DNA of 64,000 bases, from positions 25,512 through 89,511 of the forward strand of contig JARLJH010000006.1 of the NCBI GenBank assembly GCA_031291305.1, in the 5' to 3' direction. This DNA is from Rhodoferax sp. (lineage in GTDB: Bacteria > Pseudomonadota > Gammaproteobacteria > Burkholderiales > Burkholderiaceae_C). The position numbers were made by a program, and so were the translations under genes. Under the pieces are notes generated by a model that saw only the letters and a program-made list of their open reading frames with translations, had not been told where the DNA came from and ran no database searches. This document shows, piece by piece, positions 1 to 64,000 of the stretch. Position 1 is the stretch's first letter. Every line of letters starts with the position of its first letter.

Positions 1-182
1 TGGACTTTCTGCCCAAGGTCAAGGTCGAAGCCGCTGTGGCGGACGAGATGCTGGACCAGGTCATCGAAGCCATCGAAGGTGCTGCACGCACCGGCAAGAT
101 TGGCGACGGCAAGATTTTTGTCACAACCGTGGAACAGGTCATCCGCATTCGTACCGGCGAAACCGGCAAGGAAGCGCTTTAA
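1..182 (+). CDS. glnK: PII nitrogen regulatory protein, C-terminal part
   Basis: This is the last ~59 codons of a PII signalling protein, cut by the left edge of the window; the stop is the TAA at 180-182. The visible part contains the family C-terminal signature ([14 protein letters not shown] followed by the IRTGE segment), which includes the B- and C-loop residues that bind ATP and 2-oxoglutarate. PII proteins of the GlnK type bind and block the AmtB channel when nitrogen is plentiful. The gene lies 33 bp upstream of amtB on the same strand, the usual glnK-amtB operon. The uridylylated T-loop is outside the window, so GlnK rather than GlnB is inferred from the neighbour. Confidence 0.93.
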
Positions 183-215
183 CAACCACTTCTCACCTCA
201 TAAGAGATCAACAAC

Positions 216-1766
216 ATGAAAAAACTACTTGCATCTTTTGCATTGGGCTTGAGTCTATTGATGGGCGGTGCGGTTGCCATGGCGCAGGATGCCGCAGCGC
301 CCGCCGCCTCCGCTGCTGCACCAGCTACCACTGAAGCTTCCGCACCCGCTCCCGCTGCCGCAGCTTCGGCAGTTGCCGCAGCGCCAGCCGCTGACGCGTC
401 CGCCCCAGCGGCGGCGGCCGCTCCAGCGCCGGTGCCCAATAAGGGCGACACGGCCTGGATGATGGTCGCCACCCTGCTGGTCATCTTGATGACCATTCCG
501 GGCCTGGCATTGTTCTATGGCGGCCTGGTCCGCAGCAAGAACATGCTGTCAGTGCTGATGCAGGTGATGGTGACCTTCTCGTTGATCGTTGTGCTGTGGG
601 CCATCTACGGCTATAGCCTGGCGTTCACCGAGGGCAATGCCTTCTTCGGTGGGTTCGACAGGCTGTTCATGAAGGGTATCTGGGACAACGTCGCCGGAAC
701 GTTTGCCAACGGCGCCACCTTCAGCAAGGGCGTGGTCATTCCTGAACTCGTCTTTGCAGCCTTCCAGGCCACTTTCGCTGGTATCACCTGCACCCTGATC
801 GTGGGCTCGTTTGCCGAGCGCATGAAATTCTCTGCAGTGCTGGCGTTCTGTGCCATTTGGTTTACTTTCAGCTACGCTCCCATTGCCCACATGGTGTGGT
901 TCTGGATGGGCCCTGACGCTTACAGCGCTGCAAACGTGGTCGATGCGATGAACGCCAAGGCTGGCTACATCTGGCAAATGGGTGCGTTGGACTTCGCTGG
1001 CGGTACCGTTGTGCACATCAACGCTGCTGTGGCGGGTCTGGTCGGCGCCTATTTGATTGGGCCACGCATTGGCTACGGCAAGGAATCCATGGCACCTCAC
1101 AGCCTGACGCTGACGATGGTGGGCTCGGCCCTGCTGTGGGTGGGCTGGTTCGGTTTCAATGCTGGCTCCGCTTTGGAAGCCAATGGCACTGCTGCTCTGG
1201 CCTTCATCAACACGTTCTTCGCGACGGCGGCTGCCGTGCTGACCTGGTCCATCGGTGAAGCGCTGCACAAAGGCAAGGCCTCCATGCTGGGTGCAGCCTC
1301 TGGTGCGGTGGCTGGCTTGGTGGCCATCACTCCCGCTTGCGGTAACGTCGGTATCGGCGGTGCTCTGGTCGTTGGCGCGTTGGCTGGCTTTGTCTGCCTG
1401 TGGGGCGTGACTGGTCTGAAGAAAATCCTCGGCGTAGATGACTCACTGGACGTGTTTGGTGTGCACGGCGTTGGCGGTATCCTGGGTGCTTTGCTGACCG
1501 GCGTGTTCAACGCCCCCAGCCTCGGTGGCCCCAGCACCGTTGCTGACCTGGTGACCATGACCATGACCACACCAGATGCCTACTCGATCGCCGCTCAGGT
1601 TTGGATTCAAGCCAAGGCAGTCTTGATCACCATCGTCTGGTCTGGCGTAGTCTCCTTTGTGGCCTACAAGATCGTCGACATGACCATCGGTCTGCGTGTT
1701 TCGGAAGAAGCCGAACGCGAAGGTCTGGATATCACATCACACGGCGAAACTGCCTACGGCAGGTAA
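216..1766 (+). CDS. amtB: Ammonium transporter AmtB
   Basis: Inner-membrane ammonium channel of the Amt/Rh family, 516 aa. The sequence starts with a signal peptide (residues ~1-23, MKKLLASFALGLSLLMGG then AMAQ), followed by ~50 residues made almost only of Ala, Pro and Ser. The conserved channel core starts near residue 76 (PNKGDTAWMM) with about eleven membrane segments. Family motifs visible include GLALFYGGLVRSKN, the FAGGTVVHI segment bearing a twin-His-region motif, and the VFGVHGVGG motif. The C-terminal tail (ISEEAEREGLD-like) matches the part that contacts GlnK. It lies 33 bp after glnK and probably shares a nitrogen-controlled promoter outside the window. The Ala/Pro leader makes it longer than the ~410-430 aa family norm; I recall similar leaders in related Burkholderiales. 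Confidence 0.97.
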   Translation: MKKLLASFALGLSLLMGGAVAMAQDAAAPAASAAAPATTEASAPAPAAAASAVAAAPAADASAPAAAAAPAPVPNKGDTAWMMVATLLVILMTIPGLALFYGGLVRSKNMLSVLMQVMVTFSLIVVLWAIYGYSLAFTEGNAFFGGFDRLFMKGIWDNVAGTFANGATFSKGVVIPELVFAAFQATFAGITCTLIVGSFAERMKFSAVLAFCAIWFTFSYAPIAHMVWFWMGPDAYSAANVVDAMNAKAGYIWQMGALDFAGGTVVHINAAVAGLVGAYLIGPRIGYGKESMAPHSLTLTMVGSALLWVGWFGFNAGSALEANGTAALAFINTFFATAAAVLTWSIGEALHKGKASMLGAASGAVAGLVAITPACGNVGIGGALVVGALAGFVCLWGVTGLKKILGVDDSLDVFGVHGVGGILGALLTGVFNAPSLGGPSTVADLVTMTMTTPDAYSIAAQVWIQAKAVLITIVWSGVVSFVAYKIVDMTIGLRVSEEAEREGLDITSHGETAYGR

Positions 1767-1832
1767 TCAGGGAGAGGGTTGCGGGCCGCTTGGCCAGCAA
1801 CCTGTCTCAGGGCTCTGTTTCCTTGAGAGTTA

Positions 1833-1868
1833 ACCCACCAGGGCTTTGCGGCTCCGGTGGGTATTTTT
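1833..1868 (+). terminator. Rho-independent terminator after amtB
   Basis: Inverted repeat ACCCACC (1833-1839) / GGTGGGT (1856-1862) with a 16-nt loop, followed by a T-rich run (TATTTTT). It lies 67 bp after the amtB stop and probably ends the glnK-amtB transcript. Confidence 0.7.
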
Positions 1869-1904
1869 ATGGGCGACCTCATGCGCGTTCTGATACGCTT
1901 CGCT

Positions 1905-1952
1905 TTTAGAAGCTAAAAACCCATATCAAACAAGGGCTAGAGGCTGATTTTT
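1905..1952 (+). repeat. Short AT-rich dispersed repeat, copy 1
   Basis: Contains AGAAGCT, then CAAGGGCTAGAGGCTGATTT, the 3' half of the dispersed element found about 16 times in this window. It lies directly upstream of the glycerate kinase gene and may carry or displace its promoter. Confidence 0.7.
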
Positions 1953-2000
1953 TATATGAATTTGCAAACAATTCTGGCCACATGCTCTAAAGTTCCGCCC

Positions 2001-3293
2001 ATGACGCACGCCGCCGCCACGCCACCTGACCACCGCACGCTGTTGCGCAGCCTGTTTGACGCGGCAGTGGCTGCCGCCCAGCCCGCCTTGTGTCTACCCG
2101 CACACCTGCCGCCGCCGCCCAAGGGTCGCACCATCGTGATTGGCGCGGGCAAAGCGTCGGCAGCCATGGCGCGAGCGCTGGAGGACAACTGGCCAGGCCC
2201 GTTGGAAGGCCTGGTGGTCACGCGCTACGGCTACGAGGTGCCCTGCCAGCGCATCGAGATCGTGCAGGCAGCGCACCCGGTGCCCGATGCCGCCGGACTG
2301 CGGGCAGCGCAGCGCATCCGTGAGCTGGTGACCGGGCTGACCGCTGACGATCTGGTGATCGCATTGATTTCCGGTGGTGGATCTTCTCTTTTGGTAGCAC
2401 CTGGCCCAGGTTTGACCTTGGCTGACAAGCAAAATGTCAATAAGGCGCTGCTGGCCAGCGGGGCCACCATTTCGGAGATGAACTGTGTGCGCCGTCACCT
2501 CTCCAGCATCAAGGGCGGCCATCTGGGCGCGGCCTGCCATCCCGCCCAACTGCTCACGCTGCTGATCTCCGACGTGCCGGGCGATGCCCCAATGGACATT
2601 GCCTCCGGCCCCACGGTAGCCGATTCGAGCAGCTGCGCCGATGCGCTGGAGATTGTTCAGCGCTATCAGATCGCCATGCCGGATGCCATGCGATCACTGC
2701 TGGAAAGCGGTGCGAGCGAAACCATCAAGCCCGGCGATGCGCGTCTGCAAAACAGCGCCGTGCGCCTGATCGCCACGCCGCAAATGGCGCTGGAGGCGGC
2801 TGCCAAAGTGGCGCAAGCGTCTGGCTTCACGCCCTACATCCTGGGCGACAGCTTGGAGGGCGAGTCACGCGACGTGGCCAAGGTGCTGGCGGGCTTGGCG
2901 CGCCAGGTGGTGCTGCACGGACAGCCCTTTCAGCGCCCCTGCGTGCTGCTCTCGGGTGGCGAAACCACCGTCACACTCAAAGGCCAGGGCCGCGGTGGCC
3001 GCAATGTGGAATTTTTGCTGGCGCTGGCTTTGGCGCTGGATGGTATGGCCGGGGTAGAGGCCATTGCCGGTGATACCGATGGTGTAGACGGCGCAGAAGA
3101 AATCGCCGGTGCAGTGATCACACCAGACACCCTGGCGCGCGCCTGGGCGCAGGGCATTCATCCGCGTGCCAGTCTGGACAACAACGACGGCCATGGCTTT
3201 TTCCAGGCACTGGGCGACTCGGTGGTGACGGGCCCGACGCTGACCAATGTGAACGACTTTCGGGCCATCCTGATCAAACCGCCTGCAAGCTGA
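2001..3293 (+). CDS. gckA: Glycerate 2-kinase (MOFRL family)
   Basis: Phosphorylates D-glycerate to 2-phosphoglycerate in the cytoplasm, feeding glycolate/glyoxylate or tartrate carbon into glycolysis. The GckA/TtuD family shows an N-terminal DUF4147 domain (IGAGKASAAMARAL near residue 40; the ISGGGSSLL nucleotide/substrate loop near residue 122) and a C-terminal MOFRL domain with GDTDGVDG near residue 355. The reading frame is open from an ATG at 1956, but that start sits against a dispersed repeat. The ATG at 2001 (MTHAAATPPDH) gives 430 aa, the family length, so I prefer it. The lactonase gene follows 64 bp downstream. Other glyoxylate-pathway genes in the window are glcEF and hyi. Confidence 0.92.
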   Translation: MTHAAATPPDHRTLLRSLFDAAVAAAQPALCLPAHLPPPPKGRTIVIGAGKASAAMARALEDNWPGPLEGLVVTRYGYEVPCQRIEIVQAAHPVPDAAGLRAAQRIRELVTGLTADDLVIALISGGGSSLLVAPGPGLTLADKQNVNKALLASGATISEMNCVRRHLSSIKGGHLGAACHPAQLLTLLISDVPGDAPMDIASGPTVADSSSCADALEIVQRYQIAMPDAMRSLLESGASETIKPGDARLQNSAVRLIATPQMALEAAAKVAQASGFTPYILGDSLEGESRDVAKVLAGLARQVVLHGQPFQRPCVLLSGGETTVTLKGQGRGGRNVEFLLALALALDGMAGVEAIAGDTDGVDGAEEIAGAVITPDTLARAWAQGIHPRASLDNNDGHGFFQALGDSVVTGPTLTNVNDFRAILIKPPAS

Positions 3294-3357
3294 AGCAACC
3301 CTGTGCGAAGGCACGGGCACAATGGCGGCTTTCAATTTGACGCTCTGCAAGCCCATG

Positions 3358-4368
3358 AACATGCTCACGCCTTCCCCTGAAGACCATTGGCAATGCGTGA
3401 CCCCGCACCGCTGCGCCCTGGGCGAATCACCCTTCTGGCACCCGGACGAACAAATGCTGTACTGGCTCGATATTTCGGGTCGGCAAATTCTGCGAGCCAA
3501 CGTCTACATGGGCACGGTGGAGACCTGGGACATGCCCAGCGAGCCCGGCTGCATGGCACCTGCCGCCCAGGGTGGCCTGGTCATCGCGCTGCGCCATGGG
3601 GTCTTTCGCGCTACTGCGTGGAAAGGCCAGCTACACCTGTTGACCACGCTGGACTACGACCCCACATCCATGCGCGCCAACGACGGCAAATGCGACCCAC
3701 AAGGCCTCTTCTGGGTTGGCACCATCGATGAAACGAAGCAGCTGAAAAACGCCGCGCTGTACAGCATCGATGCACGCCACTCGGACCCGTCCGGCCAACC
3801 GAAGGTGGTGTGTCAGATCAGCCCAGCCAGCGGCATGACCACCGCCAATGGCCTGGCCTTCAGCCCCGACAACCGCACCCTCTATTGGGCCGACACACCC
3901 AGCCACACGGTCTGGGCGTGGGACTTTGAGGTCAACAGCGCCAGCATGAGCCGTCAACGTGTGTTTGCCAAGTTTGCGGCCAAACCACCTGGCTGGCAAA
4001 GCCCGACCTTGGCAGCGGCCTCTCCTGACGTAGCCCTTGCCAAGGCGGAGATGGCGGCCTACGGCGGTCGCCCGGATGGCGCAGCCGTCGACGTGCAAGG
4101 CAATTATTGGGTGGCGATGTTTGAGGGCCAGCGTGTGTGTCAGTTTGCGCCAGATGGCACGCTGCTGGCCAGCATCCCGACCCCGCTGATGTGCCCCACC
4201 ATGCCGTGTTTGGGCGGCGAAGACCTGAAAACCCTCTACGTCACCAGCGCCAGCCACCACCGCAGCGCCGAAGAGTTGGCAGCCTACCCACTCTCAGGGG
4301 CGGTACTGTCGATGCGGGTCAATGTACCGGGCTTACCGGTACAGTTTTTCAAAGACGGTATGGCCTGA
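3358..4368 (+). CDS. SMP-30/gluconolactonase family protein
   Basis: Six-bladed beta-propeller lactonase-like protein of the SMP-30/gluconolaconase/LRE family. Family motifs are visible: ALGESPFWHP (metal-binding Glu near the N-terminus), RANDGKCDPQGLFWVGT, TANGLAFSPDNRTLYWADT, and GRPDGAAVDVQGNYWVAM containing the catalytic-type Asp. These enzymes open sugar lactones such as gluconolactone or L-arabinonolactone using a divalent metal. The exact substrate cannot be read from sequence. Upstream in-frame starts exist at 3322; the ATG at 3358 gives 336 aa, closer to the family. It lies 64 bp after glycerate kinase and is probably co-transcribed, suggesting a sugar-acid route. Confidence 0.85.
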   Translation, partial: NMLTPSPEDHWQCVTPHRCALGESPFWHPDEQMLYWLDISGRQILRANVYMGTVETWDMPSEPGCMAPAAQGGLVIALRHGVFRATAWKGQLHLLTTLDYDPTSMRANDGKCDPQGLFWVGTIDETKQLKNAALYSIDARHSDPSGQPKVVCQISPASGMTTANGLAFSPDNRTLYWADTPSHTVWAWDFEVNSASMSRQRVFAKFAAKPPGWQSPTLAAASPDVALAKAEMAAYGGRPDGAAVDVQGNYWVAMFEGQRVCQFAPDGTLLASIPTPLMCPTMPCLGGEDLKTLYVTSASHHRSAEELAAYPLSGAVLSMRVNVPGLPVQFFKDGMA

Positions 4369-4390
4369 CGCCACGTTCAAACCAGGGGCC

Positions 4391-5452
4391 TCAGACAGCG
4401 CGCGTCGCAACAAATTTGGACACCTGCGGGCCCAACACCAGCACCATCAAGAACCGCGCCAGCTGCATCGCCATGACAAACCCGGTGTCCACGGCGCTGG
4501 TTGCGGCTATGACGGCCACAGAATCGGCACCGCCCGGACTGGTGGATAGATAAGCTGACAGCGGGTCCAGACCTGTCAGATGTGACAACACCACGGCAAT
4601 CAGGATGCCAACGCCCATCAAGGCAAAAATCGACCCCAGCACCATCGGCAGCGCACGCAGGGCGTAAAGCAAAATGGCCCGCGTGAAGCGCAAACCGATG
4701 CTCCACCCGATAAAAGCATAAGCGACCATCAGCAGGACAGGTGGCAACTCGATCACCAGGTAACCGGTGGCCTGCAAGGCGGAACCAACCACCAGGGGCG
4801 CCACCATGGACCCCGCCGGAATGCGCAATCGCCGCGCAATAAGGGCACCAACAACGGCCAGTAGCACCGTCAGCGCAACATTGCCGGGGTTGGAAACCGC
4901 AAGCCAGGATACCCCGCCCAGAGCCACGGAGGCCACGTGCGGCGCCCAGATGCCAGCCACCAATGCAGCCACCGCCGTGACCACGGCCACCCGTAAATAT
5001 TGCATGATCGCCACCAGACGCACATCGGCGCCATAGTCTTCCGCCATCAGCACCATGGCCGAAGCGGCCCCAGGTGCCAGGCCCCAGACCGCAGTGGTTC
5101 CGGGAAAGAGTTGTCGGCGCATCATGATCCAGCCCAGCACAGCGCTGGCCGCAATGATCGAACTGGTCGCGAGCAGGAAGATGGGCCAGTCAACCGCCAC
5201 TTTGGCGAGCGCCGCTGGCTGCAGGCTGTGCGCCATCAAACAACCGAGCACGCCTTGCGCCAGCGCAAAATAGACCGGTGGAACCTTCAGACTGACGTTA
5301 TTGGACGACAGCAAGATGCCTGCAAACATGCAGCCCAACAGGACGACGGCAGGCAAATGCAGAGCAGCAAGTATCCCGGACAGGGTTGCACTGACAGGAA
5401 GAAGTACGCCCCACCAAAGGGCGGGTTTTGCGCGAAAAAGACTGACAAACAT
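4391..5452 (-). CDS. AbrB-type integral membrane protein
   Basis: 353-aa polytopic membrane protein of the PF05145 AbrB family, often mislabelled as ammonia monooxygenase or transcriptional regulator. The sequence is a duplicated membrane module with about ten hydrophobic segments. The first half has GLAPGAASAMVLMAEDYGAD and the second half the equivalent STSPGGADSVAVIA, both typical repeats of this family. It is presumed to be a transporter; its substrate is unknown. It is convergent with the lactonase gene (22-bp gap) and stands alone on its strand. Confidence 0.85.
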   Translation of the reverse strand: MFVSLFRAKPALWWGVLLPVSATLSGILAALHLPAVVLLGCMFAGILLSSNNVSLKVPPVYFALAQGVLGCLMAHSLQPAALAKVAVDWPIFLLATSSIIAASAVLGWIMMRRQLFPGTTAVWGLAPGAASAMVLMAEDYGADVRLVAIMQYLRVAVVTAVAALVAGIWAPHVASVALGGVSWLAVSNPGNVALTVLLAVVGALIARRLRIPAGSMVAPLVVGSALQATGYLVIELPPVLLMVAYAFIGWSIGLRFTRAILLYALRALPMVLGSIFALMGVGILIAVVLSHLTGLDPLSAYLSTSPGGADSVAVIAATSAVDTGFVMAMQLARFLMVLVLGPQVSKFVATRAV

Positions 5453-5507
5453 CGCGGCTAATGTGCCACATTTCCGGCACGAACACCCCTCCCGTGAGTC
5501 TGCCTGG

Positions 5508-5529
5508 CAAAACCCAATCAGGCTTGGGT
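5508..5529 (-). terminator. Possible terminator of the Ser/Thr-rich protein gene
   Basis: On the minus strand ACCCAA / TTGGGT form a 6-bp stem around a 6-nt loop followed by TTTG. The stop codon of the gene lies in the loop. The stem is short, so the call is weak. Confidence 0.35.
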
Positions 5530-6210
5530 ACTGAGAAAGTTGCCTACTGCTGCCGTGCTGCTGGAAGCACCGTAGCCCAGGTTTTGCTGCAATTGCGTCA
5601 GCAAGGCCTGCAGCGTCGCTTGGGGCGTAGACGACGACGTGCCGGTGCTGGTCGTATCAGTGCTTGTCGAGGTCGTTGAGGCTGGCTGCAAATCTGCGGC
5701 CACCTTGGCAAAAGCACTTTGCAGATCAGCCGGTGCGGTGCCATTGCTCACCTGTGAAATCAGAGCCGACAGACCTGCCGCGAAATTGGATTTCGGATCC
5801 GTCGATGTCGAGTCTGTACTCGAGGTCGCTGAAGTGCCTGATGTGTTTTCCGATTTCACCGCCTGAAACAGGGCGTGCATGAATTGGCGCATGTCGTTCT
5901 TGACGCTGCTGGTGGCTGATGTTGAGCCATCGTTGTCGCCATCACTGTCTGTGCCGGTCTGGCTGGTAGATGCGCTAGCGGACGTGGAAGTTGTGGCGGT
6001 AGCTTGCTGCGGCACGGACAAGCCCAGGCTCTGCAAGGCCTGCATCAAGGCGTTCTGCATTTGACCGCCCGCACCGCGAGCCTTGTGCGAGCGATGGCCC
6101 CCGCTGTCGCCGTCGCCATCCGAATCGGACGCGCCGCTAATTTGTGATGCAGGTTGCGTGAATGCCGCCGGAGCGACGTAACTGGAGGATGAAATGCCGC
6201 TGACACTCAT
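5518..6210 (-). CDS. Ser/Thr-rich low-complexity protein with Asp-rich motifs
   Basis: I do not recognise a named family. From the ATG at 6210, preceded by AAAGGATCC as a ribosome-binding site, it encodes 230 aa; an in-frame start at 6273 has no such site. The protein is dominated by Ser and Thr. It has two acidic loops, DSDGDGDSG near residue 29 and DSDGDNDGS near residue 90, which resemble calcium-binding EF-hand/dockerin loops. Three short helical segments (QNALMQALQSLGL, MRQFMHALFQAV, LQALLTQLQQNLGY) are similar to each other, suggesting an internal repeat. There is no signal peptide or membrane segment. The gene stands between a histidine kinase and a membrane protein gene. Function is unknown. 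Confidence 0.7.
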   Translation of the reverse strand: MSVSGISSSSYVAPAAFTQPASQISGASDSDGDGDSGGHRSHKARGAGGQMQNALMQALQSLGLSVPQQATATTSTSASASTSQTGTDSDGDNDGSTSATSSVKNDMRQFMHALFQAVKSENTSGTSATSSTDSTSTDPKSNFAAGLSALISQVSNGTAPADLQSAFAKVAADLQPASTTSTSTDTTSTGTSSSTPQATLQALLTQLQQNLGYGASSSTAAVGNFLSTQA

Positions 6211-6321
6211 GATGGATCCTTTGATGAAGTGGAAGGCATCATTGGATATCGGCGCCGATTTATTGAAATCCATTGAAAAAGGTGAAATACCCGGCTATTT
6301 ACGTATCTTTACAAAAACTTT

Positions 6322-7737
6322 TCAAAGCAGAAGCATGGCCGCATTTTTTGGTCTGGAAGGCAGGGTTGCAAATGTCACGCGTACCGCCAACCCGGCACCA
6401 CCGCTGGCGTCGGTCAGCTGCACCTGAGCACCAATGCGATCAGCCAGTTGACGAACAATGGCCAAGCCTAGGCCGCTGCCGTTCGAGTCGGTGTTGTGGA
6501 TACGGTAAAAGCGCTCGAATACCTTGTCACGATAGCGTGGGGCAATGCCCACACCGTTGTCTTCCACCACCACCGTAGTTTGACCTGCCACCACCTCAAG
6601 ACGCACCGTGACCGACCCACCGCGTGGCGTATAGCGAATCGCGTTGTCCACCAGATTCAAGAAGATTTCCTTCACCAACCAGGGGTTGACGCACAACGTG
6701 GGCACGGCGGTAGGCATATCAAACCCGAGGTTGATGGCCTTACCCTGCGCTTGGGCCACCAGGCTCTCAAACACTTCCTGAATAAGCTGGACCATATCAA
6801 TGTCCGCGTCCGCATCCGTGCTCGCATCTGCACCCAACGATTCAGCCATCGACAGTGTCAGCAGCTGGTTGATCAGGCGAATCGCCTGTTGCAGCGTGCG
6901 GTACGCCGCGCCCACTGACTCGGTGCGGTCTGCCTCGGTGCTGGCACGCACCGCATAGCTCAACTGGGTATTGAGCAGCGCAAAGGGCGTGCGCAACTGG
7001 TGGGCGGCGTTCTGGATAAAGATGCTTTGTGCCCCGGCGTGTGCCTCCAGGCGGCGAATGTAGTCGTTGAGCGAGGCCACCAATGGCACCAACTCCATCG
7101 GCATGGCCTCGGTGCTCATCGGCGTCAGGGTGCCGGGTACGCGGGCATTGACCGCATCGCGCAATTGCAGCAGGGGCTGAAGACCCCGATGCAGCCCGAA
7201 CAGAATCAGCGCACCGGCCAGGAGCAGCAGCAAAAGCTGCTCTACCACCGCGTGCATCCACAGGTCGGCGACCATTTGCTGGCGGCCCACCAATGTCTGC
7301 GCCACCTGCACCATAACCGGGCCAGCGTTCGGGGCGCCAGCCACCGGCTGAAACAAGGCCACCACCCGCACCGGGCTGGCGCGCATGACAGAGTTGAAAA
7401 AATACGGCTCACGGGTGAATATGGATGTTGCGGGACGCTGCAACTCCGAATAGCCCGCCAACAAGCGGCCTGCGCTGGTGGTCACGCGGTAGTAGATGTG
7501 ATCGGGCTGGGTGGATTGGAACAGCTCCAATGCCGCAGGCGGAATCTGGTGCACGAATGAGCCATCTTCAAAGCGAATTTGCTCGGCAATGCTGCGCGCC
7601 GAACCCAGCAACAGGCGGTCCTGCACCACCATGGCAGTCTCTGCGGCACGCTGATAACTCAACCAGGCGGCCACCGCCACTGTGCAAGCCAGAGGCAGCA
7701 GCACCCAGACCAGCAGCCTGGCGCGCAGGCTACGCAT
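6322..7737 (-). CDS. Sensor histidine kinase, TctE-like
   Basis: 471-aa inner-membrane histidine kinase. It has a first membrane helix (residues ~8-27), a periplasmic domain with the DHIYYRV pattern of 2CSK-type sensors such as TctE, and a second helix near residue 165. The HisKA box has the phospho-accepting His in AAHQLRTP. The ATP-binding lid shows DNAIRYTPRGG, VEDNGVGIAP and GSGLGLAIV. It starts 2 nt after the stop of its response regulator, so the pair is translationally coupled. The TctDE family controls tricarboxylate uptake. Here the pair is divergent from an ABC importer, so a role in controlling that importer is inferred. Confidence 0.92.
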   Translation of the reverse strand: MRSLRARLLVWVLLPLACTVAVAAWLSYQRAAETAMVVQDRLLLGSARSIAEQIRFEDGSFVHQIPPAALELFQSTQPDHIYYRVTTSAGRLLAGYSELQRPATSIFTREPYFFNSVMRASPVRVVALFQPVAGAPNAGPVMVQVAQTLVGRQQMVADLWMHAVVEQLLLLLLAGALILFGLHRGLQPLLQLRDAVNARVPGTLTPMSTEAMPMELVPLVASLNDYIRRLEAHAGAQSIFIQNAAHQLRTPFALLNTQLSYAVRASTEADRTESVGAAYRTLQQAIRLINQLLTLSMAESLGADASTDADADIDMVQLIQEVFESLVAQAQGKAINLGFDMPTAVPTLCVNPWLVKEIFLNLVDNAIRYTPRGGSVTVRLEVVAGQTTVVVEDNGVGIAPRYRDKVFERFYRIHNTDSNGSGLGLAIVRQLADRIGAQVQLTDASGGAGLAVRVTFATLPSRPKNAAMLLL

Positions 7738-7739
7738 GC

Positions 7740-8426
7740 TCAGTGGCCTGCGGCATCGGGAACCACCTCGCGCAGCAGGTAGCCAAAGCCGCGTAGCGTG
7801 ACGATGCTGGCAGCGCTCTTTTCGAGCTTCTTGCGCAGCCGATGCACGTAGATTTCAATCGCATCGGGCGACACATCGTTATCCATTGAAAACAAGCTTT
7901 GAGCCAATGTTTGCTTGGGCACCGTGCTACCGATTTTGAGAATCAAAAGCTCCAGCACGGCGCGCTCACGCGGCGTCAGCGACAAGGGCTCGTCGGCCAG
8001 CGTGAAGGCCTTGGTGTTGGTGTCAAAACACAGGTCGCCGCAGGTCACCAGCGGGTTGGAGATGTTGGAGGCGCGGCGCAGCAACACACGAATGCGTGCC
8101 TCCAGCTCCTGCACATCAAACGGCTTGACCATGTAGTCATCGGCACCGTGATCGAGCTTGCTGACCCGGCTATGCATGGTGTTGTCGGCGGTCAAAATCA
8201 TCACGGGCGTGCTGTCGTGGCGCGCGCGCAGGCGCTTGAGCACCTCATTGCCACCCAGTTTGGGCAGTGCCAGATCCAGAATCACCAGGTTGTAGCGTTC
8301 ACTGCGCAGGGCGAAGTCAGCGTCCGCACCGTTGTCGAGCCAATCCACGGTGTAACGCTCTTTGCGCAGCGTACGCCCCAACCAGTCGGCCAATGTTTTG
8401 TTGTCCTCCACCAGCAAAATTCGCAT
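7740..8426 (-). CDS. OmpR-family response regulator, TctD-like
   Basis: 228-aa response regulator with an N-terminal receiver domain (acidic pocket in LLVEDN, phospho-acceptor Asp51 in ILDLALP, conserved Lys in VKPFD) and a C-terminal winged helix ending in the typical TLRGFGYLL segment. It is the first gene of a two-gene operon with the downstream kinase. It is divergent from an ABC substrate-binding protein gene, with 205 bp between the two starts, a suitable place for operator sites. The TctD assignment rests on overall similarity plus the TctE-like partner. Confidence 0.92.
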   Translation of the reverse strand: MRILLVEDNKTLADWLGRTLRKERYTVDWLDNGADADFALRSERYNLVILDLALPKLGGNEVLKRLRARHDSTPVMILTADNTMHSRVSKLDHGADDYMVKPFDVQELEARIRVLLRRASNISNPLVTCGDLCFDTNTKAFTLADEPLSLTPRERAVLELLILKIGSTVPKQTLAQSLFSMDNDVSPDAIEIYVHRLRKKLEKSAASIVTLRGFGYLLREVVPDAAGH

Positions 8427-8631
8427 GCTGTAACCCGTTTCATCGTAAAAAAAGAACTACCTCTGAGTCTCTCCTGCTTTTCCCCGGTGATTCACCCCCG
8501 TACTTTCCCTAGGTTTCAAAAACTGAAAGCGAACAGAAAGCAGACTCTCGGTAATCTTCGGCGCAGGCGAACCGGACCACCGGGCAATTCCGATAGTTTG
8601 GCCGCCCAACCCATTACAACCAGGAGATGAA

Positions 8632-9642
8632 ATGAATCCAAAATCCTTTACACGCACCGTGCTAACCGCTTCGGTGTTGGCCGCCACCTGCATGATCGCG
8701 GCACCGGCTTTCGCCAACGACAAGATATCCATCATGGTCGGCGGCTACGAAAAGCAGATTTATCTGCCCGCCAAACTCGCCGAAAGCTTGGGCTACTTCA
8801 AAGCCGAGGGGCTTGATGTTGAACTGATGAACGAGGGCGCCGGTGTGGAAGCCGAGAACGAAATGCTCTCCGGCGCGGTGCAAGGCGTGGTCGGCTTTTA
8901 TGACCACTGTGTGGACCTGCAAACCAAGGGCAAGTTTGTCGAGTCGGTGGTGCAGTTCAGCCAAGCACCGGGCGAAGTCGAGCTGATCTCCACCAAACAC
9001 CCCGAGATCAAATCCATGGCCGACCTGCGCGGCAAAAGCTTGGGCGTCACCGGCCTGGGTTCATCGACCAACTTCCTCTCGCAATACCTGATGGTCAAGT
9101 CCGGGGTACCGCTGGGTGAATTCACCTCGCTGCCAGTGGGTGCAGGCACCACCTTCATTGCCGCCATGCAGCAGGACAAGATTCAGGCGGGCATGACCAC
9201 CGAGCCGACCATTTCCCGGCTTCTGAAAACCGGCGAAGCCCGGGTGCTGATCGACATGCGCAGCATGGAGCAGACCAAGAAGGCACTGGGTGGCACGTAT
9301 CCGGCAGCATCGTTGTACATGTCCACCGACTGGGTTGAAAAGAACAAAGCCACGGTGCAAAAGCTGGCCAATGCCTTCGTCAAGACCCTGAAATTCATCA
9401 ACACCCACACGGGCGCCGAAATTGCCGACAAGATGCCCAAAGACTTTTATGTGGGCGACAAGGAAGGCTACATCAAGGCGCTGGACAACGGCAAGGGCAT
9501 GTTCACCCCGGACGGCGTGATGCCCGCCGGTGGACCTGAAACGGTCCTGGCTGTGCTGTCGGGCTTCTCCAAAAACGTCAAGGGCAAGACGGTGGACCTG
9601 AGCAAGACCTACACCACCGAATTCGTCAAAAACGCCAAGTAG
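8632..9642 (+). CDS. ABC importer periplasmic binding protein (NMT1/SsuA type)
   Basis: 336-aa exported solute-binding protein. A signal peptide spans residues 1-28 with cleavage near AAPAFA/ND. The mature part follows the NMT1/THI5-like pattern for importers of nitrate, sulfonates, taurine or pyrimidines: LPAKLAESLGYFKAEGLDVEL, then GVVGFYDH, then DLRGKSLGVTGLGS. The start is fixed by CAGGAGATGAAATG. It is the first gene of a three-gene importer operon (binding protein, ATPase, permease) ending at a clear terminator. The substrate cannot be read from sequence; the YDH motif and a divergent TctDE-like system do not decide it. Confidence 0.9.
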   Translation: MNPKSFTRTVLTASVLAATCMIAAPAFANDKISIMVGGYEKQIYLPAKLAESLGYFKAEGLDVELMNEGAGVEAENEMLSGAVQGVVGFYDHCVDLQTKGKFVESVVQFSQAPGEVELISTKHPEIKSMADLRGKSLGVTGLGSSTNFLSQYLMVKSGVPLGEFTSLPVGAGTTFIAAMQQDKIQAGMTTEPTISRLLKTGEARVLIDMRSMEQTKKALGGTYPAASLYMSTDWVEKNKATVQKLANAFVKTLKFINTHTGAEIADKMPKDFYVGDKEGYIKALDNGKGMFTPDGVMPAGGPETVLAVLSGFSKNVKGKTVDLSKTYTTEFVKNAK

Positions 9643-9737
9643 CACACCCAGGGGTTGGGTCGCGTTATGAGTGCGCGCCTGACCCACTGACTTTCACCAA
9701 CAACAATGCCAACCAGGTGGTTGGCATGGGGACACGT

Positions 9738-10562
9738 ATGCCAGACACAGCCCATTCATCCAGCCCCGCCATTGAGCTCATCAACGTGAGTCGGCGCTTC
9801 CTGACCCCGGACGGCAAGTCCATGACCGCGCTGCGCGACTTCAACATGTCGGTCGCGCGTGGCGAATTCGTCGCTGTGGTTGGCCCCACCGGCTGCGGCA
9901 AATCCACCACCTTGAACCTGGTCACCGGCCTGGCCAAACCATCCAGCGGCGAGGTGCGGGTGATGGGCGGGCCGGTCAACGGCATCGACCCGCGCATTGG
10001 TTTTGCCTTCCAGACCGACGCCCTGTTTCCCTGGCGCAGCGTCATCGACAACGTGGTGGCCGGGCCTTTGTTTCGAGGCGTCCCCAAAGAACAGGCCTAT
10101 GCTAGTGCGCGCAAATGGCTGGCGCGTGTCAACCTGAGCAGCCACGAAACCAAGTACCCGCACCAGCTCTCGGGCGGCATGCGCAAACGGGTGTCGCTGG
10201 CGCAGACTTTCATCAACGAGCCTAAGATTTTGTTGATGGACGAACCGTTTTCAGCGCTGGACGTGCAGACCCGCGTGCTGATGCACGAGGAACTGCTGCA
10301 GCTCTGGTCGCAGTCTGGCGCGTCGGTGGTGTTTGTCACCCACGACCTGGAAGAAGCCATTGCGCTGGCCGACAAGGTTTACGTCCTGACATCGGGGCCG
10401 GCCACCGTCAAATCGGTGTACAGCATTGATTTGCCACGCCCACGCATCGTCAGCGAAATTCGCTATGAAAAGTCATTCATCGACATCGCCCACACCATCT
10501 GGGAAGACCTGCGCGACGAAGTTCAACGCGGTGCCGCGCGAGAAGAAGCGCTGGTTGCCTGA
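9738..10562 (+). CDS. ABC importer ATP-binding protein (SsuB/TauB type)
   Basis: Cytoplasmic ATPase of the importer. Walker A is GPTGCGKST, the signature is LSGGMRKR, Walker B is ILLMDEPFSALD, and the switch His lies in VFVTHDLEEA. This is the SsuB/TauB/NrtD pattern. Three in-frame starts exist: GTG 9717, ATG 9726 and ATG 9738. The last is chosen because GGGG at 9728-9731 gives a good ribosome-binding distance and the family begins close to it (274 aa). It precedes the permease by 11 bp. Confidence 0.93.
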   Translation: MPDTAHSSSPAIELINVSRRFLTPDGKSMTALRDFNMSVARGEFVAVVGPTGCGKSTTLNLVTGLAKPSSGEVRVMGGPVNGIDPRIGFAFQTDALFPWRSVIDNVVAGPLFRGVPKEQAYASARKWLARVNLSSHETKYPHQLSGGMRKRVSLAQTFINEPKILLMDEPFSALDVQTRVLMHEELLQLWSQSGASVVFVTHDLEEAIALADKVYVLTSGPATVKSVYSIDLPRPRIVSEIRYEKSFIDIAHTIWEDLRDEVQRGAAREEALVA

Positions 10563-10573
10563 AGGAAGCCACC

Positions 10574-11449
10574 ATGACTGATATCACACTCTCTCAACAA
10601 ATTGTTTTTCAACCGGGGACCTCCGACGCCGAGATCGAGGCCGCCGCCGCCCAGGCCGCGCGCAAACGCCACTTTGCGGTTTATTTCTGGCGCTATGCCA
10701 TCCTGATCGTTCTGCTGGGTGGCTGGGAGTTTCTCAGCCAAGCCAAGCTGATTGACGAGTTCTTCTTTTCCAGTCCCAGTGCCATCGTGGCCCGGCTCTG
10801 GGAGTGGACCACCCAAGGCACCTCGGAAGGGCCGTTGTGGTTTCACCTGTGGGTCACCATGGAAGAGTCGCTGCTGGGCTTTTTCAGCGGTGCCATTGCG
10901 GGTATCGTGGCCGGTATCGCCCTGGGGCGCAACCGCATGCTGTCGGACGTGTTTTCGATCTACATCAAGGTCATCAACTCGGTGCCCCGGGTGGTGCTGG
11001 CCCCGATATTCATCATGTTCTTTGGGCTGGGTCTGACCTCCAAGGTCGCCCTGTCGTTCGTGATGGTGTTCTTTGTGGTGTTTTCCAACGCCTTTCAGGG
11101 CGTGCGTGAGGCCGACCGCAACCTGCTGGCCAACGCCCAGATTCTGGGCGCCAAAGGCTGGCAATTGACACGCGCCGTGGTCATCCCATCGGCCATGAGC
11201 TGGATTTTTGCCTCGCTGCATGTGAGCTTCGGCTTTGCCATTGTGGGCGCCATCGTCGGCGAATTTGTCGGCGCGCGCCATGGTATTGGCCTGTTGATCA
11301 ACATTGCCAAGGGGTCATTTGACGCTGCCGGCATGTACGCTGCCATCGTCATCATCATGGTGGTGGCGCTGGCGGCTGAATACATCATGACGATCATCGA
11401 AAACCGCTTGGCCAAGTGGCGTCCAGCACCGCTGCACGACACCAACTGA
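10574..11449 (+). CDS. ABC importer permease (SsuC/TauC type)
   Basis: 291-aa inner-membrane permease with about six membrane helices. A conserved EAA-type loop is recognisable in READRNLLANAQILGAKGWQ, which contacts the ATPase. Start ATG 10574 is preceded by GAAGGAAG. The long N-terminal polar segment (~35 residues, Ala/Glu-rich) precedes the first helix. It is the last gene of the importer operon; a terminator follows 20 bp after the stop. Confidence 0.92.
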   Translation: MTDITLSQQIVFQPGTSDAEIEAAAAQAARKRHFAVYFWRYAILIVLLGGWEFLSQAKLIDEFFFSSPSAIVARLWEWTTQGTSEGPLWFHLWVTMEESLLGFFSGAIAGIVAGIALGRNRMLSDVFSIYIKVINSVPRVVLAPIFIMFFGLGLTSKVALSFVMVFFVVFSNAFQGVREADRNLLANAQILGAKGWQLTRAVVIPSAMSWIFASLHVSFGFAIVGAIVGEFVGARHGIGLLINIAKGSFDAAGMYAAIVIIMVVALAAEYIMTIIENRLAKWRPAPLHDTN

Positions 11450-11468
11450 GCACCGCCACGCACTGCGA

Positions 11469-11502
11469 CGCTGCAGGCCACCCGGCTTGCAGCGTTTTTT
11501 TT
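11469..11502 (+). terminator. Rho-independent terminator of the ABC importer operon
   Basis: CGCTGCA (11469-11475) pairs with TGCAGCG (11488-11494), directly followed by eight Ts. Confidence 0.85.
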
Positions 11503-11627
11503 GCTGCATGCCGCAGGCAGGTCCTGATAGTCAAGCACAAATTTGCGAACACGGCGATTTCAAAAAATTCAAACGCTCCCGGCTAGCTTGGCCCTAACAT
11601 GGACCCCCCTTTCCAGCCCGGACCGCC

Positions 11628-12755
11628 ATGACCGACACCCTGCAAGCCCTGATTGACCCGATTCGCGCCGCTGCCGCCGCCCAAACGCCACTGCGCATCC
11701 GTGGCCATGGCAGCAAAGATTTTTTTGGCGGCGCGCTGCACGGCGAGCTGCTTGACACCACCGTGCACAGCGGCATCGTCAGCTACGAACCGACCGAGCT
11801 GGTCATCACCGCGCGGGCCGGTACCTCGCTGGCCGAACTCGAAGCCGCCCTCGCCGAGAAAGGCCAGTGCCTGGCGTTTGAACCACCCCGATTTGAAGGC
11901 CGCGGCACCGTGGGCGGCATGGTGGCCGCCGGTTTAAGCGGCCCGGCGCGCGCCAGCGTGGGCGGTGTGCGCGACTATGTGCTGGGCGTGCAAATGATCA
12001 ACGGCCGCGCCGAGCACCTGACCTTTGGCGGTCAGGTCATGAAAAACGTGGCGGGCTATGACGTCACCCGGCTCGCCGTCGGCAGCCTGGGCATTCTGGG
12101 CGTGCTGACCGAGGTGTCGCTCAAGGTGCTGCCGGTAGCGCCTGCCGAGGCCACGCTGGTGTTCGAGATCGACCAGGCGCCAGCCTTGGAGCAACTCCAC
12201 CGCTGGGGCGGCCAGCCACTACCGCTCAACGCCAGTTGCTGGGTGCGTGACGACACCGCGCCCGGCGCACCCGCGCTGCTGTTTGTGCGCCTGCGTGGCG
12301 CCGCGGCGGCGGTGGCTTCGGCCATCGCCAAAATGCTGCAAGACCTGCCGGGTCAACGCATCGACAACGCCCAGGCCGGACCCGACTGGCAGGCCTGCCG
12401 CGACCAGACGCTGCCTTTTTTCAATGCGTCCAATCACCCCGGCGAAGCGCTGTGGCGCCTGAGCGTGCCGCAAACCGCGCCCGTCTTGAATCTGCCGTGG
12501 TCGCAACTGGTGGAATGGCACGGTGGCCTGCGCTGGCTATGGGCTCCCGAGTCGGCGCTTGCCACGCTACGCGAGCAGACCCGGGAAGTTGGTGGATCCA
12601 CTACGCTTTTCAGAGCTACTAGCCAAGGTAATACAAGGGCTACAGGCACATTTGAACCTTTAACTTCTCCGCTGGACCAAATCCATGCGCGCCTGAAGGC
12701 AGAGTTTGACCCGGCGCACATCTTCAACTCCGGACGCCTGATTGCGGCTCTTTGA
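11628..12755 (+). CDS. glcE: Glycolate oxidase FAD-binding subunit GlcE
   Basis: Subunit of the membrane-associated glycolate dehydrogenase (GlcDEF), which oxidises glycolate to glyoxylate. The 375-aa protein has the PCMH-type FAD fold: TELVITARAGTSLAELEAAL near residue 50, GRGTVGGMVAAGLSGP near residue 92, then the conserved GVRDYVLG. The C-terminus keeps the FDPAHIFNSGRL motif of the family. Residues ~327-342 are encoded by a copy of the dispersed AT-rich repeat, in frame. glcF follows 15 bp downstream. No glcD is present upstream: the preceding operon is an ABC importer with its own terminator, so the catalytic GlcD subunit must be encoded elsewhere. Confidence 0.93.
   Translation: MTDTLQALIDPIRAAAAAQTPLRIRGHGSKDFFGGALHGELLDTTVHSGIVSYEPTELVITARAGTSLAELEAALAEKGQCLAFEPPRFEGRGTVGGMVAAGLSGPARASVGGVRDYVLGVQMINGRAEHLTFGGQVMKNVAGYDVTRLAVGSLGILGVLTEVSLKVLPVAPAEATLVFEIDQAPALEQLHRWGGQPLPLNASCWVRDDTAPGAPALLFVRLRGAAAAVASAIAKMLQDLPGQRIDNAQAGPDWQACRDQTLPFFNASNHPGEALWRLSVPQTAPVLNLPWSQLVEWHGGLRWLWAPESALATLREQTREVGGSTTLFRATSQGNTRATGTFEPLTSPLDQIHARLKAEFDPAHIFNSGRLIAAL
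12607..12654 (+). repeat. Short AT-rich dispersed repeat inside glcE, copy 2
   Basis: GAGCTACTAGCCAAGGTAAT followed by ACAAGGGCTACAGGCACATTT matches the intergenic copy at 20960-21010 closely. It is read in frame within glcE. Confidence 0.75.
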
Positions 12756-12770
12756 GCGTCACGCCCCAGT

Positions 12771-14021
12771 ATGCAGACCCAACTCAGCCCCCAATACCAA
12801 GGCACGCCCGACGGCCAGACCGCCGAAGCCATTCTGCGCAACTGCGTGCACTGCGGCTTTTGCACCGCCACCTGCCCGACCTACCAGCTGCTCGGCGACG
12901 AGCTGGACGGTCCCCGTGGCCGCATCTACCTGATGAAGCAGGTGCTCGAAGGCACCCCGCCGACGCGCAAAACCCAACTGCATCTGGACCGCTGCCTGAC
13001 CTGCCGCAACTGCGAAACCACCTGCCCCAGCGGCGTGCAATACGGCCACCTGCTCGACATTGGCCGCAAGCTGGTGGATGAACAGGTGCCGCGTCCCAAC
13101 GGTGAAAAAGCGCTGCGCTGGGTTTTGAAAGAAGGCCTGCCCTCGCCGCTGTTTGCCCCCGCCATGGCACTGGGCCAACTGACACGCAGACTGCTGCCAC
13201 ATGCCCTGAAAAACAAGGTCCCGACCAAACAGGACGCGGGGATGTGGCCAACACGCCAACACTCCCGACAGGTGCTGCTGCTGGCCGGTTGCGTGCAGCC
13301 CGCCATGAGCCCCAACATCAACAGCGCCACCGCCCGCGTGCTCGACGCCGCTGGCATTCAGACCATCATCGCGCCCAAGGCCGGTTGCTGCGGCGCGGTC
13401 AAGTTCCACCTGAACGACCACGAAGGCGGCATGGCCGAGATGCGCGCCAACATCGATGCCTGGTGGCCCTACATCGAAGGCGCAGGTGGCCAACCCGGCG
13501 TGGAAGGCATCGTCATGAACGCCTCGGGCTGCGGCGCCACCGTCAAAGATTACGGCCACATCCTGCGCAACGACCCAGCCTATGCAGCCAAGGCACAGCG
13601 TGTCAGCGCGCTGACGCAGGACATCAGCGAATGGCTGCCCGAACTCAGCCAGACGCTGCGCCCACATGTCAAGGCCCGCGCCAGCAAAATCGCCTGGCAC
13701 CCGCCGTGCTCACTTCAACATGGCCAGCAGTTGAAGGGCGACGTGGAGAAATACATGGTCGAGCTGGGTTTCAACCTGAAGATCACCGGCTGCGAACCCC
13801 ACCTGTGCTGTGGTTCGGCAGGCACCTACAGCGTGCTCAACCCCGACATCGCCTACCAGCTGCGCGACCGCAAGCTCGGCCACCTAAACGCCACGTTCGA
13901 CGGCGGCCAACCCGACCAGATCGTCTCGGCCAACATTGGCTGCATCACACATCTGCAGAGCGGCACCGCCACACCGGTGCGCCACTGGGTGGAAGTGCTG
14001 GATGAGGCGCTGCAAGCTTAG
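12771..14021 (+). CDS. glcF: Glycolate oxidase iron-sulfur subunit GlcF
   Basis: 416-aa electron-transfer subunit of glycolate dehydrogenase. Two 4Fe-4S motifs lie at the N-terminus: CVHCGFCTATCP near residue 24 and CLTCRNCETTCP near residue 75. Two CCG cysteine-rich domains follow, visible as PKAGCCGAVK near residue 205 and HLCCGSAGTY near residue 347. It probably passes electrons to the quinone pool at the membrane. It forms a tight operon with glcE. A dispersed repeat starts 3 bp after the stop. Confidence 0.95.
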   Translation: MQTQLSPQYQGTPDGQTAEAILRNCVHCGFCTATCPTYQLLGDELDGPRGRIYLMKQVLEGTPPTRKTQLHLDRCLTCRNCETTCPSGVQYGHLLDIGRKLVDEQVPRPNGEKALRWVLKEGLPSPLFAPAMALGQLTRRLLPHALKNKVPTKQDAGMWPTRQHSRQVLLLAGCVQPAMSPNINSATARVLDAAGIQTIIAPKAGCCGAVKFHLNDHEGGMAEMRANIDAWWPYIEGAGGQPGVEGIVMNASGCGATVKDYGHILRNDPAYAAKAQRVSALTQDISEWLPELSQTLRPHVKARASKIAWHPPCSLQHGQQLKGDVEKYMVELGFNLKITGCEPHLCCGSAGTYSVLNPDIAYQLRDRKLGHLNATFDGGQPDQIVSANIGCITHLQSGTATPVRHWVEVLDEALQA

Positions 14022-14023
14022 AT

Positions 14024-14072
14024 ATGGATATGCTAGCTGGAAGCCGTTTATCTTTAAGGGCTGGCAGATTTG
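14024..14072 (+). repeat. Short AT-rich dispersed repeat, copy 3
   Basis: ATATGCTAGCTGGAAGCC followed by TTTAAGGGCTGGCAGATTTG, immediately after the glcF stop. This copy is more divergent than others. Confidence 0.6.
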
Positions 14073-14529
14073 TTGATCAATCTGAAGGCCGCTGAAGCGT
14101 TATTGGCAAACCTTGCAAGATCTGGTCGCGCAAGAACTCAGGACGACGCTGCGCTTACCAATCGATGCTGGCGACGCCCAGATGCGATGCAACTCGTCGG
14201 CTGGCTTAGGAAAATGTTCGCTTCCGCTGTGACGCAGGAGCCCGGTTTAGGCTGACTGCTGTCACACAACTTTCCGATCTGCACGTTCCAGAGCAGCCGT
14301 TCGGCGATACCGGGGAATTGGCAGCAATGTAGCGATGATTTGATCAATCTGATCAGCCGCCATAGCAGTCCACGGCAGGTCGATTCAGACACCACGACTG
14401 ATAGAACTAACTGCTCGCCAGTTCAGCTTACGCACTGTTACAAAATATGAATTGCTGTTTTTCGTAAATTTACGGGAAACTATCCCTAATTTTAAGATGG
14501 TTATTGATTAGCCGCCAACAAGGAGACAT
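14073..14529 (+). other. Intergenic region without a recognisable gene
   Basis: About 450 bp with no convincing reading frame and no homologue I recognise. Composition becomes AT-rich after ~14400 (TAATTTTAAGATGG), probably the promoter and leader of the cytochrome gene that follows. Confidence 0.5.
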
Positions 14530-14532
14530 GTG

Positions 14533-16698
14533 ATGCAAAGAGCTATAGCAGGGTACGTTACATACGGGAGCATTCGCACGTTTGCCGCCTGGGTGCTGTT
14601 ATTCCTGTGCGCATTTGCTGGACAAGCGTCAGCAGCACTCAGCGTGTCCCCCACCACGGTCGCTCTGTCCGCTGGCACTTACGTCACGGCTCGAATCAGT
14701 GGCGCCAGTGGCCAAATTCAGGCAGAGACGAGTAATACAGCTGTAGCCTCGGTGTCGCTGTCGAACGTCAGTAACAGCAGCGCAACCTTGAATGTATTTG
14801 GCAATGGTCCTGGCAGCGCCACGGTCAGTGTGCGCGATGCCCGTTCTCATGTTGTCAGCGTGGCAGTCACGGTCTCCGGATCAAATGCGATGACGGTGTC
14901 ACCGACTTCGTTGAGCGTCGTCGCGAAATCCAACGCAATTCTCACGGCGAGCAAAGTCTCGGGCACGCTCACCGCCAGTTCCTCTGCCACCGGCGTGGCG
15001 ACGGTTTCAGTGAGCGGCAACGTAGTAACTGTCAGAGGCATTGCCCCCGGCAGCACGCTGGTGTCTGTAAAAGACCGCAGGACAACGGTCAATGTACCGG
15101 TCACCGTGACCTCAGGCACGTCCACGAGTGGCGGGAAGTTCTCGCTGCTGGCCTGGAACGACCTTGGCATGCACTGCATGGATGGCAAGGATTACTCGAT
15201 GTTCTCAATTTTGCCGCCATACAACAACCTGCATGCGCAACTGGTCAACGCTGGTACCGGCAAAGCGGTAACCACGGGTGTCACGTTGACGTATGAAGCT
15301 GTCGCAGACCCCTCGGGCTCAATCAACACCAGCAGTGTCCACAAGACGAATTTCTGGTCCTGGTCCAAGGTCCTGTACGGTGCCAGCCCGGCATCCGATG
15401 TTGGCCTGACCGGCAACCCCGTGCCTTCGATCATTGCCAAACCGATGGCCCTGAGCGCAGTCAATGGTTGGTTCGAGGCCACCGCCCTGCCGATGACGCC
15501 TTACGACGACGCCGGTGCGAAGAACTACTATCCCACCGTCAAGGTGGTCGCCAAGGATACAACTGGCAAGGTGTTGGCCAGCACCATAACTGTGTTGCCG
15601 GTCAGCGACGAAATCACCTGTGCCGCCTGCCATGCATCGCGTCCCGTCACCGAGACCAACAAAGCCCGTCTGGCTGCCAAGCCTGCGGTCGGCTGGGTCA
15701 ATGACTCCAATCTTGAGAACGACTGGAAGAAGAACATCCTGCGCCTGCATGACGAAAAACAGTCTGGCAACGCGGTGTACATGGCCGCTTTGGCCAGCAA
15801 GGGCATGCCAAACGGACTGTATGCCTCTGCATTGGCGGGAACACCGACGCTGTGTGCCTCTTGCCACGCCTCCAATGCCCTGCCAGGAACTGGCGTGACT
15901 GGCATCTCGTCAATGACCAGTGCGTTGCATACCAAGCACAGCACCGCGCTCGACCCGACCAACCTGTTGACATTGGATTCCAGCACCAACCGTAATTCCT
16001 GCTACCTGTGCCATCCGGGCTCGGTGACCAAGTGCTTGCGTGGCGCCATGGGTAACGCTGTCGATGCAAGTGGCAATGCAACAATGGGGTGCCAAAGCTG
16101 CCACGGCAATATGTCCAAGGTTGGTGATCCGACACGGGTCGGCTGGTTGCAAGAGCCAAACTGCCAAGCTTGTCACTACAACGGCCAGCGAACCACCAGC
16201 GCAGTGGACGCTGCCGGTAACTTGGTAAAACCAACGGACACACGCTTTGCAACATCTCCCGACATGCCAAGCAAGGGTTTCAGCCTGTTCCGTTTCAGCA
16301 AGGGTCATGGCGGTATGCAGTGCGAGTCCTGCCACGGTGCGACGCACGCCGAATACCCGAGCTCTCACGTCAATGACAACCTGCAAAGCATCGCCTTGCA
16401 GGGTTATGCCGGTACGGTGCGCGAATGCTCGGTCTGCCACAGCACGACTCCGATGACGGCCACCGGTGGCCCACATGGCATGCATACCATCGGCTCGAGC
16501 TGGGTCAGCCAGCATGGCGACATGGTCGGCTCCAGCGGCACGACGAATTGCGCCGCGTGTCATGGTGTCGATTACCGCGGAAGCCCACTGGCGCAGGTCA
16601 AAGTGGCGCGTACGTATTCCATTGAAGGCCGCACGCAAAGTTTCGCAGCTGGTCAAAATATCGGTTGCTACGACTGCCACAATGGTCCTCGGCCATAA
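14533..16698 (+). CDS. Secreted nonaheme c-type cytochrome with Ig-like domains
   Basis: 721-aa exported multiheme cytochrome. A signal peptide ends near GQASA/ALS (residue ~36). Two similar Ig-like (BIG2-type) beta domains follow at residues ~37-115 and ~116-193, each ending in SVxD-R then VTV. A conserved segment with NDLGMHCMDG and FSILPPYNNL lies near residue 210; I recall it in other multiheme and secreted proteins. Nine CXXCH haem c motifs lie between residues ~362 and ~716: CAACH, CASCH, CYLCH, CQSCH, CQACH, CESCH, CSVCH, CAACH, CYDCH. AGGAG precedes the ATG at 14533; a GTG at 14530 is adjacent. It stands alone, with no porin or partner cytochrome beside it. A role in extracellular or periplasmic electron transfer is inferred. 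Confidence 0.88.
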   Translation: MQRAIAGYVTYGSIRTFAAWVLLFLCAFAGQASAALSVSPTTVALSAGTYVTARISGASGQIQAETSNTAVASVSLSNVSNSSATLNVFGNGPGSATVSVRDARSHVVSVAVTVSGSNAMTVSPTSLSVVAKSNAILTASKVSGTLTASSSATGVATVSVSGNVVTVRGIAPGSTLVSVKDRRTTVNVPVTVTSGTSTSGGKFSLLAWNDLGMHCMDGKDYSMFSILPPYNNLHAQLVNAGTGKAVTTGVTLTYEAVADPSGSINTSSVHKTNFWSWSKVLYGASPASDVGLTGNPVPSIIAKPMALSAVNGWFEATALPMTPYDDAGAKNYYPTVKVVAKDTTGKVLASTITVLPVSDEITCAACHASRPVTETNKARLAAKPAVGWVNDSNLENDWKKNILRLHDEKQSGNAVYMAALASKGMPNGLYASALAGTPTLCASCHASNALPGTGVTGISSMTSALHTKHSTALDPTNLLTLDSSTNRNSCYLCHPGSVTKCLRGAMGNAVDASGNATMGCQSCHGNMSKVGDPTRVGWLQEPNCQACHYNGQRTTSAVDAAGNLVKPTDTRFATSPDMPSKGFSLFRFSKGHGGMQCESCHGATHAEYPSSHVNDNLQSIALQGYAGTVRECSVCHSTTPMTATGGPHGMHTIGSSWVSQHGDMVGSSGTTNCAACHGVDYRGSPLAQVKVARTYSIEGRTQSFAAGQNIGCYDCHNGPRP

Positions 16699-17136
16699 TT
16701 GAAGGGGTGTATTTGGCTCAACATTGTGTTTCACTGGTCGCTATGCTTGGCCTCGTGCTTGCCGCCGCGTGACCCCATAAGGTCCTCGACGAATCGGCGT
16801 GTGTCATAGCATCACGCTGAACTGAGCCGCCGACCAGGATGGGCGAAAAGGTGATTCAAAGGTCTTCAGCGGCACCGACCGCTCAACTATTGAACTTCCC
16901 TATAGCTGCCTAGATGAAGTTCGGGTTACGCTGCTTTGAAACCCGTCAGCGATCAGTCAAAAAAACAACTTGACAACTGAGCAAGCGCAGATCGTCGCTT
17001 TCACGCAAGGTGCACGCGGTGTGGGCATACACCCGGCGAGATCAGCACCTTGCGGCTCCTCAGCCGCGACCCAGTCTCACCCACCGAGTAGCGCGCTGAA
17101 CCAGCCTACCAGGAGCCTATCTATGCCGGTATCAGA
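16699..17136 (+). other. Intergenic region without a recognisable gene
   Basis: About 440 bp between the cytochrome gene and a convergent glycine-zipper gene. Reading frames are short with no recognisable motifs. No terminator with a clear T-run was found. Confidence 0.5.
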
Positions 17137-17787
17137 TCAACGCCAGTGCCCATGCCCGTGACCGAAGTTGCCACCCCAGTAGCCCAAGCCGAAACTCAAG
17201 GACACGGGCGGGTAATAAGGCTGCGGGTAGTACACCGGGTACGCGGGTTGGGTCACGATGACCTGTGCGGGCTGCACGTCATAGATTGGCGCCTGTGTCG
17301 TCACGTTGGAGGTGGCGGGCAATGACCCCACCGGTGTCACCTGCAACTGCAGTGTCGGCCCTGGGTCTTGCGGCATTTGCACGGTGTACCGTTTGCCCGC
17401 GTATTCATACACCACGTTGTAGGCCGTCGTGCGGTTTTCATAAAACGTCTGAGTGGAACAGCGCTGTACGTCTTGCACCTGCGTGTTACCGGGGCCTTCA
17501 ATGCGATCGCCCAACACCGCGCCGCCAACGATGCCCAGCATGGTGGCCGCCGCCTGACCTGGGCCGTGGGTAGAGGCATTGCCAATGGCGCCGCCAGCAA
17601 TCGCGCCCAAGGCCGCTCCCGCACCCGACTTGGGCTGCGCCACCGCTACCTGTTCGGTGGTACACACCTGACGCGGCACGCCCACTTGCTGGGTGATCGG
17701 CGTGGCGGAAAGAACGCGGCCCACTTCCTGGGCAAAACCTGTGCTACTGGCTGCGGCGATGGCTGCGACAAGAATCAGTTTCTTCAT
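17137..17787 (-). CDS. Glycine-zipper outer-membrane-type protein
   Basis: 216-aa exported protein. The start at 17787 gives a signal peptide (MKKLILVAAIAAASSTGFAQ); an in-frame ATG further upstream at 17829 would bury it. A glycine-zipper 2TM segment (GAGAALGAIAGGAIGN, then GIVGGAVLGD) lies near residues 50-90, as in SlyB/Rcp-like proteins. After it comes a conserved NVVYEYAGKRY segment near residue 125. The tail is rich in Pro/Tyr and ends HGHGHWR, a possible metal-binding end. It probably sits in the envelope, influencing integrity. It is the last of three small exported-protein genes on this strand. Confidence 0.8.
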   Translation of the reverse strand: MKKLILVAAIAAASSTGFAQEVGRVLSATPITQQVGVPRQVCTTEQVAVAQPKSGAGAALGAIAGGAIGNASTHGPGQAAATMLGIVGGAVLGDRIEGPGNTQVQDVQRCSTQTFYENRTTAYNVVYEYAGKRYTVQMPQDPGPTLQLQVTPVGSLPATSNVTTQAPIYDVQPAQVIVTQPAYPVYYPQPYYPPVSLSFGLGYWGGNFGHGHGHWR

Positions 17788-17922
17788 GATGAAGCCTTTC
17801 TCAAGATACATGCGTATTTGAGCATCCAAGTACCTTCAAGTTCTGCAACTTCTTGTAAAGATAGGCATGCAGATCCCGCTCACGCAGCCCAACATGAGCG
17901 GCGCACGCGCCAAATCACGGAC

Positions 17923-18309
17923 TTATTGGGTAGTGGTGTCCGTGCTGGTTGTGGTCAGCCCGGTGCCCGGAGTGTGAATCCCCTTCGGGCCAACCGTGCC
18001 TGCGCCAGCACTTGTGCCCGTGCCCGTACCGGCAGCAGGCACGCCATCGGCGGTGGGTGTTTGCAGCCGGGTATGAAGCTGATCTTTGTCCTGATCACGG
18101 TCTTGCGTTGGCGTCAGGGTCCTGGTTTGGGTCTGCGTGCTGGTGGCGGTGCCCACGCCAGGATTGCCGGCACGTGACTGCGCACCAGCGCTAGCACTGT
18201 TGCCCGCAGACATACCGGCGTTGCCGCCATGGGGGCCCGCCGCATAGGCGGCGCTACCCAAGGTCAAGGCACTCGCCAAGGCGACTAACACTAAAGATGA
18301 TGTTTTCAT
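17923..18309 (-). CDS. Small exported Thr/Gln-rich protein
   Basis: 128-aa protein of unknown function. From the ATG at 18309 it has a signal peptide (MKTSSLVLVALASALTLGSA then AYAA). The mature part is low-complexity: Gly/Ala/Ser-rich, then a TQTQTRTLTPTQDRDQDKD segment, then GTGTGTSAGAG. GGAGTG precedes the start. The frame stays open upstream, but that extension is antisense-like low complexity overlapping the next gene, so it is rejected. Confidence 0.65.
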   Translation of the reverse strand: MKTSSLVLVALASALTLGSAAYAAGPHGGNAGMSAGNSASAGAQSRAGNPGVGTATSTQTQTRTLTPTQDRDQDKDQLHTRLQTPTADGVPAAGTGTGTSAGAGTVGPKGIHTPGTGLTTTSTDTTTQ

Positions 18310-18337
18310 GATGACACTCCAGATGGTTGAAAAGTAA

Positions 18338-18709
18338 CTAACGTCCGCGGCCTGAGCCGCCCCCGCTACCACCACCATTGCCAGAACCTCCACCACTTCC
18401 GGAGCCTCCTGCACCGCCGGAGCTTGCTCCGCGTCCAGAACTGCCGCTGTTGCCGTTGCCTGCAGAGGTGCTGCCCTGTTGCCGACTCTCAAAACCGCTG
18501 CCATAAGGCAGACTGGCATCGACATCCGTGGCCTGCACCTTGGGGTCAATCAGAATCACCGTGGCATCGGTCACTGGGGCCAAATGCTTGCGAACCGACA
18601 GGTTCAAAGGCCGCTTCACCGATGCGTCCGTCTGCAAGAGCGCGGTTTGTGCGCTCACCAGTGGGCTCACACTCAGAAAAAGCAAGAAGAAGAAGGGAAG
18701 AACTTTCAT
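18338..18709 (-). CDS. Small exported Gly-rich protein
   Basis: 123-aa protein of unknown function. The start at 18709 gives a signal peptide (MKVLPFFFLLFLSVSPLVSA). A mature segment with ATVILIDPKVQATDV near residue 60 is followed by ~45 residues of almost pure Gly/Ser/Asn ending GSGRGR. It is divergent from the OmpR/EnvZ-type pair (158 bp between starts), so the regulator may control it. Confidence 0.65.
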   Translation of the reverse strand: MKVLPFFFLLFLSVSPLVSAQTALLQTDASVKRPLNLSVRKHLAPVTDATVILIDPKVQATDVDASLPYGSGFESRQQGSTSAGNGNSGSSGRGASSGGAGGSGSGGGSGNGGGSGGGSGRGR

Positions 18710-18866
18710 GATGTTTGTTTTGGGGTAGGTGTATGGTGCGGCGCGCCTGTCGCCGCAGGATGTCCGATGCGCCGCGCTGTGTATCCGTTTGTCGCCAAGG
18801 GTATCGCCGGGTGTCAAAGTAGTCAAAAAACGGGGGGCGTGCCGTAAACTGCATTGGCACATTGCC

Positions 18867-19595
18867 ATGAACACCCCCACAGCCCCCCACATTCTTGTTG
18901 TTGACGACGACCCCGACCTGCGCGAGCTGTTGAGTAGCTATTTGGGCAACAATGGTCTGCGCGTATCCAGCGCCAGTGATGGTGCGGCCATGTGGGCCGC
19001 ATTGACCGCAGGCATGCCGGACGCCATCGTGCTCGACCTGATGCTGCCCGGCGAAGATGGTCTGGCGCTGACCCGCGCGCTGCGCGCCAAATCCGATGTA
19101 CCCATCCTGATGCTGTCGGCACGTGGCGAAGAGTTGGACCGGGTCATTGGCCTGGAAGTCGGCGCCGACGATTACCTGGCCAAACCCTTTGGTCCGCGCG
19201 AGCTGCTGGCCCGCCTGCGAGCGCTCTTGCGCCGGGGCCATGCCAACCCGACCGAGCCTGTGCAGCCCGATGCCGATGCAGCGCTGCCGCAATTTGGCCC
19301 GTTTCAACTCGACACCCTGAGCCGACGCTTGCTGCGCGACGGTCAGGAGGTGCCCCTCACTGGCGCCGAGTACGACCTGCTGGCCGCGCTGGTGGCGCAT
19401 CCCAACCGGGTGCTGTCACGCGACATGCTGGTGGACCTGCTGCGCGGCTACGACCGCGATCCGTTTGACCGCAGCATCGACAACCGCGTCACCCGGCTGC
19501 GCCGCAAGATCGAGGACGAGCCTGCCTCACCCGCCTATATTCGCACCGTGCGCGGCGAGGGTTATCTGTTCAACCCGCGCGGCCATCAGCCGTGA
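18867..19595 (+). CDS. OmpR-family response regulator
   Basis: 242-aa response regulator. The receiver domain has the acidic pair in VVDDDP, the phospho-acceptor Asp57 in VLDLMLP, and Lys in AKPFG. The C-terminal winged helix has the OmpR-type ending TVRGEGYLFN. The start at 18867 (MNTPTAPHIL) places the receiver as in OmpR; the open frame to 18729 has no homology. It overlaps the kinase start by 4 nt (GTGA). The divergent small exported-protein genes are possible targets. Confidence 0.93.
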   Translation: MNTPTAPHILVVDDDPDLRELLSSYLGNNGLRVSSASDGAAMWAALTAGMPDAIVLDLMLPGEDGLALTRALRAKSDVPILMLSARGEELDRVIGLEVGADDYLAKPFGPRELLARLRALLRRGHANPTEPVQPDADAALPQFGPFQLDTLSRRLLRDGQEVPLTGAEYDLLAALVAHPNRVLSRDMLVDLLRGYDRDPFDRSIDNRVTRLRRKIEDEPASPAYIRTVRGEGYLFNPRGHQP

Positions 19596-20944
19596 ACCCC
19601 ACCCCAGCAACCCCAGCCCCGCCAGACCCGCCACCGAGTTTGGCGCAGCAGAACACGCGGCTTCTGGCGGTGGCGTTTGTTCTTCTGGAGTTGATCGTGA
19701 TGGGCCTGTTCGCGTTCTGGGTGGTGTTGCCGCTGGCCCGGCGCTCGGCAGACGATCTGGCCGGTCTGATGGTGCTGTCAGCCCAAACCTGGGCTGAGTT
19801 GCCACCGGCCACCCGACCCGCCTTCGAGGTCGAACTGCTCAAAAGCCACGCCCTGGTGCTGCGAGCCGACCCGCCGGGTGTGGCGCGAGATGAATGGCAT
19901 CCGCCCTACTTTTATCTGCTGGAAGACGCGTTGGCACGGCGCACCGGGCATGCCCAGCATCTGGTCAGGGAAGAACTCGATACCGGCACCTGGTACTGGG
20001 CGAGTGTGCCTGCAGGCAGCGGCCAGCTCAGCGTGGGCCTGTCGGCCAGCCGCATCGACAGCCAGCCAGTTACTGCCTTTTTTGTAGCAATCTTTGTAGG
20101 TTTTGCGGGGGCTGTAGGCATATCCATCTGGTTGGCGCGGCGATTGACACAGCCATTGGCACAACTCGAAGCCGCCAGCGCGTTGATCGGCCAAGGCGGC
20201 ATGCCGGTGTTGCTGCCTGAAACCGGCCCGCTGGAGATGGTGCGCCTGAGCCGCCGCTTCAACGCCATGGCGCAGCAGGTGCGTGACCTGCTCAGCACCC
20301 GTACCACCCTGCTGGCCGGGGTCTCGCACGACCTGCGCACACCGCTGGCGCGCATGCGTCTGGCGCTGGAGATGCTCAGGGACAAGCCCGACCCCGGCTT
20401 GATTGACCGCATGGATCGCGATATTGAACAGATGAACCAGCTGATTGGCCAGGTGCTCGATCTGGCGCGCGGCTTGGCGCATGAAGCGAGCGTGCCCACC
20501 GATGTGGCGGCCTTGTTGCAGCAACTGGCTGACGAGCATGCCAGCACGGACACCCCCATTTTGGTGAACTGCCCAACGGTTCAATTGGCGGTGGCGCCCG
20601 CTGCCTTGCGCCGCGCCCTGGGCAACCTGCTGCAAAACGCACTGCGCTATGCGCCCGGTCAGCCGGTGGAACTGGTGGGCGATGTGAGCCGGACCCGCGT
20701 GCGACTGGGCGTGCTGGACCGAGGTCCGGGCATTGCGCCGGAACATCTGGACGCGGTGTTCGAACCCTTTCACCGGCTGGAAACCTCACGTAGCCGGGCC
20801 ACTGGCGGCGCAGGGCTGGGGCTGGCGATTGTGCGCGAGCTGGCGCGCGTCCATGGTTGGCAGGTACAGTTGCAAGCGCGCCCAGGTGGGGGCCTGCAGG
20901 CCTGGATCACCATCGAAGCGCCGCCACAAGCGGCGCGAGTCTGA
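19592..20944 (+). CDS. EnvZ-like sensor histidine kinase
   Basis: 450-aa inner-membrane kinase, GTG start overlapping the regulator stop. A membrane helix lies at residues ~24-48, a ~110-residue periplasmic domain follows, and a second helix lies at ~163-183. Then come HAMP, HisKA (His in GVSHDLRTPLAR, the EnvZ-type H-box) and ATPase domains (NALRYAPG, DRGPGIAPE, GAGLGLAIV). The second membrane helix is encoded by DNA resembling the dispersed AT-rich repeat. Confidence 0.93.
   Translation: MNPTPATPAPPDPPPSLAQQNTRLLAVAFVLLELIVMGLFAFWVVLPLARRSADDLAGLMVLSAQTWAELPPATRPAFEVELLKSHALVLRADPPGVARDEWHPPYFYLLEDALARRTGHAQHLVREELDTGTWYWASVPAGSGQLSVGLSASRIDSQPVTAFFVAIFVGFAGAVGISIWLARRLTQPLAQLEAASALIGQGGMPVLLPETGPLEMVRLSRRFNAMAQQVRDLLSTRTTLLAGVSHDLRTPLARMRLALEMLRDKPDPGLIDRMDRDIEQMNQLIGQVLDLARGLAHEASVPTDVAALLQQLADEHASTDTPILVNCPTVQLAVAPAALRRALGNLLQNALRYAPGQPVELVGDVSRTRVRLGVLDRGPGIAPEHLDAVFEPFHRLETSRSRATGGAGLGLAIVRELARVHGWQVQLQARPGGGLQAWITIEAPPQAARV
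20078..20124 (+). repeat. Probable dispersed repeat inside the EnvZ-like gene, copy 4
   Basis: TTTTTTGTAGCAATCTTTG followed by GGGGGCTGTAGGCATAT matches the ends of the element, with divergent middle. It is markedly more AT-rich than the surrounding gene and encodes the second membrane helix. Confidence 0.5.
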
Positions 20945-20959
20945 TGAAAGTCACTACAT

Positions 20960-21010
20960 TAACAATAGCTTCTAGCCAAGGTAAGATAAGGGCTAGAGCA
21001 CCATTTCTTA
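20960..21010 (+). repeat. Short AT-rich dispersed repeat, copy 5
   Basis: AATAGCTTCTAGCCAAGGTA followed by AGATAAGGGCTAGAGCACCA. It fills the gap between the kinase stop and the aroG start. Confidence 0.8.
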
Positions 21011-21020
21011 CATAAACATC

Positions 21021-22079
21021 ATGACCTTCCCCAACGCCTTTGAAAACCTGAACATCCTGTCGCAGCAAACGCTGCTACCGCCGTCTGCCCTGCACGACGC
21101 GGTGCCCGCCAGCGAGCGTGCCATGCGCACGGTGAGCAGTGCCCGCCAGACGGTGGCCAACATCCTGAGCGGCCAGGACAAGCGCCTGCTGGTGGTGGTG
21201 GGGCCCTGCTCGATTCACGACATTGCCGCCGCCATGGACTACGCGCAGCGTCTCAAGGCATTGGCCGATGAGGTGCAAGACCAGCTCTTCATCGTGATGC
21301 GGGTGTATTTTGAAAAACCCCGTACCACCGTGGGCTGGAAGGGCCTGATCAACGACCCGCAGATGGACGACAGCTTTCACATCGAAGACGGCCTGCAGAT
21401 CGCGCGCAAACTGCTGGTCGATCTCAACGACATGGGCCTGCCCTGCGGTACCGAGGCGCTGGACCCGATCACGCCGCAATATCTGGGTGACCTGATCGCC
21501 TGGAGCGCCATCGGCGCACGCACCACCGAGAGCCAGACGCACCGCGAAATGGCCAGTGGACTGTCCAGCCCGGTGGGCTTCAAGAACGGCACCGATGGCA
21601 GCCTGGATGTGGCCATCAACGCGATGCTGTCGGCCGCGCAACCGCACGCATTTTTGGGCATCAACGAGTTCGGTCAGGTGGCCCTCACGCACACCCGCGG
21701 CAATGGTTTCGGACACCTGATCCTGCGCGGCGGTGCCACCCCCAATTACGACTCGGTCAATGTGGCGCAGGCCGAGGCCGAACTGGTCGCGGCCAAGCTG
21801 CCCGCCAACATCGTGGTCGACTGCAGCCATGGCAACTCCCGCAAGAACCACGCGCTGCAAAGCCTGGTACTGAAAGACGTGGTCGGCCAGATCGTGGACG
21901 GTTGCCGCTCGATCAAGGGCGTGATGCTGGAGTCGAACCTGTTCGAGGGCAACCAGAAGCTGGGCAAGCTGGCCGACCTGCGCTACGGCGTGTCGATCAC
22001 CGACGCCTGCCTGGGTTGGGAGGCCACCGAAGCCGGTTTGCGCGATGCGGCTCAGCGGCTGCGCGGCCGAACACACTGA
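21021..22079 (+). CDS. aroG: 3-deoxy-7-phosphoheptulonate synthase, class I
   Basis: Cytoplasmic DAHP synthase, first step of the shikimate pathway: condenses phosphoenolpyruvate and erythrose 4-phosphate. The 352-aa length is normal for the AroF/G/H family. Conserved segments visible are VVGPCSIHD near residue 67, VYFEKPRTTVGWKGLINDP near residue 95, SPVGFKNGTDG near residue 188, and VDCSHGNSRK near residue 270 (metal ligand His). The start ATG 21021 follows a dispersed repeat by a few bases. Feedback specificity (Phe, Tyr or Trp) cannot be read with confidence. Confidence 0.94.
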   Translation: MTFPNAFENLNILSQQTLLPPSALHDAVPASERAMRTVSSARQTVANILSGQDKRLLVVVGPCSIHDIAAAMDYAQRLKALADEVQDQLFIVMRVYFEKPRTTVGWKGLINDPQMDDSFHIEDGLQIARKLLVDLNDMGLPCGTEALDPITPQYLGDLIAWSAIGARTTESQTHREMASGLSSPVGFKNGTDGSLDVAINAMLSAAQPHAFLGINEFGQVALTHTRGNGFGHLILRGGATPNYDSVNVAQAEAELVAAKLPANIVVDCSHGNSRKNHALQSLVLKDVVGQIVDGCRSIKGVMLESNLFEGNQKLGKLADLRYGVSITDACLGWEATEAGLRDAAQRLRGRTH

Positions 22080-22134
22080 AGGCGAGCCATGTCACGGCGG
22101 GCTTGACCCGCCAACCCCATCGTCAGACGGATGT

Positions 22135-22623
22135 TTAGCTGGCCGCCAGCGCGGCCTCAATGTCTTTGCTCAGGCTCGCGGGCGTGTCGGTCGGGGCGTA
22201 TCGCCTGATCACCGCACCGTCTTTGCCAACCAGAAATTTGGTGAAGTTCCATTTGATGGCCTTGCTGCCCAACAGGCCAGGCGCTTCACTCGACAGCCAT
22301 TGGTACAGCGGGTGGGCGTCCTTGCCATTGACGTCGATCTTGGCCATCATGGCAAAACTCACCCCGTAGTTCAACTGGCAAAACTGGGCGATCTCGGGGT
22401 TGGTGCCCGAGTCCTGCGCGCCAAACTGGTTGCACGGAAAGCCCAGTACCACCAGCCCCTTGTCGGCATAGGTCTCGTGCAGATCCTCTAGCCCGGCAAA
22501 TTGGGGCGTGAAGCCGCAGGCGCTGGCGGTGTTGACGATCAACATCACCTTGCCTGCAAAGTGCTTCAGCGATACCGGCTTGCCGTCGATGGACAGCGCA
22601 TCAAAGTCATACACAGTGGTCAT
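22135..22623 (-). CDS. Glutathione peroxidase family protein
   Basis: 162-aa thiol peroxidase reducing H2O2 or lipid hydroperoxides. The catalytic tetrad is visible: Cys36 (SACGFTPQ, cysteine rather than selenocysteine), Gln70 (in PCNQFGAQ), Trp125 and Asn126 (KWNFTKFLV). Many bacterial Cys-type members use thioredoxin instead of glutathione. It stands alone between aroG and lplT, convergent with aroG. Confidence 0.94.
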
Positions 22624-22753
22624 GACCTGACTCTCTCACATTCACAAAGACACAAAATTTCAAGGCTTATTCATTGCAAGGCGAAATGCACCGCTGCGGG
22701 CAGTGCTGCAGCACAGCGGCGCAAGAACAGTTCGCGCCAAATGAACCTTGCTA

Positions 22754-24037
22754 TCAGCCGTGGGCTTTGTCGCTGCGCGCAATCGCCAGCAGGCGGTCAA
22801 CCTCAGCCTTGTGCGCTATTGAGTTGTGTGCGTGCCAGCGTTTGATCATCAGCATGAAACCGGCGATCACCAAACCGAACATAGTGATTGCGCCAAATGT
22901 GGGCAGACCCAGCCCCGTGAACAGGCTGTAGAGCGCACCCAAGCCCAGAATACAAGCCTGCTCGTTGAAGTTTTGCACAGCAATGGAACGCCCGGCGCCC
23001 ATCAGGTTGTGACCACGATGCTGCAGCAATGCATTCATCGGAACCACCAGAAAGCCACCCAGAGCACCCAGCAAAATCAAAAATGGCGCCGCCACCCACA
23101 CATTGGTGATGAAGATCAGCATGATGATCAGCAAGCCCATGCCAATGCCCAGCGTGATCACGCGCGGCCCGTCTTCCAGACGCATGCGCATCGAAGCCAC
23201 CACGGCACCTGCCGCCATGCCGATGGCCACCACCCCCTGCAAAGCAGAGGCCTTGGTCACGCCATAACCCAACGCCGCTGCCGCCCAGGCCAGCACGATA
23301 AACCGCAAATTACCAGCAACCCCCCAGATCAAGGTGGTGGCAGCGAGTGATATCTGGCCCAGCTTGTCGCGCCACAAGCGCGCATTGCAAGACCAGAAGT
23401 CAGGCAGCAAAGAGATCATATTGCTGGGCAGCGGCCGCATCAGCACACCAGTCAGCGGAATGCGCGTGTTGAACCACGCCGCCAGCAAATACACAAAAAT
23501 CAGCACAGTGATGGCGGCCTCAGGCGGACTGTTGACGCCGGTATCAATGATCGGAAAGTCAAACGCCAGTAGTTTGGGCGCGATCAACGGCCCCACCAGT
23601 TGCCCGCCGAGCAAAACGCCCAGAATGATCGAGCCAATGGTCAGCCCCTCAATCCAGCCGTTGGCCTTGACCAGTTGCGACGCCGGCAGCAATTCGGTCA
23701 GGATGCCGTACTTGGCGGGCGAATAGGCCGCGGCCCCCAGGCCCACCAAGGCGTAAGCCATCAGCGGATGCGCGCCAAACAGCATAAACAGGCAGCCCCC
23801 GACCTTGATGAAGTTGCTCATCAGCATGACCCGGCCTTTGGGCATGGAGTCTGCCAAAGCACCCACATAAGGGGCCAGAACGACGTAAAACAAGGCAAAC
23901 ATCGGCACCAAGGCAGCCTGCTGCCACTGCGGTGAATGGTGCGAACGCAGCAACTGCACGGCGGCTACGAACAAAGCGTTGTCGGCCAGCGAGCTGAAAA
24001 ACTGCGCTGCCATGATGGTGTAAAAGCCGCGTTTCAT
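22754..24037 (-). CDS. lplT: Lysophospholipid transporter LplT
   Basis: 427-aa major-facilitator protein that flips lysophospholipids across the inner membrane for re-acylation. About twelve membrane helices are visible. LplT-type segments include FYTIMAAQFFSSLADNALF at the N-terminus, ALADSMPKGRVM after helix 2, and KYGILTELLPASQLVKANGW near residue 120. The frame is open to 24184, but the start at 24037 (MKRGFYTIM) matches the family. It is divergent from alr, as I recall for related Burkholderiales. No aas acyltransferase domain is fused. Confidence 0.92.
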   Translation of the reverse strand: MKRGFYTIMAAQFFSSLADNALFVAAVQLLRSHHSPQWQQAALVPMFALFYVVLAPYVGALADSMPKGRVMLMSNFIKVGGCLFMLFGAHPLMAYALVGLGAAAYSPAKYGILTELLPASQLVKANGWIEGLTIGSIILGVLLGGQLVGPLIAPKLLAFDFPIIDTGVNSPPEAAITVLIFVYLLAAWFNTRIPLTGVLMRPLPSNMISLLPDFWSCNARLWRDKLGQISLAATTLIWGVAGNLRFIVLAWAAAALGYGVTKASALQGVVAIGMAAGAVVASMRMRLEDGPRVITLGIGMGLLIIMLIFITNVWVAAPFLILLGALGGFLVVPMNALLQHRGHNLMGAGRSIAVQNFNEQACILGLGALYSLFTGLGLPTFGAITMFGLVIAGFMLMIKRWHAHNSIAHKAEVDRLLAIARSDKAHG

Positions 24038-24158
24038 CAGGAAATAAACACGCCTGGTAGCCAGGCTCCAATCGATATAGGTTGTCTCCGAACAGGCGGG
24101 AGTTATAGCACGGCGCGGCGATGTCAAAATCGGCCCATCTTTATTGCCCCCAAGCACC

Positions 24159-25286
24159 ATGCCCCGTCCAATTCTTGCCAGCATTCATACCACCGCCTTG
24201 CAAAACAACCTGGCGCGCAGTCGCGCCGCCGCCCCCGATGCCAAAGCCTGGGCGGTGGTCAAGGCCAACGCCTACGGTCACGGCATCGAGCGGGTGTTTG
24301 AGGCCCTGCGCAGCGCCGACGGTTTTGCCCTGCTTGACCTGGACGAGGCCCAACGTATACGCGCCCTGGGCTGGCGCGGCCCGATCCTGCTGCTGGAAGG
24401 CGTCTTTGAAGCCCGTGACCTTGAGTTGTGCTCGCGACTGGAACTGTGGCACGCCGTGCATTGCGACGAGCAGATCGACATGCTGGCGGCGCACAAAACC
24501 CATGTACCGCATCGGGTATTCCTGAAAATGAACTCGGGCATGAATCGGCTGGGCTTCACGCCCGAGCGATTCCGCGCCGCCTGGACACGGCTGAACGCGC
24601 TGCCGCAAGTCGATGAGATTTCATTCATGACGCATTTCAGCGATGCCGATGGTGCGCGTGGCATCCACCACCAGATGCGGATTTTCAACGAGGTCACTCG
24701 CGACCTGCCCGGCGAACGATCGCTGAGCAACAGCGCCGCCACCCTGCGCCACATGGGCAGCGTTGCACTGGACGACGATGACGCCTTGGTGTCAGACTGG
24801 ATTCGCCCCGGCATCATTCTCTATGGCAGTGCGCCAGACTACCCGGAGCACACCAGCGCAGACTGGGGGCTGCTGCCAACCATGACGCTATCATCAAAAA
24901 TAATAGCTACTCAAACAATATCGACGGGGGCTAGCGTCGGATATGGTTCCACATTTGTGGCAGAGCACCCAATGACAATTGGCATCGTCGCCTGTGGCTA
25001 TGCTGACGGCTACCCGCGCGTGTGCCCCACCGGTACGCCGGTACTGGTGGCAGGACAGCGTACCCGGCTGGTCGGGCGCGTCAGCATGGACATGCTCATC
25101 GTGGACCTGACGCCATTGCTCGCTGGCGGCCTGAGCGTGGGCATGGGCAGCGAAGTGACGCTGTGGGGCCGCGCTGGCAACGGCGCTGTTTTGAGCATTG
25201 ACGAGGTGGCGCAATCGGCAGGCACCCTGGGTTACGAGCTGATGTGTGCACTGGCGCAACGCGTACCGGTGCAGGTGCAGGACTGA
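24159..25286 (+). CDS. alr: Alanine racemase
   Basis: PLP-dependent racemase supplying D-alanine for peptidoglycan. The PLP lysine lies in [11 protein letters not shown] near residue 34. The catalytic tyrosine lies in [10 protein letters not shown] near residue 275, with VGRVSMDM near residue 307. ATG 24159 (MPRPILASI) gives 375 aa; a TTG at 24144 is less likely. The segment at residues ~245-262 ([18 protein letters not shown]) is encoded by an AT-rich stretch matching the dispersed repeat yet still fits the family's conserved ASVGYG strand. Its stop overlaps the next gene's ATG by 1 nt. Confidence 0.94.
24893..24945 (+). repeat. Dispersed repeat inside alr, copy 6
   Basis: AAAAATAATAGCTACTCAAA followed by GGGGGCTAGCGTCGGATAT, in frame within alr and much richer in A/T than flanking codons. 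Confidence 0.6.
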
Positions 25287-26497
25287 TGACCCACTACGTC
25301 CCGGTGCCACTGGAGCGGGTGCAACTCGGCAAACCGCTGCCGGTGGACATCTGGAGCCCCGACGGACGTCTGCTGCTACGCCGCGCGCAAATTCTGCGCT
25401 CCGAGCAACACCGCGAAATGCTCGCCAGCCACCATGCCTGCATGACTGAAATCGACGCCAAAGCCTGGCAGAAAAGCCTGGAACGGCTCATGCGCAGTCT
25501 GTACAACGAGGGCGCAGACATGTCGCTGCTCACCCAGTTGCCACTGCCCAGTGAGATTGCGGAAGACGACTTTTTGCCGGGGCATGAGGTCAACGGCGGC
25601 TGGATGGATGTGCAGGACGTGCTGCGTGGCCTGCTGTACCAGGGTGTCTCGGCGGTCAGTCCCTTGCCTCGTCTCGAAGCCTTGGAAGACAGGGCGATGG
25701 CGTTGCTGAAAAAGAACCCGGATGAAGGCCTGTTTATCCTTTTCCAGGCCTTGCCCGACTTGAGCCTGGGTTACTGCGCCACCCACTCACTGCTCTCTGG
25801 CCTAGTCAGCGTGCTCACCGCCGACAAACTGGGACTGACACCAGGCGCACGCGCCACTCTGATGCGTGCCGCTTTAGTGATGAACATCGGCATGGCGCGC
25901 CTGCAAGACAACCTGGCCCGCCAGAAGGCCGCCCCCAACCCGACACAGCAACAGGACATTGACGACCACGCAGCGCTGGGCGTGACCATTTTGAAAAGTC
26001 TGCACATCCAGGATGCCACCCTGCTGGACATGGTGCAGTGGCACCATACGCCCGACCTGTTCAGCGGTGAGGGCACCGCCTGGACGCTGCTGCACGTGCT
26101 GTATCTGGCCGACACGCTGATCGCCAAAATGTCGCCGCGCGAAGTGCGCCGTGCCATGCTGCCGCTGGTTGCCACCAAAAGTCTGGTGATGCAAAGCTCA
26201 GAAAAGACGGCCAATCTGCGCCAAGCCATGGCAGCCGCGCTGGGGTTTTACCCACCCGGCAGCTATGTGCAACTGACCAACGGCGAAACGGCCGTGGTCA
26301 TTGCCCGTGGCCAGAAGGCCAATAGCCCGCATGTCGCCACTATCATCAATGCCAGCGGCATGCCAGTCAGCCTGTACAGCTACCGCGACACCAGTACCCC
26401 TGGCATGGCGGTGCAGGCACCGGTGGCGGCGCACTCGGTACAGGTCAAGGTGATCGCGGACAAGGTGATGCGCCTGCGTCAGCTGCACGGGGTTTGA
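25286..26497 (+). CDS. HD-domain-like protein, degenerate metal site
   Basis: 403-aa protein with an overall layout like HD-GYP phosphodiesterases: an N-terminal DUF3391-like part (VPLERVQLGKPLPVDIWSPD), a helical HD-type region around residues 160-300, and a C-terminal segment (LTNGETAVVI then HVATIIN) that normally follows HD-GYP domains. The metal motifs are eroded: where HD-GYP proteins have LLHDIG this has LVMNIG, and the GYP motif after WHHTPD is absent. It is probably an inactive regulator of the c-di-GMP type; this is inference. ATG 25286 overlaps the alr stop, suggesting co-transcription. Its 3' end overlaps the convergent P-type ATPase gene by 53 bp. Confidence 0.75.
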   Translation: MTHYVPVPLERVQLGKPLPVDIWSPDGRLLLRRAQILRSEQHREMLASHHACMTEIDAKAWQKSLERLMRSLYNEGADMSLLTQLPLPSEIAEDDFLPGHEVNGGWMDVQDVLRGLLYQGVSAVSPLPRLEALEDRAMALLKKNPDEGLFILFQALPDLSLGYCATHSLLSGLVSVLTADKLGLTPGARATLMRAALVMNIGMARLQDNLARQKAAPNPTQQQDIDDHAALGVTILKSLHIQDATLLDMVQWHHTPDLFSGEGTAWTLLHVLYLADTLIAKMSPREVRRAMLPLVATKSLVMQSSEKTANLRQAMAAALGFYPPGSYVQLTNGETAVVIARGQKANSPHVATIINASGMPVSLYSYRDTSTPGMAVQAPVAAHSVQVKVIADKVMRLRQLHGV

Positions 26498-29141
26498 AAA
26501 TCTCAAAACCCAGCACCACCAGCAAACCCAAGCCCAGAGCGCCCCCCAACCAGGCCATCGGCAACCGTTCAAACTTGAACAAAGCCGCCAACCAGGGTAC
26601 ATACAGCGCCAGCGCCATCAGCCCCAGCGCGGCACCGCACACCCACCACAAGGTGCGGTTGGGCACGCGAAGACTTTGCAAGACGGACGCATTGCGGGCA
26701 CGGTTGGACAGAATCAGCGCCAGATTGCTGGCCACGATGACGGCAAACGAAAAAGCCCGCGCTGCGCCTTCGCTCAAATGGCCCATGCCCCACCAAGTGG
26801 CCGCCAGCACCACAGCCAGCACCCCCAGCCCCTGCAACAAGGCCCACACCAGCGTCCTGCCACCAAACAGTGGGAGATTGACGTCACGCGGCGGGCGCTG
26901 CATCAAGCCGGATTCGGCGGGCTCGTTCTCAAACACCATTGAACATGCCGGGTCAATCACCAATTCCAAAAACGCGATGTGCAGGGGGAACAGTACCGTC
27001 GGCCAGCCCAGCAGCACCGGCAGCAGCGCCATGCCGGCAATCGGCACATGCACCGCCAGGATGTAGGACATGGACTTGCGCAGGTTGTCAAAAATGCGCC
27101 TCCCCAGCCGCACCGCCTGCACCAGCCCGGCAAAGTTGTCGTCCAGCAAGACGATGGAGGCGGCCTCGCGCGCAACGTCGGTGCCACGCTCGCCCATGGC
27201 GACACCGACGTGCGCCGCCTTCAAGGCAGGTGCATCGTTGACCCCATCGCCGGTCATGGCGACGACTTCGCCGTTGGCTTTCAGGGCCTGCACGATGCGC
27301 AGCTTTTGCGTTGGCGCAATGCGGGCGCAAACGCTGACCGAGGCCATACGCTGCTGCAAGGCGGTGGCGTCCAGTTGTGCCATGACATCGCCCGTCAGCA
27401 GCCAGTCTCCATCTGCATGGGCGGGTGCGCGTCCGTTCGCTGCAAGGGCTCCTGCGTTCGCCAACACCGGGCTGGATGGGGAAGGCACGGGCAAACCCGC
27501 AGCAAGCGCGATGGCCTGCGCAGTGGCCGGGTAGTCGCCGGTGATCATCACTACCCGGATGCCCGCGCTGCGCGCCTCTTTGACGGCCTCTGGAATTTCT
27601 GCGCGCAGCGGGTCTGCCAGGCCCAACAGGCCGACAAATTCAAACTCAAAGTCGTGCTCCGCGGCGGGCCAATCCATGCCTTCAAAGCGCGAGCGCGCCA
27701 CGCCCAGCACGCGCAGGCCCTGGGCCGCCATGGCCTGAACCGCATCGGCCACACGCGCCTGGGCAGCCACGTCCATGTGGCACAAATCAATGATCGCCTC
27801 CGGCGCGCCCTTGGCAGCCACCACATGCGCCTGACCGTCCAGGGCTTTCCAGACGTGTGACATGGCACGCAGCTCCGGCGTCAGCCCGTATTGCTGCATC
27901 AGCGTCCAGTCGCGGTGCAGGTGCTCGGTATCCTTCAAAAAATGCTGTCCGAGGCGGTGAAAAGCCTTCTCCATCGGGTCAAATGGATCGGTCACGCTGG
28001 CCAGAATCGAAAACTCCACCAGCGTGTGAAAGGTCTCAGGCAGCTCCGTGGTGGTGGCGTAGTCAATGGCCAGACTATCGCCCTGTACCGTCAAGTCGCC
28101 AGCCTGCCTCGCGGCCGATTCAGCATACAAGCGCGCCACGGTCATGCGGTTTTCTGTCAACGTGCCGGTTTTGTCCACACAGAGCACGCTGGTGGCGCCC
28201 AGCGTTTCGATGGCGGCAATGCGGCGTGTCAGCACCTTGTGTTTGGACAGTCTCCATGCGCCGAGAGCAGGAATGACGGTGAGCACCACACTGAATTCCT
28301 GTGGCAGCAGGGCCATCGCCAGCGCAATGCCTGCCAGCAGCGCATCCAGCCAATCGCCTTTGAGAAGCCCCAAAGCACCCACCAGACACAGGCTGGCAAC
28401 AGCTGCAATCACGGCCAGCACCTTCACCAGTCGCGCGGTCTGCAGGCGCAGCGGTGAGGCCTCGGCGGTCAAACTCTCCAGAGCCACGCCGATGCGCCCG
28501 ATTTCACTGCGCGCGCCCGTGGCGGTGACGCGTGCCATGCCGTGACCACGCACCAGCAGCGTGCCAGAAAATAGCTGCGATGGGGCTGCGTCCGACGGCC
28601 CAGTGTCGGTCTCCTGCACCTCGGGCACTTTGTCCACCGGTATCGGCTCGCCGGTCAGCAGCGACTCATCCACCTGAACCTCGGTGCCCTGAACCAGCAC
28701 CGCGTCAGCGGCAATCCGGTCGCCCTCGGCGAGGATCAGCACATCACCACACACCACGTCACGCCCGGCAATGCGCTGGGCCGCGCCATCACGCATCACC
28801 AGCGCGCGCGGGCTGGTCAGGTCTCGCAGCGACGCCAGCGCATGCTCGGTCTTGCCTTCCTGGTACAGGGTGAGCGCCAGCACCACCAGCACCAGGCCAA
28901 ACAGGATCAGCCCCTCCTGCAAATCACCCAGCACCAGGTACAGCGCTCCTGCGCCCAATAGCAGGGCAAACATCGGGTCTGACAGGGTTTCACGCACAAT
29001 GGCCAGCAGGCCGCGCTGCTGATCGGTGGGTAAGGCGTTGGGGCCGTCCTGTTGCAGGCGCTGGGTAGCTTGGGCCGCACTCAGCCCCGTTCGCCCCAAA
29101 TCGATCTTCGGGGGTGGCAGACGAGGCTCATCGTTATGCAT
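26445..29141 (-). CDS. Cation-transporting P-type ATPase (P2-like)
   Basis: 898-aa membrane ATPase. Landmarks in order: N-terminal cation-ATPase domain (GLSAAQATQRLQQDGPNALP), actuator loop with TGEP at ~163 (TGES in most families), helix 4 with LPQEF at ~280 where calcium pumps have PEGLP, phosphorylation Asp323 in DKTGTLTEN, KGAPEAI nucleotide domain, TGDYP, and the hinge GDGVNDAPALK. A C-terminal block of about six helices follows, including DPACSMVFENEP. The LPQEF variant marks a bacterial P2-related subgroup whose ion is uncertain. The last 53 bp overlap the convergent HD-like gene. Confidence 0.9.
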   Translation of the reverse strand: MHNDEPRLPPPKIDLGRTGLSAAQATQRLQQDGPNALPTDQQRGLLAIVRETLSDPMFALLLGAGALYLVLGDLQEGLILFGLVLVVLALTLYQEGKTEHALASLRDLTSPRALVMRDGAAQRIAGRDVVCGDVLILAEGDRIAADAVLVQGTEVQVDESLLTGEPIPVDKVPEVQETDTGPSDAAPSQLFSGTLLVRGHGMARVTATGARSEIGRIGVALESLTAEASPLRLQTARLVKVLAVIAAVASLCLVGALGLLKGDWLDALLAGIALAMALLPQEFSVVLTVIPALGAWRLSKHKVLTRRIAAIETLGATSVLCVDKTGTLTENRMTVARLYAESAARQAGDLTVQGDSLAIDYATTTELPETFHTLVEFSILASVTDPFDPMEKAFHRLGQHFLKDTEHLHRDWTLMQQYGLTPELRAMSHVWKALDGQAHVVAAKGAPEAIIDLCHMDVAAQARVADAVQAMAAQGLRVLGVARSRFEGMDWPAAEHDFEFEFVGLLGLADPLRAEIPEAVKEARSAGIRVVMITGDYPATAQAIALAAGLPVPSPSSPVLANAGALAANGRAPAHADGDWLLTGDVMAQLDATALQQRMASVSVCARIAPTQKLRIVQALKANGEVVAMTGDGVNDAPALKAAHVGVAMGERGTDVAREAASIVLLDDNFAGLVQAVRLGRRIFDNLRKSMSYILAVHVPIAGMALLPVLLGWPTVLFPLHIAFLELVIDPACSMVFENEPAESGLMQRPPRDVNLPLFGGRTLVWALLQGLGVLAVVLAATWWGMGHLSEGAARAFSFAVIVASNLALILSNRARNASVLQSLRVPNRTLWWVCGAALGLMALALYVPWLAALFKFERLPMAWLGGALGLGLLVVLGFEIFKPRAADAGASPCPRSP

Positions 29142-29197
29142 AAATTTGCCTTGTAGCCCTTGTTCAATAAGGGAATTTAGCTACATTCACAATAGCA
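29142..29197 (-). repeat. Short AT-rich dispersed repeat, copy 7
   Basis: On the minus strand: ATGTAGCTAAATTCCCTTAT then TGAACAAGGGCTACAAGGCA. It abuts the start codon of the P-type ATPase and so forms its leader. Confidence 0.75.
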
Positions 29198-29368
29198 AAT
29201 TTGATTCTCCTCTCTCGCTGTCCGATTGTCAAGACGGCGGCGGTCTGATCGTGCAGGCGGTCAGCGCGACCACCGCAAGCACCGACCAGAATTGATGGCA
29301 GCCTGATCAAAGCACAAACAAGCGCTTTGGATCAATGCCATATGCCCCAAAAATGATTTGGCGATCCC

Positions 29369-30871
29369 TTAGCCCAGGCGCACCGGCACAAAGATCTGGT
29401 TGCCATCGCGCTCAATGAGCAGCGCCACCGACTTGTCAGACTTGGCCACCAGTGTGCGAACCTGATCAAGACTGTTCACCGGCGAGCCGTTGACAGCCAG
29501 CAACACATCACCCGCCTGAACGCCAGCCAGCGCAGCAGCCCCTGCCGTGTCCTCGATCAGCAAGCCCGAGGTCACGCCTGCATCGCGCTTTTCTTGCGGT
29601 TGCAAGGGGCGCAGTGCCAGACCCAGACGCCCTTTCACACCAGAGCCGGACGTGGAGGCAAGGTTCTCGGTCTTGTCGCTGGCGTCGACCAGCCGGGCAT
29701 TGAAATTCTCCACCTTGCCCTGGCGCCAGACTTCCATGTCCACTTTTTCACCGGGTGCTGCCGCACCAATCAAGGAGGGCAAATCGCTGGAGTCCACAAT
29801 CTCCTTGTTGTTAACTTTCAGGATCACATCACCACTCTTGAGTCCGGCCTTGTCGGCAGGGCCGCCGGGGTCAACGCTGGACACCAGGGCACCTTCGGGC
29901 CGTGGCAGGTGGAACGAGTCGGCCAGGGTCTGGTTGACCTCTTGAATGGCGACACCCAAGCGCGCGTGGCTGGCGTGACCGGTGGCCACAATCTGATCTT
30001 TGACCCTGGTAGCCAGTTCAATCGGGATGGCAAAGGACAAGCCCTGGTAACCACCGGACTGGCTGTAGATTTGCGAATTGATGCCAACCACCTCACCGCG
30101 CGTGTTAAACAGCGGCCCGCCCGAGTTGCCTGGATTCACAGCCACATCGGTCTGAATGAAGGGCACAAAACCATCATCGGGAAGGGAGCGTCCCTTGGCA
30201 CTGACCACACCCGCCGTGACACTGTTCTCAAAACCAAAGGGGGAACCAATAGCCAGAACCCATTCGCCAACCTTCAGGTCCTTCGTACTGCCCAACGGCA
30301 CGGTGGGCAGGTTCTTGGCGTCGATCTTCAGCACCGCCACATCGGTCTTGGGGTCGGAGCCCAGTACCTTGGCGGTGAATTCACGCCTGTCAGTCAGCTT
30401 GACAATCACCTCGGTGGCGTCGCGCACCACGTGCGCGTTGGTCATGATCAGGCCGTCCGGACTGATGATGAAGCCCGAACCCTCAGCACGCGTGGGCGTG
30501 GGCGAGGCATCCGGCCCCATGCCGCCCTGGCCCTGGAAGCGCCGGAAAAATTGATAGAACGGGTCGTTAGGGTCTATACCGGGAACGCCGCGCTGACGTG
30601 ATGCCACGGTGTCCCCCTCGTTGGATACCTTTTTCAGAGAGGTGACAGTGATATTGACCACAGCTGCACCATGCTGCTGCGCAATTTGGGAGAAGTCCGG
30701 CAGAGCCACTCCAGTGGTTTGAACAGACGCGGATGTGGCAGCTGCAGTCGCCATCAGAGGCGCTGTCTGGGCATGTGTCGTGTTCAAGGCTGTGATGCCG
30801 CCTGCACCCAGAACACCCCCTGCCAAAAGGGACAAAAACACACGGCTTGCTATATGGGGTTTGGGGTTCAT
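29369..30871 (-). CDS. degP: DegP/HtrA-family periplasmic serine protease
   Basis: 500-aa Do-type protease/chaperone for misfolded envelope proteins. A signal sequence spans residues ~1-34 (TTHAQ/TAP). The catalytic triad is His147 (TNAHVV), Asp177 (KTDVAVLK) and Ser250 (GNSGGPLF). Two PDZ domains follow near residues 285-375 and 405-495. The start at 30871 (MNPKPHIASR) is preferred to the upstream in-frame ATG at 30916 because it gives a direct signal peptide. It is 103 bp downstream of a QseBC-like kinase gene on the same strand and may be under its control. MucD would be an equivalent name. Confidence 0.94.
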   Translation of the reverse strand: MNPKPHIASRVFLSLLAGGVLGAGGITALNTTHAQTAPLMATAAATSASVQTTGVALPDFSQIAQQHGAAVVNITVTSLKKVSNEGDTVASRQRGVPGIDPNDPFYQFFRRFQGQGGMGPDASPTPTRAEGSGFIISPDGLIMTNAHVVRDATEVIVKLTDRREFTAKVLGSDPKTDVAVLKIDAKNLPTVPLGSTKDLKVGEWVLAIGSPFGFENSVTAGVVSAKGRSLPDDGFVPFIQTDVAVNPGNSGGPLFNTRGEVVGINSQIYSQSGGYQGLSFAIPIELATRVKDQIVATGHASHARLGVAIQEVNQTLADSFHLPRPEGALVSSVDPGGPADKAGLKSGDVILKVNNKEIVDSSDLPSLIGAAAPGEKVDMEVWRQGKVENFNARLVDASDKTENLASTSGSGVKGRLGLALRPLQPQEKRDAGVTSGLLIEDTAGAAALAGVQAGDVLLAVNGSPVNSLDQVRTLVAKSDKSVALLIERDGNQIFVPVRLG

Positions 30872-30973
30872 TTCAGGATCTCCACAAAGGTTGTTGGACA
30901 CAACCTCAGTGTGCAAGCCCGGCCTTAGAGCGGACTTAAATCCGCTTAGAGGGGGCTTAAAACTGGCACCGAG

Positions 30974-32314
30974 TCAGACCTTCGGTGGAAACTGCACCGT
31001 CAGACATAAGCCGCCCAGAGTGCCAGATTCGTCCAGTGTGACACTGGCCTGGTGCGCATCAGCAATGGTTTTGACGATGGCCAGGCCCAGGCCGCTACCA
31101 CTCACCTCAGTGCCGGCCACGCGGTAGAAGCGGTCCAGTACCCGGCTACGGTCAGTAGGTGCAATGCCGGGGCCGCTGTCTTCAACGGTCAGCCGGGTTG
31201 CCCCCGTCTGGGTATCCAGCGTCACGCGGATACGACCGCCGGTCGGGGTGTACTTGATGGCGTTGTCAATCAGGTTACGCACCAGAATGCGCAAGGCGTC
31301 GGATTGACCGGTCACCCACGCCGACTCGTTGCCGTGAAGATCGACGCCCAGTTCAAGTTGCTTGGACTCGGCCAGTGGTGCCATCTCCACCAGCACGGCA
31401 TTCGCCGTCGCGACCAAGTCCACGGATTTGGCGTCAGCCGTCGCCTGAGTGCCAGACTGCTGGCGCGCCAATACCAACAGTTGCTCAATCAACCGGGTGG
31501 CGCGGTCAATGCCAGCGTTGAGTCGCTGGATGGCCGTGTCACGGCTAGCCTCATCCCCCGCCCGCCGCAGTGCCTGCACCTGCAGCTTCAGAGCAGCAAG
31601 GGGCGTGCGCAACTCGTGCGCAGCATCCGCGACGAAGTTTTTCTGCGCATCAAAGGCCTGTGTAACCCGCCTGAACAGCAGGTTGAACTCATGCACCAAG
31701 GGACGAATTTCGTCGGGCAAGGTCTCTTCGGTCAACTCACCCAATTCATCCACCTCGCGCGCTGCCACCTGCTGCTGAACCCGCCTGACCGGCACCAACG
31801 AGGAGCTCACCACCCACCACACCAGGCCCATCAGCAGCGGCACCAGCGCCAGCGTGGGAATGACCGTGCGCAAAGCCAGTTTGGCGGCCATGGTCTGGCG
31901 CACGCGCTCATCCTGCGCCACCTGAATCACTTGCGAACCGGTATCAAAAGAAAACAAACGATAGGTCGTGCCCCGCGCCTTGACGGTCGAAAAACCCATC
32001 ACAGCACGCTGCGGCAAGGCCGCTCGTGCGGTGGACTGAAACAGGCTCAGTCCATCGACGGTCCAAACCTGGATAACAAAGTCATAGTGATCGTCGTCGG
32101 CACGGTCGGGGTTCCCGGCAAGTTGACCACCCACTGGAATCCCTGGGCTCAGGGACAAGGCCATCTGGCGCATCTGGATGTCAAACAGCTCGTCAGCCTC
32201 TGCCAATGCCGAGCGATACGCCATGCTGGCTTGCAATAGGGCCGTGGCGACCACGGCCATCAACAAAAACCATAGCAACCGCGCGCGCAACGAATGGGGG
32301 TTAGGAAGAATCAA
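30974..32314 (-). CDS. QseC-like sensor histidine kinase
   Basis: 446-aa inner-membrane kinase. The first helix is near residues 10-30 and the periplasmic part (~130 aa) has the QseC-type pattern (DELFDIQMRQMALSL). The second helix is near residue 160, followed by a HAMP-like linker, HisKA with the His in DAAHELRTPLAALK, and ATPase motifs DNAIKYTPTGG, DSGPGIAP and GSGLGLAIVK. It overlaps the upstream regulator by 4 nt. QseC is named from E. coli; signal and targets here are unknown, with degP next door the best candidate. Confidence 0.92.
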   Translation of the reverse strand: MILPNPHSLRARLLWFLLMAVVATALLQASMAYRSALAEADELFDIQMRQMALSLSPGIPVGGQLAGNPDRADDDHYDFVIQVWTVDGLSLFQSTARAALPQRAVMGFSTVKARGTTYRLFSFDTGSQVIQVAQDERVRQTMAAKLALRTVIPTLALVPLLMGLVWWVVSSSLVPVRRVQQQVAAREVDELGELTEETLPDEIRPLVHEFNLLFRRVTQAFDAQKNFVADAAHELRTPLAALKLQVQALRRAGDEASRDTAIQRLNAGIDRATRLIEQLLVLARQQSGTQATADAKSVDLVATANAVLVEMAPLAESKQLELGVDLHGNESAWVTGQSDALRILVRNLIDNAIKYTPTGGRIRVTLDTQTGATRLTVEDSGPGIAPTDRSRVLDRFYRVAGTEVSGSGLGLAIVKTIADAHQASVTLDESGTLGGLCLTVQFPPKV

Positions 32315-32976
32315 GACTTCCCCCTGGGAATCATGTAACCCACGCCACGCACGTTTTCAATCAGATCGGCTCCCAGCTTTTTGCGCAAGCCATGGATGTA
32401 CACCTCCACCGCATTGCTGCTGACATCGTCGCGCCAGCTGTAAATTTTGTCTTCGAGCTGTTTACGCGATAACACCATGCCTGGGCGCGCCAGCAAGAGC
32501 TCCAGCACCGACCACTCGCGGGCCGACAGGACAACAGGCTGGCCGTGGGCATGTACCTCGCGGGTCACGGGGTCGATACTCACACCCATGTGTTCATACG
32601 TGGGTTCGGCGCGCCCGGACGCGCGGCGCAGCAGAGCCCGTATGCGCGCCAGCAATTCATCAAACTCGTAAGGTTTGATGATGTAGTCGTCAGCCCCCTT
32701 GTCCAAGCCCTGCACCCGCTCACTCAGCGCGTCACGCGCCGTGGCAATCAGCACGGGGACACGGTCTTTGCGGGCGCGCAGACGCTCCAGCACCGTCACG
32801 CCGTCGCATTTGGGCAAACCCAAATCCAGCAGCAGCAAGTCATAGCTCTGCTCCTGCAACACCTTGTCGGCCAGTTCGCCGTCCTTGACCCAGTCCACCG
32901 CGTAGCCCTCGCCACGCAGCAAGTCCAGCACAGCTTCGCCAATCATCACATCGTCTTCAACCAGAAGTAGTCGCAT
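32311..32976 (-). CDS. QseB-like response regulator
   Basis: 221-aa OmpR-family regulator: receiver domain with VEDD near the start, Asp51 in LLDLGLP and Lys in IKPYEFDEL, then a winged helix ending NVRGVGYMIP. The ATG at 32976 (MRLLLVEDD) is the family start; the frame remains open upstream to 33060. It is first in an operon with the kinase and probably degP. A large palindromic repeat begins 169 bp upstream of its start. Confidence 0.93.
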   Translation of the reverse strand: MRLLLVEDDVMIGEAVLDLLRGEGYAVDWVKDGELADKVLQEQSYDLLLLDLGLPKCDGVTVLERLRARKDRVPVLIATARDALSERVQGLDKGADDYIIKPYEFDELLARIRALLRRASGRAEPTYEHMGVSIDPVTREVHAHGQPVVLSAREWSVLELLLARPGMVLSRKQLEDKIYSWRDDVSSNAVEVYIHGLRKKLGADLIENVRGVGYMIPRGKS

Positions 32977-33144
32977 CAGTTTTCCTAGACCAGAGTGATA
33001 TCCGTCAAAGCCGGGCTTTCCAGTCGGGTGCGGCGCGTTGCACAACCGTTCAGGCAACACTTCTTCAGTATCGTGCCAGTGCCAGCTTAGACGTGACTTA
33101 AAGAACCGCAGGATAAACGCATGGCTGTCAAAAACACACTATCG

Positions 33145-33713
33145 GGTGCGATTTAAAGTGATGTGTGCCGATAGAAAACCTCCTCTCTGCACGCCAGGGC
33201 GACCGGGCCAGGCGCATGCGGTTTTGGAGCCAAATCACGCGCGGGGCAGTACCATCAGTTCGCCAAATCCTGAGTCGCGCGCCTTTGGCCCCAAAGCCCG
33301 GTCGCCTGACCCAGCCACCCTGTCTCAACCGTGTAGGTCTTGACGAATTTTGTAGAGAAACAGCCTCAAGCCCTTATTGGACAATCGCTAGAAGCTATCA
33401 AAACTGGTGCACATTTTTCCCATATTTCCCTTGTTCCCTAGGTTGTCCGGGTTTCTTCTGACCCCGCGCGGCTTCAAAAGCCCATAAGGCGTGGTGGCTG
33501 GGTCAGGTGACCGGGCTTTGGGGTGAAATGCGCGCGTCTCAGGGATTGGCGCACTAGTCAACACCGCCCGCGCGTGCTTTCACCCCAAAACCGCATGCAC
33601 CTGACCCAGTCGCCACGCCGTACGTCGATGCTGCGGGTTTAACGCCCGGGACTCATCCCCATGAGCAACCCAAGAGACAGCGTTGGCGGCCTGACGGTCT
33701 GCGCCAACACACC
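33145..33713. repeat. Large composite palindromic repeat, copy A
   Basis: A 569-bp non-coding element repeated at 48562-49147. It has a conserved entry (GATAGAAAACC at 33170), a left unit (33198-33319), a 173-bp centre holding a short dispersed repeat, and a right unit (33493-33614) that is the inverted copy of the left unit. Each unit is itself an imperfect palindrome (GGTTTTGG...CGCGCG / CGCGCG...CCAAAGCC). The inner edges of the two units, 33291-33319 and 33493-33521, are complementary over 28 of 29 positions. It occupies the space between qseB-like and radA. No protein is convincingly encoded. Confidence 0.85.
33361..33405 (-). repeat. Short AT-rich dispersed repeat, copy 8
   Basis: On the minus strand: TTTTGATAGCTTCTAGCGAT then CCAATAAGGGCTTGAGGCT. 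It sits in the centre of large repeat copy A. Confidence 0.8.
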
Positions 33714-33783
33714 ACATCATTTGAATCGCACCGCACACCAGCCACGCCGCCACATCTGATGTTTTATACAGTAATATTCATCC

Positions 33784-35196
33784 ATGGCTAAAGAAAAAAC
33801 AGTTTACGTTTGCTCCGAATGTGGCGGCGTCAGCCCCAAATGGCAGGGCAAGTGCCCGAGTTGCAACGCCTGGAACACGCTGATCGAATCGGCACCCGAG
33901 AGCACCGCACCCACCAAAAACCGCTTTGCCTCGCTGGCTAAAACTGCCGAAGTCGCCATTCTGGGTGACATTGACGCGGTGGACATGGCACGCACCCCCA
34001 CCGGCCACGACGAGCTGGATCGCGTACTGGGTGGCGGCATGGTTGAAGGCGGGGTGGTGCTGATCGGCGGCGACCCCGGCATTGGCAAATCCACCTTGCT
34101 GTTGCAGGCCCTGGACTCGCTGCAGCGCAGTGGTCAAAGCACCTTGTATGTCACCGGCGAAGAAAGCGGTGCTCAAGTGGCGTTGCGCGCTCGACGCCTG
34201 GGGCTGGACGGCTCACAAGTACGGGTACTGGCCGAGATCGGGCTGGAAAAAATACTGGCCACGCTGGAGGCCACACGGCCGGATGTGGCGGTCATCGACT
34301 CGATTCAAACCGTGTATTCCGACCAGTTGACCTCGGCGCCCGGATCGGTGGCACAGGTGCGGGAATGCGCCGCGCACCTGACACGCTATGCCAAAGCCAG
34401 CGGCCAGATGGATGGCGTGACGCGCGGACGCGCCACCAGCATCGTGCTGGTCGGCCATGTCACCAAAGAGGGCGCGCTGGCCGGGCCGCGCGTGCTGGAG
34501 CACATGGTGGATACCGTGCTGTATTTTGAAGGCGACACGCACAGCAGCTTTCGGCTGGTGCGCGCCATCAAAAACCGTTTTGGCGCGGTCAACGAGATTG
34601 GCGTATTTGCCATGACGGAAAAGGGGCTCAAGGGCGTCAGCAACCCGAGCGCCATTTTTCTGAGCCAGCACGCCGAGCCAGTGCCCGGCAGTTGCGTCAT
34701 GGTCACGCTCGAAGGCACGCGCCCGATGTTGGTCGAAATTCAGGCGCTGGTGGACAGCGGAGGCCCCAGCCCACGGCGTTTGAGCGTCGGTCTGGATAAG
34801 GATCGCTTGGCGATGCTGCTGGCGGTGCTGCACCGTCACGCGGGCGTTGCGTGCATGGATCAGGATGTGTTTGTCAACGCGGTTGGAGGCGTCAGAATAT
34901 CGGAACCCGCAGCAGATCTGGCTGTACTGCTATCAATTACGTCAAGCCTGCGTGGTAAGCCGCTGCCGAAAGGATTTTTTGCGTTTGGCGAAATAGGCTT
35001 GGCTGGTGAGGTGCGCCCGGCACCGCGCGGGCAAGAGCGCCTGAAAGAAGCCGCCAAACTGGGTTTCAGCGTGGCCCTGGTGCCCAAGGCCAACCTGCCC
35101 AAAAACCTCAAGTCCAAGGACTTTGAGGGCCTGACCATCCACGCCGTTGAGCGCGTGGAAGAGGCCATGGCCGTGGTGCGTGACCTGGCTTATTGA
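33784..35196 (+). CDS. radA: DNA repair protein RadA
   Basis: RecA-like branch-migration ATPase acting in recombination. The 470-aa protein has an N-terminal zinc finger (Cys10, 13, 24, 27), Walker A GGDPGIGKST at residues 95-104, the RadA-specific KNRFG motif near residue 259, and a C-terminal Lon-protease-like domain with GEIGLAGEVRP near residue 400. All key elements are intact. Its 3' end overlaps the convergent Skp-like gene by 7 bp. In relatives I recall radA close to alr; here ~8.5 kb separates them. Confidence 0.97.
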   Translation: MAKEKTVYVCSECGGVSPKWQGKCPSCNAWNTLIESAPESTAPTKNRFASLAKTAEVAILGDIDAVDMARTPTGHDELDRVLGGGMVEGGVVLIGGDPGIGKSTLLLQALDSLQRSGQSTLYVTGEESGAQVALRARRLGLDGSQVRVLAEIGLEKILATLEATRPDVAVIDSIQTVYSDQLTSAPGSVAQVRECAAHLTRYAKASGQMDGVTRGRATSIVLVGHVTKEGALAGPRVLEHMVDTVLYFEGDTHSSFRLVRAIKNRFGAVNEIGVFAMTEKGLKGVSNPSAIFLSQHAEPVPGSCVMVTLEGTRPMLVEIQALVDSGGPSPRRLSVGLDKDRLAMLLAVLHRHAGVACMDQDVFVNAVGGVRISEPAADLAVLLSITSSLRGKPLPKGFFAFGEIGLAGEVRPAPRGQERLKEAAKLGFSVALVPKANLPKNLKSKDFEGLTIHAVERVEEAMAVVRDLAY

Positions 35197-35753
35197 GCGG
35201 CTGGGGATTCCAGCATCTTGAGAACCCGGTCGGTCAGATCGTTTTTCGGATCGACAAACACGGCGTTTTGAAGCACAAAGTCCAGCTTTTCAGTGGTGGC
35301 CAGTTGCTTGACCACCTTGTTGGTGCTGGCGATCAGTTTTTGCAGTTCCTCATTCTTGCGCTTGTTCAGGTCTTCCTGAAAATTGCGCTGTGTACGTTGA
35401 AGTTCGCGTTCCTGATCCATCAGCTTCTTCTGCTGCTCCACACGCTTGGCCTCTGCCAATACTGGTGCATCGGTCTGGAACTTGGTCACCGCCGCCTTGA
35501 AGGTGCTGTCTTCTGCAACCATATCTTTCTGACGCGTTGAAAATTCTTTTTCCAACTTGCTCTGACTGACCTTGGCCGGTGCAGATTCTTTCAATACGCG
35601 TTCCAGATTGACAAAACCAATGCGGCTGGCAGAGAAGTCAGCGGCTTGCGCAAGGCCGGTGCCACCCAGCAGCAAGGTGCCCAATGCCAGGCCGGTACCC
35701 CAGCGAATAAATGTGCTTTTTGTATGTAAGAAGGTTTGACAATTGATGAACAT
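35190..35753 (-). CDS. OmpH/Skp-family periplasmic chaperone-like protein
   Basis: 187-aa exported protein. The start at 35753 gives a signal peptide-like N-terminus with cleavage near GLAQAA/DFS. The mature part begins with the OmpH signature (RIGFVNLERVLKESAPAK) and continues as a long charged coiled-coil (residues ~80-150, QQKKLMDQERELQRTQRNFQ) typical of Skp tentacles, ending with a VLQNAVFV strand. It lies outside the bamA-skp-lpxD cluster, so it may be an Skp paralogue. Confidence 0.85.
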   Translation of the reverse strand: MFINCQTFLHTKSTFIRWGTGLALGTLLLGGTGLAQAADFSASRIGFVNLERVLKESAPAKVSQSKLEKEFSTRQKDMVAEDSTFKAAVTKFQTDAPVLAEAKRVEQQKKLMDQERELQRTQRNFQEDLNKRKNEELQKLIASTNKVVKQLATTEKLDFVLQNAVFVDPKNDLTDRVLKMLESPAAQ

Positions 35754-35805
35754 GATGTGAAAGAGTGAAGTTGAGTGAAAGGCCTGATTGTGCAACCGTC
35801 AGCAT

Positions 35806-36672
35806 TTAACCCCAACTATCGTCAGATCCACCCCCTGAATCCCAGGAAGCGCTGTCGCTGATTCCAAAATCGTTGCCACCCATGTCATCGGCTGGAAGGT
35901 TCCAGTTGTTGCTCAAGTTGTCGGTAAAACTGGTCTGGCTAGGCAAGACTTGGCCCGCGTTGGTTTGCCCACCATCGGTGAAATGGTGCATCAAAGCTTC
36001 GCCTGCCACCATGCCCGCACCCAAAGCGGCACCAGTGGCCAGGCCACCCATGATGCCCGATCCGAGGCCCGAACCACCCATGCCCATTGGCGCCACACCA
36101 CCACTCATACCCGCGCCGAAAGGTTGCGCAGCGCCCTGATTGCCAAAGCCCCCCGGATAGTAAGGCACGGGTGCGTTTGTTCGCTGTTGCATGAACCGCA
36201 TGGCAAACAGGATGAACGCCAGCAAACCCATACCGCCCAATATCAGCCCCCAGGGCAAACCGCGACTGGGAGCCGAGCCGCCAGTAAGGCTGACTTGCTG
36301 ACCCATCGGGCTAGTCGTCACCGGATTCATTGGAGCGCGGGAAGACTCGATCAGCGTCTTGAGGCTACTCACAGCCTGGGGCTTGGCAAAGGGCAAACCG
36401 GGTTGCAAGCGTTCAGCGGTGACGAGTTCGGCTCTCGCAGGGGTGAGTTTGCCCTGCTTGGCCAGTAGCTCAGCCTCTGCGAAGTGGGCCTTGGCACTAT
36501 TGGGGTGCGCCTTAAGCACCTGGTCCATCATGTCCTGCGCCTCGATATAACGACCGGCCTGCGCGGCCTGATAAACCTCGTGCATAGTGGGCTCCGCAGC
36601 GGCCATCGCCGACACGCTGGTGAAGGCGGCTGCCACAAAAAAACTCACGCCGAGTAAAACTTTCTTCAACAT
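35806..36672 (-). CDS. Exported TPR and Gly-rich membrane protein, unknown function
   Basis: 288-aa protein. The start at 36672 (MLKKVLLGVSFF, preceded by GGAGATCG) gives a signal peptide ending near AMAAA. A TPR-like helical pair follows (MHEVYQAAQAGRYIEAQDMM then SAKAHFAEAELLAKQGKL, residues ~30-85). A membrane helix lies near residue 145, then a long Gly/Met-rich stretch with glycine-zipper character (GSGIMGGLATGAALGAGMVA), and an acidic tail ending GGGSDDSWG. The order resembles Tim44-like or TPM-type Gly-rich proteins but I cannot name a family. It is 52 bp upstream of the Skp-like gene, same strand, possibly an operon. Confidence 0.75.
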   Translation of the reverse strand: MLKKVLLGVSFFVAAAFTSVSAMAAAEPTMHEVYQAAQAGRYIEAQDMMDQVLKAHPNSAKAHFAEAELLAKQGKLTPARAELVTAERLQPGLPFAKPQAVSSLKTLIESSRAPMNPVTTSPMGQQVSLTGGSAPSRGLPWGLILGGMGLLAFILFAMRFMQQRTNAPVPYYPGGFGNQGAAQPFGAGMSGGVAPMGMGGSGLGSGIMGGLATGAALGAGMVAGEALMHHFTDGGQTNAGQVLPSQTSFTDNLSNNWNLPADDMGGNDFGISDSASWDSGGGSDDSWG

Positions 36673-36713
36673 GACCGATCTCCTGGTTTGATCTGGGTAA
36701 AGCATTTACTACA

Positions 36714-36763
36714 AAATATATAGCTATAAGCCATTTTAAAATATGGGCTAGAAGATACTTTTA
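36714..36763 (+). repeat. Short AT-rich dispersed repeat, copy 9
   Basis: ATATATAGCTATAAGCCATT then AAAATATGGGCTAGAAGATA. It lies upstream of both the Gly-rich protein gene (minus) and the Pal-like gene (plus); the remaining ~240 bp to 37002 holds no gene. Confidence 0.75.
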
Positions 36764-37002
36764 TCAAAATGATTGTCATCAGTACATTCAAGGATCAAGC
36801 ACCTTGACAAACACCACACCGTCATGGTGCGGCAACAGACTTAGGCAAGACTTAACTTGGTATACGATGCACGACAAGGGTGTTTTAAGAATCGCCTAAG
36901 CTAGAGTTTCCATACTGTGTCCGGCTCTCTCGCAAGGCTTGTTTGACGATCGTCTGCACCCAGAAACGTAGAAACCAAAGCCACTTTTTTCAGGAATACA
37001 AC

Positions 37003-37548
37003 ATGCTTCATTCGTACCGCTTCGCACTGACCGCCACTTTGGTGAGCTCAGCTTTTCTTGCCGCCTGCTCCAGCACACCATTGACACCACCCGCTCCTGT
37101 GACGACAGCCACTCCCGCGCCCGTGACGAATCAGGCCAATACCCAGCCCGCGCCCCCAGCCAATTTGGCGGTCAAGCAGGTCCCCCCTTATCTGGATCCG
37201 CAAAACCCGCTGGCCAAAGAGCGCAGTGTTTACTTCGATTACGACAAATCTGAGATCGCCAGCAAGTTCGACGGTCTGGTGCAATTGCACGGTAACTTCC
37301 TGGCCAGCCATCCGGACGTGGCCATCAAAATTGCAGGCAATACCGATGAACGCGGTGGTTCCGAATACAACTTGGCGCTTGGCCAAAAGCGGGCTGATAC
37401 TGTGGCCAAGGCGTTGAAGATTCTGGGGGTCAAAGACCAACAGATCGAAACCATCAGCTATGGCAAGGAAAAACCCCGCAACCCTGGGCATGATGAAGCG
37501 GCTTATGCCGAAAACCGCCGGGCCGATCTGGTTTATCCCGGCAACTGA
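37003..37548 (+). CDS. Pal-like OmpA-family lipoprotein
   Basis: 181-aa outer-membrane lipoprotein. From ATG 37003 it has a lipoprotein signal (FLAAC lipobox, Cys near residue 22), a Pro/Thr-rich spacer to residue ~60, and an OmpA/Pal peptidoglycan-binding domain: YFDYDKSEI, GNTDERGGSEYNLALGQKRA (with the meso-DAP-binding Asp and Arg), and the final ENRRADLVY. It closely resembles Pal, but no tol genes adjoin it, so it may be a paralogue. The open frame to 36943 has no signal peptide. Confidence 0.88.
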   Translation: MLHSYRFALTATLVSSAFLAACSSTPLTPPAPVTTATPAPVTNQANTQPAPPANLAVKQVPPYLDPQNPLAKERSVYFDYDKSEIASKFDGLVQLHGNFLASHPDVAIKIAGNTDERGGSEYNLALGQKRADTVAKALKILGVKDQQIETISYGKEKPRNPGHDEAAYAENRRADLVYPGN

Positions 37549-37703
37549 CAACCAGCAGAGCGGGCTGTGAACAGCTCGCCGCCAGCTCAGGGCTCGTCAA
37601 GGAATAAGTTGGACATTTTGACGGTCAGATTTGGGAAGCAGCGCTGAGCGCCATACCCCCAAAGATGACCAGGCAAAAGTACAAGTTATTGCTTTGCGAG
37701 CCC

Positions 37704-38324
37704 TTAGTTACGCTCCAGCGTGTTGCCCGATTTTTTCACCGGGTCACCCACCTTGAAACCTGGGTCTTGCGCAAAATCAAACTTGGCAGTGCCTCCATCG
37801 GTGTAGGTCACGCTGACTTGCCAGACTTTGGTGGTATTCATGTTTTCTTGCACTTTCTTGCCTGCATAAGCACCGCCTGCCGCACCAGCAATGGTGGCCA
37901 GATCCTTGCCCATGCCACCACCAATCTGGTGACCCAGCACGGCACCAGCGACCCCCCCAGCGATCAAGCCCACTGCATTGCTGTCACCTTGTTTGTCGAC
38001 CACATGCACTGCCGTCACCTTGCCACAGTCGGCGCAAGCCGCCGCCGAGGACTTGGTGCTGTAGGTACCTTTGCGCAGGGAGGCCAATGCCTTGTCATAC
38101 ACGCTCAGCGCATCGCGGCGACATTGCAGTCGGGCTTCGGACGATGATTCATCGGCACAGAGCTTCTTGTCGGCGTCATAGCGTGCTTTGGCGGTTTGCT
38201 TGGTTTCTACCGCCGGATCCGACGACCAAGTGGTTTGCGCTAACACGTGGTCGCTGACCAGCATCACCAAAAGAGCGCTGGGCAAAGCGAGTGCAAGACG
38301 TTGAAAACGGTGTTTACTTAGCAT
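37704..38324 (-). CDS. Glycine-zipper envelope protein (SlyB-like)
   Basis: 206-aa exported protein. The start at 38324 (MLSKHRFQRL) gives a signal peptide ending near HVLAQ. The middle holds a Cys-containing segment (KKLCADESSSEARLQCRRDA, then ACADCGK). A glycine-zipper 2TM domain (GLIAGGVAGAVLGHQIGGG, then AGAAGGAYAGK) spans residues ~125-165. The C-terminal strand pair (WQVSVTYTDGG, FDFAQDP) is common in this group. It stands alone, divergent from ilvE. Confidence 0.8.
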   Translation of the reverse strand: MLSKHRFQRLALALPSALLVMLVSDHVLAQTTWSSDPAVETKQTAKARYDADKKLCADESSSEARLQCRRDALSVYDKALASLRKGTYSTKSSAAACADCGKVTAVHVVDKQGDSNAVGLIAGGVAGAVLGHQIGGGMGKDLATIAGAAGGAYAGKKVQENMNTTKVWQVSVTYTDGGTAKFDFAQDPGFKVGDPVKKSGNTLERN

Positions 38325-38515
38325 GAAGTTCTCCAGAACAGATTGATTGAGTGGCATAGCCAAAACCTGCGAGGATAACGGCAACCACGAAAGTTTCACA
38401 CATCCAAATGTGACAAAACGTGTCCAAGTCTGAGACCACGCGTGGTCGCAGGTGCGACTTACTTAGAATGTACGATTTGACCTTCAGCAATGCGCTGACT
38501 TACGAGGAAAAACCG

Positions 38516-39466
38516 ATGAGCCCCCTACCCCCTTCGATGTCTGACCGTGACGGCAAAATTTGGATGGACGGTCAGATGGTGGACTGGCGCGATGCCAAGA
38601 TCCATGTACTGACTCACACGCTGCATTACGGCTGCGGTGCTTTTGAAGGAGTCCGGGCTTACAACACGGTCAATGGCCCGGCAATTTTCCGCCTCGAAGA
38701 GCACACCGACCGGCTCTTCAACAGCGCCAAGATTCTGCGCATGAAGATTCCTTTCACCAAAGAAGAAGTCAACGAAGCGCAAAAAGCCGTCATCCGCGAG
38801 AACAAGCTCGATTCCGGCTACCTGCGCCCGCTGACCTGGATCGGCGACAAGAAGCTCGGTGTATCCCCCAAGGGCAACACCATTCATCTGATGGTGGCCG
38901 CCTGGCCGTGGGGCGCCTACTTGGGCGAAGAAGGCATGAAACGCGGCATCCGCGTGAAGATTTCCAGCTACACCCGCCACCACGTCAACATCACCATGAC
39001 ACAGGCCAAGGCGGTCAGCAACTACACCAACTCGATTTTGGCCAACATGGAAGCCACCGACGACGGCTACGATGAAGCCATGCTGCTGGATGCCAGCGGC
39101 TTCGTGTCTGAAGGCGCCGGTGAGAACCTGTTCATTGTGAAAGACGGCGTGGTCTACACACCCGATCTTTCAGCCGGTGCGCTCAACGGTATTACCCGCA
39201 ACACGGTGCTGCACATTTGCAAAGACCTGGGTCTGGACGTGGTGCAAAAACGCATCACCCGCGACGAGGTTTACATCGCCGATGAGGCCTTCTTCAGTGG
39301 CACTGCGGCTGAAATCACGCCGATCCGCGAGCTCGACCGCCTTGAACTCGGCAAGGGCGACTATGTGGGTAGCCGTGGCCCGATCACCGAGAAAATCCAG
39401 AGTGCATTCTTTGACATCGTCAATGGTCGCAACCCCAAGTACGCGCATTGGTTGACGAAAATCTGA
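38516..39466 (+). CDS. ilvE: Branched-chain amino acid aminotransferase
   Basis: PLP enzyme transaminating the 2-oxo acids of Leu, Ile and Val. From ATG 38516 (preceded by GAGGAAAA) it has 316 aa, the family size. Motifs: GCGAFEGVRAY near residue 42, the PLP-lysine region TQAKAVSNYTNSI near residue 160, and GFVSEGAGENLF near residue 196. The frame is open upstream to 38420 without homology. A zinc-finger protein and a heptosyltransferase follow on the same strand. Confidence 0.95.
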   Translation: MSPLPPSMSDRDGKIWMDGQMVDWRDAKIHVLTHTLHYGCGAFEGVRAYNTVNGPAIFRLEEHTDRLFNSAKILRMKIPFTKEEVNEAQKAVIRENKLDSGYLRPLTWIGDKKLGVSPKGNTIHLMVAAWPWGAYLGEEGMKRGIRVKISSYTRHHVNITMTQAKAVSNYTNSILANMEATDDGYDEAMLLDASGFVSEGAGENLFIVKDGVVYTPDLSAGALNGITRNTVLHICKDLGLDVVQKRITRDEVYIADEAFFSGTAAEITPIRELDRLELGKGDYVGSRGPITEKIQSAFFDIVNGRNPKYAHWLTKI

Positions 39467-39544
39467 AGCATTGCAGGACGGGCAGCTACGCGAAACAAAC
39501 CAGCTCGCCCCCAACTAACCAGACACCTTGCAACTCAAACTATC

Positions 39545-39748
39545 ATGACCAACGCCACCGTCGAACTCCTGGCCAAAGACCTCAACCATGAGGGTGAGGT
39601 TTACTGCCCCAGCCCTTTGGCGCATATGACGATCTGGAACACCCACCCAAAGGTGTATCTGGATGTAGGCCGCACCGGCCAAGCCAAGTGCCCTTACTGT
39701 GGCACGGTGTACAAACTCAAAGACGGCGAGCATTTCGCTGGCCACTGA
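39545..39748 (+). CDS. Small zf-CHCC zinc-finger protein
   Basis: 67-aa protein of the zf-CHCC family related to mitochondrial NDUFS6. Zinc ligands are the Cys in VYCPSP, a His (NTHPKVYLDV) and the CPYC pair. In many proteobacteria a gene of this kind sits beside ilvE and lipopolysaccharide heptosyltransferase genes, as here. The role is unproven. It ends 60 bp before the chosen waaF start. Confidence 0.88.
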   Translation: MTNATVELLAKDLNHEGEVYCPSPLAHMTIWNTHPKVYLDVGRTGQAKCPYCGTVYKLKDGEHFAGH

Positions 39749-39808
39749 CCCGTGCTGGGGGCAGACCTGACCCTCTCACGCGTTCCTTCACTATCTTCAA
39801 CGCATGCC

Positions 39809-40828
39809 GTGACGCGTTCGCTCATCGTTGCCCCTCAGTGGATTGGTGACGCGGTGATGACCGAGCCGCTGCTGCGACGCTTACACGCGCGGGGCGAGCG
39901 ACTCACTGTGGGCGCGCTGCCGTGGGTGGCTCCGGTATACCGCGCCATGCCACAAGTGGCCGAAGTCATTGAATTCCCTTTTGCACACGGCGGGCTGCAG
40001 CTGCGTGCTCGCAAACACTTGGCGCGGCAAGTAGGTGGCCAGTTTGATGTGGCCTACATCTGCCCCAACTCTTTGAAAAGTGCGCTGTTGCCGTTTCTGG
40101 CGGGCATTCCGAAACGCGTCGGGTACTTGGGCGAGGCCCGTGTTGGCCTGCTGACGCACCGCCTGAAAAATCCACCCAAAGGCCAGCGCCCGCCGATGGT
40201 GGCGTTTTATTCGGCACTCAGCGGAGAAACGGATATTGACCAGGACAGGCCGCAGTTGCAACTGGACGCCGCCATGGCCGATGCAACGGTGCGCGAGTTG
40301 GGTTTGCAACGTGGCCACTACCACGTGATGGCCCCAGGCGCAGAGTATGGCCCTGCTAAACGCTGGCCCACCAGCCACTTCGCCGAACTGGCGCGTCAAC
40401 TGGCTCTGCCCGTGGTGTTGCTGGGTTCAGACAAAGAAGCTGACTTGTGTGCCGAAATTGAACAAGCTTGTCCAAGCGCCAACGCCGCTGGGTCCATCCC
40501 CCTGCCGCACATCATCAATCTGGCAGGAAAAACATCTCTAGCTCAAGCTTTATGCGTGATAAGCGCTACAAAAAGCATTGTGAGCAATGACTCTGGATTG
40601 ATGCATGTGGCGGCCGGTTTTGGCGTGCCGCAGGTAGCCATTTTTGGCTCCAGCAGCCCGCTGCACACGCCGCCACTTAATCAGGCCGCCCATGTGCTGT
40701 GGCTCAAGAATGACCCTAGCTACCAACCACCACTGGATTGCGCTCCGTGTTTCGAGCGCGTCTGCCCGCTGGGGCACACACGTTGTCTGAACGACATCTC
40801 GGCTGCGCACGTGATTTCGCTTTTGTAG
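39809..40828 (+). CDS. waaF: Lipopolysaccharide heptosyltransferase II
   Basis: GT9-family glycosyltransferase adding the second heptose to the LPS inner core at the cytoplasmic face. Motifs: IVAPQWIGDAVMTEPLL at the N-terminus, the acceptor-side APGAEYGPAKRWP near residue 177, SNDSGLMHVAAGFG near residue 260, and a C-terminal cysteine cluster (CAPCFERVCPLGHTRCL). Two GTG starts are possible, 39752 and 39809; the latter begins directly at the conserved domain (339 aa). Residues ~241-256 are encoded by a dispersed-repeat copy, and the stop codon TAG lies in a second copy. Confidence 0.93.
   Translation: MTRSLIVAPQWIGDAVMTEPLLRRLHARGERLTVGALPWVAPVYRAMPQVAEVIEFPFAHGGLQLRARKHLARQVGGQFDVAYICPNSLKSALLPFLAGIPKRVGYLGEARVGLLTHRLKNPPKGQRPPMVAFYSALSGETDIDQDRPQLQLDAAMADATVRELGLQRGHYHVMAPGAEYGPAKRWPTSHFAELARQLALPVVLLGSDKEADLCAEIEQACPSANAAGSIPLPHIINLAGKTSLAQALCVISATKSIVSNDSGLMHVAAGFGVPQVAIFGSSSPLHTPPLNQAAHVLWLKNDPSYQPPLDCAPCFERVCPLGHTRCLNDISAAHVISLL
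40531..40575 (+). repeat. Dispersed repeat inside waaF, copy 10
   Basis: ATCTCTAGCTCAAGCTTTAT then GATAAGCGCTACAAAAAGCA, in frame. It has strikingly lower GC than the rest of the gene. Confidence 0.6.
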
Positions 40829-40867
40829 CAACTCAGGCAGTACAGGCAAGGGCTGGAAGCCAATTTT
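40820..40867 (+). repeat. Short dispersed repeat at the waaF stop, copy 11
   Basis: TTTTGTAGCAACTCAGG then GCAAGGGCTGGAAGCCAATT. The waaF TAG stop is the TAG of the element's TAGC motif. Confidence 0.7.
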
Positions 40868-40870
40868 CCC

Positions 40871-40921
40871 AAAAAAGAAGCCACCCGAGGGTGGCTTTTA
40901 AAGGTTCCCCCGAAGGGGAAC
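40871..40921 (+). terminator. Terminator after waaF plus a second hairpin
   Basis: AGCCACCC (40879-40886) pairs with GGGTGGCT (40889-40896) around a 2-nt loop, followed by TTT and preceded by an A-run, so it could act in both directions. A second hairpin, GTTCCCC/GGGGAAC (40904-40921), follows at once. Confidence 0.75.
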
Positions 40922-41099
40922 GTCGTTGGAAACCTTGCAAATTTGAAAACTGCGTTGAAAACCTATCCCATATTTTTTGCTTCATCGCTGTGACAGCAGC
41001 GGAAGCAACTGTAATGGCCTCTTGAAAGTTTGGGTATCCCCCATTTGGGGGATATTGGCGGGTTTTTTCAAGAAAACCCGCATTTTTTGCAAGGAAATG

Positions 41100-42446
41100 T
41101 TAGTTTTTTGGCGACTGCAGAGGCAATTCGATGACGAAACAGGCCCCCCCCTCGGGTCTGCCCACACAAAATACCCGCCCGCCATGGCGTTCGGCAATGG
41201 ATTTCACCAGCGCCAAACCCAAGCCGACACCGCCGTCACGCTCGGTGGCGCCGGGCAGGCGGTAAAACGGCTCGAAAATGCGTTCCCGCAATTCGGGCGG
41301 CACGCCTGGGCCACGATCACAGACCCGAATTTCTACATGCTGCGACGTTTGACACAAGCTAAGCGTGATCTCGCCAGCAGCATATCGACGCGCATTTTCC
41401 AGCAGGTTGCGCACCGCGCGGCGCAGTAACTTATTCACGCCTTGAACTGCCAGTTCTTGCGACGCCATAGCGTCTGCCGAAGGAGGCAAACCGGGCTGTA
41501 CATCGAGATCGGCATCAACACGAGCACATTCCTCGGCAGCCAGCCCCACCAGATCAACCGATTCCACTGTGCCCAGGTCGCTCTCACGCGCATCGAGTCG
41601 GCTGGCCAGCAGGATTTCCTCAATCAACTGATCCAATTCATTGATGTTGCGGGCGATCTCGCTCTTGAAGGCGGTCGAGGCGCCGGGGCCCAACAGTTCC
41701 AGCCCCATGCGAATACGGGTCAAGGGTGAGCGCAATTCATGCGAGGCATTGGCCAACAAAGACTTTTGCGAGGCCAGCAGTGCTTCATGCGACTTGACAA
41801 GGGTCTCAACCCGCTCTGCAGCATGGTTAAAGCGCTTGGCCAGAAAAGCGACTTCATCCGTGCCGACCTCTGGCACACGTGTGGACAAATCACCCTCGCC
41901 CCACTGCTGCACTCCGTCCTGCAGCCTCTCCAGACGCCGCGTCAGGGTACGCACAATCGGATAGGTGGCCAAAGCCACCGCCAAACCCACCCAGACCAAC
42001 ATCCATGCGAAGCCAAAAGGTGGCCGACTCCAGAAGGACGGTGGCGCCCGCGTCAACCGCATGCGCATGATATGTCCGTCATGCATGCGCACCAAAAATT
42101 CGGGGACAGAGGGACGGTCTGGGTCGACAGTTGGATTGGCGGCCACGCCCTCGGTAGGTTCTGGCACAGCAGGAACGGTCAAAGGGCCATTGGTTAGGGA
42201 AGCGGGTCCTGCGGGTGAGCGCCCCAGACGCTCAAGTTCATGCAGTCCTTCCCAAGGGCGCTCTTCGCCCTCTGCGCTCCGGTGTGAGCGCCCACGCCCA
42301 ATGATCTGCCCGGCTTCGTTGCGTACCACCACATCACGCAAGGGAGGTTCAGCCGCCAAGCGCCAGATCCAGCCCACCAGCAAGATCAGCACAGCCAGGG
42401 CCATGACCACGGCCAGCCAGATGCGAATGTAGAGTTTTTGGAACAT
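41100..42446 (-). CDS. RstB/CpxA-like sensor histidine kinase
   Basis: 448-aa inner-membrane kinase. The first helix is at residues ~8-30. The periplasmic region of ~115 residues is Pro-rich (TVPAVPEPTEGVAANPTVDP). A second helix lies near residue 150, then HAMP, HisKA with the His in NASHELRSPLTR, and ATPase motifs ENARRYAAG, DRGPGVPPE and GVGLGLALVK. It is separated from its regulator gene by a 141-bp spacer that is almost wholly inverted repeat, unusual for such a pair. Confidence 0.92.
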   Translation of the reverse strand: MFQKLYIRIWLAVVMALAVLILLVGWIWRLAAEPPLRDVVVRNEAGQIIGRGRSHRSAEGEERPWEGLHELERLGRSPAGPASLTNGPLTVPAVPEPTEGVAANPTVDPDRPSVPEFLVRMHDGHIMRMRLTRAPPSFWSRPPFGFAWMLVWVGLAVALATYPIVRTLTRRLERLQDGVQQWGEGDLSTRVPEVGTDEVAFLAKRFNHAAERVETLVKSHEALLASQKSLLANASHELRSPLTRIRMGLELLGPGASTAFKSEIARNINELDQLIEEILLASRLDARESDLGTVESVDLVGLAAEECARVDADLDVQPGLPPSADAMASQELAVQGVNKLLRRAVRNLLENARRYAAGEITLSLCQTSQHVEIRVCDRGPGVPPELRERIFEPFYRLPGATERDGGVGLGLALVKSIAERHGGRVFCVGRPEGGACFVIELPLQSPKN

Positions 42447-42447
42447 T

Positions 42448-42591
42448 AGGGCTTATCCATGAATTGTGGGCAAGCCCTTAGGATGTGGCGAGGAATAACA
42501 CCCCTGTTTGCCCCGAGGAGTTGGGATGCGATGCCAGGCGCCCGAATCCGACAGGGCAAATGGGGAAAGTTATTTCTTGCCACATCCTTAG
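42448..42591. repeat. Inverted repeats between response regulator and kinase genes
   Basis: Two nested palindromic structures. AGGGCTT (42448-42454) pairs with AAGCCCT (42472-42478). Then an arm starting AGGATGTGGC (from 42480) pairs with GCCACATCCT (to 42589); pairing extends imperfectly over ~35 nt through GAATAAC/GTTATTTC and TTTGCC/GGGCAAA, around a ~40-nt loop. The stop codon of the regulator gene lies in the right arm. It may be a miniature mobile element or an RNA processing or attenuation site. Confidence 0.75.
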
Positions 42592-43295
42592 TCTTGTTGC
42601 CGGGCAAACACATAACCCACACCACGCACCGTCAGGATGCGTTTGGGCGCTTTGGCATCCACTTCAATGGCCGCCCGGATGCGACCCATGTGCACATCAA
42701 TCGAGCGGTCAAAGGCATCCAGCTCCCGGCCACGAACGGCCTCCATGATCTGGTCACGCGTGAGCACTCGGCCCGCGCGCTCAGCCAGCGCCACCAACAG
42801 GTCAAACTGGTAAGAGGTCAGCTCACAAGCCTGACCAGCTACGGTCACAACTCGAGCGTCCCGGTCAATATCGAGTGAGCCAAAACGCAACTGGCTGGTG
42901 GCGACAGGTTGAGCACCTTCCACATGACGGCGCAGCACAGCGCGAATGCGTGCCAGCAGTTCACGCGGCTCAAACGGCTTGGGCAGGTAGTCATCCGCAC
43001 CCATTTCGAGGCCAATGATGCGATCCATCGGGTCGCCCTTGGCGGTGAGCATAAGCACAGGCGTGGCAGCCAGTGCCCCCGGCAAGGCACGGATGCGGCG
43101 ACACACTTCCAGGCCGTCCATGTCGGGCAGCATCAAGTCCAGAACGACCAGATGTGGCGGGTTGTCCTGCAAAGCCGTCAGGCCAGATTTGGCATCACCA
43201 GCGTGCGCTACCGTGTAGCCCGACTGGCCCAGGTACTCGCACACCATGTGGGCCAGGCGGGCATCGTCTTCGATCATCAACAGGTGTTGGTTCAT
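42588..43295 (-). CDS. OmpR-family response regulator (RstA/CpxR-like)
   Basis: 235-aa regulator: receiver with IEDD, Asp53 in VLDLMLPD, Lys in PKPFEPREL; winged helix ending TVRGVGYVF. The TAA stop lies in the arm of the inverted repeat that separates it from the kinase gene. The pair resembles RstAB and CpxRA systems of the envelope; the signal is unknown. Confidence 0.93.
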   Translation of the reverse strand: MNQHLLMIEDDARLAHMVCEYLGQSGYTVAHAGDAKSGLTALQDNPPHLVVLDLMLPDMDGLEVCRRIRALPGALAATPVLMLTAKGDPMDRIIGLEMGADDYLPKPFEPRELLARIRAVLRRHVEGAQPVATSQLRFGSLDIDRDARVVTVAGQACELTSYQFDLLVALAERAGRVLTRDQIMEAVRGRELDAFDRSIDVHMGRIRAAIEVDAKAPKRILTVRGVGYVFARQQD

Positions 43296-43377
43296 GGAAT
43301 TCAGTCTAGCGGGTCAGCGCATCAAAGGCTTGAAGCACGCGTAAAGTTAGGTAAATGCACATTCGTAAATACTATGT

Positions 43378-43427
43378 TATCCAGAGCTACATGCCTTCTA
43401 TTTATAAGGGCTAGAAGCGGATTTTGT
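43378..43427 (+). repeat. Short dispersed repeat at the ampG end, copy 12
   Basis: CCAGAGCTACATGCCTTCTA then TTTATAAGGGCTAGAAGCGG. Read on the minus strand it encodes the last residues and the TAG stop of the ampG-like gene. Confidence 0.75.
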
Positions 43428-44738
43428 CCGAGAAGCCAACCATACCAGCAAGAGTACGGGCACACCCAACAGAGCGGTGGCCGTAAAAAAATTCTGATAA
43501 CCAAAGCTGTCCACATAGCGCCCTGAATAGCCCGCCAGAAACTTTGGCAACAACAGCATCATGGAGCTGAACAGGGCATATTGCGTCGCTGAATAGTTCA
43601 CGTTAGTCAGACTCGACAGGTAGGCAATGAACGCCGCCGAGGCGATACCGCTGGACAGATTGTCCGCAGAAATGACGAAGATCAACCCAGTTACATCATG
43701 GCCGCGGGTGGCCAGACCGGCAAACAACAGGTTGCTGGCGGCGCTCAGCACGGCACCCAGCATCAGCACCCGCATCACACCAAAGCGCATCGCCAGCGCG
43801 CCGCCAATGAACGCGCCCACCAGCGTCATGATCACGCCAAACACCTTGGTGACTGCGGCTACCTCGTCCTTGGTGTACCCCATATCCACATAAAACGGGT
43901 TGGCCATGATGCCCATCACCACATCGCTGATGCGGTAAGTGGCGATCAAGGCCAGAATCAGCACCGCCTGCCAGCCATAACGGGTCAGAAAATCGGCAAA
44001 GGGAGCAATCAGCGCGCCGCGCAGCCACTCTGTCACATTCTTGCTGGGTGGCATGGGTCGGCGCAGCGGCTCGGGCGAAAACAGCACGGTCAGCACGCCC
44101 AACATCATGCTAGCGGCCATCACCAAATAGGCCGTGTGCCAGGCAGCGTGCTGATAGCCCACCACACCCACCACCTGCGCACGCGCGGCCACCCACAACA
44201 CACCGGCACCAGCCCAGATCATTGCCAGGCGATACCCCGTTTGATATGACGCGGCCAGCGCCGCCTGCCGATTGATGTCGGCCGACTCGATACGGAAGGC
44301 ATCCAGAGCGATGTCCTGCGTGGCGGAGCCAAAAGCCACTGCCAGCGCGCCCCACACCACCGGGGTCAGCGCCACCTGCGGATCGTTGAAGCTCATGGCC
44401 ACCAGCCCGAGAAGAATCGCCAATTGCGACAACAGCAACCAACTGCGTCGACGCCCCATCCAGCGCGTTAGCAGCGGAATCGGCAAGCGGTCCACCAACG
44501 GTGCCCAAACCCACTTGAAGGCATAGGCCAGCCCAACCCAGCTCAGGTAACCGATGGTGGTGCGGTCAATTCCCGCCTCACGCAGCCAGAAACTCAGGGT
44601 GCCAAGCACCAGTAGCAGCGGCAACCCGGCGGAAAAACCCAGCAGCAGCATACGCACCGAAGCGGGTTCCAGATACACCTTCAGGGTGGTCAGCCAGCCG
44701 CGTGGCTGGGCGGCGGCGCTTGTCGTATTTGAAGTCAT
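43398..44738 (-). CDS. ampG: AmpG-family muropeptide permease
   Basis: 446-aa major-facilitator protein importing anhydromuropeptides for peptidoglycan recycling. About twelve to fourteen helices are present. AmpG segments: LLLGFSAGLPLLLVLGTLSFWLRE-type start at residue ~30 and the FGSATQDIALDAFRIE motif near residue 140. The start at 44738 (MTSNTTSAAAQ) is preferred to 44771. The C-terminal KSASSPYK and the stop are encoded by a dispersed-repeat copy. It is divergent from an MFS exporter gene. Confidence 0.92.
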   Translation of the reverse strand: MTSNTTSAAAQPRGWLTTLKVYLEPASVRMLLLGFSAGLPLLLVLGTLSFWLREAGIDRTTIGYLSWVGLAYAFKWVWAPLVDRLPIPLLTRWMGRRRSWLLLSQLAILLGLVAMSFNDPQVALTPVVWGALAVAFGSATQDIALDAFRIESADINRQAALAASYQTGYRLAMIWAGAGVLWVAARAQVVGVVGYQHAAWHTAYLVMAASMMLGVLTVLFSPEPLRRPMPPSKNVTEWLRGALIAPFADFLTRYGWQAVLILALIATYRISDVVMGIMANPFYVDMGYTKDEVAAVTKVFGVIMTLVGAFIGGALAMRFGVMRVLMLGAVLSAASNLLFAGLATRGHDVTGLIFVISADNLSSGIASAAFIAYLSSLTNVNYSATQYALFSSMMLLLPKFLAGYSGRYVDSFGYQNFFTATALLGVPVLLLVWLASRTKSASSPYK

Positions 44739-44817
44739 CCGGGGATGATAGCGAGGCAGACATGCTGGCAATAAGCCTATGCCGGTCAGGTCACGCCGCG
44801 TTGTCTAAAATTTCCGG

Positions 44818-46008
44818 ATGTCTACCCACACCCTGCGCCTCTTTTTTCTGGGTGACGGCGTACAGGCTTCCCGCCCAATCGTCTGGGTGATCGGTTTTTT
44901 TGCTTTTTTGAACGTCTACTCCATCCAGGCGGTGTTGCCGATGGTGATGGAAGACTTCCATGCCTCCCCCTTGCAAGCCGGGCTGACCGTCGGGGCCACG
45001 GTCCTGGCGGTGGGGTTGATATCGCCTTTCATCGGCATGCTGTCGGACGCCTTGGGCCGCAAGAACGTGATCTGCATCTCGCTATTTGCGTTGACCCTGC
45101 CCACCGCGCTGATTCCACTCACCCACAGTCTGAACGCGCTGATCGCCCTGCGCTTCATGCAAGGCCTGGCGGTGCCCGGCATTGTGGTGGTGCTGATTGC
45201 CTACGTTGGCGAGGAGTTTCGCGGTGGCGGCGTGGCGCGCATGATGTCCATCTACGTTGGCGGCACCGTGATGGGCGGATTTTGCGGACGCTTCATCACC
45301 GGGCATGCCGGGGACTTGCTGGGCTGGCGTGGCGCGTTTGTACTGCTGGCCGCCATGAATCTGATTGGGACGCTGTTGGTCTGGTGGCGGCTGCCCGCCT
45401 CACGTCACTTCGTGGCCAACCGCAACGTTCAGGGCGCACTCAACATGCTGTGGCGGCATCTGCACAACCGGCGGCTGATGGCCTCGTGTGCCGTGGGTTT
45501 CTGCGTGTTGTTTTCGTTGGTGGGCACCTTCACTTACGTCAACCTGTACTTGGCGGCGGCTCCCTTTAACCTGTCCGCAGCCGGGCTGGCCAATGTGTTC
45601 GCGGTGTACCTGGTCGGCGTTCTGGTGACGCCGCTGGCGGGCCGTCATATCGAGCGGCTGGGTTTCATGAAAGCGCTGCTCTGGGCTCTGTCGCTGTCAG
45701 CCAGCGGCTTGCTGATGACGCTGGCGCCCTCGCTGCCGGTGATTGTGGTGGGCCTGACCATATGCTCGAGCGGCGTATTTTTGTGCCAGTCTGCGACCAT
45801 CAGCGCAATAGCCAAAAATGTGACTCAGGGGCGATCCCTGGCCACCGGCATCTACTACATGAGCTACTACGCAGGTGGCGCGGTGGGGGCCTGGGGTGCA
45901 GGTGTGACGTTCGAATCTTGGGGCTGGAGTGGCTCGGTAATGACCATTGTGGTCGTGCAGATGCTGGCCGCAAGCATCGTGGGCGTGGTCTGGCGCAAAC
46001 CCTCTTGA
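44818..46008 (+). CDS. MFS transporter (YnfM-like)
   Basis: 396-aa major-facilitator transporter with twelve predicted helices. The MFS motif between helices 2 and 3 is GMLSDALGRKNV. Overall similarity is to the YnfM/arabinose-efflux type exporters; the substrate is unknown. It lies 54 bp upstream of the MEMO-type gene on the same strand and could be part of that operon. Confidence 0.88.
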   Translation: MSTHTLRLFFLGDGVQASRPIVWVIGFFAFLNVYSIQAVLPMVMEDFHASPLQAGLTVGATVLAVGLISPFIGMLSDALGRKNVICISLFALTLPTALIPLTHSLNALIALRFMQGLAVPGIVVVLIAYVGEEFRGGGVARMMSIYVGGTVMGGFCGRFITGHAGDLLGWRGAFVLLAAMNLIGTLLVWWRLPASRHFVANRNVQGALNMLWRHLHNRRLMASCAVGFCVLFSLVGTFTYVNLYLAAAPFNLSAAGLANVFAVYLVGVLVTPLAGRHIERLGFMKALLWALSLSASGLLMTLAPSLPVIVVGLTICSSGVFLCQSATISAIAKNVTQGRSLATGIYYMSYYAGGAVGAWGAGVTFESWGWSGSVMTIVVVQMLAASIVGVVWRKPS

Positions 46009-46062
46009 TATCCACCAACCCGGCCTGATGTGCGATGAGAGTCCTTTCAATGGGAGTTTTTT

Positions 46063-46878
46063 ATGCACGCTGTCCGTCAACCCGCAGTGGCGGGTGCTTT
46101 CTACCCCGGCCAGGCAGCAGAGTTGCTGCGCGATATCCGAACCTTGCTGACACAGGCCATGGGTCAGACAGACAACCAAGCCACGACACCCAAAGCCATC
46201 ATCGTGCCGCATGCCGGCTACATCTACTCTGGTAGCACTGCGGCGCTGGCCTATGCCCAGCTAACCGCGGCGCGTCACAGTATCCGGCGGGTGGTGTTGC
46301 TCGGTCCTGCGCATCGGGTGCCGGTACGTGGTCTGGCGTTACCGGGTGATGACTACTTGGCGACACCGCTGGGCGAGCTGGAGGTAGATCAGGCTGCAGT
46401 GACCGAATTGGTCAAATTGCCGCAGGTGGTGGTAAGCCGCGCCGTGCATGCCCAGGAACATTCGCTGGAGGTGCAATTGCCGTTCTTGCAAGCCGTGCTT
46501 GACGACTTCACGCTGGTGCCACTGGTGGTGGGCGACGCTACCCCCAAAGAGGTGGCCGAGGTTCTGGAGTTGCTGTGGGGCGGACCGGAGACCCTGTTGG
46601 TCATCAGCTCGGACCTGTCGCACTATTTGCCCTACAGCACAGCGCAGCAGGTGGACAGCCTCACGACACAAGCCATTCTCCATCTTGACGATAGATTGAC
46701 GCACCAGCAAGCCTGTGGCGGCACGCCCATCAACGGCCTGCTGCTGGCTGCGCGCCAGCATGGCTTGCAGCCAGAACTGCTGGGGCAATGCAATTCGGGA
46801 GACACGGCAGGCGACAAAAACCGCGTCGTGGGCTACGCCGCCGTCGCCTTTACGCAGGAGGCACCACATGTTCACTAG
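46063..46878 (+). CDS. amrB: AmmeMemoRadiSam system protein B (MEMO family)
   Basis: 271-aa homologue of human MEMO1, fold related to class III extradiol dioxygenases. The putative metal residues of MEMO1 are all present: His50 (VPHAGYIYSG), His84 (GPAHRVPV) and Cys243 (GQCNSGD). The EHSLEVQLPFL and SSDLSHYLPY motifs are also present. The start is preceded by GGGAG. It is the first gene of a tight three-gene set (MEMO, AMMECR1, radical SAM) conserved across bacteria and archaea, whose joint biochemical role is not settled as far as I know. Confidence 0.92.
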   Translation: MHAVRQPAVAGAFYPGQAAELLRDIRTLLTQAMGQTDNQATTPKAIIVPHAGYIYSGSTAALAYAQLTAARHSIRRVVLLGPAHRVPVRGLALPGDDYLATPLGELEVDQAAVTELVKLPQVVVSRAVHAQEHSLEVQLPFLQAVLDDFTLVPLVVGDATPKEVAEVLELLWGGPETLLVISSDLSHYLPYSTAQQVDSLTTQAILHLDDRLTHQQACGGTPINGLLLAARQHGLQPELLGQCNSGDTAGDKNRVVGYAAVAFTQEAPHVH

Positions 46879-47452
46879 CACCACCGGTACAACGCCCGCG
46901 GTGCCGGACGATCTGGGCGACAGACTGCTGCAGATTGCCCGGGCCAGCATCTCAACGGCGCTGGGTCAGCCAGCGCAGGCGGCTGAAGATGACGCCAGGC
47001 TGCAGGTGCCAGGTGCCTGCTTTGTCACGCTGACGCAGCGCGGCGAGTTGCGCGGCTGCATCGGCTCGCTGGAGGCAAGGCGCCCTCTGCTGAAAGACGT
47101 CAAGGCCAATGCGGTGGCCGCGGCGCTGCAAGACACGCGCTTTGCGCCGCTGCGACTGACCGAACTGGCCGACACCGACATCGAGGTGTCGGTGCTGTCA
47201 CCGATGCAGCCCCTGCACTTTGACAGCGAGGCCGCTGCGCTGGCGCAACTGCGACCCGGTGTGGACGGTGTGGTCTTCACGCATGGTACCCACCGCAGCA
47301 CGTTTTTGCCGCAGGTCTGGGAGCAGTTACCCACGCCTGACGCATTCATGGCGCAGCTCAAACGCAAGGCTGGTTTGCCTGCAGACTTCTGGTCGGATGG
47401 CGTCAGGCTGCAACGCTACACCGTCCAAAAATGGCATGAAGCCAGAGCATGA
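46868..47452 (+). CDS. amrA: AmmeMemoRadiSam system protein A (AMMECR1 domain)
   Basis: 194-aa AMMECR1-domain protein. The domain hallmark LRGCIGSLEARRPLL lies near residue 60, followed by NAVAAALQDTRF and LTELADTDIEVSVLSP. The start at 46868 overlaps the end of amrB by 11 nt and has a strong AGGAGG site inside amrB. Human AMMECR1 is linked to a developmental disorder; the bacterial function is unknown. It overlaps the radical-SAM gene by 4 nt. Confidence 0.92.
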   Translation: MFTSTTGTTPAVPDDLGDRLLQIARASISTALGQPAQAAEDDARLQVPGACFVTLTQRGELRGCIGSLEARRPLLKDVKANAVAAALQDTRFAPLRLTELADTDIEVSVLSPMQPLHFDSEAAALAQLRPGVDGVVFTHGTHRSTFLPQVWEQLPTPDAFMAQLKRKAGLPADFWSDGVRLQRYTVQKWHEARA

Positions 47453-48531
47453 ATATGATGACGGACTCCAACTACGCGGCACGCTACTGGCATACCCTGC
47501 CCGATGGCCGCATGCAATGCGACCTATGCCCGCGCGACTGCAAACTGCATGAGGGCCAACGCGGCGCGTGTTTTGTGCGCATGCGCCAGGGCGAGCAGAT
47601 GATCCTGACCACCTACGGGCGGTCCTCGGGCTTTTGCATTGACCCGATCGAAAAGAAGCCGCTGAATCAGTTCTATCCAGGCAGCAGCGTGCTGTCCTTT
47701 GGTACGGCGGGCTGCAACCTGGCCTGCAAGTTTTGCCAGAACTGGGACATCAGCAAGTCACGTGACATGGACCGGCTCATGGATCAGGCCTCGCCGCAAA
47801 GCATCGCGGCACAAGCCGCCAGATACGGCTGCAAAAGCGTCGCCTTTACCTATAACGACCCGGTGATCTTCGCCGAATACGCCATGGACACGGCTGATGC
47901 CTGTCATGCCCTGGGCGTCAAGACGGTGGCCGTCACGGCCGGCTATATTCATGCGCAGCCGCGGCGCGAATTTTTTGCCAAGATGGATGCCGCCAATGTC
48001 GACCTGAAAGCGTTTACGGACGATTTCTACTTTCAGCTCACCGGCTCGCACCTGCAACCGGTCCTCGATACGCTCATTTATCTGAAGCATGAAACCCAGG
48101 TCTGGTTTGAGATAACGACACTTTTGATCCCCGGTCGTAACGACTCGGATGAAGAACTTGGCGCGCTGGCTGGGTGGGTCGCGAAAGAGCTGGGCCCGGA
48201 TGTGCCGCTGCATTTTTCTGCCTTTCACCCGGACCACAAGATGCGCGATGTGCCTGCCACGCCCCCGACCACGCTGGTGCGCGCGCGTGGCATCGCCCTC
48301 CAAGCGGGCTTGCACTATGTCTATACCGGCAATGTGCACAACACCGAGGGTGACACCACGTTCTGCCCGGTCTGTCATGTGCCGCTGATCGTTCGCGACT
48401 GGTATGAGATCAAAAGCTACCGACTGACTGCTGATGGCGGCTGCCCCGCCTGCGGCGCGTCGCTGGCTGGGCGCTTTGATGCGGCGGCTGGACACTTCGG
48501 GCGACAGCGCATTCCGGTGGCCATTGGGTGA
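47449..48531 (+). CDS. amrS: AmmeMemoRadiSam system radical SAM enzyme
   Basis: 360-aa radical S-adenosylmethionine enzyme. The iron-sulfur motif CX3CX2C is Cys89, Cys93 and Cys96 (GCNLACKFCQNW). Extra cysteine sets flank the core: CDLCPRDC with a Cys at 41 at the N-terminus, and two CxxC knuckles (CPVCH, CPACG) at the C-terminus that look like a zinc ribbon. It is related to pyruvate formate-lyase activating enzymes. Overlap with amrA suggests coupled translation. The substrate, perhaps a protein partner, is unknown. Large repeat copy B begins 30 bp after the stop. Confidence 0.93.
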   Translation: MNMMTDSNYAARYWHTLPDGRMQCDLCPRDCKLHEGQRGACFVRMRQGEQMILTTYGRSSGFCIDPIEKKPLNQFYPGSSVLSFGTAGCNLACKFCQNWDISKSRDMDRLMDQASPQSIAAQAARYGCKSVAFTYNDPVIFAEYAMDTADACHALGVKTVAVTAGYIHAQPRREFFAKMDAANVDLKAFTDDFYFQLTGSHLQPVLDTLIYLKHETQVWFEITTLLIPGRNDSDEELGALAGWVAKELGPDVPLHFSAFHPDHKMRDVPATPPTTLVRARGIALQAGLHYVYTGNVHNTEGDTTFCPVCHVPLIVRDWYEIKSYRLTADGGCPACGASLAGRFDAAAGHFGRQRIPVAIG

Positions 48532-48561
48532 GCGTTGACGGCAGCTTTGCTGAACTATTGG

Positions 48562-49147
48562 GGGGCGATTCAAACGGATGTGTTCCGATAGAAAACCTTC
48601 TCTCAGCACGCCAGGGCGACCGGGCCAGGCGCATGCGGTTTTGGGACCAAATCACGCGCGGGCGGTGTCGATCAGTACGCCAATCCCGGAGACGCGCGCC
48701 TTTGGCCCCAAAGCCCGGTCGCCTAGCCCAATCACCCTGGCTCAACAGCGCCGGTTTTGACGGATTTTGTAGTGAAAACACCCTCAAGCCCATATAGGAC
48801 AAGCGCTTACAGCTATCAAAACAGAGGCATATTTTCTCGTGTTGCCCGCGTTGCCTGGGTTTCCCGGCTTTCTTCTGATCCTGTGCGGCGTCAAAAACCG
48901 ATAAGGCGTGGTGATTGGGTCAGGTGACCGGGCTTTGGGGTGAAATGCGCGCGTCTTGGGGTTTCGCATACTGTTACGTTGCCCCGCGCGTGCTTTCACC
49001 CCAAAACCGCATGCACCTGACCCAGTCGCCGCGCCGTGCGCCGATACGCTGATACGCCGATACGGACTGCTCAACGCCCAGGACTCACTCCTCATGACAT
49101 CCCATGGCAACACCAGAGAACGCGCTGGCTGCCAGCGCCAACACACA
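48562..49147. repeat. Large composite palindromic repeat, copy B
   Basis: A 586-bp second copy of the element at 33145-33713, same orientation. It has the same parts: GATAGAAAACC entry, left unit ending at 48736, centre with a short dispersed repeat, right unit from 48910, and a tail ending GCGCCAACACAC. Inner edges 48708-48736 and 48910-48938 are complementary. Relative to copy A, two paired positions have changed on both sides (48731-48732 with 48914-48915). It lies between the radical-SAM gene and a convergent thioredoxin gene. Confidence 0.85.
48778..48822 (-). repeat. Short AT-rich dispersed repeat, copy 13
   Basis: On the minus strand: TTTTGATAGCTGTAAGCGCT then CTATATGGGCTTGAGGGTG. It occupies the centre of large repeat copy B, at the equivalent place to copy 8. 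Confidence 0.8.
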
Positions 49148-49172
49148 ACTTCAAGCTGAACCGCCCCCAAAA

Positions 49173-50003
49173 CTATGGCGCGTTGCGCAGGTCCTGCAGT
49201 CTGGCCCGCAAAGCCGCTGGGTTGATGACCCCGAAGTGAGCATCCACCCTTTTGCCCTTGGCGTCAAAGAACAGCGTTGTGGGCAAGCCCTTCGAGCCCA
49301 CGGCAGGACCCAAGGCACGGTTGGTGTCGATCCACACATGCTGCAAATTCAACCCGGAACGCTGCAGATAGGCCTTGATCACCTGCGCCGACTCTCCCTG
49401 ATTGACAAAGACAAACTGCACGTCTGGGTTGTTCTGCTGCGCCGCGGCCAGATCAGGCATCTCGACGCGACACGGACCACACCAACTGGCCCATAAATTG
49501 ACTACCGCAGGTTGGCCCGACAAAACGGCGGCCAAGCTACGTTGCTGTCCGGTCAAACTATCGATCAAAACCACGTCAGGGACGCCCGCTTGAACCTCAA
49601 CGCCTCTATCCGCCCAAATCACAGCGCCCATCGCCGCAGACCACAGTACAGCGCCAGCCACTACCGCCAGCCCCACTGGCCTTCTTAACGCAGGCTTTTG
49701 CCACACCCGCCAGAGTAGCCACACCCCACCCACGACCAACCCTGCAGGGGCAAACCAGCCACCGTCGCGCAGGTCAAGCGCGGCCCACGGTGTAGCGGCA
49801 TAGGCCAAGTGATATTGAAAAACGTAGGCCGCGCGGGCCGCCAGCAGGCCCACGAGGATGGCGCCCCACAGCGTGTTTTCAGCGCTGGACCGGTCATCCT
49901 TGGCGGCGAGCCGACCCGCCACGCTGGTCGCCACCCACACCGACAGCATCCCGATCAGGGGTGCCACCGGCAAGGCCAGTGGCCCAATCGACACTGAGAG
50001 CAT
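49173..50003 (-). CDS. Membrane-anchored TlpA-type thioredoxin with Lgt-like N-terminus
   Basis: 276-aa protein. Residues ~1-125 contain about four membrane helices. The stretch LLAARAAYVFQYHLAY followed by LRDGGWFAPAGLVVG resembles the segment of prolipoprotein diacylglyceryl transferase (Lgt) around its GR-LGYV and GGMSFHGG motifs, but the His of HGG is missing. Residues ~140-276 form a periplasmic TlpA/ResA-type thioredoxin domain with active site WCGPC, and the cis-Pro in GLPTTLFF. The thioredoxin part likely reduces periplasmic disulfides, for example in cytochrome c maturation. It is 20 bp downstream of an MFS pump gene. Confidence 0.82.
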   Translation of the reverse strand: MLSVSIGPLALPVAPLIGMLSVWVATSVAGRLAAKDDRSSAENTLWGAILVGLLAARAAYVFQYHLAYAATPWAALDLRDGGWFAPAGLVVGGVWLLWRVWQKPALRRPVGLAVVAGAVLWSAAMGAVIWADRGVEVQAGVPDVVLIDSLTGQQRSLAAVLSGQPAVVNLWASWCGPCRVEMPDLAAAQQNNPDVQFVFVNQGESAQVIKAYLQRSGLNLQHVWIDTNRALGPAVGSKGLPTTLFFDAKGKRVDAHFGVINPAALRARLQDLRNAP

Positions 50004-50023
50004 GGGAAAGACCTACAGGCGCC

Positions 50024-51409
50024 TCAGGCGCTGGCCGTCTTGAGCACAGCCCCGTTCTTGCGCAGACCCAAAGCCAGCAACAACATGACAGCCATCAACA
50101 CGGCAACGACTTCATAAGCGACGCTGAAACCCGCCGCACCATGGCCGCTAAAGTCAGCCACAGCGCCGATGGCCGCAGCGGCCAGCAGCGTGCCAATACT
50201 GGTGCAAATGTTGATCAAGCCCTGCGCTGTGCCGCGATACGCCAGAGGCGCCTCTTCAATGGCAATGGTGCGCAATGCACCGCTGACCACCACCCCCACG
50301 CCCAAGCCGACGGGCATCGTCGCCACCAGAAAACCCCACAAACCGAAATGGGTGAAGGCGCTGGCGCCATAGCCCACGGCGAGCAAGGCAAAACCACTGA
50401 CGATCAGCGTACGGGCGCCCAGGCGGTTGAGCAGACGGCCAGCGCCCATTGAGCCAAAGATCGAGCACACCACCATCGGCAACAGCACAAACCCGGCATG
50501 CTCCCGAGCCACGCCATAGGCCAGGGTGGCAATGGAGGTCAGGAAAATCACGCTGCCCATCCCGAACCCGGCACCCAGGGTCAGAAAATAAGTCAAGGAC
50601 AGCTGCCGGTTGGCAAAAATCGAGATCGGAATCAAGGGCTGCGCGGCACGTTTCTCCACCCACAGAAAGAGCGGAAACAGCACCACCATGGCACCCAGCG
50701 TCATTGGCCACAGCGCCACCCCAGTCATATCGTCCAGCACCCGCGTGGCTGAGGCCACCAGTGAGGCCAGCAGCAAAAACAGCACCACAATGCCACGCCA
50801 GTCCAGCGCGGGCAACACGCCTGATCGGGTTTGTACCGGCAATGCGCGCACGCCCAAAAACAGCACATATGCGGCAATCGGCAGGTTGGCCAGAAAGATC
50901 CAATGCCAGCTCAAGGTCACCATGACCACACCCGCCAGGGGCGGGCCCAGCACGAAGGCCATACCGTAGGTGGCACCAATCAAGCCGAGTGCCCGGCCCC
51001 GCTCCTTGGGAGGTAAGGCATCAGCAATAACAGCGCTGGCGGTTGGAATGATGCCGCCACCGCCGATACCCTGAACGACCCGGCCAGCCACCACCGCCCA
51101 AAACGTCGGCGCCAGGGCAATGATCAGTGAACCCAGGGCGAACAGCGAGATGCTGAGCAGATACACCGGGCGGCGGCCATAGCGGTCACCCAGGCTGGCC
51201 AGCGGCGCCGTGCTGCTCAGCGAGGCCAGGATGAACGCAATCATCACCAAACCAACGCGACGGTTGTCGATGTGAAAGGCCTCGCGAAGCGCAGGGATGG
51301 CTGGAGCGATGATGGCTGTATCCAGCGCAGCCATGAAGACACCGATAAACAAAACCGTCATCAGTCGCCGGTACTCGGGCGTACCAGCCGGAATGGAAGC
51401 AGACGACAT
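50024..51409 (-). CDS. MFS multidrug transporter (DHA2/EmrB type)
   Basis: 461-aa drug:proton antiporter-like protein with about fourteen helices. MFS motif A is LGDRYGRRPVYL; motif C-like GATYGMAFVLGPPLAG lies near residue 140, typical of exporters. The N-terminal LDTAIIAPAIPAL is the DHA2 motif D1 region. The start at 51409 (MSSASIPAG) is chosen because the family begins there; the frame is open to 51496. The substrate is unknown. Confidence 0.88.
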   Translation of the reverse strand: MSSASIPAGTPEYRRLMTVLFIGVFMAALDTAIIAPAIPALREAFHIDNRRVGLVMIAFILASLSSTAPLASLGDRYGRRPVYLLSISLFALGSLIIALAPTFWAVVAGRVVQGIGGGGIIPTASAVIADALPPKERGRALGLIGATYGMAFVLGPPLAGVVMVTLSWHWIFLANLPIAAYVLFLGVRALPVQTRSGVLPALDWRGIVVLFLLLASLVASATRVLDDMTGVALWPMTLGAMVVLFPLFLWVEKRAAQPLIPISIFANRQLSLTYFLTLGAGFGMGSVIFLTSIATLAYGVAREHAGFVLLPMVVCSIFGSMGAGRLLNRLGARTLIVSGFALLAVGYGASAFTHFGLWGFLVATMPVGLGVGVVVSGALRTIAIEEAPLAYRGTAQGLINICTSIGTLLAAAAIGAVADFSGHGAAGFSVAYEVVAVLMAVMLLLALGLRKNGAVLKTASA

Positions 51410-51605
51410 CAAAACCCCGCTAATTGCAAATGGACCAATGGGAAAAGCAGGCAGTGTATATTTTTTAGCCGTTTGCCATCTTTGATTGCGCCCCAACCCC
51501 AGATCAGCACGCGGGACACTGTGTGTCTTCGAGTCGCGGCAACGGATGAATCCCTGTGCGTCAGCATCTCACCCAAAAAACCAATAGCGAGCCGACATCT
51601 ACATA

Positions 51606-51657
51606 GAAAATATGCCTCAAGCCCTTATATTTAAAAGACTAGCAGCTATCTAATACA
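51606..51657 (-). repeat. Short AT-rich dispersed repeat, copy 14
   Basis: On the minus strand: TTAGATAGCTGCTAGTCTTT then AATATAAGGGCTTGAGGCAT. It lies in the ~290-bp gap between the dehydrogenase and MFS genes, which holds no other feature. Confidence 0.8.
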
Positions 51658-51698
51658 GAGCACTCTACTGAACTGACTGCGTGAGTGGAACCACGCCC

Positions 51699-52730
51699 CT
51701 AGCCGTTGCGAATACGGCTGACCAGGGCACTGGTGAACGCTGCGGTGCCCGCTTTGCCACCCAAGTCGCCCGTGCGAACCTTGTCAATATTGAGCGTTTC
51801 AGCGATGGCGGTGCGCAGCCGGGCGGCCAGGTCTGGCAGCTTGCAGTGGTCCAGCATCATCCCTGCCGCCAGCATCAGAGCAATCGGATTGGCAACACCT
51901 TTACCAGCAATATCCGGCGCAGATCCGTGCACCGCCTCAAAAATGGCTGCATCGGCACCAATGTTGGCACCGGGCGTCATGCCCAAACCACCAACTAAGC
52001 CAGCCACCAAGTCTGACAGGATGTCGCCAAACAGGTTGGTGGTGACCAGCATGTCGAACTGCCAGGGGTTGAGCACCAGCTTCATGGCGCAGGCGTCGAT
52101 GATGACGGTATCGAGCTCGAATTTGCCTTTGTACTTGTCTTCGTAGAGCTTCAGGCCGGTGTCCAGAAAGATGCCCGTCAGCGCCTTCATGATGTTGGCC
52201 TTGTGGACGATGGTGACCTTTTTACGCCCTGTCGCCACGGCGTGGTCAAAGGCAAATTCAAGCAGGCGACGGCCACCAGCGCGGGTGTTGATGCCGGTGG
52301 CCATGGCCACGGCTTGCGGATCGTCGTCGATCTTGATGTAGTGCTCATGGCCGATGTACAGGCCTTCGAGGTTCTCGCGCACGACCACCAGGTCAATCTT
52401 GTCGAAACGCCCGCCAGGAATGAGCGTGCGCGCCGGACGCAGGTTGGCGTAAAGTTGAAACTCTTCGCGCAGGCGCACGTTGGACGAGCGGTAACCGCCG
52501 CCAGAGGGTGTTTCCAACGGGCCTTTAAGGGCCAGGCAGGTGCGCCGGATGCTATCCAAAGTGGCCATGGGCAGCGGGTCGCCAGCTACCTTGACACCTT
52601 CAAGCCCGGCAATCTGGCGCTCCCAGGTGAAAGGTGACCCAAGTGCATCGAGTGCGGCCAGGGTGGCATCCATGATTTCGGGGCCGATGCCGTCGCCGGG
52701 GATCAGTGTGACGGGAATGGTGGCAGACAT
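51699..52730 (-). CDS. Isocitrate/isopropylmalate-type dehydrogenase
   Basis: 343-aa decarboxylating dehydrogenase of the IDH/IMDH family. Motifs: PGDGIGPEIMDATL at the N-terminus, LYANLRPARTLIPG with substrate-binding Arg residues near residue 95, the Tyr/Lys region VHKANIMKALTGIF near residue 177, and metal-binding Asp residues in NLFGDILSDL. The length and the phosphosite-like SGGGYRSSNVRLREEF segment fit NAD-dependent isocitrate dehydrogenase better than LeuB. The start at 52730 (MSATIPVTLIPGDG) excludes an unconserved extension. Confidence 0.88.
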   Translation of the reverse strand: MSATIPVTLIPGDGIGPEIMDATLAALDALGSPFTWERQIAGLEGVKVAGDPLPMATLDSIRRTCLALKGPLETPSGGGYRSSNVRLREEFQLYANLRPARTLIPGGRFDKIDLVVVRENLEGLYIGHEHYIKIDDDPQAVAMATGINTRAGGRRLLEFAFDHAVATGRKKVTIVHKANIMKALTGIFLDTGLKLYEDKYKGKFELDTVIIDACAMKLVLNPWQFDMLVTTNLFGDILSDLVAGLVGGLGMTPGANIGADAAIFEAVHGSAPDIAGKGVANPIALMLAAGMMLDHCKLPDLAARLRTAIAETLNIDKVRTGDLGGKAGTAAFTSALVSRIRNG

Positions 52731-52878
52731 GGTGATTCCTCTCGATAGCGCAAACACAGGGCTTTGGCAAACAGCCGCCCCGACGCAGCCAGTGTAAGGG
52801 CGCGTGGCTGTCCGCAAACTCTCGCTCTCAAGTTGACTCAGCCACACGCGGCCACTGAAACAGCTGCGTCAAAGAATC

Positions 52879-54117
52879 CTAGCCACCCAGGTTCAATTCA
52901 ACAAAAGCATCCATAACCAGCTGCGGATTGGCCATCAACCGCTCCTTCCAAACCCCCAGATGGCGGTGGGATTGGATCAGCCCGCGAATGGCACCCACAT
53001 GGTTCGAATGGCCGATGGTGATGGCACCCACCAGTTGGTCCTCGTCAAAACATAGGCGTGTATAAATGAAATTGGCCTCGTCCACCACCTCGGTGTTGTC
53101 GCCGCCCTCCAGACCCTGCCACAACCCAAAAGTGTGGGAAATGAGTCCCACGGTATCCAGCACGTTCATGCTCAAGCTGCCGCGATAAGCGGCGTTTTGC
53201 CCCAGCATGTTCAACGCGGCGAAGCGACCATGCTCGGTGGCGGTAGGCTGCAGGGCATGCACGACCCATTCCCCGGTTGAAAAATCACGCCCTTGCGCCA
53301 CGTCACCAGCAGCGTAAATGTGCGGCACGGTGGTGCGCATGTGCTCGTCGATCACCACGCCACTGCGGATTTCTGCGCCTGTTCCTTCGAGAAACGACAC
53401 ATTCGACGTCACACCCGTGGCCAGGATGATTAAGTCCGCATCGATGGTGCGGGTGTCCATGACCAGCTTGGGGCCAGGCTCAATGCGCAGGCTGCGCCCG
53501 GTGGTGATGACCTCCACACCTCGGCCCTCCAGCCAGCGCTGCAGCATGCAGCTGCCCACCGGCGTCATCATCGAGCGCAAAATTTGTCCGGAACGCCCCG
53601 CTATCACCGATAGCTTGGCACCGCTGCCAACCAGCGATTTCATGCACACGCCGGCTACAAAACCGGCACCCAGCATGACCACCCGCGCACCCGGCACCAG
53701 CTTGGCCGCGATCTGGCGCGCGTCTTCCAGCGTCCAGCAAGTCACCACGCCTGGCAAATCGGTACCCGGCAAGGGTGGCAAAGAGGGGGATGAGCCTGTG
53801 GCCACCAGCAGCTGGTCATAGTCGAGTTGCGAGCCATCCTCCATGTCGACCTGACCGCCATCTGGTCCCGGACGCACCCGAATCACCTTGCCATGAACAT
53901 AGCGAATGCCAAGCTCCTGCAGATAGTGGTGGGATCGACGCTGACGTGCACCATCCTCGTCAATGGCTCCATTCAGGATGTAAGGAATGGCCATGCGCGA
54001 ATAGGGCTCCCCGGGTTCGCCACTGATCAATGTGATCGTGGCTTCGGGTGAGTGTTCACGCAGTGTTTCTGCAGCCCGCACGCCTGCGGAACCGGCACCG
54101 ATGATGACAAAGTTCAT
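52879..54117 (-). CDS. NAD(P)/FAD-dependent oxidoreductase
   Basis: 412-aa pyridine-nucleotide disulfide-type oxidoreductase without a redox disulfide. FAD-binding GAGSAGVRAAETL is at the N-terminus, a second Rossmann motif for NAD(P)H (MLGAGFVAG) lies near residue 150, and FAD-binding YAAGDVAQG lies near residue 275. The layout is that of rubredoxin/ferredoxin reductases and the FAD part of NirB. The start at 54117 is directly before the first Rossmann strand. The redox partner is unknown. It is divergent from hyi. Confidence 0.87.
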   Translation of the reverse strand: MNFVIIGAGSAGVRAAETLREHSPEATITLISGEPGEPYSRMAIPYILNGAIDEDGARQRRSHHYLQELGIRYVHGKVIRVRPGPDGGQVDMEDGSQLDYDQLLVATGSSPSLPPLPGTDLPGVVTCWTLEDARQIAAKLVPGARVVMLGAGFVAGVCMKSLVGSGAKLSVIAGRSGQILRSMMTPVGSCMLQRWLEGRGVEVITTGRSLRIEPGPKLVMDTRTIDADLIILATGVTSNVSFLEGTGAEIRSGVVIDEHMRTTVPHIYAAGDVAQGRDFSTGEWVVHALQPTATEHGRFAALNMLGQNAAYRGSLSMNVLDTVGLISHTFGLWQGLEGGDNTEVVDEANFIYTRLCFDEDQLVGAITIGHSNHVGAIRGLIQSHRHLGVWKERLMANPQLVMDAFVELNLGG

Positions 54118-54338
54118 GGTGATTTGCCTCGTTATGCATCCTGTGTGAATGCGTTGATGTGATGTCCGCAGAGCCACAGCCAACTTTCCCGAGAAGAAAA
54201 AACCGTGGCGCCGCGCAACACGGGTGGAAATTCTAGTGTTTATTGCCAAAAATACCATCACCAGAAAATCACTTGAATTCGGCTCAAATTGGGGCACTCA
54301 AATGTGTGTTTTTTTTACGGATCTTTGCGAGGATCAAC

Positions 54339-55115
54339 ATGCCCAACTTTGCTGCCAACCTGACGTTGATGTTCAACGAAGTGCCGTTTCCAGAGCGCTT
54401 TGCCGCTGCCGCCAAGGCGGGATTCAAAGCCGTTGAGTTTCTGTTTCCGTACGACTACCCGGTCGCGGATGTGACGCGCTGGCTGAAAGACAACCATCTG
54501 AAAAGTGCACTCTTCAACATGCCACCTGGCAACTGGGGCGTCGGCGACCGTGGCATGGCGTCCATTCCCGGACGTGAAGAAGAATTCATGGCAGGCGTGC
54601 ATAAAGCCATCGGCTACGCGCTGTCCATGGGCACGCCGACGATTCACGCCATGGCCGGGTTGATCCCGGACGGCGCTGACCGCCAATGGCATCGTTCGAT
54701 CTACGTGAACAACCTCGCCCTGGCGGCTAAGGAGCTGGCCAAGCATGGGTTGACACTGGTGATCGAACCCATCAACACACGTGATATGCCGGGCTACTTT
54801 CTGAGTACGCAAGCCGAGGGGCACGCCATTCGTCAGAAAATCGGCGAGCCTAACCTCAAGGTGCAGATGGACTTTTACCACGCGCAGATCATGGAAGGAG
54901 ACCTGTCCATGACCTTCAAGAATAACTTCGATGGCATTGGTCATATCCAGATTGCCAGTGTTCCGGCACGGCATGAGCCCGATGAAGGCGAGGTCAATTA
55001 TCCACACCTGTTCAAGTTGCTCGATGACATGGGCTATGCAGGGTATGTTGGCTGCGAATACCGACCACGGGGAAAAACCGAAGATGGACTTGGCTGGGCA
55101 ACAGGGCTGCTGTGA
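54339..55115 (+). CDS. hyi: Hydroxypyruvate isomerase family protein
   Basis: 258-aa TIM-barrel sugar-phosphate-isomerase-type enzyme. It starts with the Hyi pattern PNFAANLTLMFNEVPFPERF. The metal site is visible in VIEPINTRDMPGYFL, MDFYHAQI and IGHIQIASVPARHEPDEGE. Hyi converts hydroxypyruvate and tartronate semialdehyde; relatives such as OtnI act on 2-oxo-tetronates. The start at 54339 has GAGG upstream. A truncated DenD-like start overlaps its stop, which favours an original four-carbon acid (tetronate) operon. Confidence 0.9.
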   Translation: MPNFAANLTLMFNEVPFPERFAAAAKAGFKAVEFLFPYDYPVADVTRWLKDNHLKSALFNMPPGNWGVGDRGMASIPGREEEFMAGVHKAIGYALSMGTPTIHAMAGLIPDGADRQWHRSIYVNNLALAAKELAKHGLTLVIEPINTRDMPGYFLSTQAEGHAIRQKIGEPNLKVQMDFYHAQIMEGDLSMTFKNNFDGIGHIQIASVPARHEPDEGEVNYPHLFKLLDDMGYAGYVGCEYRPRGKTEDGLGWATGLL

Positions 55116-55231
55116 AAATCCTCATTTCCGGTGGTGCCGACTTTTTGGGGAAACGGCTTGCCAAACGCTTGTTCGAATTCTCTAGCGAATCGCCCCGAAT
55201 TTCCACCAGAAGAGTACTATCAATAGCATGA
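55112..55231 (+). pseudogene. Truncated NAD-dependent epimerase/DenD-like gene
   Basis: A GTG overlapping the hyi stop opens a 39-codon frame. The first ~23 residues (VKILISGGADFLGKRLAKRL) are the N-terminal strand and nucleotide-binding turn of an extended short-chain dehydrogenase. D-erythronate dehydrogenase DenD begins this way and is often encoded next to hyi-type genes. Homology stops near codon 23 and the frame ends at 55231, so over 280 residues are missing. The Gly-rich turn is also damaged (GGADFLG instead of GGAGFLG). The break marks a rearrangement junction just before nosP. Confidence 0.75.
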
Positions 55232-55245
55232 AAGATGGGTAAAAC

Positions 55246-56406
55246 ATGAATACCAAGAGCACGATTCGGACCGCACAGTCCAGAGCAGCCGATGCACGCT
55301 TGGCAGTACAGGAGTTTTATGCTGGCGTACATCAACCAGACATGGCGGTGGTTATTTTTTTCTGTTCAAGCCACTACAACCTCGATGTGCTGGCCAACGA
55401 AATGCGTCTTCTGTTTACCGGTGTCCATGTCGTTGGCTGCACGACAGCTGGCGAAATTGGCCCCGCCGCTTACTGTGAATCCAGCCTCTCCGGTGCGAGC
55501 TTTCCCGCAGCCCACTTCACCGCTGTCAGCGGTCTGTTGGATCAGTTGCAAGAGTTCAACATCGCCAAGGGGCAAGTCTTCGCCAATAGCCTGCTGCAAC
55601 GCATAGAGGTTCAGACGCCAAACAGTGAAACCAAGGATTACCTGGCCTTTCTAATGATCGACGGCTTGTCCGTGCGTGAAGAACCCGTCGTCCGGACACT
55701 CCAGAATGTATTGGGCAATGTCCCGTTGGTTGGAGGATCGGCAGGCGACGACCTCAAGTTTGCCAACACCAGGGTATTTCACGACGGAGCCTTTCACAAC
55801 GATAGCGCTGTATTGCTCCTCCTTGCCACCGCACTGCCTTTCAGAATTTTTAAAACTCAACACTTTGTCAACGACAAAGAAAGACTCGTCGTTACCGAAG
55901 CAGACCCAGCCCTGCGGATCGTCAAGGAAATCAACGGATTGCCTGCCACTGAAGAATACGCCCGGTTGGTCGGATCGACGGTGTCCGAACTTGGTTCCCA
56001 GAGTTTTGCCAACTCACCGGTCGTCGTGACCATCGACGGAACGGACTATGTCCGCTCAATCCAGCGAGCCAATGCTGATGGCAGTCTGACGTTTTACTGC
56101 GCCATTGATGAAGGCTTGGTACTGCGCGTGGCGCATGGGAGCGACCTGATGGGCAACCTGAATAAAACCTTTGCGACGCTTTCTGCTGAAATTGGACCGC
56201 CGCAGGCCGTGCTTGCCTGCGATTGCATTCTGCGCAACTTGGAAATCACGCAGAGTGGGCTGAAAGAAAGTGTTGCTGACCTTTTCAGGCGCAACAACGT
56301 GGTTGGCTTCAGCACCTACGGCGAGCAGTACGGCGGTGTCCATATCAATCAGACGCTCACCGGCGTTGCTTTTGGCGCCCCGCAGGACAAGTTAAGCGAT
56401 GTCTGA
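55246..56406 (+). CDS. nosP: FIST-domain sensor protein, NosP-like
   Basis: 386-aa cytoplasmic FIST_N plus FIST_C protein. FIST_N shows VVGCTTAGEIGP near residue 63 and VPLVGGSAGDDLKF near residue 158. FIST_C contains GFSTYGEQYGGVHINQTLTG at the end. FIST proteins encoded with a kinase of the type that follows correspond to NosP, a haem-binding nitric-oxide sensor that modulates its kinase. The haem-binding property is known for the family and cannot be confirmed here. It overlaps the kinase gene by 8 bp. Confidence 0.82.
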   Translation: MNTKSTIRTAQSRAADARLAVQEFYAGVHQPDMAVVIFFCSSHYNLDVLANEMRLLFTGVHVVGCTTAGEIGPAAYCESSLSGASFPAAHFTAVSGLLDQLQEFNIAKGQVFANSLLQRIEVQTPNSETKDYLAFLMIDGLSVREEPVVRTLQNVLGNVPLVGGSAGDDLKFANTRVFHDGAFHNDSAVLLLLATALPFRIFKTQHFVNDKERLVVTEADPALRIVKEINGLPATEEYARLVGSTVSELGSQSFANSPVVVTIDGTDYVRSIQRANADGSLTFYCAIDEGLVLRVAHGSDLMGNLNKTFATLSAEIGPPQAVLACDCILRNLEITQSGLKESVADLFRRNNVVGFSTYGEQYGGVHINQTLTGVAFGAPQDKLSDV

Positions 56407-57505
56407 ACCCATCTTGTCTGCTGCGCCATCGACCGAGAAGGCACTGCGTGACGAAATCACCCGCCTTAACAAAGTGGTCACCGCGTTGATGAATCGTGCC
56501 GAGAGAAGCGCCAGCGCTCAGGCGTCTGATTTTGGGATGTTCCAGGCCACAGTGATGCTTGAACAGCAAGTGCGAAATCGCACCGAAGCGCTGGAAGTGG
56601 CGGTGCGAGAAAATGAGAAGATCAACCGATCCCTGCAGCAAGAAAGGGCAGAGCAGCAGGTCCTGATCAAAAAGTTGGAAGAGGCGCATAACCAGCTTCT
56701 ACAGTCAGAAAAACTCGCCTCCATCGGTCAATTGGCCGCAGGCGTTGCGCACGAAATCAATAATCCGATCGGTTTTGTCAAATCAAACCTCAGCACGTTG
56801 GAAGCCTATGTTGGTGACCTGCTAAGGATTGTTGATGCCTATGAGACCGGCCAACACCTGCTGCTGGCCGACGCCGAATTGCACAGACGCGTGCAGGATG
56901 CTTATGAGAAAGCAGACCTAGCGTATCTGCGCGAAGACATCGGCAAGCTCATCACCGAATCCATCGACGGCACGGCCCGTGTGCGCCGCATCGTGCAAGA
57001 CCTGCTTAATTTTTCACGCATCGACAGCTCTGAATGGCAGTGGGTGGACCTGCACGCCGGGCTGGAAAGCACGCTCAATGTCGTGTGGAGTGAGCTCAAA
57101 TACAAAGTCGACATCGTTCGCGAATTCGGCGCGCTCCCACAGGTTCAATGCTGCCCGGCGGAGCTCAACCAAGTCTTCATGAACATACTACTCAATGCGG
57201 CCCAAGCCATCACGGAGCACGGAACCATCACGCTGCGCAGCGGTTATGCCGACGACAAGGTCTGGGTGTCAATCACCGATACCGGGAAAGGCATCGATCC
57301 GGAGCTGCTAACCAAAATTTTCGACCCATTCTTCACCACTAAACCGGTGGGCAAAGGAACCGGGCTGGGACTCTCAATCGCCTATGGCATCATCAATAAG
57401 CATGGTGGAAGCATCAGCGTTCAAAGCAAGCCGGAGCAAGGCAGCACCTTTACCGTCTGGTTGCCGATACAAGGCCGAGCCAGCGAAGAGGTTCCATCCC
57501 GATAG
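56399..57505 (+). CDS. nahK: Soluble histidine kinase, NahK-like partner of NosP
   Basis: 368-aa kinase without membrane segments. The N-terminal coiled-coil starts with DEITRLNKVVTALMNRAERS and includes FQATVMLEQQVRNRTEALE, a pattern I recall from NosP-associated kinases. HisKA has the His in GVAHEINNPIGF, and the ATPase domain has NILLNAAQAI, DTGKGIDPEL and GTGLGLSIAYGI. No receiver domain or response regulator gene adjoins it, so the output must go to a partner elsewhere. hypF starts 67 bp downstream on the same strand. Confidence 0.85.
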   Translation: MSEPILSAAPSTEKALRDEITRLNKVVTALMNRAERSASAQASDFGMFQATVMLEQQVRNRTEALEVAVRENEKINRSLQQERAEQQVLIKKLEEAHNQLLQSEKLASIGQLAAGVAHEINNPIGFVKSNLSTLEAYVGDLLRIVDAYETGQHLLLADAELHRRVQDAYEKADLAYLREDIGKLITESIDGTARVRRIVQDLLNFSRIDSSEWQWVDLHAGLESTLNVVWSELKYKVDIVREFGALPQVQCCPAELNQVFMNILLNAAQAITEHGTITLRSGYADDKVWVSITDTGKGIDPELLTKIFDPFFTTKPVGKGTGLGLSIAYGIINKHGGSISVQSKPEQGSTFTVWLPIQGRASEEVPSR

Positions 57506-57572
57506 TAGGGTCTGGTGAAAGAAGTCGCGTCGCTGCCGTGGCAGGTCACTACCCAATGTTCAACTTAAAGAA

Positions 57573-59876
57573 ATGACCAAAACAATCCACGCGCAAATCA
57601 GAGTCTCCGGGCAGGTGCAGGGGGTCGGGTTCCGGCCTTTTGTCTTCAAACTTGCGACTGAGCTCGGTCTGGCGGGTTGGGTGCGCAACGACAGCGAAGG
57701 GGTAGAAATCGCTGTGGAGGGCGAGCGGGCACAGGTGATGCGTTTGATGGAGCGTTTGCAAACTGAGCCGCCTGCCTTGGCGCGGGTGGAAAGTGTTACC
57801 CATGACCTGACTCAACCGACCACGGGATTGCGCGGCTTCACCATCACGCCAAGCAAGTCCGGCAAGGTGCTGACGGGTATTGCGCCCGACATGGCGATCT
57901 GCCCGGATTGCCTGAAGGAAATGTTCGCCCCCCTGGATCGCCGCTATCGACATCCCTTCATCAACTGCATCCACTGCGGCCCGCGCTACACCCTCACGGC
58001 CGGTCTGCCTTATGACCGGGCCAACACCAGCATGGCGAAGTTTGTGCAATGCCCGGCTTGCCAAAGCGAATACGACTTGCCCACCACGCGCCGTTTTCAT
58101 GCCCAGCCCAACGCCTGCCCAGCGTGCGGGCCGCGTTTGAGTTTGTTTGACGCCGATTGGCAGTCTGTTTTGACAGACGATCCGGTCGCTGCTACGGCAA
58201 AGCGCATCCAATCCGGGCAGGTGGTCGCCATCAAAGGCATCGGCGGCTTTCATCTGGTGTGCGATGCGTGCAATGCGGCAACAGTGGCCAGGTTGCGTGG
58301 TGGCAAGCAGCGCGAAGGAAAACCATTCGCGGTGATGGTGCTGAACGCCGCCTCAGCGCGGCTCTATGCACAGTTTCACGCGCAAGAAGCGGCCTTACTG
58401 GAGTCGGCGGAGCGCCCCATTGTGTTGCTGCATCAGTCAGATGTTTGTGAGAGGGAGTTGCAAGGCATTGCGCCAGGCTTGTCCAGCATCGGGCTGATGC
58501 TGCCTTACACACCGCTGCACTATTTGTTGTTCCATGAATTGCTCGGCAAGCCAGAGGGCACGGATTGGTTGCAACAGGCCACGCCGCTGGCCTTGGTAAT
58601 GACCAGCGCCAACCCTGGTGGCGAGCCGTTGGTGAAAGACGATACCGAGGCGCGGGCATCGCTGTCTGGTCTGGCCGATGCCTTCCTTACACATGATCGC
58701 GACATCCTGCATCGCTGCGACGACAGCGTGATGAAGTGGCAGGACCATGCCGCCACTTTTGTGCGCCGCGCACGCGGCTACACACCGCGCCGCATCAAGC
58801 TCCCGTTCACCGGGCCGTCGGTATTGGCCTGCGGTGCCTGGTTAAAAAACACTGTCTGCCTCACGCGCGGTGACGAGGCGTTTGTCTCGCAACACATCGG
58901 TGACCTTGACCATGCGGGCACGCGGCAGATGATGGATGAGACGGTTGCTTACTTGAGCGACATTCTGGGTGTGCGGCCGCAAATCGTGGCGCACGATTTG
59001 CACCCGGATTTCTACAGCACGCAGTTCGCACAGACCTACGCTGCGCAACGCGGCTTGCCGGTGGTGGGCGTGCAGCATCACCATGCACACATTGCCGCGA
59101 TCTGTGCCGAGCATGGCATCACAGAACCAGTGCTCGGGCTGGCGCTGGACGGCGTGGGCTTGGGCACAGACGGCAGTGCATGGGGTGGCGAGTTGCTGCG
59201 GGTGGTGGGTGCGCAATGTGAGCGCCTTGGTCACCTCACACCCTTGATGCTGCCCGGTGGAGACCGTGCGGCGCGTGAACCCTGGCGCATGGCGGCAGCG
59301 GCCTTGTTTGAGATGCAGCGCGGCGACGAGATTGCGCGCCGTTTTCCGCAGCAGGCCGGTGCGGCAATGATGGCGGGCATGTTGCAACGCCAGCTGAACT
59401 GCGTGGCCACCACCAGCATGGGGCGCTACTTTGATGCGGCAGCCGGGTTGCTGGGCGTGTGCGAGTTGCAGAACTACGAAGGGCAGGCCGCCATGCTGCT
59501 GGAAGGGCGGGCCGAGCGCCACGGCACAGTCGCCGCGCTGGCTACGGGTTATGTCTTCACCGCCGAGAACGATCTGAACTTTCTGCCGCTGCTGGCCCAC
59601 CTTGCCGACTGTAAGGATGCTGCTGTTGGTGCCGCGCTGTTCCATGCCACGCTGGCCCAGGGCTTGGGCGAATGGGTGCTGCGTGCGGCCCGACGAAGTG
59701 GCATCAAGCACGTTGCACTGGGTGGTGGTTGCTTCCTCAACAGCGTACTGACGCAGGCATTGACCGAGAGTTTGTCGGCACAGGGTTTGAACGTGCTGAT
59801 CGCGCAACAGCTGCCGCCCAACGATGGGGCCATCTCGCTCGGGCAAGCCTGCATCGCATTGCTGAAGATTTCCTAA
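57573..59876 (+). CDS. hypF: Carbamoyltransferase HypF
   Basis: 767-aa enzyme making the thiocarbamate precursor of the cyanide ligands of [NiFe]-hydrogenases. Domains in order: acylphosphatase (GQVQGVGFRPFVFKL), two zinc-finger motifs (CPDCLKEMF with CIHCGP; CPACQSEYD with CPACGP), a YrdC-like carbamoyl-AMP domain (KGIGGFHLVCDA, residues ~200-390), and a Kae1-like transfer domain (VQHHHAHIAA and ALDGVGLGTDG). Everything is intact. It heads hypFCDE. hypA, hypB and hydrogenase structural genes are not in the window. Confidence 0.97.
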   Translation: MTKTIHAQIRVSGQVQGVGFRPFVFKLATELGLAGWVRNDSEGVEIAVEGERAQVMRLMERLQTEPPALARVESVTHDLTQPTTGLRGFTITPSKSGKVLTGIAPDMAICPDCLKEMFAPLDRRYRHPFINCIHCGPRYTLTAGLPYDRANTSMAKFVQCPACQSEYDLPTTRRFHAQPNACPACGPRLSLFDADWQSVLTDDPVAATAKRIQSGQVVAIKGIGGFHLVCDACNAATVARLRGGKQREGKPFAVMVLNAASARLYAQFHAQEAALLESAERPIVLLHQSDVCERELQGIAPGLSSIGLMLPYTPLHYLLFHELLGKPEGTDWLQQATPLALVMTSANPGGEPLVKDDTEARASLSGLADAFLTHDRDILHRCDDSVMKWQDHAATFVRRARGYTPRRIKLPFTGPSVLACGAWLKNTVCLTRGDEAFVSQHIGDLDHAGTRQMMDETVAYLSDILGVRPQIVAHDLHPDFYSTQFAQTYAAQRGLPVVGVQHHHAHIAAICAEHGITEPVLGLALDGVGLGTDGSAWGGELLRVVGAQCERLGHLTPLMLPGGDRAAREPWRMAAAALFEMQRGDEIARRFPQQAGAAMMAGMLQRQLNCVATTSMGRYFDAAAGLLGVCELQNYEGQAAMLLEGRAERHGTVAALATGYVFTAENDLNFLPLLAHLADCKDAAVGAALFHATLAQGLGEWVLRAARRSGIKHVALGGGCFLNSVLTQALTESLSAQGLNVLIAQQLPPNDGAISLGQACIALLKIS

Positions 59877-59948
59877 TCCCTGGCTCTTACCCTCGCCGCA
59901 GAAAGACGAGCATAGGAGGATAATTGCAATCCTTGACAGGAGAAAAAC

Positions 59949-60197
59949 ATGTGTCTCGCCATACCCGCTCTCATCGAAGAGCTGACGACTCCGGGCAACG
60001 CCATCGTCAACCTGGGTGGAGTTCGCAAAGAAATTTCGTTGGCACTGATCAATGACGCGGCTGTGGGTGATTATGTCATCGTGCATGTCGGCTACGCCTT
60101 GCAAAAACTCGACCCGGAAGAAGCACAACGCACGCTGGAGATGTTTGCCGAGATGGGGCAAATCGACGAGTTGCGCAGCGAGCTGGATGTTCAATGA
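59949..60197 (+). CDS. hypC: Hydrogenase maturation chaperone HypC
   Basis: 82-aa HypC/HybG family chaperone. The essential Cys2 is in the start MCLAIPALIEE; the conserved GDYVIVHVGYALQKLD is present. HypC with HypD assembles the Fe(CN)2CO group and delivers it to the hydrogenase large subunit. ACAGGAGAAAAAC precedes the ATG. Its stop overlaps the hypD start by 4 nt. Confidence 0.96.
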   Translation: MCLAIPALIEELTTPGNAIVNLGGVRKEISLALINDAAVGDYVIVHVGYALQKLDPEEAQRTLEMFAEMGQIDELRSELDVQ

Positions 60198-61309
60198 AAT
60201 ACGTCGACGAATTCCGCAACGGTGAATTGGCAAAGAACATCGCCGCCAACATCGCCCGTGAGGCTGACCCGAAGCGCAGCTACCGTCTGATGGAATTCTG
60301 CGGCGGCCACACGCACGCCATCTCGCGCTATGGCATTGCTGATCTGTTGCCGTCGAATGTGCGCATGATCCACGGCCCCGGCTGCCCGGTGTGTGTGCTG
60401 CCTATTGGCCGTGTCGATCAGGCCATTCGCCTGGCACGTGAACAGGGCGTGATCCTGTGCACCTATGCTGACACGGTGCGGGTGCCTGCTTCCGACAACC
60501 TGTCGCTGATGCGCGCCAAGGCCAAGGGGGCCGATGTGCGCATGATCTACTCGACGCAGGATGCATTGAAGATCGCCCGTGACAACCCTGAACGTGAAGT
60601 GGTGTTCCTCGCCATCGGCTTCGAGACCACCACTCCCCCGACGGCGGTGGCCATCCAGCAAGCTGCCGCTGCCGACCTTAAAAATTTCAGCATCCTGTGC
60701 GACCACGTGCTGACCCCCGCGGCCATGCATGCCATCCTGGCCGTGGAAGGTGGCGTGGCGATTGACGGCTTTGTTGGCCCCGCGCATGTGTCCACCGTCA
60801 TTGGCAGCAAGCCCTATGAACCGTTTGCCGACGACTACCACAAGCCGGTGGTGATTGCCGGGTTTGAGCCGCTGGACGTGATGCAGGCCATCCTGATGCT
60901 GGTGCGCCAGGTCAATGACGGGCGCGCTGCGGTCGAGAACGAATTCACCCGTGCCGTCACACGCGACGGCAATTTGAAAGCGCAGGAACTGGTGGCAGAA
61001 GTGTTCGAGTTGCGCGATACGTTCGAGTGGCGTGGCCTGGGCAGCGTGCCCCACAGCGCGTTGAAGCTGCGGCCCAAGTACGCCGCGTTTGACGCAGAGT
61101 TGAAGTTCGCGGTGGACTACGTCGCCGTGCCGGACAACAAGGCCTGCGAATGCGCCGCCATCCTTCGCGGCCAGAAGCGCCCACAGGAATGCAAGATTTT
61201 TGGCACCGTGTGCACGCCGGAAAACCCGATTGGCTCTTGCATGGTGTCTTCTGAGGGTGCGTGTGCCGCACATTACAGTTATGGACGATTTAGAGAAGCG
61301 GCGACATGA
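60194..61309 (+). CDS. hypD: Hydrogenase maturation protein HypD
   Basis: 371-aa iron-sulfur scaffold where Fe(CN)2CO is built. Motifs: EFCGGHTHAISRYG near residue 34, HGPGCPVCVLP near residue 60, the GFETTTPPTA segment near residue 140, and the C-terminal 4Fe-4S ligands in CECAAILRG-like and CKIFGTVCTPENPIGSCMV regions. Length and motifs are normal. It overlaps hypC and hypE by 4 nt each, so the three are translated as a unit. Confidence 0.97.
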   Translation: MKYVDEFRNGELAKNIAANIAREADPKRSYRLMEFCGGHTHAISRYGIADLLPSNVRMIHGPGCPVCVLPIGRVDQAIRLAREQGVILCTYADTVRVPASDNLSLMRAKAKGADVRMIYSTQDALKIARDNPEREVVFLAIGFETTTPPTAVAIQQAAAADLKNFSILCDHVLTPAAMHAILAVEGGVAIDGFVGPAHVSTVIGSKPYEPFADDYHKPVVIAGFEPLDVMQAILMLVRQVNDGRAAVENEFTRAVTRDGNLKAQELVAEVFELRDTFEWRGLGSVPHSALKLRPKYAAFDAELKFAVDYVAVPDNKACECAAILRGQKRPQECKIFGTVCTPENPIGSCMVSSEGACAAHYSYGRFREAAT

Positions 61310-62355
61310 GCACCGGCAAACCCAACTGCACCCGCGCCCTTGACATCAAAAATGGCCGCGTGGACATGTCCCACGGCTCCGGTGGCCGTGCCATGGCACA
61401 GCTGATCACCGAGCTGTTTGCCAGCGCCTTCAACAACGAATACCTGGCACAGGGCAACGACGGCGCGTTGCTGCCCGCAGAGCAGGGACGGCTGGTGATG
61501 GCCACCGACAGCCACGTGGTGTCGCCACTGTTTTTTGCAGGCGGCGACATCGGCTGCCTGTCGGTGCACGGCACCATCAACGATGTGGCCGTGATGGGCG
61601 CGACGCCGCTGTACCTGTCGGCCTCGTTCATTCTTGAAGAAGGCTATCCGCTGGCCGACCTGAAACGCATCGTCGAATCGATGGCGAAGGCTTCGCGCGA
61701 GGCCGGTGTGCCCGTCGTCACCGGCGACACCAAGGTGGTGGAGCAAGGCAAGGGCGACGGCGTTTTCATTACCACCACTGGCGTGGGTGTGGTGCGCGAC
61801 GGCATCCATCTCTCAGGCGATCTGGCGCAGCCGGGCGACAAGATTTTGCTGTCGGGCACGATTGGTGACCACGGCATGGCCATCCTGTCGCAGCGCGAGG
61901 GCTTGACGTTCTCCGCCCCCATCGTGTCTGACACCGCCGCCCTGCATGGCTTGGTTGCAGCCATGCTCGACAGCGGCGTGAAGCTGCGCGTGCTGCGCGA
62001 CCCCACACGCGGCGGGCTGGCAACCACGCTCAATGAAATCGCCAAGCAATCCGGCGTGGGCATGATGCTGCAGGAGTCCGCCATCGCGGTGAACCAGCCG
62101 GTGGAAGCCGCCTGCGAGTTCCTGGGGCTGGACCCCCTGTATGTGGCCAATGAAGGCAAGCTGATCGCCATCTGCGCGCCAGAAGATGCACCGCGCCTGC
62201 TGGAAGTGATGCGTGCGCACCCGCTGGCAAGCGCCGCATCCATCATCGGCGAGGTGCAGGAAGATGCGCACGGCTTTGTGCAGATGACCACCAAACTGGG
62301 CGGCCGCCGCGTGGTGGACTGGCTGGCTGGGGAACAGCTCCCCAGGATTTGCTGA
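61306..62355 (+). CDS. hypE: Hydrogenase maturation protein HypE
   Basis: 349-aa ATP-dependent dehydratase that turns the thiocarbamate at its C-terminal cysteine into thiocyanate, the cyanide donor. The protein ends with the obligatory PRIC. The PurM-like ATP site is seen in DMSHGSGGRAM, HGTINDVAVMGATP and LRDPTRGGLATTLNE. It is the last gene of hypFCDE; a dispersed-repeat copy and gene debris follow. Confidence 0.97.
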   Translation: MSTGKPNCTRALDIKNGRVDMSHGSGGRAMAQLITELFASAFNNEYLAQGNDGALLPAEQGRLVMATDSHVVSPLFFAGGDIGCLSVHGTINDVAVMGATPLYLSASFILEEGYPLADLKRIVESMAKASREAGVPVVTGDTKVVEQGKGDGVFITTTGVGVVRDGIHLSGDLAQPGDKILLSGTIGDHGMAILSQREGLTFSAPIVSDTAALHGLVAAMLDSGVKLRVLRDPTRGGLATTLNEIAKQSGVGMMLQESAIAVNQPVEAACEFLGLDPLYVANEGKLIAICAPEDAPRLLEVMRAHPLASAASIIGEVQEDAHGFVQMTTKLGGRRVVDWLAGEQLPRIC

Positions 62356-62452
62356 ACGCTGATTCCGTTTGCCAATGCATGGGGAGCTGGTCACTCAAAC
62401 AGCAGCCGATCAACACCACCATGCCCATGGTTGCGCTCGAAATTTGCAAGCA

Positions 62453-62503
62453 TTTTAGCCCTCTAGCCCAGGTGATACGCGGACAAGTAGCTCTCAAAAA
62501 TAT
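62453..62503 (-). repeat. Short dispersed repeat, copy 15
   Basis: On the minus strand: TTTTTGAGAGCTACTTGTCC then CACCTGGGCTAGAGGGCTAA. It supplies the end and stop of the minus-strand fragment that follows. Confidence 0.65.
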
Positions 62504-62679
62504 AGTGATTGAAGCAACCCCGCCAGATCACCCTCACTGAACAGCGGCTGCTTGCGCCTGGCCGCGGTGCTGTGCATGCCGTCCGCCAGCGCGGCCATGC
62601 GTTCTTGCTGCGCCAGGATGCGCTCCACCAACGTGCTTTGCCCAACCAGGGGACGAAGTGGGTCACCGTGCAGGCACAA
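62494..62679 (-). pseudogene. Possible 3' remnant of a helicase-like gene
   Basis: A 61-codon minus-strand frame containing STLVERILAQQERMAALADG and LFSEGDLAGLLQSLY. The pattern resembles the extreme C-terminus of SNF2-type helicases (a VEERILALQ-like helix, then EEDLRALL). No upstream helicase motifs remain in frame. The stop lies in a dispersed-repeat copy. This is a weak call; a chance frame is possible. Confidence 0.3.
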
Positions 62680-62689
62680 AGGTTGAATA

Positions 62690-62742
62690 GAAAATCAGGC
62701 GCTAGCCCTTTTGTAATAAGGGCATATAGCTATTCATTCAAT
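62690..62742 (-). repeat. Short AT-rich dispersed repeat, copy 16
   Basis: On the minus strand: AATGAATAGCTATATGCCCT then TTACAAAAGGGCTAGCGCCT. Confidence 0.75.
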
Positions 62743-63326
62743 AGTTTTGCTGGGGCCGTTGGTGCTCGTGATGCCAGGTGAGTGGCGGGGTCGGCGTTTG
62801 CCGGTTTGCTTGCTGGCGTGGGCGTTGGGTGGCCCTTGGCCCGTGACTCACTGCCAACCGTCACCTGCTTTTAACGGGCGGGGATGGGTTCGGGGTGGCG
62901 GATATCAACTTAAGACATGAAAGCAACATTCGACTCTCGACGACCATCGGCAAGGCTCGACCCATTGCTGACGTAGAGACCGATGAATGGGTCGCCTGAA
63001 AGCGGTCATTCATGTGCACTCGAGTTCAGGCCACGGATGCCTGCTTCAGGGAAGCTCAATCTGCATAGAGGACTTTGCTTGGCGACTAGGTCGCCGACAT
63101 TGGGACCAGTTGCCCGATGACAGTCATTGAACGAATCGAATTCTCAATACCGCCCGTTCAGCCTGGAGAAGTGGAAGGTGGTCTTGGTCGGCTCTTGTGC
63201 TGCGCATTGCTGCTGCTCATCACGGGCAGCTCTATGACGGATCAATCTTGGAGTTTTGGTGGCCTACCGCCGCCATTCAAACTGGCCGCAATGGGCACTT
63301 ATGTACAACATCGACCTGAAATCAAA
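62743..63326. other. Intergenic region, probably decayed DNA
   Basis: About 580 bp with no supported gene. A minus-strand open stretch (~62890-62732) reads Ala/Pro/Thr-rich (HPTPTPASKPANADPA) and stops in the adjacent dispersed repeat; it may be the end of a lost gene. The rest shows no motif I recognise. Confidence 0.45.
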
Positions 63327-63722
63327 TCAACTATCGGCCTTCACGGCTAATACCGGGCAGGATACGGAAAGAAGCAGCTCCTGGGCGACGCTACCCAGGA
63401 TGAGTTTGCCAACCGCTGAGCGCTTTCGTAGGCCGATAATCAGCACGGACACGCGCATAGAATCGACCAAAGCTTCGATTTCATCAGCAGCGTTTTTGCC
63501 ACGAACCAACTGTCTGAATTCCGCGTTCAAACCCGAGTTCTTCAGCGCCTTTTGCACACGTTCAGCATCGGTACCATCTACCGCAGAGGGGTCAGCTTTC
63601 CCACCACCGGGCGACGCGTTGACCACCAGCAGGTGTTCATCTCGGCGCTTTGCAATTTCGATGCCTTTGTCCAAAGCCGCTTCCCCCTCGGGGCGCGGCA
63701 CATAAGCCACAAGTATGGTCAT
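63327..63722 (-). CDS. Universal stress protein (UspA family)
   Basis: 131-aa single-domain Usp. It starts MTILVAYVPRPEGEAALDKG and carries the ATP-binding-type glycine motif near residue 97 (GLRKRSAVGKLILGSVAQ), then the final CPVLAVK strand. AAGGAGTGAAACA precedes the start, a strong ribosome-binding site. Usp proteins help survival under starvation or oxidative stress; the specific role is unknown. Confidence 0.92.
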   Translation of the reverse strand: MTILVAYVPRPEGEAALDKGIEIAKRRDEHLLVVNASPGGGKADPSAVDGTDAERVQKALKNSGLNAEFRQLVRGKNAADEIEALVDSMRVSVLIIGLRKRSAVGKLILGSVAQELLLSVSCPVLAVKADS

Positions 63723-63840
63723 TGTTTCACTCCTTTAAGTTGCAGATGATTGAATCCAACGTACGTGCACACCACACCCGTTGAGCTCCCCGTATTCTGT
63801 CCGCAGCGTGATGTATATGCCTGCCAATCAAGGGGACCAG

Positions 63841-64000
63841 TCACATTCTGGAATAGTTAGGCCCGCCACCGCCCTCGGGCGTTACCCAGACGATGTTCTG
63901 CGTCGGGTCCTTGATGTCGCAGGTCTTGCAATGCACACAGTTCTGTGCATTGATCTGCAGCTTGTCGGTACCACTGTCATCCTTGATGAACTCATACACC
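63841..64000 (-). CDS. ETF-ubiquinone oxidoreductase, C-terminal part
   Basis: The last ~52 codons of electron-transfer-flavoprotein:ubiquinone oxidoreductase, cut by the right edge. The 4Fe-4S ligands are visible in [17 protein letters not shown], followed by the family ending [12 protein letters not shown]. The enzyme passes electrons from fatty-acid and amino-acid dehydrogenases to the quinone pool at the membrane. The stop is TGA, read from 63843 to 63841. Confidence 0.95.

Follow-up and report, generated by a model that had tools for sequence, protein, structure and literature searches.

REP, BIME and REPIN sequences are short hairpin units that stand in inverted pairs in intergenic DNA, occur in many copies, show RAYT association and make no target duplication. 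MITEs have also been tied to RNA: in the portions of the sources cited here, QMITEs of Coxiella burnetii are reported as a source of small RNA (review PMC10969869; original PMC5896051), and the transcript of the Correia/NEMIS MITE is described as being cut by RNase III at the TIRs (review PMC10969869). Mutator-like IS, including ISKra4, have 18–39-bp IRs, a conserved terminal C and 8–9-bp duplications according to the cited portion of PMC3942029. The Betaproteobacterial repeat element (BRE) is, in the cited part of PMC3110155, mostly intergenic in Comamonadaceae including R. ferrireducens T118, 75–91 bp at full length and often tandem, and is found also in Bordetella, Delftia and Acidovorax. 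The same strain T118 had the most significant spaced motif pairs of the genomes analysed (140) in the section cited of PMC5217627, and these pairs may reflect repeats like the element described below.

The window, the whole 64,000-nt stretch of DNA that was analysed, holds two copies of one element, at 33144–33733 and 48561–49168, and only these two. A sequence-only reading had described a same-order element present twice, with four related units, and both copies and all four unit matches were recovered. Its copies were correctly located; the true ends lie at the TIRs, which puts the left end 1 nt and the right end about 20 nt beyond where it had placed them. Read from the left, a TIR is followed by a minus-strand hairpin unit, 163 nt of centre and a plus-strand hairpin unit; then come a short hairpin, read in copy 1, and a second TIR. 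The four window units score 140–147 bits with the covariance model R1, and all four (through L001 and L003) are among the 51 sequences from which it was built. The features are as follows.

33135..33143, no strand: left 9-bp target duplication of copy 1 (cacactatc), the same as 33734–33742 at 7 of 9 positions
33144..33165, plus strand: left TIR of copy 1, GGGTGCGATTCAAAGTGATGTG with 1 mismatch
33192..33324, minus strand: left hairpin unit of copy 1, CCAAAGG subtype (5' arm), R1 139.6 bits
33325..33487, no strand: centre between the units of copy 1, 163 nt, mean identity 72% among ten genome copies
33488..33620, plus strand: right hairpin unit of copy 1, TGAAATG subtype (5' arm), R1 146.6 bits, fold −98.8 kcal/mol, z −12.0
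33682..33708, plus strand: short hairpin GTTGGCG...CGCCAAC near the right end of copy 1, read from the sequence
33712..33733, minus strand: right TIR of copy 1, a 13-nt inverted repeat with the left end (92%), one base missing and the terminal base changed
33734..33742, no strand: right 9-bp target duplication of copy 1 (cacaccagc), read from the sequence
48561..48582, plus strand: left TIR of copy 2, GGGGGCGATTCAAACGGATGTG
48609..48741, minus strand: left hairpin unit of copy 2, R1 140.4 bits
48742..48904, no strand: centre of copy 2, 163 nt separating the units
48905..49036, plus strand: right hairpin unit of copy 2, R1 146.8 bits
49147..49168, minus strand: right TIR of copy 2, decayed

The left and right units had been described as mutually inverted and each a hairpin, and measurement in copy 1 agreed: its two units are inverted with respect to each other, with 63-nt arms 87% and 55-nt arms 82% complementary, and its right unit is itself an imperfect hairpin with 52-nt arms (73% ungapped) and 34 nt between them. 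The predicted fold of copy 1 reached −302.9 kcal/mol (z = −14.5, 100 shuffles). The flanks of copy 2 (gaactattg and aaactatgg) agree at 7 of 9 positions only after a 1-nt shift, and at 4 of 9 unshifted. Open reading frames overlap both copies, of 66–101 aa in copy 1 and of up to about 130 aa in copy 2, and read through the hairpins; by eye, none appears gene-like. Copy 1 is flanked by a response regulator gene, whose best NCBIfam match, PmrA, falls below its cut-off, and by radA, both transcribed away from it. Copy 2 stands between two genes that are transcribed towards it, one a radical SAM gene from the AmmeMemoRadiSam system, the other thiol-disulfide oxidoreductase-like (below cut-offs).

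Aligned units form a 43-pair hairpin of about 133 nt with a variable loop of about 33 nt and two internal loops around GACCGGGCTTTGG / CCAAAACCGCATGC that are invariant or nearly so. Among the 51 units of R1, 15 of the 43 pairs had changed on both sides (154 such cells), and none of 500 shuffles, which ignore kinship, reached any of five measures of covariation. Sliding the structure by 1–3 columns left 29.5–48.1% of cells paired, compared with 97.7% in the true fold. The covariance-model check proposed in the sequence-only reading revealed strong covariation, with the qualification as to kinship just given; of its guess of a large structured RNA, the structured, covarying element stands and the RNA identity is a candidate.

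We then compared 154 units scoring at least 100 bits and no longer than 151 nt, omitting L001, L003, L250 and L252 as duplicates; most of the units compared (L060–L170) were supplied by an exact-motif scan whose motif fixes part of one arm, and the within-genome comparison given below is independent of that scan. Their 6,601 pair cells comprised 5,661 Watson–Crick pairs, 772 G.T, 44 A.C and 124 others. Three G.U pairs were kept in 126, 143 and 153 of the 154 units, and leaving out these constant pairs gave G.T against A.C as 350 to 44. Because the odd pairs are G.T, not A.C (772 to 44), one strand is the folding strand, and RNA and single-stranded DNA fit this alike. Besides the window, 28 listed loci contained more than one unit: 26 were outward (−,+), L073 was (+,−) and L083 was (−,+,−). 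In L102, two units lay about 1 kb apart.

Rfam returned no gathering-score match in the window. By E-value, positions 33000–33800 gave five matches to four microRNA models, all far below their gathering scores, and a known RNA family was rejected on these unmet scores. Single-unit elements (L072, L121, L137 and, by eye, the cysD–cysN loci) carry a second conserved hairpin, with the core CTACGTGTCCCCCG...CTCCTCCTT, 5' of the unit. Allowing up to 2 mismatches, its 14-base core occurs in 28 of the loci fetched, some of which coincide. The MITEs may be modular carriers of several hairpins.

A 616-base query matched 14 places of the 5.0-Mb genome strongly and 4 more weakly; these grouped into ten paired elements and four with one full unit. 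The search for copies beyond the first two, also proposed earlier, thus yielded these 14 strong places as well as other genomes with units. Across the ten paired copies, mean pairwise identity was 0.89–0.94 for the arms, 0.63 and 0.75 for the loops, 0.72 for the centre, 0.65–0.68 for the outer parts, 0.55–0.56 for the TIRs and 0.27–0.31 for the flanks. Four of the 20 ends were unrecognisable (left in L006 and L009, right in L007 and L008). When only recognisable ends were compared, a rerun that also omits the right end of L006 though a TIR lies there, the TIRs reached 0.71–0.72, like the centre, with the arms still at 0.89–0.94. The rise of the TIRs from 0.55 to 0.71–0.72 makes retention of the hairpin by selection, the explanation that we prefer below, slightly less favoured and an ordinary MITE slightly more so. 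The two units within one element belonged to different subtypes and were 0.80 identical, whereas units of the same subtype across elements were 0.925 identical. Because units resemble the same subtype elsewhere more than their own partner, the copies are not homogenised; these subtype identities, and the nearest-neighbour pattern at cysD–cysN described below, speak against concerted evolution between copies.

To place the unit among other bacteria, R1 was run against genome samples of increasing breadth. At E up to 1e-6 it matched 31 of 89 genus genomes and found nothing in the other 58, of which at least one (G021) has weaker matches. It matched 5 of 399 genomes sampled from the family, three of the same genus and two of one other genus, and 1 of 399 sampled from the order, which was the window's own genome. 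The exact-motif scan of assemblies found at least 111 stretches, with 80 listed loci; the matches listed were labelled Rhodoferax, unclassified Comamonadaceae, Burkholderiales and beta proteobacterium, and two Polaromonas. Within the samples searched, Rhodoferax and a single other genus of the family were the only ones with a unit. The units of that other genus (L101, L108, L130, L131, L246, L247 and L255), some of them in records labelled Polaromonas or Burkholderiales, have a longer loop and measure about 160–190 nt overall, and L247 has two units about 920 bp apart. A distant blastn search with the 588-bp copy found no match in plasmid and phage collections, and viral contigs lacked the exact motif; a plasmid or phage origin was rejected on these results.

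Members of the family end in a 22-bp TIR, GGGTGCGATTCAAAGTGATGTG, which is present but decayed in the window copies. Allowing up to 5 mismatches, we found 50 TIR matches in 79 listed loci, 49 of them within 900 bp of a unit, and five shuffled TIRs gave 0–2 matches each in the same loci. The count covers 79 of the 80 listed loci, L070 being left out as it has the motif and no model match at E up to 0.001. At least one TIR lay near a unit in 35 of the 79; in L075, the TIRs are those of a separate 87-bp MITE. At a tolerance of 2 mismatches, the TIR occurred in 31 of 89 genus genomes, and a control read backwards occurred in 0 of 89.

The first impression by eye, that there were no target duplications, was overturned by the flanks of 38 TIR-bounded elements, with and without units. 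This set excludes the window copies, and its count of 14 elements with a unit is a lower bound, as loci that were not scanned with the model carry no unit label. Flank identity was 0.673 at k = 9, compared with 0.274 (sd 0.027) for shuffled flanks; among the other lengths from 2 to 13 it was highest at k = 3 (0.333, shuffled 0.252, sd 0.040). Fourteen of the 38 elements matched at 8 or 9 of 9 positions (shuffled mean 0.4, maximum 4), and 18 matched at 6 of 9 or fewer. TIR matches were numerous in G105 (304 in a genome of about 2.6 Mb) and G103 (136 in about 2.7 Mb), in neither of which the unit model finds anything; their elements (L200–L229 in G105), where both ends were fetched, are mostly about 180–215 bp long with varied interiors. 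Two MITEs of 87 bp, barely more than two TIRs, at L180 1436–1522 and L075 4253–4339, have duplications matching at 9/9 and 8/9 and are likely to be recent insertions.

A non-autonomous ISKra4-type element (MITE) is therefore the probable carrier: its ends match those of an ISKra4 IS, and its flanks show agreement over 9 bp. The IS in question, L230 from the sister genome G033, is 1,421 bp long, has TIRs with one mismatch each and, by reading, a duplication of 8/9. Its transposase scored 212 bits against the NCBIfam ISKra4 cut-off of 205 and contains one in-frame stop; the longest open piece alone scored 183 bits, below 205, with ISKra4 remaining the best family. In L232 (G069), a TIR adjoins an ISKra4 match below the cut-off. 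Consistent with this assignment, the published ISKra4-group features, so far as the cited part of PMC3942029 gives them, agree with the element's 22-bp TIRs with terminal G/C and its 9-bp duplications. The earlier guess of a non-autonomous mobile element gained support from the TIRs, the 9-bp target duplications and an ISKra4 IS with matching ends, and we infer past mobilisation by such an IS.

Other observations count against ISKra4 as the mover. ISKra4 matches occurred in 8 of 89 genus genomes, and the sole one over the cut-off is L230 with its in-frame stop. None was found in the window's genome, an empty search answer that is weak evidence, or in G105, the genome richest in TIRs, and no intact ISKra4 partner with these ends was found among the 89 genus genomes. 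The ISKra4 matches L231, L233 and L234 have no such TIR nearby; L231 (G103) contains an open 525-aa ISKra4-like transposase frame of 168 bits, below the NCBIfam cut-off. The candidates L183, L184, L186 and L199 were rejected as partner IS, the TIR being surrounded by ordinary genes. By reading, L183 and L186 have merely a transposase-like start beside one TIR, and family searches with the L186 fragment returned nothing significant.

At least seven loci of the exact-motif scan, four of them belonging to named assemblies, hold a unit between cysD and cysN in a common orientation, antisense to the operon (genes confirmed in one locus, L142). Within 500 bp, none of the seven had a TIR that beat the best of 30 shuffled TIRs. 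In all seven, the nearest neighbour among the 154 units is another cysD–cysN unit, and three pairs have changed on both sides (1 of 500 shuffles). Across seven pairs compared, stems were 91–97% and loops 52–69% identical. Selection on the fold after immobilisation would predict this pattern. The flanks have decayed unevenly (45–86%), being in part coding and in part the second hairpin-like stretch before the unit, and the contrast between stem and flank is smaller than inside the window's genome. The argument from immobile copies was built solely on cysD–cysN; other ortholog pairs (L124/L163 and L014/L126) were set aside, their arrangements being opposite or unequal, and may be independent insertions. 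L014, from this genome, has one unit and L126, from R. ferrireducens A7, a pair, probably in the same intergenic region, which may reflect gain or loss of a unit within the element or independent insertions.

We found no gene context common to the units. By simple gene calls, all 94 scored elements were intergenic, two of them touching the end of a called gene by 1–3 bases; this scoring left 35 elements at locus edges unscored, dropped repeats of one unit and counted non-edge cysD–cysN orthologs apart. Of 36 multi-unit elements, 16 lay between divergent genes, an excess with p = 0.047 relative to intergenic regions of at least 100 bp, 0.15 for at least 200 bp and 0.38 for at least 300 bp. The 3' side of single-unit elements faced a gene start in 34 of 58 (p = 0.24), and a leader regulator with fixed orientation was rejected on this lack of significant bias. 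Because single units show no significant orientation and the cysD–cysN unit is antisense, a strict leader regulator is unlikely. No promoter-like site was found in 33000–33900. Any function of the unit looks dispensable, because R1 finds nothing in 58 of the 89 genus genomes.

On these results, with somewhat better than even confidence, we favour a structured element, probably RNA, that was spread by a MITE and would have been retained by selection after immobilisation. The two window copies would be old, decayed MITEs, most likely of the ISKra4 family, inserted in the past by a transposase acting in trans that made the 9-bp target duplications. Their putative cargo is the 133-nt hairpin unit, often two facing outward, folding as a single strand of defined sense. 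Its arms remain paired and near-unchanged while the rest of the element decays, and this holds also at cysD–cysN, where no mobile ends are detectable. The simplest reading would be that selection acts on a folded RNA whose transcription starts in the unit or passes through it. Within neighbouring transcripts the hairpin might, for example, bind a protein or serve in processing or stabilisation; alternatively, the unit might be a small RNA. Our best guess is one of two: a small RNA, or a hairpin that many transcripts can use. By its geometry, a pair of outward units would place one sense hairpin in a transcript of either direction; that this matters to the cell is a guess. A bolder form of the proposal, in which the unit is a new structured-RNA class carried by ISKra4-type MITEs across Rhodoferax, working at many loci, selected after the death of its carrier and given a sense copy either way by the outward pair, is one that we put forward tentatively.

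One alternative is that this is an ordinary MITE whose hairpins are selfish or accidental palindromes, paired via template-switch repair and similar through a recent master. Such an element would be expected to have TIRs, target duplications and an IS sharing its ends, as seen here, and prokaryotic MITE transcripts are generally said, in the cited part of PMC10969869, to form stable stem-loops. However, a selfish element needs its TIRs, and in the window's genome these are no better kept than the centre, with the arms at 0.89–0.94. Repair to perfect complementarity would also erase the three G.U pairs, which survive in 126, 143 and 153 of the 154 units. Partner units of an element are not homogenised (0.80 versus 0.925), and the cysD–cysN units persist without detectable TIRs. 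We therefore regard an ordinary MITE as unlikely, while taking it seriously.

A hairpin that serves as the folded-DNA target of a recombinase or transposase, like REP/REPIN or attC sites, would be consistent with the strand-specific folding, the G.T pairs and the near-invariant internal loops, which fit a hairpin-binding enzyme as well as they fit RNA, and the paired inverted layout recalls REPINs. By contrast, insertion between TIRs with 9-bp duplications does not suit such a target, and the two Y1-transposase genes found in the window's genome (by length, IS200-like in L058 and RAYT-like in L059) are flanked on each side by about 1.5 kb free of any unit; this possibility appears distinctly improbable to us. 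The strand asymmetry that favours folded RNA or single-stranded DNA bears also on a double-stranded site, either for nucleoid or chromosome organisation or as a bidirectional insulator between promoters. The intergenic position of all 94 scored elements, the 16 of 36 multi-unit elements between divergent genes and the lack of significant orientation bias would suit such a site. However, the excess between divergent genes reaches significance only when the background is intergenic regions of 100 bp or more (p = 0.047), and a double-stranded site gives no evident reason for a preference of G.T over A.C of 17 to 1 (8 to 1 without the constant G.U pairs). We give a double-stranded site very little credence, and the chromosome-organisation site suggested in the sequence-only reading found no support and is weakened by the same asymmetry.

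MITEs are often taken as selfish DNA with incidental folding. Here, what is kept is the cargo hairpin, and the remainder of the element is what decays, both among ten copies in one genome and at an operon common to several species. This makes it directly testable, in environmental bacteria, whether a transposon can distribute ready-made parts, of RNA or folded DNA, across a genome.

Among known systems, REP, BIME and REPIN sequences are alike in their hairpins, inverted pairs, intergenic position and many copies. They differ in that the Rhodoferax units are 133 nt long and come with 9-bp duplications, and no unit was found beside Y1-transposase genes; a REP/RAYT origin was not supported, given the unit length, the lack of a unit in L058 or L059 and the duplications. 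Compared by description, within the cited part of PMC3110155, BRE differs in size and host range, the unit model having matched only two genera in the family and order samples. QMITEs, also compared by description from the cited portions, are alike in that a MITE is a source of structured small RNA, the RNA being a candidate here; the host differs, and covariation and persistence without detectable ends are shown for the Rhodoferax element. The Correia/NEMIS transcript, as the cited part of the review describes it, is cut at the TIRs, whereas the main hairpin of the Rhodoferax element is the interior unit. The claim that no named family has this layout did not survive for the carrier, which is itself a known kind, a MITE of an IS family; it holds for the hairpin, which has neither an Rfam gathering match nor a description that we found, and we recognised no published description of the element in the open-licence literature. 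MITEs of IS families, in particular of the ISKra4 group (p-MULT 4, Mutator superfamily; the cited portion of PMC3942029), share its short length, lack of an evident gene, TIRs, 9-bp duplications and ISKra4 ends. By contrast, the interior hairpin here is much better preserved than the TIRs and comes as one or two defined modules. What is new is the combination: a MITE with a cargo hairpin that is preserved far better than its other parts and remains at an operon where no ends are detectable.
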